Below, one piece after another: positions 1 to 26,972 of a stretch of 26,972 bases of DNA; position 1 is the first letter of the stretch; every line of letters begins with the position of its first letter. The translations under genes and the position numbers were made by a program. A model generated the notes under the pieces. That model did no database searches. It was given only the letters and a program-made list of their open reading frames with translations, and was not told where the DNA came from. The stretch comes from a virus: positions 1 to 26,972 of IMG/VR virus record IMGVR_UViG_3300009514_000579; one strand, 5' to 3'.

Positions 1-20
1 ATTTCTTCATCAGGATGCAT
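1..20 (-). CDS. 5' end of a gene cut by the window edge
   Basis: An ATG on the minus strand at position 20 overlaps the RegA stop codon by one base (TAATG). It opens a frame reading MHPDEE before the window ends. A GGAGG about 11 nt upstream, inside the end of regA, could serve as ribosome binding site. Only six codons are visible, so the product cannot be named. In T4 the gene after regA is DNA polymerase gene 43, but these residues give no support for that. Confidence 0.5.
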
Positions 21-415
21 TATTCTGTTACCTCCGTTCCTACTACATTGAATTTGTGAGAGATTTGCCAGTATTTCTTTTCATTATATGGCAATACATA
101 AACGAATTCATTGTGAGGATCAATATCATCTTCCTCGATAAGATCGATTAATCCCCAATTTTTCATGCAAAATATTATTGAATTTTTTCGTTCTAGGTCT
201 TTTTCGCTGATGTTATTATACCCATTCGGCCTAGTTAAGAGGAACATTTCTTTGAAATGCACTATGTAGAATTCTTCAAAATTCTGGTATAAATAACATG
301 ATGGGTATAGAATATTTTTCTTCTTATTGGCTATCCCGATTCTGGTCAGAGTTTCCCTAATAACCTTGAGATCCGCCTTTGGCACAACTTGTACCAAGTT
401 CTTGATTTCACTCAT
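20..415 (-). CDS. regA: RegA-like translational repressor of early phage mRNAs
   Basis: A 131-residue protein close in length to T4 RegA (122). It shares with T4 RegA the blocks LKVIRETLTRIGIANKKK, LYPSC, FYIVHFKEM and NWGLIDL. In T4, RegA binds the start region of many early mRNAs, including its own, and blocks ribosome loading; that role is inferred here from homology. The start at 415 has a poor Shine-Dalgarno (GTGAG) and the A/U-rich run GAAAAATT directly before the ATG, resembling the A/U-rich sites RegA prefers. The gene follows a lipoprotein and a tail tube gene, not the clamp-loader genes that precede regA in T4. A perfect TATAAATA box lies 42 nt upstream of the start. Confidence 0.93.
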   Translation of the reverse strand: MSEIKNLVQVVPKADLKVIRETLTRIGIANKKKNILYPSCYLYQNFEEFYIVHFKEMFLLTRPNGYNNISEKDLERKNSIIFCMKNWGLIDLIEEDDIDPHNEFVYVLPYNEKKYWQISHKFNVVGTEVTE

Positions 416-430
416 AATTTTTCACTCACA
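413..430 (-). promoter_or_regulatory. Candidate RegA autoregulatory site over the regA start codon
   Basis: On the minus strand the bases just before and over the regA ATG read TGTGAGTGAAAAATTATG. T4 RegA is known to repress its own mRNA and to prefer A/U-rich sequence around the AUG. The combination of a weak ribosome binding site with AAAAATTATG fits that pattern, but no binding can be shown from sequence. Confidence 0.3.
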
Positions 431-457
431 TTAATTAAATTAACAAATATATACAGG

Positions 458-465
458 TATTTATA
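458..465 (-). promoter_or_regulatory. T4-type late promoter box upstream of regA
   Basis: A perfect TATAAATA on the minus strand overlaps the stop codon of the lipoprotein gene. It lies 42 nt before the regA start. It matches the T4 late promoter -10 element recognised by gp55/gp33-modified RNA polymerase. The same box recurs immediately upstream of four other genes in the window. Confidence 0.65.
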
Positions 466-772
466 ATGTCATACCTTCAAGAATTTTCCTTCCTTCTTCC
501 TTTGTCAGAGTATCCAATCTATTAGTGTCATTGGGGTTTGGTTTGAAGAACATGGTATCAAATCTGTCTAGGGATTCTACTGGCAAGCCCATACCCTCCA
601 TGTAATTCCTATTATGTCTCATTTTTGGAACTACAACATGGTATAGCTTAGTCACCTTCATATACAAAATATCCTTTCCACAAAATTCTTCCTTGGCCAC
701 TTTCATTCCATTACATGAAAGTAAAACGGTCAGCATTAAACCTGCTAGGACTAGCATTATTTTCTTTTTCAT
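461..772 (-). CDS. Small phage lipoprotein
   Basis: A 103-residue protein with a textbook lipoprotein signal: MKKK basic start, hydrophobic run IMLVLAGLMLTV, and lipobox LLSC with the acylated Cys at residue 20. The frame is open further upstream, but the start at 772 is chosen because GGAGGA lies 4 nt before this ATG and because it opens the signal peptide exactly. The mature part (about 84 residues) is polar, begins NGMKVAKEEFCGKD, and has no family I recognise. It sits just after the tail tube gene and before regA, 13 nt from the former. Phage lipoproteins are often outer spanins or superinfection-exclusion proteins; nothing here decides between these. No inner-spanin partner is visible in the window. 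Confidence 0.78.
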   Translation of the reverse strand: MKKKIMLVLAGLMLTVLLSCNGMKVAKEEFCGKDILYMKVTKLYHVVVPKMRHNRNYMEGMGLPVESLDRFDTMFFKPNPNDTNRLDTLTKEEGRKILEGMTL

Positions 773-776
773 TATG

Positions 777-782
777 TCCTCC
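777..782 (-). promoter_or_regulatory. Ribosome binding site fixing the lipoprotein start
   Basis: GGAGGA on the minus strand lies 4 nt before the ATG at 772. It shows that the lipoprotein begins there and not at an upstream in-frame codon inside the tail tube gene. Confidence 0.8.
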
Positions 783-785
783 TTA

Positions 786-1319
786 TTAGTTATTCCTAAT
801 CGTGTCTGGTCTAGTAACATCCCACAAATCATAAGTAAAAGTGCAGGAGAATACCAATTGCTCTGATGTACCAAAATTAAGTTGCAAGGAACTCAGGTTA
901 ATCAGGTAACAATTATTAAAAGAAAATCTTGGGCCAGCACGATTCTCATTATCATTATAAATAACATAGATGCTGTTTATCAGGCTTTCGCCCAAATCAC
1001 CCTTTCCATCCGTAGGGTTTCCGCATCTTACTTCTCTTATCCACTCGTAGAATGTTGCATAGTTTTCTACATCTTCATCAACAAAAAAATCTATTATCAG
1101 GGGAGTTAAATCATTATTAGCTTGGGATGCTGGTTGCTTGACTGTAATTCCAAAAAACTGTGAGTTTACCAATTCTAGGTTATAATCGGGCATTGATACC
1201 GACTTAACATAATTATCAAAAACTGCCATTGGAGGTTTGTCCATTCTTCCAGATGAAAACGGCATATTGGAAAAAACCACCTTAAACTTATCAGTATTGG
1301 CATTATTAACTTTACTCAT
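786..1319 (-). CDS. Tail tube-like protein (T4 gp19 type)
   Basis: A 177-residue protein, near the length of T4 gp19 (163). It opens with a beta strand (FKVVFSNMP), carries the central pattern typical of tail tube folds (V..FVDE....YATFYEWIREVR, compare the FVDWQ region of gp19), and ends in L.LNFGTSEQ.VFSCTFTYDLWDV, like the C-terminal strand of gp19. In myophages this protein polymerises into the inner tube of the contractile tail. Related folds include the tube-initiating gp48 and gp54, so the exact paralogue is not certain. The start at 1319 has AAGGAG 7 nt upstream and a perfect late promoter box 21 nt upstream. It is separated from the other tail genes of the window by the carbohydrate block. 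Confidence 0.75.
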   Translation of the reverse strand: MSKVNNANTDKFKVVFSNMPFSSGRMDKPPMAVFDNYVKSVSMPDYNLELVNSQFFGITVKQPASQANNDLTPLIIDFFVDEDVENYATFYEWIREVRCGNPTDGKGDLGESLINSIYVIYNDNENRAGPRFSFNNCYLINLSSLQLNFGTSEQLVFSCTFTYDLWDVTRPDTIRNN

Positions 1320-1340
1320 AAATACTCCTTATGTTATGAG

Positions 1341-1348
1341 TATTTATA
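1341..1348 (-). promoter_or_regulatory. T4-type late promoter box upstream of the tail tube gene
   Basis: A perfect TATAAATA on the minus strand, 21 nt before the ATG at 1319 and overlapping the stop codon of the epimerase gene. It gives the tail tube gene its own late promoter, independent of the carbohydrate operon upstream. Confidence 0.8.
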
Positions 1349-2195
1349 AAAGCCCGTTAATATACGTCCGAATATCCCCCTTTGGTTTGTAGTTTAAATC
1401 TCTAATACTGTCCCTAATATCAGCAAACACAACATCATCTTCACCCGCCCTAGCAGGTATGTATTCAACTTCAGTATTGAACATTTGCGCTATCTCATTG
1501 ATAGAATAACTCTTACCAGATGCTAGATCGTAGGTATTACCCAATGGATTCTCTGCCATTTTAATCATACCATCCACTACATCATCCACATGAACAAAAT
1601 CCCTTTTTTGGGTTCCCCTGCCTGTAATAGTTAAAGGTTGACCTGCCTTGTACTGTCTTTCAAATATCCCGATTACTGTTGCAAAATCACCCGTTTCCAT
1701 CTGCCGTTTTCCATATACATTGTGAAATCTGGCTATGGCCATTGGAACACCATACACCTTATGATACATCCTACAGACTTCCTCCCCTGCCCATTTAGAG
1801 AACGAATACGGGCTTAAAAAAGTATCTTCATATCGGGTACACGAACCAGCATAAATCAGCTTGGCACCCGTTAAACGGGCCAACTCACATATTCTGGATG
1901 TTCCTTGTACATTTACTTCAATGGTTCTATCTGGATCTTTCAGGCTAGGTTGAATCCTAGACACCCCTGCCAGATGATATATGATGTCATAATCAAACGC
2001 CAATCCCTTTTCATCAAATATGTTACATATATCCACAATCTTATATATGCCACCAACCTCACTTATATTTTCCCACTTACCAGTAGATAAATCATCAACA
2101 ACATCAATATCAAAACTATTATGTTCTAACATCAGCCGATCCACTAGATGGGAGCCTATAAAGCCCAACCCGCCAGTTACTAGTATGTTAGCCAT
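1344..2195 (-). CDS. NAD-dependent sugar epimerase/dehydratase (extended SDR)
   Basis: A 283-residue extended short-chain dehydrogenase that should act on a nucleotide-activated sugar. Visible are the NAD-binding GGLGFIG (residues 8-14), an acidic pair after beta-2 (VVDDLSTGK), AGSC with the catalytic Ser at 118, and Y130-SFS-K134 as the YxxxK dyad. FVHVDDVVDGMIKM and NTYDLASGKSYSINE match the C-terminal substrate-binding part of UDP-glucose 4-epimerase-like enzymes. The protein is somewhat shorter than GalE (about 338). It overlaps the preceding glycosyltransferase gene by 8 nt and is the last gene of the carbohydrate run. Substrate cannot be set; a UDP-hexose 4-epimerase or a 4-keto reductase are the main options. 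Confidence 0.85.
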   Translation of the reverse strand: MANILVTGGLGFIGSHLVDRLMLEHNSFDIDVVDDLSTGKWENISEVGGIYKIVDICNIFDEKGLAFDYDIIYHLAGVSRIQPSLKDPDRTIEVNVQGTSRICELARLTGAKLIYAGSCTRYEDTFLSPYSFSKWAGEEVCRMYHKVYGVPMAIARFHNVYGKRQMETGDFATVIGIFERQYKAGQPLTITGRGTQKRDFVHVDDVVDGMIKMAENPLGNTYDLASGKSYSINEIAQMFNTEVEYIPARAGEDDVVFADIRDSIRDLNYKPKGDIRTYINGLL

Positions 2196-3270
2196 TTTGC
2201 AAATTCCAGTTTTTATCTTGGGTGACTATGCAATCAAGACCTTTTTTCTTGTATTTTTTCTTAATTTCTTTAATAGTTTCGTTGAATATTTTCTGATTAC
2301 CATCCAGATCAGGTAAATTCACTATGTAATGGAAAATATGGTATGTATTCAGCTTATCATCATCAACCTCTCTGTAGTCACATATGTATTTGATTCTGAA
2401 GTTAAAGTCAGCATCTTCTAGCCCGTAACCCTTGTACCTAGTATCAAAGCCTTTGATTTTATAAAAAGATTCCAAATGTATCAAGCCATTTCCAGGTGCG
2501 ATACCAAATTGAGTTCTGGATACATCCTGATTCTTTTCGTAGGACTTAACATAATCTTTATACTTATTTGAGTATAACGAATCTCCCAAATTATAATTGT
2601 GGAACACCACCCTGACAGGTCTTGAAAAATCCACATGCTTCTTAATGGATTTTATAAAAGTGGGCGGGTAAATCAAATCAATATCCGACAAAATAAAATA
2701 CGGAGTGGTTACTAACATACACACCCCATAATTTATTGTTTGGGGTTTACAATAAGTTTCCACATCCAAGGGTTTGTGGATATACCTTACATTACATATG
2801 TCCTTAATATCATTCTCGATACACCTCTTGGATGTGTTACATACGCATATATTAACTTCCTGATTAACTATGCTCTGTATAGAACATCTCAATCGTTTTA
2901 AGGCCCGTTCTCTTTCAACACCATCATTAAAATGGAAAGGATACAACATATCAATTGTGCATTTTTTGTGGCTCCGTTTCCAAAGTTCCGAATAAGGATC
3001 TTCAAAACACATCTTCTTATAACGTAAACTTCTTTTGAATAATTGATTCCGCTCTACCTGTAAACTGTGGACTAGATTATTTACTCGATCCAATTCTTTA
3101 TTCTTAGCTTCGATATTATTGATAATCAAATCTGGAACCACAAATAAAACATCAACATAGTTATTAGCCACCTGTGGGGGGATTTTATAAAATCTCCCAT
3201 CAGCAGGAATCTTTTGATTTAACTCCTGTATGAAAACCGCTTCCTTTGTTTTATTGAACACTATGGTCAT
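2188..3270 (-). CDS. Glycosyltransferase (GT-A/GT2, galactosyltransferase-C type) with extra N-terminal domain
   Basis: A 360-residue protein in three parts. Residues 1-50 form a short, probably beta-rich domain that I do not recognise. Residues 52-85 (IEAKNKELDRVNNLV onward) look like a coiled coil. From about 105 onward is a GT-A catalytic domain with the metal-binding SDIDLIYP and the acceptor-side motif GFDTRYKGYGLEDADF, typical of chondroitin-synthase and GalNAc-transferase-like enzymes. The start at 3270 has GGAG 6 nt upstream. The gene overlaps the ColD-like gene by 20 nt and the epimerase by 8 nt, which implies translational coupling. Donor and acceptor are unknown. Confidence 0.82.
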   Translation of the reverse strand: MTIVFNKTKEAVFIQELNQKIPADGRFYKIPPQVANNYVDVLFVVPDLIINNIEAKNKELDRVNNLVHSLQVERNQLFKRSLRYKKMCFEDPYSELWKRSHKKCTIDMLYPFHFNDGVERERALKRLRCSIQSIVNQEVNICVCNTSKRCIENDIKDICNVRYIHKPLDVETYCKPQTINYGVCMLVTTPYFILSDIDLIYPPTFIKSIKKHVDFSRPVRVVFHNYNLGDSLYSNKYKDYVKSYEKNQDVSRTQFGIAPGNGLIHLESFYKIKGFDTRYKGYGLEDADFNFRIKYICDYREVDDDKLNTYHIFHYIVNLPDLDGNQKIFNETIKEIKKKYKKKGLDCIVTQDKNWNLQNG

Positions 3271-4435
3271 TAATTACTCCATTAATAACATTACAAACCC
3301 TAGTAATATCGTCTGGTTCTAACTGTGGATGATTAGGAACATACAACCCGTACAAGTCCACCAACTCTGCAAACGGAAGTTTGGTTTCGTACTTCAACTT
3401 CCCTCTCAGGAAAGGCTGAAATTCCATTGACCCACATACCAACGGTCTTACCTCAATATTATTCTCTACCAGTTTATCGGATATTTCATCTGCTCTAGGA
3501 TGAATAATCGGGTAGGCAAAGTTCGATATGGTGGCTAGTGGATTCTCAATCGGGATTTTCCAGTAATCGTTTTTAATTAATTTATCATACAATCTAAAAT
3601 TTCTATCTCGTTTCTGACAAATATCATTCAATTTATCCAACTGCCTTATCCCAATATATGCCTGTAAATCTGTAGCCCTGATGTTAAACCCTGCATAATA
3701 AAACGAGTACAGAGATTTGAATTCTGATATGTTGTATTCCTTCCTCAACTCCATCTGGCTTTCAGTATCAATATCCCTATCCCATCCATGACTTCGGATC
3801 ATTTTAAGAATATTATACACCTCTTTATTATCCGTACACACCATCCCACCTTCTATAGAACTTATATGATGGCCGAAGTAAAATGAAAAAGTGCTCATTA
3901 AACCTAGTGTCCCTGTTTTGCCCTTATATGTTGTAGAACCTACTGATTCACACGAATCCTCAAGAATAGTGACACCATATTGCACACAAATCTGTTCTAT
4001 ATCTTTGCTACAAGGAAAACCCAATACATGAACCATGATTAGTGCGGAAACATCAGGATGTTCTTCCAGTATTTCTTTCAGACTCTCAGGCTCAACCCCC
4101 AAAGTCTTATCATCACACTCACATAGTATAGGGTCGAATCCCAACTGGATTAAGGGAGCTACTGTTGTAGCCCACGACACAGCAGGGACAATTATTTTAT
4201 TACTTCTGGGATTGCCGTACAACTTGTAGGTATAAACCATTGCCAAGTTAGCCGAACTTCCCGAATTAACATAGACGGAGTATTTACGGCCCAACCAATT
4301 AGACCATTTCTGCTCAAAGATTTCTGTTTTCTTTCCCTTGGTAAGTCTGGGATTTGTTTTCAACCATTCAATTAAATGATTAACATCTTCTTTATCAATC
4401 GTATCTTCAACGAGATTTATTCTGGTATGCTTCAA
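3251..4435 (-). CDS. colD: ColD-type PMP-dependent sugar 3-dehydratase (DegT/DnrJ/EryC1 family)
   Basis: A 394-residue fold-type I PLP protein of the sugar-aminotransferase family. SGSSAN (58-63) and ILED with D160 fit cofactor binding. The key feature is FSFYFGHHISSIEGG: His189 stands where aminotransferases have the Schiff-base Lys. That His marks ColD (GDP-4-keto-6-deoxymannose 3-dehydratase) and RfbH/E1. The four-Cys iron-sulfur motif of RfbH/E1 is not visible, which favours ColD. ColD removes the C3 hydroxyl using PMP and glutamate. The start is a TTG at 4435; no better in-frame start exists near the N-terminus, and the first residues already belong to the family. It overlaps the fucose-synthase-like gene by 29 nt. 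Together they fit GDP-L-colitose synthesis; a different 3-deoxy sugar is possible. Confidence 0.85.
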   Translation of the reverse strand: MKHTRINLVEDTIDKEDVNHLIEWLKTNPRLTKGKKTEIFEQKWSNWLGRKYSVYVNSGSSANLAMVYTYKLYGNPRSNKIIVPAVSWATTVAPLIQLGFDPILCECDDKTLGVEPESLKEILEEHPDVSALIMVHVLGFPCSKDIEQICVQYGVTILEDSCESVGSTTYKGKTGTLGLMSTFSFYFGHHISSIEGGMVCTDNKEVYNILKMIRSHGWDRDIDTESQMELRKEYNISEFKSLYSFYYAGFNIRATDLQAYIGIRQLDKLNDICQKRDRNFRLYDKLIKNDYWKIPIENPLATISNFAYPIIHPRADEISDKLVENNIEVRPLVCGSMEFQPFLRGKLKYETKLPFAELVDLYGLYVPNHPQLEPDDITRVCNVINGVINDHSVQ

Positions 4436-5339
4436 TTGTTTTCACCAACCCATCTTCAATTTCAGTTTTTGCTTTCCAACCCAACTTATTTATCGCACTT
4501 ACATCTAGACACTTTCGCATCATTCCATCTGGCTTGTCTGTGTTAAAAGTAAAACTACCATCCCAACCAACAATGTCTTTAATTGCATATGCCAATTCCC
4601 CTATCGAAATATCTTCACCCATACCAATATTTAAAAATGTATCTGTCCTGTTTACATTCTTCATTGACCAAATCATTCCATCAACAAAATCATCTATGTA
4701 CAGAAACTCACGCCTCTGGTTACCCGATCCCCATATCTCCACATTAGTTTCATTGTTCACTTTCGCATCACAAATCTTTTTTACCAGTGCAGAAAGAACG
4801 TGACTGGTGTCTAGGTTGAAATGGTCACCCGCCCCGTACAAGTTACAAGGCATCAGGGAAACAAAATTTGTATCAAATTGCTTGTTTGCATATTCACACA
4901 ATTTCAATCCTGCTATCTTAGCCAAACCATAGCCTTCATTGGTTGGCTCCAAAGGAGCTTCCAAAAGGTATTCTTCCTTCAAAGGCTGAATATAATCCTT
5001 GGGATAAATACAACTCGAACCCAAAAATAAAACCTTCCTCACTTCTGTTTTAATACACGCATCAATAATATTATTCTGCATTACCAAATTATCATACAGG
5101 AACTTGTAAGGATTATCCATGTTGGCCTTAATTCCACCAACAACCGCTGAACAGATGAATACATAATCAAACCTATAAAACAAGGAACCCAACGCCGTTT
5201 CCTTTTCTAAAAAATCACATCCGTTACTTTTGCTATAACCATGAACTCTAGTATAACCTTCTTCCTTCAACTTCTGGTATAATGCGTTACCAGCAAAACC
5301 AGTATGTCCCGTTACCAAGATTTTACTATCTTTTTTCAT
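4407..5339 (-). CDS. fcl: GDP-L-fucose synthase / GDP-L-colitose synthase (Fcl/ColC)
   Basis: A 310-residue extended SDR, close to E. coli GDP-fucose synthase in length. It has GHTGFAG (11-17) for NADP(H), VVGGIKAN, GSSCIYP, EPTNEGYGLAKIAG, NLYGAGDHF and REFLYIDD, all family hallmarks. The residues required in E. coli Fcl (S107, C109, Y136, K140, H179) are all present, shifted by one: S108, C110, Y137, K141, H180. The enzyme epimerises C5 (and C3 for fucose) and reduces the C4 ketone of a GDP-4-keto-6-deoxy sugar. The homologue ColC does this on the 3-deoxy product of ColD. Because a ColD-type gene overlaps it directly, colitose is the favoured product over fucose. Its ATG overlaps the NeuB-like stop codon (ATGA). 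Confidence 0.9.
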   Translation of the reverse strand: MKKDSKILVTGHTGFAGNALYQKLKEEGYTRVHGYSKSNGCDFLEKETALGSLFYRFDYVFICSAVVGGIKANMDNPYKFLYDNLVMQNNIIDACIKTEVRKVLFLGSSCIYPKDYIQPLKEEYLLEAPLEPTNEGYGLAKIAGLKLCEYANKQFDTNFVSLMPCNLYGAGDHFNLDTSHVLSALVKKICDAKVNNETNVEIWGSGNQRREFLYIDDFVDGMIWSMKNVNRTDTFLNIGMGEDISIGELAYAIKDIVGWDGSFTFNTDKPDGMMRKCLDVSAINKLGWKAKTEIEDGLVKTIEAYQNKSR

Positions 5340-6172
5340 TTTCTCAACTTTTCCTTAACTGGTACTTCACTTTCTTCAACCTTAATTTCACCATCACCCA
5401 TACCAGTTTCAAAGGCTTCAATAAAATCTTTTATCTTCAAAACACCTGCCGATTCAATAGATGCTGATTGATCACTACCATACATTGTACGATCTGTTGT
5501 AATGTGATACTCAATCATCTTAGCACCCATTACTTGAGCTTGAAGAATAAAAGCAATACCTGATGAATGATTAGAAAAACCGATTTTATAATGATCCCCG
5601 TATTCCTCTTGTAATGTTTTTATCTTAGCCATGTTCATTTCATTCATTGGTGTTGGGTAGCTAGACACACAGGATAAAACATGTTCCACTTGACCACCCA
5701 GTAATTCCAAACAATCTTCTATTTCATCCTGAGTGCTCATTCCAGTGGCCACAATAATATTTGTTTTGGTTCCTCTGGTGGCTTCATAAACCTTACTCAT
5801 TAAATCATTATTAGTCACCATTGCAGATGCAACTTTAATGTAATCGGGTTTGTACTGCATAAGGAAGTCAACGGATTTTACATCCCAAGGTGAAGCAAAC
5901 CACCCTATACCTTTCGAGTTACAATAATAATTTATTTCATCAAATTCTTTTTTACCAAACTCAAGTCCTTCCTTTTGCAACCTGTTGGTTGTTCCCCAAG
6001 GAGATTCCCTGTACTTGTCAAGTTCTTCTTTAGTATAAACATCTTCAATAGTTCTCTTTTGGAACTTAACATATTTACAACCACCTAAGATTGCCAGATC
6101 AATCATTTTCTTTGCAAGGTCTAAATCCCCGTTATGATTGATCCCTATTTCGCCAACTAAAATTGTTTCCAT
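5336..6172 (-). CDS. neuB: NeuB-like nonulosonic acid synthase lacking the SAF domain
   Basis: A 278-residue TIM-barrel enzyme of the sialic/legionaminic/pseudaminic acid synthase family, which condenses phosphoenolpyruvate with a six-carbon amino sugar. Landmarks are EIGINHNGD, VKFQKR, ASPWD, YIKVASAMVTN, VATGMST, SCVSSYPTP and IGFSNHSSG. The two metal-binding His of NeuB map to H202 and H223 (IEYHIT). The usual GxDH near the barrel end is GSDQ. NeuB proteins are normally about 340-350 residues with a C-terminal SAF (antifreeze-like) domain that closes the active site of the dimer partner. This one stops in the linker (GDGEIKVEESEVPVKEKLRK). An AGGAG 7 nt before the ATG at 6172 sets the start; an in-frame ATG at 6199 lacks one. 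Confidence 0.88.
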   Translation of the reverse strand: METILVGEIGINHNGDLDLAKKMIDLAILGGCKYVKFQKRTIEDVYTKEELDKYRESPWGTTNRLQKEGLEFGKKEFDEINYYCNSKGIGWFASPWDVKSVDFLMQYKPDYIKVASAMVTNNDLMSKVYEATRGTKTNIIVATGMSTQDEIEDCLELLGGQVEHVLSCVSSYPTPMNEMNMAKIKTLQEEYGDHYKIGFSNHSSGIAFILQAQVMGAKMIEYHITTDRTMYGSDQSASIESAGVLKIKDFIEAFETGMGDGEIKVEESEVPVKEKLRK

Positions 6173-6179
6173 TTCAATT

Positions 6180-6184
6180 CTCCT
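6180..6184 (-). promoter_or_regulatory. Ribosome binding site fixing the NeuB-like start
   Basis: AGGAG on the minus strand, 7 nt before the ATG at 6172. It overlaps the end of the cupin gene and rules out the longer reading that starts at 6199. Confidence 0.75.
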
Positions 6185-6512
6185 ATTCAATTTTTCCACT
6201 TTCTTCTGTTCTATAAGAATCCGAATCTATGTGTGTGGTTGATACTTCATATATTAAACTGTTTTCCATGCCAGTAAACCTGTGTTCCGTATTTGGTGCG
6301 ATATGTACCTGATCTCCCTTTGACAAAAAGAAAACCTTTTCGCCAACCTCCATTTTCACATGACCCGAATGTATTATAAAGGTTTCGTCTTTAATTTTGT
6401 GGTGGTGCATACTACACCTGTATCCCTTATTAAGATGCAGTTTCTTGAAACAATACTTGTCAGTATTCACCAACCATTCCTCTTTGCCCCAAACTTTTTC
6501 TACTTCAATCAT
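6183..6512 (-). CDS. Single-domain cupin, sugar-isomerase-like
   Basis: A 109-residue beta-barrel cupin. Motif 1 holds H36-H37-H38 and E43 (MHHHKIKDETF) and motif 2 holds H77 (PNTEHRFTG), enough to bind one metal ion. The N-terminal KVWGKEEWLV and the C-terminal EVSTTHIDSDSYR resemble the cupin half of mannose-6-phosphate isomerase type II and lyxose-isomerase-like proteins. Small cupins of this type are commonly found beside NeuB genes in surface-sugar clusters, as here, where the NeuB-like start lies 10 nt downstream. AGGTG lies a few bases before the ATG. The substrate is not known; an isomerase or epimerase role on a phosphorylated or nucleotide sugar is the likeliest. Confidence 0.8.
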   Translation of the reverse strand: MIEVEKVWGKEEWLVNTDKYCFKKLHLNKGYRCSMHHHKIKDETFIIHSGHVKMEVGEKVFFLSKGDQVHIAPNTEHRFTGMENSLIYEVSTTHIDSDSYRTEESGKIE

Positions 6513-6519
6513 TTTTCAC

Positions 6520-6819
6520 CTACAATATAGTGTGCATATCACTTACATGAACCGCCTTATCATCAATAATCATGTCATAAAAAGGTTTTCTCATTTTTAA
6601 ATCATGGTATTTACAGCCCCATTTTTTTAATTGTCTTAATGTTAGAATTTCCCAATCAACGCCAGTGGTCATTCCTCTTGATGTCCAATAAATTATTTCA
6701 TGTCCTTCATCATACAAGGAATTTATTTTATTTATATTCTCCTGAATAGGCTCCGCATCTTTATAACTTCCACCCGTATTATTACAAATCGTACCGTCAA
6801 CATCTACTCTTATTATCAT
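6520..6819 (-). CDS. Minimal HAD-family phosphatase
   Basis: A 99-residue HAD domain without a cap but with all four catalytic motifs: D6-V-D8-G-T (nucleophile and acid), YWTSRG with T46/S47, K78 (MRKPFYD) and I-D86-D87-K. This short form resembles the phosphatases found in capsule and sialic-acid clusters. Here it lies immediately before the cupin and NeuB genes, so it may dephosphorylate a sugar phosphate, such as a nonulosonate 9-phosphate or hexose phosphate. The start at 6819 lies inside the end of the preceding small gene (23-nt overlap). A TATAAATA box falls inside this gene at 6729-6736. Confidence 0.82.
   Translation of the reverse strand: MIIRVDVDGTICNNTGGSYKDAEPIQENINKINSLYDEGHEIIYWTSRGMTTGVDWEILTLRQLKKWGCKYHDLKMRKPFYDMIIDDKAVHVSDMHTIL
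6729..6736 (-). promoter_or_regulatory. Possible internal late promoter box in the HAD gene
   Basis: A perfect TATAAATA on the minus strand, 216 nt before the cupin start and within the HAD coding sequence. It could drive the cupin-NeuB-Fcl-ColD part of the operon. Unlike the other minus-strand boxes it is not next to a gene start. Several such octamers are expected by chance in AT-rich DNA, so support is weak. Confidence 0.25.
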
Positions 6820-6967
6820 TAGGATTTTCCTTTTTTTTCAATTCAATATAATCTTTCAGTAATTTATTACACATTTCATTTAATGTTATATCGTTTTCGT
6901 GTGCTAATAATGCCAACTTTAATAAGACATCATTAGATAATTCTATTTCTACTTCCACGTTATTCAA
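6797..6967 (-). CDS. Small ribbon-helix-helix-like protein, TTG start
   Basis: A 56-residue frame opening with TTG at 6967, with AGAGGTG 4 nt upstream. The protein reads NNVEVEIELSNDVLLKLALL, then AHENDITLNEMCNKLLKDYI and a Lys/Asn-rich tail. One strand followed by two helices, with the ITLNEMCNKLL spacing, resembles Arc/CopG-type ribbon-helix-helix proteins and small proteins common in T4-like marine phages. It fills the only apparent gap in this part of the operon, 9 nt after the radical SAM gene, and overlaps the HAD gene by 23 nt. It could bind DNA or be a small structural or regulatory partner. The function is not established. Confidence 0.7.
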   Translation of the reverse strand: MNNVEVEIELSNDVLLKLALLAHENDITLNEMCNKLLKDYIELKKKENPNDNKSRC

Positions 6968-6976
6968 AATTCACCT

Positions 6977-8662
6977 CTATTCTTTCATATCAAGAATCTT
7001 TTCAATGTTATCCGTATCAATATATTCCCTAGCCTGTAAGAAATTCTCCATTGACATGGCCCCAAAATTTAAAGGTTCCCCATCACTGTTATGTAATACC
7101 TTTGTCGCATCATCCAGTTCCAATACATATGTATGAAATTTATCATCACAAATCGGCTCACCGTTATCATCATAACGGATACCGAAATTCTTAGTCAGCA
7201 TTTCCTTTGAAATAGTATCTTTGAACATAGCGGTGCCAGGGTACGCTGTCACTGTAAACATCTTCCTATTTACACTGTCAAACGCCTGTTGATATTCAAG
7301 AGTGCCTTTCGTTAAACCCTCTGTCATAAACTCTTGTTGCCATACAATAAAAGCCACACTGGTTTTCAGGTCTTTTAAAGTTTCCATAGGATAACTCATT
7401 ATCCATGTACAATTGGCATGTATACCAACATCCCTGCAATTCCTGATACCATTAAACATGGTAGTGGGAAAATCATACACTTCCCCGTTCACCTTTGTTG
7501 GTGTAAACCCGTTCTTTAAAATGTGACCACCTTTATTCATTCTTATCAATGTATTCTCTGAAGCAGATTCGGCCCCGAATCCAATGTAAATACATCCCGA
7601 CTTTGACATGGCCTTCACCCGTTCATCCGCTTCATCCAATCTAGTATGGGTACCCCACCTGATTGAATCCCTGTCAAAGCCATATTCAGAAAACACCCTC
7701 ACCATATCATTTATTCTAGGAACACTCACAGCAAAATTATCATCAGGAAATCCAATAAAGTCCACGTTGTATTTGTCTACATATTCTCGCATCTGTTTTG
7801 CAATATGTTCAGGTGACCTGATTCCATAATTCCGTTCACCTTGAGCACCACGATAACAGAAAGCACAAGCATAAGGACATCCCCTACTACTGACTGTTGT
7901 CAGACTTCTGTCCATTGTAAAGGATGTTGAAGAACTGTTGTTCGCCTTGCTTCCCCACACTGGTATCTTGATATAATCTTCAATAATATTATGACCAACT
8001 GGATCTGATTCTAACAAATCCCAAGAAGCATATGGAATATCATCCAGATTCTTAGGTCTATTTCCGCTATATAAAAATCTTGGTCTTTCTTCATCTGACA
8101 AGAAATAAGGACTCCATTTTAATATATTACCTTTAGAATATTGTCCACACTCTTTAGCCACCAATGAGTCTCTAGCAATCGAAATAATAACATCATCACC
8201 CTCTGAATGTGCTATACCATTCATCTCTGGTATCCAATTAAACAATCCTTGTTTTAATTCGGTTGCTAACCCCCCACCCGTTACCAGAAAACAATCAGGT
8301 AAAAGATTTCTAATTATTTTAGCGACATTTTCCTGCCATCTCAAAGTTGTTATCATACCAGAAAAGGCAACCAAATCTGGTTCTCCTTTTTGATGTATAT
8401 GTTTTTCAATCAGAAATTCAGATTCTTCCAATGTGAGGTGTCTATGAGAATTATCAGAAGTCTTAATTCGGTATCCATTCAAATCAATAATAGCAGGTTC
8501 GGCTCCATATTTCCTAAGTATCGAAGCTAGGATTCCTGGCCCTTCTGGCGGGGTGTTCGGCATAGCAGATTCTCTCAACGGCATGTTAATAAACAGAACC
8601 TTCAATCCAGAAAATTCATTATGACCAATAACGCCATTAATATCAAATGGGTGTCCTACCAA
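6977..8662 (-). CDS. B12-binding-type radical SAM enzyme
   Basis: A 561-residue protein with two recognisable parts. Residues 20-165 look like the cobalamin-binding Rossmann domain of class B radical SAM enzymes (KVLFINMPLR, PPEGPGILASILRKYGAEP, VTGGGLAT), but the DxHxxG cobalt-ligand motif is not evident. Residues 255-500 hold the radical SAM barrel with SRGCPYACAFCYRG, where C262, C266 and C269 bind the 4Fe-4S cluster. Such enzymes methylate or rearrange unreactive carbons. In this operon, a sugar or pathway intermediate is the likely substrate, but this is inference. The start is TTG at 8662, overlapping the stop of the SDR gene (TTGGTAG) with GGGGG upstream. Starting at the next Met would remove the first beta strand. 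Confidence 0.85.
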   Translation of the reverse strand: MVGHPFDINGVIGHNEFSGLKVLFINMPLRESAMPNTPPEGPGILASILRKYGAEPAIIDLNGYRIKTSDNSHRHLTLEESEFLIEKHIHQKGEPDLVAFSGMITTLRWQENVAKIIRNLLPDCFLVTGGGLATELKQGLFNWIPEMNGIAHSEGDDVIISIARDSLVAKECGQYSKGNILKWSPYFLSDEERPRFLYSGNRPKNLDDIPYASWDLLESDPVGHNIIEDYIKIPVWGSKANNSSSTSFTMDRSLTTVSSRGCPYACAFCYRGAQGERNYGIRSPEHIAKQMREYVDKYNVDFIGFPDDNFAVSVPRINDMVRVFSEYGFDRDSIRWGTHTRLDEADERVKAMSKSGCIYIGFGAESASENTLIRMNKGGHILKNGFTPTKVNGEVYDFPTTMFNGIRNCRDVGIHANCTWIMSYPMETLKDLKTSVAFIVWQQEFMTEGLTKGTLEYQQAFDSVNRKMFTVTAYPGTAMFKDTISKEMLTKNFGIRYDDNGEPICDDKFHTYVLELDDATKVLHNSDGEPLNFGAMSMENFLQAREYIDTDNIEKILDMKE

Positions 8663-9474
8663 ACTGTTTTACCCCCATCAATAATCAGGTTTTCCCCTGT
8701 CATATACGAACTAGCCTCTGAAGCCAAGAACATGATAGCACCCTTGTATTCGTCTATATTAGCCATCCTTCCCATAGGTATGATACTGGACAGCTTTTTC
8801 ACAAAGTCCTCTGGCTGGTGGTTAAAAACGCCTGTAGGGCTTAAACAATTGACCCTTATGTTTTTCTGTGCATAGTAAACTGCCAGATACTTAGTCATCC
8901 CTATCACCGCCCATTTTCCTGCTGAATAGGTAATAGGCTTTACATTCTGCTGATCCTCTGGAATACCCTCTTTTCGGTATATTCTCTGGTCTGGAGCTAT
9001 CACCCCCAAATCAGATGATATGTTAATTACCACCCCGCCACCATTTGATAACATCTGATTACATACGGCCTGAGATACCAGAAAAGTCCCGTTGATAATG
9101 GCATCCGTTCCTTCCTTCCAATATTCCTCTGTCATAGTCTCGAATCGAGCCTCATTTAGCAACCCGCCACCCTCTTTAACCTTTGGATCTTTTCCTGCAT
9201 TGTTGATAAGGATTTTAATGTTTCTAGGCATATGATGTAAGGCACCTTCTATTGATGCTCTTGAAGTAACATCCATGTAATGACCTTCGGCCACATGGCC
9301 ACCATATTTGTTATTCAATTTTTCTGCATTTTCTTGTGCTCTATCTAAATGATAATCAGCTAAATAAGCAAAACCATTTTGTTCAATAATTGCTTCCGCA
9401 TGTTTGGGAGCTAGAAACCCGCCACCACCTGTTATCAGTGCGGTCTTACCTGTTAAATCAAATAAATTGTTCAT
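8656..9474 (-). CDS. ptmA: PtmA-like short-chain dehydrogenase
   Basis: A 272-residue classical SDR. It has a glycine-rich ITGGGGFLA (14-22), NNAG (91-94), ISSDLG with the catalytic Ser, and Y183-SAG-K187. The C-terminal half (IRVNCLSPTGVFNHQPEDFV, IPMGRMANIDEYKGAIMFLA, SSYMTGENLIIDGG) closely resembles PtmA of the Campylobacter flagellin-modification cluster, which is tied to legionaminic acid biosynthesis. It probably oxidises or reduces a sugar or sugar phosphate feeding the nonulosonate branch; the exact step is not known. GGAG lies 7 nt before the ATG, inside the end of the isomerase gene (17-nt overlap). Confidence 0.87.
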   Translation of the reverse strand: MNNLFDLTGKTALITGGGGFLAPKHAEAIIEQNGFAYLADYHLDRAQENAEKLNNKYGGHVAEGHYMDVTSRASIEGALHHMPRNIKILINNAGKDPKVKEGGGLLNEARFETMTEEYWKEGTDAIINGTFLVSQAVCNQMLSNGGGVVINISSDLGVIAPDQRIYRKEGIPEDQQNVKPITYSAGKWAVIGMTKYLAVYYAQKNIRVNCLSPTGVFNHQPEDFVKKLSSIIPMGRMANIDEYKGAIMFLASEASSYMTGENLIIDGGKTVW

Positions 9475-10228
9475 GTAATTTCTCCACTATTTCAATATCC
9501 TGAAGCGATCTACCAACTTCCATACCATCTTGACCACGACCCGTTTGTAGTGTCCACAATCCATCATAATTATATTTACCTAATGTCTCAAAGATTTCTT
9601 GAAAAGGAGTATGCCACGCCATTTCTCCCAAAGTAACATTTTTACCAGTGATTATATCCTTATCCTTGATATGTACATTATCAATATGTTTATGAAACGT
9701 ATTGATGAAGTCTACATGATCAATACCTGCCATTTGAATGTTGCCTGTATCATAGGTCACTGTCATATGACCCACACTAAGAAGATCCTCTAGGTGTTCA
9801 ATGGTACAATCGGTTTCTAGGCTTAATGTGACACCAGCATCGGCATCCCAATAATCTTCTAAAACTTCCTTCATCTCTTTTCTTTTATCATCATCATCAA
9901 CATTTGATTCTTCCAAAATGGGAAAAGTTATCCTATCTATTTCCTGTGCTTGAACCATAGGGATTGTTAAATTCAATATCCTACGAATAGCCTGTATAGA
10001 AGAACCTGTTATATTATCAAGTCCAACAGAACTGATCGGAAAATCCCTTAAATTGCAATAAAAAAACGGATTACTTCTAAAGTAATTTTTATTGATAATC
10101 CATTCCATGTGTTCCAATTTAAGATAATCCAACCAATCAAATTCACTTTCCCATGTATCGAAAGGGAATTCTTGGATTAGTCCGTTTACAGGTCTGGACA
10201 ACCTGCCTTGTAATATACCTAGTTTCAT
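9458..10228 (-). CDS. Sugar phosphate isomerase/epimerase (xylose isomerase-like TIM barrel)
   Basis: A 256-residue TIM barrel of the AP-endonuclease-2/xylose isomerase-like family. Support comes from the start MKLGILQGRLS, the strand-end metal residues in LSLETD and VTYDTGN, and HIDNVHIKDK followed by a C-terminal DGLWTLQTGRG. Members isomerise or epimerise sugars, keto sugars or hydroxypyruvate using a divalent metal. Genes of this type occur next to PtmA-like SDR and NeuB genes in bacterial nonulosonate clusters, and the same pairing is seen here. Its ATG overlaps the methyltransferase stop codon (ATGA). The substrate is not determined. Confidence 0.82.
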   Translation of the reverse strand: MKLGILQGRLSRPVNGLIQEFPFDTWESEFDWLDYLKLEHMEWIINKNYFRSNPFFYCNLRDFPISSVGLDNITGSSIQAIRRILNLTIPMVQAQEIDRITFPILEESNVDDDDKRKEMKEVLEDYWDADAGVTLSLETDCTIEHLEDLLSVGHMTVTYDTGNIQMAGIDHVDFINTFHKHIDNVHIKDKDIITGKNVTLGEMAWHTPFQEIFETLGKYNYDGLWTLQTGRGQDGMEVGRSLQDIEIVEKLHEQFI

Positions 10229-10869
10229 TTTGTTGCCGTTCCTAGAACCATTAATTCAATTGACCACCGCACAAACTTATTTTCAAATCTTTTCAACTTA
10301 GGCTTGAAAAAGAACTGCAAAATTCTACTGAAGAATTTCAAGTATTTATGTTTCCATAAAACTGGCAATTGATAAAACAGTTCGGTTGATACTTGTTTAA
10401 ATCCTGTTATCGTCAACGCATCATGTAATGATGTTGTTGTATAGGGTTGGACATGAGTATAATCTTCATAGAACACGTTCTGTTGGGTTATCCAATCTGG
10501 ACTCAGTATAATCAACCTACCGCCCCTCTTTAATACTCGTTTACATTCACTTAAAAAATGCTCTGGATTGTGTATGTGTTCTATTACTGACTTGGAAAAG
10601 ACAACCGCAAAACTGTTATTCGGATATGGGAATTTGGCGGTTCCCAAATCATTAACCCTTCTGGTATACCTCCAGTATTTCTCCCTGTCGATTCCCTGTA
10701 CATGTAAACCCCGTCTTTTGAAAGTTTCTGTAAACAAGCCAGAACCACAACCAACATCCAGAAATCTTTGACCTTCTTTAAGTCCAAATCTCTTAATCAT
10801 GTATGCACAAAAATGTTCGGGATAATCCGTTTTCTTTTCATTAGCATATACTGTTTTCAAATAACTCAT
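10225..10869 (-). CDS. Class I SAM-dependent methyltransferase
   Basis: A 214-residue methyltransferase of the UbiE/type 11 kind. Motif I is FLDVGCGSGLF, followed by an acidic residue after beta-2 (VQGIDREKYW), then SFAVVFSKSVIEHIHNPEHF and LKRGGRLIILSPDW. The C-terminal 60 residues are basic and hydrophobic (LKFFSRILQFFFKPKLKRFE) and may touch the membrane or a large substrate. It sits in the carbohydrate operon next to a second methyltransferase, with ATGA overlaps on both sides, so O- or N-methylation of a sugar is likely. The acceptor cannot be told from sequence. Confidence 0.87.
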   Translation of the reverse strand: MSYLKTVYANEKKTDYPEHFCAYMIKRFGLKEGQRFLDVGCGSGLFTETFKRRGLHVQGIDREKYWRYTRRVNDLGTAKFPYPNNSFAVVFSKSVIEHIHNPEHFLSECKRVLKRGGRLIILSPDWITQQNVFYEDYTHVQPYTTTSLHDALTITGFKQVSTELFYQLPVLWKHKYLKFFSRILQFFFKPKLKRFENKFVRWSIELMVLGTATK

Positions 10870-11504
10870 TTAGTTCCCACCAATACATACTGAGTTCTTA
10901 TAATTCCATTACCAATATATTTAGGCAACGAATCTGTAGCTTTGTCTCTTTCAATGCTTACTTTAAAACCATATCGTTCAAAGAACCCGCATAAATGAGA
11001 AAATGAATGTTGTATCAACGGGTATGATTCTTTGGCCCCTGATTTATAAATCATATCAAAAACATCCTGCTCACCTAAGTATGTTCTTATTATACACAAC
11101 TCCCTTGTAGATTGAAGAATATTTTTGAGTGGCTGTTCTCTTGAAGTGAGATGTTCCAATACCGCAGATGTTACTGATATGTCACTTTCAGGTAAATCTT
11201 TTTTAGTAATATCCAAATTAATAATATGAGCTTCAGGATATTTTTTTCTAAAGACATCTAAATATTGTTCTTCAATGTCAAAACCACGATAGCTCAAAAA
11301 TGATTTTCTTCTCAACAACCCTTTATAAAACTGACCAACGTTACAGCCAATATCGTTTAAAATCTTCGGGCTAGATCGTACACTGAATTTATTGTGATTT
11401 CCAATTATATCCAGAAATTGCTCAACCCAATCCAAATACTCATTATCGAGCCTGTGGGTTACAGCATCAAGATATTCCTGATTCTGTGTATCATGAAAAG
11501 ACAT
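10866..11504 (-). CDS. Second SAM-dependent methyltransferase-like protein
   Basis: A 212-residue Rossmann protein with a methyltransferase motif I (LNDIGCNVGQFYKGL), an acidic beta-2 end (RGFDIEEQY) and a beta-4 region SVTSAVLEHLTSREQPL. It differs from its neighbour and is not a recent duplicate. GGAGG lies 7 nt before the ATG, which overlaps the VOC gene stop (TAATG). Methylation of a sugar or of the glycan end is plausible from context. A lost or altered activity cannot be excluded, because motif I is only partly canonical. Confidence 0.78.
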   Translation of the reverse strand: MSFHDTQNQEYLDAVTHRLDNEYLDWVEQFLDIIGNHNKFSVRSSPKILNDIGCNVGQFYKGLLRRKSFLSYRGFDIEEQYLDVFRKKYPEAHIINLDITKKDLPESDISVTSAVLEHLTSREQPLKNILQSTRELCIIRTYLGEQDVFDMIYKSGAKESYPLIQHSFSHLCGFFERYGFKVSIERDKATDSLPKYIGNGIIRTQYVLVGTK

Positions 11505-11884
11505 TACAGTTCCTCCACTAACTCAAGAATAAACCCGTTGGGATCATAACAAAAAGCAACCTTTACCTTACCATCATCTGATAGTTTAGGATGAACAAAA
11601 AATCTCATTTTGCCAATCTCCTTATAGGCTTCATCCAAGTCAAGAACCTGTAAACATAAGTGACTACTTTTTCGATCATCAACTTCTTTGTCTTGACCCA
11701 CCAATTCCAAAACCTCTCCGCTTGAAGTTCTGAGCTTGATAACTGTGAGAACTCCAAAGGAATTTTCCCAATTTTCAGTAGCCCTGTAAAATACCTCAAA
11801 GCCTAGCTTGATGTAAAAATCTACGGTATCTCTCAGGTCTTTATTATATACATAGATACCAGTATGTCTAATCCTTGTTATCAT
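11504..11884 (-). CDS. VOC-family metalloprotein (glyoxalase/epimerase fold)
   Basis: A 126-residue protein with two beta-alpha-beta-beta-beta repeats of the vicinal oxygen chelate fold. The four expected metal ligands are all present: H7 (IRHTGIY), E60 (VLELVG), H75 (SSHLCLQV) and E121 (FILELVEE). This set is that of glyoxalase I and methylmalonyl-CoA epimerase. The ATG at 11884 is chosen because AGAGGGGG lies 6 nt upstream; the TTG just before it is not needed. It overlaps the aminotransferase gene by 17 nt. In this cluster it could epimerise or isomerise a keto sugar, but its substrate is unknown. Confidence 0.83.
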   Translation of the reverse strand: MITRIRHTGIYVYNKDLRDTVDFYIKLGFEVFYRATENWENSFGVLTVIKLRTSSGEVLELVGQDKEVDDRKSSHLCLQVLDLDEAYKEIGKMRFFVHPKLSDDGKVKVAFCYDPNGFILELVEEL

Positions 11885-13052
11885 CAATAACCCCCTCTAA
11901 AATCTTCAGTCCTGTAACAAGATGTTGATTTGTAATAGTAAGCGGTGGCCCCAACTTAACTGATTCTATTCCAGTATGTACCAGTAAAACCCCATGATAC
12001 ATACATTCCATACATACCTTGGTGGCTAGTTCTTCATCCTTAAAAATAAGACTCGCCAACATCCCTTTACAATTAATCTCTTTAATCACCTCATGGTGTT
12101 TTCTAGAAATGGTATGTAGCATATCACTGAAAATCTTTTCTTTGACATTCAATTCTGGAGTTATTATTTTTTCCAATTCCTCCAGCACCGCTAGTCCAGA
12201 AGCGCAACACAACGGATTCGCAGAATGGGTACTGCTCATTTCCCCGACTTCAGGCAGATCCATAATATCTTTTCTTCCCAAAACTCCTGACAACGGCAAC
12301 CCTCCACCGATAGCCTTTCCTATACATATCAAATCAGGTACAACATCATAATGCTGGTAACCAAACATTTTTCCCGTTCTCCAGAAACCTGCTTGTATTT
12401 CATCAAAGCAAACACAAACATTTCTAACCTGAAAATGGTCACACAAATCCTGTACATATTTCTTGGGTAAAAATCTAGCAGACCATCCCTGATAGGTTTC
12501 AATCATCACACCAGCAATTTCTGAAACATCAACTCTTAACTTTTTAAAATCTTCCAAGAAATCAGAATCCTTATCGGGAAATGGCAACTGAAGAAAATCT
12601 TCATGTTCATAAAAACCCGATCCTTTCATTAAATCTGCACCCATTGTTCTACCATGCATAGAACCTTGGAATGAAATAATTTTCTTCTTACCAGTTTTCA
12701 TTCTCATTAACCTGATAGCCGTTTCTGTAGCCTCTGTTCCTGATGAAAGTAAAAAGGCTTTCTCACAGAATGGGGGCGTAACCTCTATCAGCTTTTTCAA
12801 AAACTGATACCTTAAACTGTGTGGATATGTATAGGAATGTAACAACTGTTTATCTAGTGCTTTTCGTATCGCCCTTCTGACTCTCTTATTAGCATGGCCA
12901 ACATTCATCACAAATATCGTAGAAGTAAAATCAATATATTTCTTACCCATATCATCCGTAACCAGATCATTCTTGGCATTTTTCCACACAACGGGCAACA
13001 TAGGATGCATTGACTTCGGTTCCAACTTTCTTAACATCTTGAAAAAATTCAT
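11868..13052 (-). CDS. Class III PLP-dependent aminotransferase
   Basis: A 394-residue enzyme of the acetylornithine / glutamate-1-semialdehyde aminotransferase class. It shows SSGTEATE (103-110) for phosphate binding, SMHGRT, CFDEIQAGFWRTG with D218 against the pyridine nitrogen, and the Schiff-base Lys246 in CIGKAIGGGLPLSG. The catalytic set looks intact. Class III enzymes normally aminate aldehydes at chain ends, and homologues annotated as aminomutases occur in many surface-polysaccharide clusters beside cytidylyltransferases, as here. Its ATG overlaps the CMP-sugar synthetase stop (ATGA). It may aminate a terminal carbon of a sugar or make an amino-alkyl substituent; this is inference. 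Confidence 0.88.
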   Translation of the reverse strand: MNFFKMLRKLEPKSMHPMLPVVWKNAKNDLVTDDMGKKYIDFTSTIFVMNVGHANKRVRRAIRKALDKQLLHSYTYPHSLRYQFLKKLIEVTPPFCEKAFLLSSGTEATETAIRLMRMKTGKKKIISFQGSMHGRTMGADLMKGSGFYEHEDFLQLPFPDKDSDFLEDFKKLRVDVSEIAGVMIETYQGWSARFLPKKYVQDLCDHFQVRNVCVCFDEIQAGFWRTGKMFGYQHYDVVPDLICIGKAIGGGLPLSGVLGRKDIMDLPEVGEMSSTHSANPLCCASGLAVLEELEKIITPELNVKEKIFSDMLHTISRKHHEVIKEINCKGMLASLIFKDEELATKVCMECMYHGVLLVHTGIESVKLGPPLTITNQHLVTGLKILEGVIDDNKD

Positions 13053-13750
13053 CTTTTACTCACTAGGTATTCCAGATAATCAAATTCCTCCTGACTATCT
13101 ATTTCAACCGCTTTTTCTGTTACAAATTTATATACCATATTACCGTATGTTGTTTTAGTATCTATAATAGTTTTAACGGTAACAATATCAATATAACCAT
13201 TAGGAACATAACATACATCATATAATTCTTTAGGTTTATTTGCCCCCTCATGATCACCACCCATGTATGGTTCAATATGAACATTTGAAAAGCGTTCTCC
13301 AATCCTCACAGGTTTACACATTTTTTCAGGTGGCTCACTCAACACATGTACAGAACGCATTGACGAACATTTATATTTATTATCCAAAAAATAATTAATA
13401 GCTTTAGATAAAACGCTAACCTCCCGCAATGGAGTGGTGGGTCTTAACAAAACAATACCATCATTAATATCCAACTCCTGCGTATATATAAAATGAAGTA
13501 AATAATCCAAATCAACCGCCGTATCCGTACAACAAAAATCAGGTCTGGTTATTACTTTGGCTCCGTAGGAAGTTGCCAAATCCACATAATCCCCGCTGTC
13601 AGTAGTAACATAAGTCTCGATAATTTCTGGACAATTTAATGAATCATTAATCGAATATGCTAGGACAGGAAGGTTAGCCAACATCTTTATGTTCTTATTA
13701 GGAACGCTCTTTGACCCACTTCTAGCTGGAATTAAACTATAAATATCCAT
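13049..13750 (-). CDS. neuA: CMP-nonulosonate (acylneuraminate) cytidylyltransferase
   Basis: A 233-residue nucleotidyltransferase with the N-terminal CTP-binding IPARSGSKSVPNKN (7-20), LLRPTTPLR (102-109) and a C-terminal VEIDSQEEFDYLE whose D218 corresponds to a metal-binding Asp of CMP-NeuAc synthetases. It activates a nonulosonic acid by coupling it to CMP. Family members act on sialic, legionaminic or pseudaminic acid; the closest subtype cannot be set by eye. A run of G (AAGGGGG) lies 7 nt before the ATG. It lies directly between the GT42/MptE-like gene and the aminotransferase, overlapping both, which supports a shared nonulosonate pathway with the NeuB-like gene farther downstream. 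Confidence 0.9.
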   Translation of the reverse strand: MDIYSLIPARSGSKSVPNKNIKMLANLPVLAYSINDSLNCPEIIETYVTTDSGDYVDLATSYGAKVITRPDFCCTDTAVDLDYLLHFIYTQELDINDGIVLLRPTTPLREVSVLSKAINYFLDNKYKCSSMRSVHVLSEPPEKMCKPVRIGERFSNVHIEPYMGGDHEGANKPKELYDVCYVPNGYIDIVTVKTIIDTKTTYGNMVYKFVTEKAVEIDSQEEFDYLEYLVSKR

Positions 13751-14465
13751 CTATTGCCCCCTTATCCAATACATCATAAAAAGCATCTCTGGCCAGATTA
13801 ACAATGTTAGTATCAACTTTTTTTGCAGACTCTTTTAATATCCTGAGATCATCCAAAATCCTATCCAAATACGAACTTAATTCAGAACTGGTATTTCTGA
13901 AATTACTCTTATTCTTGGCGTACCCTTTCTTGTAATCCAAATCCAAACCAGCAACATACACAGGATTACAACCCAACAACACCCCCAAGGCTATCATGTG
14001 CAAAGCAACCGTATCACCCGAACTGTAATGATCTGAGTAACCTGTGTATTTCTGGACTTCCTCTTGAATAGTCAACCTGTCCTGAATCCTGTCACAACAT
14101 CTACCAGTACCGCATTTCTTCTGATTAAAATGTCTTTGATCATAAGGCAAATAATTACATATAATATGGCCCTCTACCCAATCTCTAGGAGTCAAATCTA
14201 CGGAATCGGCATAAACAACCGTTGTATTCCACCTGTTTAACTTTGAACTATTTCTTAACATAGTTTCTATGGTATTAGCATAAACAATATAATCGGGAAT
14301 TTGTGAATGAAAACTATCCCACTCATTACAATCAATAAGAACAAAATTATTATTTTTGTAATCATCCAACCTCCCAAGATGCTCATTTAAACTTGGGCCA
14401 TGTGCCATTACTAAACAAGGCCGACCTTTATGTTTATCAATAACATCAGAAAAAAGCAACATCAT
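13737..14465 (-). CDS. MptE/GT42-like protein, candidate nonulosonate transferase
   Basis: A 242-residue Rossmann-type protein. VMAHGPSLNEHLGRLD (19-34) resembles the GNGPSL nucleotide-binding start of GT42 sialyltransferases and of Maf/MptE (DUF115) proteins. SSGDTVALHMIALGVLLGCN followed by PVYVAGLDLDY (148-178) resembles the second hallmark of that group, the SG....AIALG..EIY..G.D.. pattern. It overlaps the CMP-sugar synthetase gene by 14 nt, the position expected for the transferase that uses its product. Two Cys-rich spots (KKCGTGRCCDR) are unusual. An alternative reading is a pyrophosphokinase-like MptE with no transferase role. No strong ribosome binding site; the ATG overlaps the upstream stop. 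Confidence 0.65.
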   Translation of the reverse strand: MMLLFSDVIDKHKGRPCLVMAHGPSLNEHLGRLDDYKNNNFVLIDCNEWDSFHSQIPDYIVYANTIETMLRNSSKLNRWNTTVVYADSVDLTPRDWVEGHIICNYLPYDQRHFNQKKCGTGRCCDRIQDRLTIQEEVQKYTGYSDHYSSGDTVALHMIALGVLLGCNPVYVAGLDLDYKKGYAKNKSNFRNTSSELSSYLDRILDDLRILKESAKKVDTNIVNLARDAFYDVLDKGAIDGYL

Positions 14466-15193
14466 TTATATCTAGTTAAATATTTTTCATAAAGTTCGGG
14501 GAAGTTAATTGAAAGATGTTCATCCATTTTTAAAAGCAAAGAAGGATCTACCTGTTTTGAATGGTATAACAAATCCTTACCCTTGGTTTGTGAGCCTTTG
14601 CGTTCAACTTCATTATGATATTGTTTTATGGATTCTTCCTTATGGCTTTCGATATTATCCAAAAACTTCTGCACACTTCCTTCATCTTCTTCTATACCAA
14701 CGCTTGAAAAAAAATCTCTCATTCTTAAAATCTCTTTTTCAAAATCAGTAATCAAATCTTCATAATAAACGATAATCTTTGGGTGTTCAAATGTATCATA
14801 ATAATTAAGCAATCTTATATAATCAAACGAGTGTGACCACCGATCAAATACAGTCACAGGCTTATTGTTCAGTTCACCTAAAACATCTTTCAAAGTAAAA
14901 TTTGGCGTATGACTTTTTAACCGTCTGAATACACATTCTTTGTAATTTCTGATTATAAATATCAACCCTGTTGAGTATTTGTTAATGATTTCATGTTGTG
15001 ATGAACATCCATGATTTTTATAAATTTTTAAATCTGTTCTATACCTAAAATCATCCGTTTCTTGAATTTGTCTAAACACATCCACATGTCGTTTTTCCGA
15101 TCTAATGGTTTTGGTTCTAAATATTTTTTCAATACTATAACATAAAAAATGACTACCGCATCTAGGGTAGGATAAAAATGTTAATTGTTTCAT
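14462..15193 (-). CDS. PAPS-dependent sulfotransferase-like protein
   Basis: A 243-residue protein with sulfotransferase landmarks. LSYPRCGSHFL (7-17) matches the loop that binds the 5'-phosphosulfate of PAPS. YKNHG with H61 is placed like the catalytic His of KTHLP in classical sulfotransferases. IFIIRNYKE (78-86) matches the 3'-phosphate motif, though the usual downstream Ser is not evident. The C-terminal third is helical and charged. It would add sulfate to a sugar hydroxyl, using host PAPS. It overlaps its neighbours through ATGA junctions on both sides. A sulfotransferase-like protein without activity is the main alternative. Confidence 0.72.
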   Translation of the reverse strand: MKQLTFLSYPRCGSHFLCYSIEKIFRTKTIRSEKRHVDVFRQIQETDDFRYRTDLKIYKNHGCSSQHEIINKYSTGLIFIIRNYKECVFRRLKSHTPNFTLKDVLGELNNKPVTVFDRWSHSFDYIRLLNYYDTFEHPKIIVYYEDLITDFEKEILRMRDFFSSVGIEEDEGSVQKFLDNIESHKEESIKQYHNEVERKGSQTKGKDLLYHSKQVDPSLLLKMDEHLSINFPELYEKYLTRYK

Positions 15194-16020
15194 TCAAGTC
15201 CTTTTGTCAAAACGTAATCTTTCTCATAAGTGGCCTGATCATTTTCAATGCCATAAAATTTAGTCTTATCAATAACATCTCCATCCAAAAATAATTTATT
15301 AAGTTTCTTTAAAGAAAACTCCTTTTTACTGGAGTGTCTGTTATATCCCGTTTGCGTAAGGTTATTGGCTATGTTTATTGTCTTAGATTTTTTCATACAA
15401 ATCATGTGATGTTTAAATTCTCCCCTATTTGAATTTAACATCCCTTCTGTATCATTCACATTTCCACGCCTAATCTGATTCATCCAATGTTTCAAAAAAG
15501 AAGTTCGATAAATGTGTGAATTAATACACGATGGATAATACCAATCAACTCTACCATCCCCCTTTGTCCAATCCCATTTATAAACACTATCTTCACCTAA
15601 TCGCATCACATCAAATTCTGGAATGTCACAATACAAATCTGCCGTATAACAATAATTCCCAATGTTGGTTCCTAGCCTGATCGATGCACAATGTATATTT
15701 TCATAGGATTTCAGAACATCTACCAACGGCTTAATTGAATGATCCCTGATAACAATTTCATCATCAACCAAGGTCATAGCGAATTCTTCTTCAAAATGAT
15801 TGACAATATTCTTAATATCTTCTATCAAAGTAGTCTCTGGAAACCAACTATGTTCAGGATACTTCTCAAATAATTTCATATACCCTTTGATAAAATTATC
15901 ATCCGAACCTTTGCAGACTATTTTGACATTATTTATCTCCTTGAAATTATCTTCAATGCTAGTCAGAAGCAAATCTAGCTGACATGCTCTGTCCTTTGAA
16001 AATATCAACACATCAATCAT
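15190..16020 (-). CDS. Glycosyltransferase-like protein (GT-A fold)
   Basis: A 276-residue protein beginning MIDVLIFSKDRACQLDLLLT, a typical first strand and helix of a GT-A glycosyltransferase. MTLVDDEIVIRD fits the DxD-like metal and nucleotide-binding site. Further conserved-looking residues (VDWYYPSCINSHIYRTSFL) would line the acceptor site. The start at 16020 is chosen because it opens directly on the first core strand; an in-frame ATG at 16056 adds 12 residues (ISRNSRRYW) that lie inside the GT10 gene. The ATG overlaps the GT10 stop by 8 nt. Donor and acceptor are unknown. Confidence 0.72.
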   Translation of the reverse strand: MIDVLIFSKDRACQLDLLLTSIEDNFKEINNVKIVCKGSDDNFIKGYMKLFEKYPEHSWFPETTLIEDIKNIVNHFEEEFAMTLVDDEIVIRDHSIKPLVDVLKSYENIHCASIRLGTNIGNYCYTADLYCDIPEFDVMRLGEDSVYKWDWTKGDGRVDWYYPSCINSHIYRTSFLKHWMNQIRRGNVNDTEGMLNSNRGEFKHHMICMKKSKTINIANNLTQTGYNRHSSKKEFSLKKLNKLFLDGDVIDKTKFYGIENDQATYEKDYVLTKGLE

Positions 16021-16828
16021 TATCCAATATCTCCTTGAATTCCTTGATATTTCCAATGTCGTTTTCCTTCATCCACTCAAACGCCTTTTCAGTCATATCT
16101 TCAAATTCATCCTTACCCATGTTCTTCAGGTAATCTTCTAGGGCAGAATCAGACGGAAACTTTCGATAATCAACATACAGTTCAGGCGGTATTCTTTCTT
16201 CAATATTGTAACACCCGTAATACACCCCTACAGTCTTGGACTTGAAACAATCTGTGATTTTCTCTGTGACATAATCCCAAGACCAAAGCTCATGGTATGC
16301 ATTCTCAAAACATAGGTTGAATTTGTACTCATTAAGTTTCTTTAATTTAGCTAGACTTGAGGGATAAGTTTCATGGGTTTCTGAACCTATCACACCCTTG
16401 TAATACAAGTCTAAATAAGGTATCTTTCCGTATGTGTGCTTAGTTATATTCTGGAAACTTTCAAACACCTCTATTCTCTTTCCCACCAAATCAAAATCAA
16501 CAGACTTGACAGAGAACCTGCATATCAGACAAATCCCGTCAATACGATCCTCAAAGGGAATAAAGGATTCCAGATTACTGTAGTTATCGAACAGCGGAAA
16601 ATTGGGAAGTTGTACAACATCAATCCCTATATTTTTATACTCCCTACAGAGCTTGCTGTTCCATGTATAGACCTTTTTATATTGCTTAACATTATCCACA
16701 AAATAATTGGACGGAATAATATTGGCGGTTTCTATCTGGACTAGTGAGGTTTCCTTATTTCGCCTTGAGGCAGTATCCATGAACACCATGTTCGGATACT
16801 CATTTAATGTCTTGGTATATTCACTCAT
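16013..16828 (-). CDS. GT10 (alpha-1,3-fucosyltransferase-type) glycosyltransferase
   Basis: A 271-residue protein with the GT10 signature in residues 169-225: KFNLCFENAYHELWSWDYVT followed by EKITDCFKSKTVGVYYG and RIPPELYVDYRKFPS. The corresponding motif in alpha-1,3-fucosyltransferases (FENS..DYVTEK...A...G.VPV.YG) binds GDP-fucose. Colitose is 3-deoxy-L-fucose, so a transferase of this family is the natural partner for the GDP-colitose pair encoded by the ColD- and Fcl/ColC-like genes in the same operon. Whether it uses GDP-colitose or GDP-fucose cannot be read from the sequence. Its ATG overlaps the stop of the preceding GT2 gene (ATGA). Confidence 0.85.
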   Translation of the reverse strand: MSEYTKTLNEYPNMVFMDTASRRNKETSLVQIETANIIPSNYFVDNVKQYKKVYTWNSKLCREYKNIGIDVVQLPNFPLFDNYSNLESFIPFEDRIDGICLICRFSVKSVDFDLVGKRIEVFESFQNITKHTYGKIPYLDLYYKGVIGSETHETYPSSLAKLKKLNEYKFNLCFENAYHELWSWDYVTEKITDCFKSKTVGVYYGCYNIEERIPPELYVDYRKFPSDSALEDYLKNMGKDEFEDMTEKAFEWMKENDIGNIKEFKEILDND

Positions 16829-17553
16829 AATTTTTCTAACCCTTCTTTGGGAGGTCTTGTTTTAGCCTTGTTTGTGTAATGAGTAACCTTGGACATATCT
16901 ACCTTGTGTTCCGATAAATTATTTTCTCTGTATATATAATTAATATCGGTTATAAATTTCCAATGCCCATGTTGTGCCATTTCTAACATACATTGAAAAA
17001 AATACAAATCACCGCTAACAGGTATAAATGTTTTTCCATCATTTTCACATATATCTACCATAATCAAATGACGAAATAATTTAACCCTCCAAGTGCGGAG
17101 ATGGCTTGTTACGAAAGCATGGGATATTCTTTGTTGTTGAAACCCACCTTCTGGTGGTCTTGCAAAACCCATTTTTCCGTCTGCATATTTAAATGATCCA
17201 AAAGTAATCCAAACATTCGGTTCTTTATAATATTCATTTACTCTTGTTAATACATTTGCATCTGCAAAATAATCATCACCATCTAATTCCACAAATATAT
17301 CATTATCATTCACTTCTTTATGATGACATATGAAATGATAATTTCCAGTTTGCCAAAGTTTTTCTTTATTATTTATTATAACAAACCTTTCATCATCACC
17401 TATTTGTTGTTTTGCTACGTCAATTGAATTATCAGTTGAACAATCATTCATGATAAAACATTTCCAACTCTGTTCTTCTTGAAGCTGTACGCTACATATT
17501 GCTTCTGCTATATATTTCTCAGCATTATAGCAAGTCATTCCTATTATCAACAT
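16825..17553 (-). CDS. Family 2 glycosyltransferase
   Basis: A 242-residue GT2. It has MLIIGMTCYNAEKYIAEAIC at the start, FIMNDCSTDNS for nucleotide binding, and VELDGDDYFAD with D91-G-D93-D94 as the metal-binding DxD. The usual C-terminal membrane segments of polymerising GT2 enzymes are absent, so it is likely a soluble, single-sugar transferase. The start at 17553 is preferred over an ATG six bases upstream because AAAGGG sits 7 nt before it but only 1 nt before the other. It overlaps the GT10 gene through an ATGA junction. Donor and acceptor are unknown. Confidence 0.86.
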   Translation of the reverse strand: MLIIGMTCYNAEKYIAEAICSVQLQEEQSWKCFIMNDCSTDNSIDVAKQQIGDDERFVIINNKEKLWQTGNYHFICHHKEVNDNDIFVELDGDDYFADANVLTRVNEYYKEPNVWITFGSFKYADGKMGFARPPEGGFQQQRISHAFVTSHLRTWRVKLFRHLIMVDICENDGKTFIPVSGDLYFFQCMLEMAQHGHWKFITDINYIYRENNLSEHKVDMSKVTHYTNKAKTRPPKEGLEKL

Positions 17554-17560
17554 ATACATA

Positions 17561-17566
17561 CCCTTT
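17561..17566 (-). promoter_or_regulatory. Ribosome binding site fixing the GT2 start
   Basis: AAAGGG on the minus strand, 7 nt before the ATG at 17553 and only 1 nt before the ATG at 17559. It decides for the shorter protein. Confidence 0.6.
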
Positions 17567-17580
17567 AAAATTTTTTGATT

Positions 17581-17667
17581 TCAATCTATTGTTTTATGGT
17601 AACCACAATATGCCATTCCATTTAATAAGCATACTGTCAAATAAATTATTCCAATTGATGGTTTCAT
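17581..17667 (-). CDS. Possible 28-residue hydrophobic peptide
   Basis: A 28-codon frame starting at an ATG that overlaps the stop of the GT4 gene (ATGA), with GGAG 8 nt upstream. The peptide has a hydrophobic first half (MKPSIGIIYLTVCLLNGMAY) and ends CGYHKTID. It fills the 110-nt gap between two glycosyltransferase genes. The overlap and ribosome binding site match the style of this operon. It is too short for any family assignment and could be a leader peptide, a tiny membrane protein, or chance. Confidence 0.4.
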   Translation of the reverse strand: MKPSIGIIYLTVCLLNGMAYCGYHKTID

Positions 17668-18452
17668 AATTCCAACTCCTTAACCCAAACATCAACAATT
17701 TCTTCATTGGTCATATCCAACTCAAAGTTATCCTTGATAGCATCCGTACCATGAAAATTAGTACCTGTCATTTCGCATTCTTTAGGTAAATAACTCCAAG
17801 TCTCACTAAGAGAAGATAAATAAACATCAGAAATCTGATTATAAAGTTTTTGCTTATCATTGATATGTCCTTTGTAAATAAATTTACCAGAATATTTTGC
17901 CCAAATCTCATTGAAATAATTTTGATCAGATATGTTTCCGAATAATAAAACCTTTCTCATACCATCATCAATTGCCCGTTTGATGCTAACATGAGTTTGT
18001 TTATTTCTATCAACAGAACCAATAATACCAGCTACTTTTTTTGGTTTAGATGCTGGTTTTCTCAATTCATCTACAATGTTGGGTAATATAAAAAATGGAT
18101 GATCTACATCATGCCATTCTTTCTGAGGTCTTGATACAAAATGAATCTTATCATAAATCTCATATTTAAAACTCTTAATTGGTCTTATGTCTTTCTCATG
18201 ACAGGAATATATCAGCTTACCTGATATTGGAGGTCTTACTTCCCAATGTGGATCGTAATAGTGAAGAATTAAAGTATCGCTGGTGTCTAGTTTTAAATCT
18301 CCCATCATGCCCGATTGGCATTTATCTAGGTGCCATTGATGAGCACCGTACAGTGTACAGGGGATTCCCTTGGCATTTAAAGCCTTGGTCAAATTAATAA
18401 AAGCAACTGTAGAACCGCCAGCATTTGACCAACCAGTGATAATTTTAATCAT
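17664..18452 (-). CDS. GT-B (GT4-like) glycosyltransferase
   Basis: A 262-residue protein that starts MIKIITGWSNAGGSTVAFIN, a typical GT4 opening with the Gly-rich loop after the first strand, followed by LTKALNAKGIPCTLYG. The second Rossmann half (VAGIIGSVDRNKQTHVSIKR, KVLLFGNI, YNQISDVYLSSLSETWSYLP) carries the donor-site Glu region of GT4 (SLSETWS). It is shorter than most GT4 enzymes (350 or more). ATG at 18452 with AAGG upstream is preferred over a TTG nine bases before it. It is the first gene of the carbohydrate block, following a 68-nt gap after the DUF1617-like gene. Confidence 0.8.
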   Translation of the reverse strand: MIKIITGWSNAGGSTVAFINLTKALNAKGIPCTLYGAHQWHLDKCQSGMMGDLKLDTSDTLILHYYDPHWEVRPPISGKLIYSCHEKDIRPIKSFKYEIYDKIHFVSRPQKEWHDVDHPFFILPNIVDELRKPASKPKKVAGIIGSVDRNKQTHVSIKRAIDDGMRKVLLFGNISDQNYFNEIWAKYSGKFIYKGHINDKQKLYNQISDVYLSSLSETWSYLPKECEMTGTNFHGTDAIKDNFELDMTNEEIVDVWVKELEL

Positions 18453-18520
18453 AATAAACAACCTTCAATGATTAGAACATATATATTTTGGATCTGAAAT
18501 ATTCGGTTTTTTGGACTTTA
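18453..18520 (-). other. Junction between structural genes and carbohydrate operon
   Basis: A 68-nt non-coding, AT-rich gap where the structural block ends and the carbohydrate block begins. I see no TATAAATA box, no GC-rich hairpin with a T-run and no repeat that would mark an attachment or recombination site. Expression of the carbohydrate genes may therefore depend on read-through from late promoters upstream or on a promoter type I cannot recognise; AATATATATGTTC is the only -10-like stretch. Confidence 0.4.
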
Positions 18521-19063
18521 TTATGCTGGCTCTTGAACTTCGTCCCTTTCCATCATTAGAACAATTTCTTCCAAATCTTCTTTTAAAATATCCACCAAGA
18601 TTGCTAATTCTTGTCTCAAGTCCAAAGTCTTAGGAACTACCTCATAAGGTATCTTCATTATTTCTACTTCTACTTCTTCATCCAGAAGTTCATTCACATG
18701 TTTAACCTGTGTCTGATAATCTTCCAAAGTGAATTTGTTTATCTCAAAGAAATCATCAACCTCTTTTTTATATTCCCTTTCCTTTCCTACTTGGATTTTG
18801 AAGTTATTCTCTCCCATCTGTATGGGATTGTTGTTCTCATCCCTAGCTACATATTTAAAAAGAATATCTTTCTCTTGTTGTTGAAGCAATGCAATTTCTT
18901 CGCTGGCAAAAGAAATCTTTCGGATTTCATCTATCTCTTGAATTAGGGGAACGAGTTTCTTTTCGTTTACTAAAATATACATCCCAAAGGTCTTATCAAC
19001 CTTACCTTTGAAACTCTGTAAAATTCTAAAAACCTCTAAAACTCTTTTTCTTGTTAATTTCAT
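18521..19063 (-). CDS. DUF1617-like phage protein
   Basis: A 180-residue, highly charged and mainly helical protein. The pattern of a long N-terminal helix with conserved Lys (MKLTRKRVLEVFRIL), a run ending in ILFKYVARDENNNPIQMGEN, then FKIQVGKEREYKKEVDDFFE and LLDEEVEVEIMKIPYEVVP resembles the DUF1617 family of small phage proteins, whose role is unknown. The C-terminus adds a further acidic helix. It has a strong ribosome binding site (AAAGGAG, 9 nt upstream) and follows the large fibre gene. A TATAAAAT stretch upstream is one base off the late promoter box. It may be a chaperone or assembly factor for the fibre; that is inference from position. Confidence 0.65.
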   Translation of the reverse strand: MKLTRKRVLEVFRILQSFKGKVDKTFGMYILVNEKKLVPLIQEIDEIRKISFASEEIALLQQQEKDILFKYVARDENNNPIQMGENNFKIQVGKEREYKKEVDDFFEINKFTLEDYQTQVKHVNELLDEEVEVEIMKIPYEVVPKTLDLRQELAILVDILKEDLEEIVLMMERDEVQEPA

Positions 19064-19102
19064 TTTTTCAATCTCCTTTCAAAATTATGATTCAATGTTA
19101 TT

Positions 19103-21031
19103 TTATACTTTTAACCTATATGAAAATAAAGTAGTGAATTCAAAAGTTCTTGTACTTGGCGTTGTTGTAAATGGAGTATTATCGCTTTCTCTAAAATTGA
19201 TTTGATTAACAGAATTTATAATAATTCCAAAACCAGTACCAGCATTAGAAGCTCCAGACTCAAACCAAGCAAAAGGGCCACCCAATGATCTATCACTAGA
19301 AGGAGTAATAGATGCTGGAAGTCCTGATATACTCCACGTTCCAACAGAAGGTGTATATGAAAAAGTCCCTACCTCCAAGAAAACCAAATCTCCTATTCTA
19401 GTCGATATGCATGGAACCGAAGTACCATCTGATACAACCCCCATAGTAAACACTTGTTGATCATATGCTGATAAATTATCATTACCGAAATTTAATCCTG
19501 AATTAAAAATCGCCACTTTATCAAAAGATATATCAGAACCAGCATCTATATGTAAATTTAAATCAGCAGATATTGTAAAAATACCACTACCGACATCAAA
19601 TAATGCTAATGAACTTTCATCTCCACCCACTATTAATTTATGAGTGCTTGTGGTTTGTGTTAAAGTAACATCAGAAGTGTCAACCAAAACTGATTTTGAA
19701 AAAACAGAACTACTTTTTACGTTAAATGTAGAACCAGTATTAAATTGGTTTATATTGATCTCTCCAGCACCAAAATTAGCAACATCAATATACATTACTT
19801 CCCTTGCGGATACTGACATACCGTTTGTGAGATATTCTTTAATATCTCCCACATTTGGATATGCAGAGTCTAATGATGTTATTGCTAAATCACCACTTAA
19901 AGTCAAGGTTCCCGAACCATCATTAACTGATTGTGTGATCCCTTTAGTGGTTGCATTAAAATCAGTTCTAGCATCAATTCCACTTGTGCCTTGTAATCTT
20001 AACTGAGCTTTTGAACCATCCGATACTGTAAGTCTCGCCTCTATCGGTGTTGGTTGACCTATATTGCTTTCAAATATAATTACATCATCTGATGTATTTA
20101 ATCCAAATGCCGATGTTGAATCCGACCAATTGGAAATTACAAGATTAGTCAAATTAGTAATGGAAGTATCCCTAGCAAAAACTAGCTGAATCACACCTTC
20201 CCATAAAAGACCTTGGCCATTATTTGAGGATCTTTCCTTTGTTTGTGTTCCCTCAAAACTGGCCACCGAAAAAGGTACTGGAGTTACTGATGTATTCTCC
20301 GTACCGTTTGCATTCATGGCTTGTGCATATAGTACAATTTTATTAAATCTAAAATCCCCCGCACTAGTCACCAACCTGATAGTATATCTACCCAAATCAA
20401 GAGTTGCGCTGGTTGAACCTGATGTTACCTTTGAAAAACCATCTACTTTATATAACAAATCCCTTGCATTTGCATTTGTAAAAACAACAGGAGGTAGTTC
20501 TTCATAAAAACCAATATCAGTTCCTGTAAAATTTCCTGCCCCATCTGCTGTTATATTTGTTGCTGAAAGTATCTGTGCATCTATAGCAGAAACGCCGTTA
20601 ATCAAAGATGCTCTAGCTGGCAATGCTTGTGATGAATCTGAAATAGTTGTTGTAGTATTTGAAACGGCACTAGTATAACTATAACCATTGTTTGCCAAAT
20701 GAGCACTGGTATATACGGTTGTTTTATCTGTCAATTTCCATACATTAGCCTCTGATAATCCATATTCAATAGCCAAACCTCTGGCATCATATAGTTTCTG
20801 ACCTTCTAATGTATTGTGTACAAAATCACTGGCTGATGTGGTTCCTGATATTGGAAATATGTTGGTTCCTAACCCATCTGTAGTTTCCCCTGTTGCGGTA
20901 TGTATTACTTCATCAATTCTGGGATCATAAATCGGTAAGAAATATTTTAATGCAAAATATGAACCGAATGAAGCATTATGTATTGCGTTCAATCCCTGAT
21001 CTAATATTACCGATGTTTTTATTTGAGCCAT
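19103..21031 (-). CDS. Large tail fibre-like structural protein
   Basis: A 642-residue protein rich in Ser, Thr, Ala, Asp and Gly with few Lys/Arg and almost no Cys, as expected for a fibrous beta-rich virion protein. The N-terminal 140 residues (MAQIKTSVILDQGLNAIHNA onward) may attach to the baseplate; the middle has repeated short beta strands. Residues 513-642 form a C-terminal domain that resembles the end of the neighbouring 235-residue fibre protein (FGnd.LSxY, TRIGDxV, SGLPxxIxP). This is likely a trimeric receptor-binding tip. It has a perfect late promoter box 22 nt upstream and GAGG before the ATG. The receptor is unknown. Confidence 0.75.
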   Translation of the reverse strand: MAQIKTSVILDQGLNAIHNASFGSYFALKYFLPIYDPRIDEVIHTATGETTDGLGTNIFPISGTTSASDFVHNTLEGQKLYDARGLAIEYGLSEANVWKLTDKTTVYTSAHLANNGYSYTSAVSNTTTTISDSSQALPARASLINGVSAIDAQILSATNITADGAGNFTGTDIGFYEELPPVVFTNANARDLLYKVDGFSKVTSGSTSATLDLGRYTIRLVTSAGDFRFNKIVLYAQAMNANGTENTSVTPVPFSVASFEGTQTKERSSNNGQGLLWEGVIQLVFARDTSITNLTNLVISNWSDSTSAFGLNTSDDVIIFESNIGQPTPIEARLTVSDGSKAQLRLQGTSGIDARTDFNATTKGITQSVNDGSGTLTLSGDLAITSLDSAYPNVGDIKEYLTNGMSVSAREVMYIDVANFGAGEININQFNTGSTFNVKSSSVFSKSVLVDTSDVTLTQTTSTHKLIVGGDESSLALFDVGSGIFTISADLNLHIDAGSDISFDKVAIFNSGLNFGNDNLSAYDQQVFTMGVVSDGTSVPCISTRIGDLVFLEVGTFSYTPSVGTWSISGLPASITPSSDRSLGGPFAWFESGASNAGTGFGIIINSVNQINFRESDNTPFTTTPSTRTFEFTTLFSYRLKV

Positions 21032-21053
21032 TTCAATTCCTCAATATTTTAAT

Positions 21054-21061
21054 TATTTATA
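21054..21061 (-). promoter_or_regulatory. T4-type late promoter box upstream of the large fibre gene
   Basis: A perfect TATAAATA on the minus strand, 22 nt before the ATG at 21031 in the short gap between the two fibre genes. It follows the same spacing as the other late boxes in the window. It is the last such box before the carbohydrate operon that is correctly placed for a gene start. Confidence 0.8.
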
Positions 21062-21065
21062 TGAA

Positions 21066-21773
21066 TTAAAATCCTTTTAAATTATATGTTATAATTATAT
21101 CATCTCTGGTGGCAACACCCTTAGTTCCAGAAGTAGTCCAGCCAGAAGCATCATAAGTAGAACCGTTCCAAATAAAGAATTTAATAAGATCACCAAAAGC
21201 TGATGATAAACGTATTTTAGTAACTTGTTCTACAGGCAATCCATTATCATATGCTCCACCAAATAAAAAATTATGGTTAGTTCCTGACCCTGGCCTGATT
21301 GCAAAAGGTAATCCAGAAACTCCGAACGAAGATGAATTTGATGTCCCTGATTTTCCACCCTGTATCCATAAATTAACAACATCACCTATTCTGGTGTATC
21401 TCGCCGTTGCTGATACCACAGTTGTCAAACCAGTATAACCCGCAACAAAAGTTCCTTCTTCATAATCAGACAAAGTAGAATCACCGAAAGTTATTCCACC
21501 TAATGCCGAAACTCCACCCGAAGCCGAAACATCACCAGTTATAAAAGTATCTTGTTTTAATTCTATTCCACCTGCTGATGTTACTGCAAATCTAGCGATT
21601 GAACCGTTATTAGCAACACTCCCGCCTATATTAAACGATTCTTGAAACGAATCTGCAAAAAGAAAATGAGTATCCGTTTTGGACAAATATCTAAAATCAT
21701 AAGATGTAGATTGATCTGGATTTAAAACTAAATGTCCTTTTAGTGTTAATGTTCCTGTTATATCCTTTGCCAT
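21066..21773 (-). CDS. Tail fibre protein with receptor-binding-type C-terminus
   Basis: A 235-residue Gly/Ser/Thr-rich protein. The first 90 residues hold short repeated strands (LTLKGHLVLNPD, GGIELKQDTFITGDVSASGG). Residues 94-235 contain FGDSTLSDYEEGTF, ARYTRIGDVVNLWI and SFGVSGLPFAIRP, a pattern found at the ends of many phage fibres and depolymerase spikes, where it forms a trimeric beta-sandwich. The same pattern closes the 642-residue protein encoded next to it. AGGAG lies 5 nt before the ATG. It would contribute to host recognition or fibre assembly. Confidence 0.75.
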   Translation of the reverse strand: MAKDITGTLTLKGHLVLNPDQSTSYDFRYLSKTDTHFLFADSFQESFNIGGSVANNGSIARFAVTSAGGIELKQDTFITGDVSASGGVSALGGITFGDSTLSDYEEGTFVAGYTGLTTVVSATARYTRIGDVVNLWIQGGKSGTSNSSSFGVSGLPFAIRPGSGTNHNFLFGGAYDNGLPVEQVTKIRLSSAFGDLIKFFIWNGSTYDASGWTTSGTKGVATRDDIIITYNLKGF

Positions 21774-21785
21774 ACTATCTCCTAA

Positions 21786-22649
21786 TTATGGTGGTGGCGC
21801 ATCCCATGTTTGCAAGTTCAAACTTAAATGTTTAATAGTTCCAATCCAATGTACTGTTTTACCAGAACGACCAGTTATTCTTAATCTAGCTACCCCGCTG
21901 ACATAATCAATAGTAGCATCATGTGTACTGCTTGCAGAAAACTCTTTTGATAATTCTTCAGCTTCCTCAGAATCAGTTCCACCATTCCAAATTTTATACA
22001 ACAATTTAAATGCACTTGGCTCATTATCATCACCTGTGGCAATTAAATTCGCCTCTACCAAATAAGCAAACCCTTCTTCTACTGTAAAAGAATCCAAAGT
22101 CCCTTCATTCGCATCAGTTGTTGCCGACAATACAGGTTCCCTAAACACCCAACCTCTAGTTGTTCTGGTTCCATCTGTCATATCAGATGCTTGAATAATC
22201 TCACCAGCCGATAAAGTCAACGGTTTTGAATTTGTACCAGATACATCTAATTTAAATCCATTTAAATCGAGATTAGTGCTCTGTACTAGGGTTCCACCTA
22301 AAATAACAGTGTCTGATCCAGATAACGATAAACCATTTCCTGTAGCGGAAATCCCACCACCCGCACCAGCAGGTAAATTCAAATATGTTGTTGCTGATAT
22401 TATACCAGAAGCCAAACTGGTAGCCGAAACTTCGGCAAAGGTCTTGTGATCTGTTGCAACTTGCGCTCCTGATAATAGCATTTGATTGGTATCATCAGAA
22501 TAATCATAATATCCGCTTGTAATTAAATCTCTATGAACTTGTTTATGAGAATCAGTAGCAAACCCCTTTTGACCTGGGATAATCCCCCCCGCCTTCAACA
22601 GAGCTTCCGTTTTATGAACCCTTTGTATATCTGCGCTTGTTACTGCCAT
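21786..22649 (-). CDS. Fibre- or baseplate-associated structural protein
   Basis: A 287-residue protein of three visible parts. Residues 1-45 (MAVTSADIQRVHKTEALLKA) are helical and may anchor it. The middle is Gly/Ser/Thr-rich with alternating strands (GGGISATGNGLSLSGSDTVI, LGGTLVQSTNLDLNGFKLDV). The C-terminal 110 residues form a separate globular region (FTVEEGFAYLVEANLIATG ... RLRITGRSGKTVHWIGTIKH). No named family is recognised. The position between a baseplate-like gene and a fibre gene, and its own late promoter 19 nt upstream, support a virion role. Confidence 0.65.
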   Translation of the reverse strand: MAVTSADIQRVHKTEALLKAGGIIPGQKGFATDSHKQVHRDLITSGYYDYSDDTNQMLLSGAQVATDHKTFAEVSATSLASGIISATTYLNLPAGAGGGISATGNGLSLSGSDTVILGGTLVQSTNLDLNGFKLDVSGTNSKPLTLSAGEIIQASDMTDGTRTTRGWVFREPVLSATTDANEGTLDSFTVEEGFAYLVEANLIATGDDNEPSAFKLLYKIWNGGTDSEEAEELSKEFSASSTHDATIDYVSGVARLRITGRSGKTVHWIGTIKHLSLNLQTWDAPPP

Positions 22650-22668
22650 GTGTTCTCCTATTTATTAT

Positions 22669-22676
22669 TATTTATA
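22669..22676 (-). promoter_or_regulatory. T4-type late promoter box upstream of the 287-residue structural gene
   Basis: A perfect TATAAATA on the minus strand, directly next to the stop codon of the preceding gene and 19 nt before the ATG at 22649. AGGAG follows it in the leader. Confidence 0.8.
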
Positions 22677-23942
22677 TTACGGCCCATCTTCCACAATCAG
22701 GTCACCCGCCTCACCAGATTCAATATAAATATCAGGAGCAGACCCAGATTCAACAAATAATGTTTGTGCAACATCACCAGAACCACTTAACAGTATCACA
22801 GGCATAATTAGAGCACCAGAACCATCATGACCCTTTTGACCCGTACCTGATAATGTTATTTCTGGCATAATTAGAGCACCAGAACCATCATGACCCTTTT
22901 GACCCGTACCCGCAACAACTACAAAACCAGTATCTAAATCTCCTGTTCCAGTAGGATCAACAGGAATTGGTGGAAAATCTTCATTAAAAGCCCACACAAC
23001 CTTTTCCATATGATAAGAATCCATTCTTACATATATAGTTTCCAAGGTTTGCTGAAATATAACCTGTATAGTATCAAATACATCATTAATCGGTCTAATT
23101 GATTCCACTGCTTTAACAATATTATCAATATCTTCAATCCATGTTGCAGGTGTTCTATTTGCATTCACCCTTACTATAAAGTGTGGAGTAGGAAACCAGT
23201 GTTCAGGAAGTTGGCCAACAGATGATGTTGTTGTATCATTTGGATCTTCCTCTCTCCAAAAAGAAGGATCATTACCATATCCACTTAATTCGGGATGATT
23301 TGTACTTGAAGATAATTTATCTGTAGTCCATCTATATATTAAATCACCAACCAATCCAAAAGAATAAAACAATACCTTTACAGCATTTCTAGTTGATTTT
23401 ATTTGATACCAGTTAGGAAGATTACTGACAACAAATCGTAAATATTGATTGGTTTCATCACTAATAGAAACAGCACTGGTTAAATCCGTTATGTTGCTTC
23501 TATGAACATTAACATTATATCCCATGAAATTTGCTATTCTCTGGATAAATTCAATATCAACCAGATTAGGGTTTTTCAAATCTGCTATTCGTTTAGCCTT
23601 TTCCAATATTGAAATTTTATGTGCAGGATTGTCAATAGCCGATGTTGCAGAAACCGTTCCATATCCGTCTGGATTGGCAGAAGTTACTATATTCCCCGCT
23701 GATGTTGTTTGATATTGAAAGTATGTTTTATTACCATCAGCATCCGTAGTCCAATTTTCTAATGTACCTGTTGCTGAAATTTCATGATAATACAACTCAT
23801 TTAGGAAATCTTCAAATAATCCAATAAAATCACCAACTTCAGATTGCTCTAAATGATCAGGCAGGAACTTCTTTAACTTTATTTCCTTGCCTTCTGGCTG
23901 TCTTAATGATGATTGTAATTCATTTTTTGGTTCATGTGGCAT
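22677..23942 (-). CDS. Baseplate/tail protein, tail-protein-I-like, with C-terminal peptide repeat
   Basis: A 421-residue protein. Residues 15-60 (KLKKFLPDHLEQSEVGDFIG, LFEDFLNELYY) and 100-310 (LKNPNLVDIEFIQRIANFMG, NLPNWYQIKSTRNAVKVLFY, HFIVRV, IRPINDVFD) resemble phage tail protein I and related wedge proteins that link baseplate to fibres. The C-terminal 85 residues differ in style: two exact copies of GTGQKGHDGSGALIMP at 345-360 and 366-381, then Gly/Ser/Asp-rich strands ending ESGEAGDLIVEDGP. The start at 23942 has GAGGTT upstream. It follows the gp6 gene by 16 nt, which fits a baseplate role. The exact T4 counterpart is uncertain. Confidence 0.7.
   Translation of the reverse strand: MPHEPKNELQSSLRQPEGKEIKLKKFLPDHLEQSEVGDFIGLFEDFLNELYYHEISATGTLENWTTDADGNKTYFQYQTTSAGNIVTSANPDGYGTVSATSAIDNPAHKISILEKAKRIADLKNPNLVDIEFIQRIANFMGYNVNVHRSNITDLTSAVSISDETNQYLRFVVSNLPNWYQIKSTRNAVKVLFYSFGLVGDLIYRWTTDKLSSSTNHPELSGYGNDPSFWREEDPNDTTTSSVGQLPEHWFPTPHFIVRVNANRTPATWIEDIDNIVKAVESIRPINDVFDTIQVIFQQTLETIYVRMDSYHMEKVVWAFNEDFPPIPVDPTGTGDLDTGFVVVAGTGQKGHDGSGALIMPEITLSGTGQKGHDGSGALIMPVILLSGSGDVAQTLFVESGSAPDIYIESGEAGDLIVEDGP
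22801..22910 (-). repeat. Perfect 47-bp tandem repeat inside a baseplate gene
   Basis: Positions 22801-22847 and 22864-22910 are identical over 47 bases, at a period of 63 bases (21 codons). The flanking bases between copies differ. The repeat keeps the reading frame and encodes two copies of GTGQKGHDGSGALIMP. Identity at the DNA level, including third codon positions, points to a recent duplication or ongoing recombination. Confidence 0.95.
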
Positions 23943-23958
23943 ATTTAATCAACCTCAA

Positions 23959-26391
23959 TTATGTTGCAAATTGATAACTTAAATCAACTTCCACCTGTGC
24001 TATTTCATTATTTAATGAATAATTAGTAATATTACCCTCCGAATCAATCATAGCCGTTCTAATAACTCCCACCAAATCATTATGTAATTTAAAAGTAAAG
24101 TTTTTGAAAAATTGAGTTTCCCCCCACGCATTCGCACCAACGTCAACCACACCAGAAGTAGTAACATTATCATAAATACCTTTCATTAATATTTGGTAAA
24201 AAGTCTTTTCATTTATACTACCCACCACATAATGAGCCTTATCTTCAAATTGATATGCACTTGAAGATCCACCAGTATGTGGGTTGTTCCAAATACCCTT
24301 TGGTGTTGTTCCCGATGTACCTAATGTTACTGCTGATGTTACTGATTCTTCAAATATGTGAAAAAGACCCGATGTACTTAAAGATGTTGAATCATGTATT
24401 CTAGCATATCCCGCACTAGTCAGATAATCATATATCTGCGTATTAATAATAGATTCTAATTGGGCTTGATTACTGGCATCTGTTGAAGATGCAATATCCT
24501 GATCCGCACTCAATGTTGTTATTAGCTTTTCAGAAACAACAGGCTCAAAATATATATTTGAATTTATAACTTCTGTTTCCCCTTGAATAATATCAGTAAT
24601 ATTTGACTTATCTATATTAATATTAAAATCTGCTATATCATCCAAATATTCATATATTTTATTATTAACCTTTTTAGAAATCAGACTTCTATCTTCCAAT
24701 TTTCCTATGGTTACTCTACCTTTTAATTTAAACTTTTGAACAATAGGCGATATGTATATATGTTTAACTGTCATTTGTGCCCTAGCATCCAGCTTATCAT
24801 ACATTTCTGAAATAGGATGATCGGGATTCAATACTCTAAAATCTGAAACCCTTTTCACTTCTGGTTGAGGTGATTCCTTAACCATGACATTAAAATACGC
24901 TTGTTCAGGATACCCATCTGCTGATACAATACCCGCCGATGTTTCGGCGATTGTTGAAAAATCCGATTCTTCTTCTAAAAAGGCTTCATGTAATTCTTCA
25001 TCATTTAAATTTCTAGCAGGTTGATCTATAGGAAATTTATATAATGATCCCAATGGACTAAAAAAAGCCACATTGAAAAACCTAAAATTTGCCAATTGAT
25101 TTCTACCTGTAATTTCTTCCTGTTCACCCCAAGCTAAAGCATTTTTAATTTCTCCACCCGTTGCACCAATTGTTTGTGTTTTTAAATACGCAACATAATC
25201 TGCTTTGGTTACCAGCCTATCCAGTGAAAAGAATAATTTTGGGGAATTTAATTTAATAGAATCAATTGATTCTAAATCAGAACCGTTTGCAATGTTTCTA
25301 GTAAATTTAAATGTAATATTACTAGTAATATCAACATTATCACTCGTTTTAAATGTATTCGGAGAAACAACATCAACCCCAATGATGCCTGTTTGGTTTG
25401 CTTTCTTTCCTTCAGTTTGTAAATACTGAATATAAACATTTTGGTCTGATGAATTAAGACCTTTGGTGGCAAATATATCATCACCAAAAAGAATATTAAT
25501 TCCTTCTTCTTGGTTAGTTTGTAATAATACTCTTTTAGGAATCGTTGAATCATCGGGATTCAAAATATTCGGATCAATTAAGGTTTTCCTATCAATTGTG
25601 TAAAGCGTGTTAAACGCATTTACTTGATTTAATCCTATTCCTAACTTAGTTAAGTTTTCATCCAAATTCACTTCACCAGTTACCTTATTAAAAGCAACAT
25701 CTTCATTTCCATAATAGTTACTGAATTTTGGATCTTCGATTTTATAACTTTGAAACAGTTTTCCTACCTGACTGTTGACCGAACCTAATATTGCCTCAAC
25801 CTCAATCGAACCTTGCATAATTTCAATATCCAATAACAAACTAGGATCAACATCACCATTAACATCTACCAATATTTCATCATCACTAGCAGAAGTTTTA
25901 ACAGCAAATTCTATCACCTTTTCATATTCAGGGTTTCCCACTTGAGCGGAATCTGCTGATGTAAAGGTATATGTATATGAATTTTTTAAAATAAAAGGCA
26001 AACCCAATGATGTAAAATTAGTAATATGTTTTTGAAAAGTTACAGTATCACCAGTTGCTATTGCAGGTAACGGGCCTTTTAATATGATACTAACTGCTGA
26101 TTCTGCTGGTACTGGTCTGCGTGGCACATACCCCAATATCTTTGAAAGGGCTATCACCGAACTTTTTAATCTTGCAGTATCGAAATAGTTTTCCTCCGCT
26201 ACTCTCTCTATGTAGTAGTTTGATAAATCTGTGGTTCCTGCAAATAAATCTAAAATAGTTTGGGCGATAGCCGAATCTCTAAAGTTCTCAAATCTAGGAT
26301 CTCTATTCACATAATTTTGTATCTGATTTCTAATTCCATCATAATCCAGTGATGTAAAATTAAGTGGATTTTTCTTTTTATTATTTGCCAT
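23959..26391 (-). CDS. 6: Baseplate wedge protein gp6 (baseplate J-like)
   Basis: An 810-residue protein. Its first 120 residues (NPLNFTSLDYDGIRNQIQNY, FRDSAIAQTILDLFAGTTDL, YFDTARLKSSVIALSKILGY) show the N-terminal pattern of T4-like gp6, which dimerises and builds the wedge frame that holds the fibres. FSLDRLVTKADYVAYLKTQT and the later ISPIVQKFKLKGRVTIGKLE fit the baseplate J-type core. It is longer than T4 gp6 (660). One apparent expansion is a Ser/Thr/Ala-rich stretch near residues 625-720 (STDASNQAQ ... HTGGSSSAYQFED), similar in composition to the fibre genes. A late promoter box lies 24 nt before the ATG, with AGGG about 9 nt upstream. Confidence 0.87.
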   Translation of the reverse strand: MANNKKKNPLNFTSLDYDGIRNQIQNYVNRDPRFENFRDSAIAQTILDLFAGTTDLSNYYIERVAEENYFDTARLKSSVIALSKILGYVPRRPVPAESAVSIILKGPLPAIATGDTVTFQKHITNFTSLGLPFILKNSYTYTFTSADSAQVGNPEYEKVIEFAVKTSASDDEILVDVNGDVDPSLLLDIEIMQGSIEVEAILGSVNSQVGKLFQSYKIEDPKFSNYYGNEDVAFNKVTGEVNLDENLTKLGIGLNQVNAFNTLYTIDRKTLIDPNILNPDDSTIPKRVLLQTNQEEGINILFGDDIFATKGLNSSDQNVYIQYLQTEGKKANQTGIIGVDVVSPNTFKTSDNVDITSNITFKFTRNIANGSDLESIDSIKLNSPKLFFSLDRLVTKADYVAYLKTQTIGATGGEIKNALAWGEQEEITGRNQLANFRFFNVAFFSPLGSLYKFPIDQPARNLNDEELHEAFLEEESDFSTIAETSAGIVSADGYPEQAYFNVMVKESPQPEVKRVSDFRVLNPDHPISEMYDKLDARAQMTVKHIYISPIVQKFKLKGRVTIGKLEDRSLISKKVNNKIYEYLDDIADFNINIDKSNITDIIQGETEVINSNIYFEPVVSEKLITTLSADQDIASSTDASNQAQLESIINTQIYDYLTSAGYARIHDSTSLSTSGLFHIFEESVTSAVTLGTSGTTPKGIWNNPHTGGSSSAYQFEDKAHYVVGSINEKTFYQILMKGIYDNVTTSGVVDVGANAWGETQFFKNFTFKLHNDLVGVIRTAMIDSEGNITNYSLNNEIAQVEVDLSYQFAT

Positions 26392-26415
26392 TCATATTTC
26401 CCTTAAATTTTTAAG

Positions 26416-26423
26416 TATTTATA
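26416..26423 (-). promoter_or_regulatory. T4-type late promoter box upstream of gp6
   Basis: A perfect TATAAATA on the minus strand in the 32-nt gap before gp6, 24 nt from its ATG. Confidence 0.8.
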
Positions 26424-26972
26424 TTAAAACTTCAATATATCATCAACACTAACCCCATCACTATTAAATTTGGGATTTTGAAGTCTAGCCCGTAGTGCAT
26501 TAATTCTTATTCTTAACTCTGCCTCTTTATTCAACGCAGAGTTTAATAATTTATCTGCCTTTACACCCCAACCAGATCCTTGTCTGGTAATCAATAGTTT
26601 GTCTGAGAAATCCTGTTGAGCGTTAATTGAAGATTGAACAAAATTACATGTTGCGAATCCGCAATCTAAAAATTTATCCAACCCCTCCATTTGTCTCAAA
26701 AACGGCGCAATCGTATTAAAATACTTCTGGATAGCTTCATCTATTTTATTGATACCCAACTGTTCCAGTAAATCATCTAATTCATCTTGGATCTGATTCA
26801 AATAATCATCAATAAACTGATCCAATATCCCCCTCAAAGTCAGCTTACATACATATGTCTCCCACAATTCAAAATTACCTCCCCTGATTTGATCCCTGAT
26901 AGCAGAAGGTATCCCCTGTACATATACAGGATCGTTGCCATCTTCAGGAAAAAGAGACTCGAATATTGCCTT
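26424..26972 (-). CDS. Partial gene upstream of gp6, probable baseplate/virion protein
   Basis: The frame stays open to the right edge of the window, giving at least 182 residues of a longer protein whose start is outside. The visible part starts KAIFESLFPEDGNDPVYVQG and continues through IPSAIRDQIRGGNFELWETY, then a helical, acidic region (LDQFIDDYLNQIQDELDDLL) and a region with Cys (LDCGFATCNF). An internal TTG at 26867 is not a credible start because upstream codons remain in frame and protein-like. I do not recognise the family. Its position directly before gp6 suggests a tail or baseplate component. Confidence 0.65.
   Translation of the reverse strand, partial: KAIFESLFPEDGNDPVYVQGIPSAIRDQIRGGNFELWETYVCKLTLRGILDQFIDDYLNQIQDELDDLLEQLGINKIDEAIQKYFNTIAPFLRQMEGLDKFLDCGFATCNFVQSSINAQQDFSDKLLITRQGSGWGVKADKLLNSALNKEAELRIRINALRARLQNPKFNSDGVSVDDILKF

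Follow-up and report, generated by a model that had tools for sequence, protein, structure and literature searches.

A candidate GDP-L-colitose branch in a marine T4-like phage and the gene linkage of its viral relatives

Two overlapping genes of a marine T4-like phage, here called colD and fcl, probably encode the final steps of a GDP-L-colitose branch carried by the phage, in which a ColD step would be followed by an Fcl/ColC step; we put the probability of this reading at roughly two in three. Colitose is a rare bacterial surface sugar, known from O-antigens. The reading is based on homology, fold, catalytic residues, phylogeny, gene linkage and conservation. Moreover, complete gmd-fcl-colD sets were found in many phages, cultured ones included, and this is worth more than the single stretch of DNA from which the analysis started.

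The sugar cassette and its nearest relative

The window, i.e. the whole stretch of DNA analysed, is a 26,972-base IMG/VR fragment of a marine T4-like phage (IMGVR_UViG_3300009514_000579). T4-like genes flank both of its ends, with RegA and the tail tube on one side and a baseplate wedge gene on the other, and a long block of sugar genes, all on one strand, lies between them. The nearest relative, L022, is found inside a 66.5-kb contig and keeps the sugar block nearly gene for gene. The features considered here are the following:

1344-2195, minus strand: extended SDR (PF01370, E 8.5e-45), final gene of its run, ahead of the tail tube gene; syntenic in L022 (64%)
2188-3270, minus strand: glycosyltransferase (Glyco_transf_7C, PF02709, E 2.4e-6), 20-nt overlap with the ColD gene; syntenic in L022 (48% identity)
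3251-4435, minus strand: candidate ColD-type GDP-4-keto-6-deoxymannose 3-dehydratase, 394 aa, TTG start; DegT fold, His189 for Lys
4407-4435, minus strand: overlap of both reading frames, 29 nt by ORF coordinates
4407-5339, minus strand: candidate Fcl/ColC-type C5-epimerase/C4-reductase (GDP-L-colitose synthase), 310 aa; matches GDP-L-fucose synthase structures (E 5.5e-74)
16013-16828, minus strand: GT10 (fucosyltransferase family) transferase, possible GDP-colitose user (PF00852, E 2e-14, 54 bits, cut-off 23.9)

The cassette also holds a NeuB-type synthase (5336-6199) and a CMP-sugar cytidylyltransferase-like protein (13049-13750), which suggest a separate nonulosonic-acid branch, and a radical SAM protein (6977-8662), part of which resembles a B12-binding region; its counterpart in L022 is 79% identical.

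The dehydratase and SDR candidates

The protein encoded at 3251-4435 belongs to the DegT/DnrJ/EryC1/StrS family (Pfam E 2.6e-62). In a sequence search of solved structures ColD came first (2gms, E 8e-55) and E1 second; the E. coli O55 ColD sequence is identical to PDB 2gms. The AlphaFold model (pLDDT 92.6) was compared by Foldseek, and ranks 1-10 were all ColD crystal structures, with a TM of about 0.87. As the preliminary description had pointed out, His189 stands in place of the Schiff-base Lys: it aligns to ColD His188, at a position that is Lys in ordinary DegT members, and this catalytic His is invariant across 49 aligned sequences. The signature residues W88, E163, H189, R220 and E328 match Trp88, Glu162, His188, Arg219 and Glu329 of ColD, the roles of Arg219, Glu329 and Trp88 in that enzyme being taken here from their conservation only; in RfbH these columns hold, among others, Phe, Asp, His and Cys. 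Phylogeny, proposed at the outset as a test of the assignment, was examined in a tree that set the E. coli O55 enzyme and ColD relatives from bacteria beside RfbH proteins and enzymes of the Lys type. The protein was placed within the ColD clade, together with the O55 enzyme, at an SH-aLRT of 97, which, for this and the other trees, all made by a quick method, is the only branch support, without bootstrap. On these sequence and model comparisons, the product is very likely a ColD-type dehydratase; since it is 36% identical to ColD, we infer its choice of substrate.

The preceding gene, at 4407-5339, had been described as retaining the five catalytic residues of GDP-fucose synthase, and it does: S108, C110, Y137, K141 and H180 correspond to S107, C109, Y136, K140 and H179 of E. 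coli Fcl. Nearly all ColD-linked SDRs examined keep this set: in an alignment of 55 sequences, reference enzymes among them, Cys, Tyr, Lys and His were kept in 55/55 and Ser in 51/55, the rest having Thr or Ala. The 29-nt overlap of the two genes was likewise borne out. The TTG codon, together with the stretch preceding it, recurs in the 72% relative L022, where the overlap measures 35 nt. Between the window and L022 the dN/dS was 0.07 for ColD, 0.10 for Fcl and 0.10 for a baseplate gene, with dS near saturation; since the pair is kept at such low values, it is under purifying selection and does not consist of chance ORFs. The gene order, colC before colD, is that of the E. coli O55 colitose cluster.

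The same SDR might be a plain GDP-L-fucose synthase that feeds the GT10 transferase, the dehydratase working in a separate branch or competing for the same intermediate. Neither the catalytic residues, all five of which are common to both enzymes, nor the tree separates Fcl from ColC, and the window protein shares 39% of its residues with E. coli Fcl and 38% with ColC. In addition, phages with gmd and fcl but no ColD are common, so that the SDR alone is uninformative about colitose, and GDP-fucose synthesis has been proposed for the cyanophage S-SCSM1 (PMC9602691). On the other hand, the SDR frame overlaps that of ColD in the window and in 30 of the 63 viral loci having an Fcl-like gene; the nearest SDR groups are ColD-linked, the window protein falling with the SDR of a 642-kb phage and with SDRs adjoining colD in Bacteroidia (SH-aLRT 97); and on the GDP-L-fucose synthase equivalog model (NF047922) it scores 347 bits, below the NCBI cut-off of 500, as does authentic ColC (304). 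We therefore regard a dedicated fucose synthase as unlikely, and a partner of the ColD-type enzyme as the better reading.

Viral ColD relatives, linked genes and alternative substrates

A profile search of viral contigs gave 167 confirmed relatives in IMG/VR, of which 80 were kept, and His replaces the Schiff-base Lys in every sampled viral relative. In the tree they form a largely virus-specific clade, within which the single close relative from bacterial genomes, a Flavobacteriaceae MAG contig, is nested. The coupling of ColD with an Fcl/ColC enzyme, put forward for the window in the preliminary description, holds over the viral family, usually with Gmd. After dereplication at 92%, an Fcl/ColC-type SDR was found near ColD in 36/50 viral loci, and Gmd lay within 10 kb in 37/50, as against 11 of the 68 viral NeuB loci without ColD used as a control (odds ratio 14.7, Fisher p 3e-10); a further control of Lys-type DegT loci was dropped, as only two were returned. 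All located Gmd and Fcl partners are on the same strand as ColD, often overlapping. Gmd-SDR-colD operons occur also in Bacteroidia.

The SDRs that accompany viral ColD come from at least two distant lineages, and thus the viral ColD genes appear to have swapped SDR partners. The ColD proteins of the cyanophages S-CAM7 and ACG-2014f fall in a different subclade and that of the 642-kb phage among bacterial sequences, a placement which suggests that viral ColD was acquired at least three separate times. One ColD-like gene (L013:9995-12589, in the 308-kb IMGVR_UViG_3300044712_002679) is split directly behind its catalytic GHHM motif by an intein that contains a LAGLIDADG endonuclease (Intein_splicing in Pfam, E 6.4e-17).

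As for Gmd itself, which the preliminary description had reported missing from the window, none was found among the ORFs of the 26,972 bases, where SDR matches are limited to 1344-2195 and 4407-5339; the former was considered as the missing Gmd and rejected, its match to TIGR01472 reaching only E 2.4e-5. The search proposed for the rest of the genome gave a divided answer: no Gmd was found in the 66.5 kb of the nearest relative, which is a fragment like the window, whereas other viral ColD records mostly carry it, with a strong Gmd in 44/50 records holding ColD relatives (43 viral, 1 bacterial MAG). Scans with the baseplate and SDR genes for a larger relative of the window phage gave at high identity only the contig of L022, and a 264-kb contig reached via NeuB holds neither ColD nor Gmd. 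Since Gmd is seen neither in the window nor in its nearest relative, the substrate of this lineage must come from the host or from an unseen part of the genome, and supply by the host is plausible.

The substrate bears on a further possibility, that the product is a GDP-3,6-dideoxyheptose or another GDP-4-keto-6-deoxy sugar, as in Campylobacter capsules, rather than colitose. In C. jejuni, C3-dehydratases that share 62-67% identity with the E. coli ColD work on GDP-6-deoxy-4-keto-heptose (PMC10440746), so that sequence leaves the C6 substituent unfixed. Against a heptose route, the heptose gene gmhA was found in only 3/43 viral records with a ColD-type enzyme; the linked dehydratases are recognised by the model for GDP-mannose 4,6-dehydratase, above its cut-off in 11/50 records; and C. 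jejuni uses a separate epimerase, whereas the window SDR keeps the Cys/His epimerase pair. Given the scarcity of gmhA we consider a heptose product unlikely, and colitose remains the preferred product.

A CDP-sugar 3-dehydratase of the E1/RfbH type, which would carry an iron-sulfur cluster and open the way to abequose, paratose or tyvelose, is very improbable and was rejected: the best NCBIfam model for the window protein is indeed RfbH (NF011936), and the S-CAM7 ColD is annotated as CDP-4-keto-6-deoxyglucose dehydrase, but the score of 196 bits is below the cut-off of 423 and authentic ColD also scores best on this model (263 bits), the RfbH-specific Cys columns are R220, I222 and L230, in agreement with the absence of cluster cysteines already recorded in the preliminary description, the tree sets the protein apart from RfbH (own clade, 99) and from Lys-type enzymes, and the linked dehydratase is Gmd. 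A PLP aminotransferase of the perosamine or PseC type, as the DegT superfamily and the name "aminotransferase" given to relatives by phage annotation pipelines would have it, is hardly credible and was discarded because of His189 and its equivalent in all sampled viral relatives. RfbH-type proteins do occur in these searches: at L012:12100-13401 one of 458 bits (cut-off 423) adjoins ColD and Fcl genes on a phage contig, which thus holds two kinds of sugar 3-dehydratase together, and RfbH-clade dehydratases with the three RfbH-specific Cys columns kept were found in Synechococcus phage S-H68 (L119:4869-6164) and marine virus AG-345-D19 (L121:4821-6125).

The proposed pathway and known systems

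ColD-type enzymes are reported to use His as the base, without a [2Fe-2S] cluster, the intermediate being hydrolysed and PMP regenerated by glutamate (PMC8987622). By analogy, in the 3251-4435 protein, acting as a PMP-dependent 3-dehydratase, PMP would form a Schiff base with GDP-4-keto-6-deoxy-D-mannose, provided by a Gmd of the host or by an unseen one of the phage; His189 would take a proton, upon which the C3 hydroxyl would leave, and hydrolysis would give GDP-4-keto-3,6-dideoxymannose. Glutamate would restore PMP, and an iron-sulfur reductase would not be needed. The 4407-5339 protein would then epimerise C5 and reduce C4 with NADPH, yielding GDP-L-colitose, which a transferase of the cassette could move onto a host or virion glycan. 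We infer this chemistry, the substrate and its supply, and the transfer by a cassette enzyme, from the comparisons described above.

The identity of the transferase is a separate matter. The preliminary description had joined the synthesis of colitose to its transfer by GT10; the coupling of dehydratase and Fcl/ColC enzyme stood, and the GT10 gene is present, on the same strand as colD and fcl and 82% identical in the syntenic L022, but no relative of it was found in ColD loci other than those of the window and L022. GT11-like genes are usual there, with 18/50 dereplicated ColD loci having one as against 3/68 NeuB controls, and the colitosyltransferase of O55, WbgN, is a GT11 enzyme accepting both GDP-colitose and GDP-fucose (PMC11987014). 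For this reason the link between GT10 and colitose is weak, and GT10 as the colitose transferase is no more than a guess.

Since dozens of aquatic phages carry the complete gene set, phages may build colitose themselves, and a colitose-making phage could give its infected host a new coat, for example to shut out other phages, or put the sugar on its own fibres. It is conceivable, if on the whole doubtful, that aquatic phages combine a long-diverged viral 3-dehydratase clade with exchangeable Gmd and Fcl/ColC enzymes in order to make their own 3,6-dideoxyhexose glycans, and that the gmd-less lineage of the window taps a host intermediate or has changed its substrate. The viral enzymes also widen the known range of ColD-like biocatalysts. 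In the open-access literature, as covered by titles and the starts of abstracts, we found no description of phage-borne colitose synthesis and nothing on colitose together with viral metagenomes; an earlier mention elsewhere is possible.

Compared with ColD of E. coli O55:H7 (2gms), the window enzyme shares the fold, the catalytic His, the lack of cluster cysteines, the equivalents of Arg219, Glu329 and Trp88 and the position after colC; it differs in belonging to a separate, mostly viral clade, in having Gly188 for Ser187 and in that gmd is not seen nearby. The GDP-fucose genes of S-SCSM1 (PMC9602691) are, like those described here, a phage-borne pathway for a sugar derived from GDP-mannose, a 3-dehydratase not being named in the part of that account consulted. 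The cultured Synechococcus phages are closer: S-CAM7 carries gmd-fcl-colD-GT11 and ACG-2014f gmd-fcl-colD with a GT11-like fourth gene, the Gmd of both scoring above the curated cut-off. Their products are annotated piecemeal as fucose synthetase, CDP-sugar dehydrase, aminotransferase or hypothetical; thus a complete but misleadingly annotated set exists in cultured cyanophages, which makes direct testing possible. Two genes past GT11, S-CAM7 encodes an adenylylsulfate kinase (L118:8708-9277), which suggests sulfated glycans. These phages differ from the window in the presence of gmd, in the GT11-type next gene and in the ColD subclade, but they share with it the phage genome and the pair of dehydratase and SDR; in both, tail fibre genes follow directly on the sugar genes.
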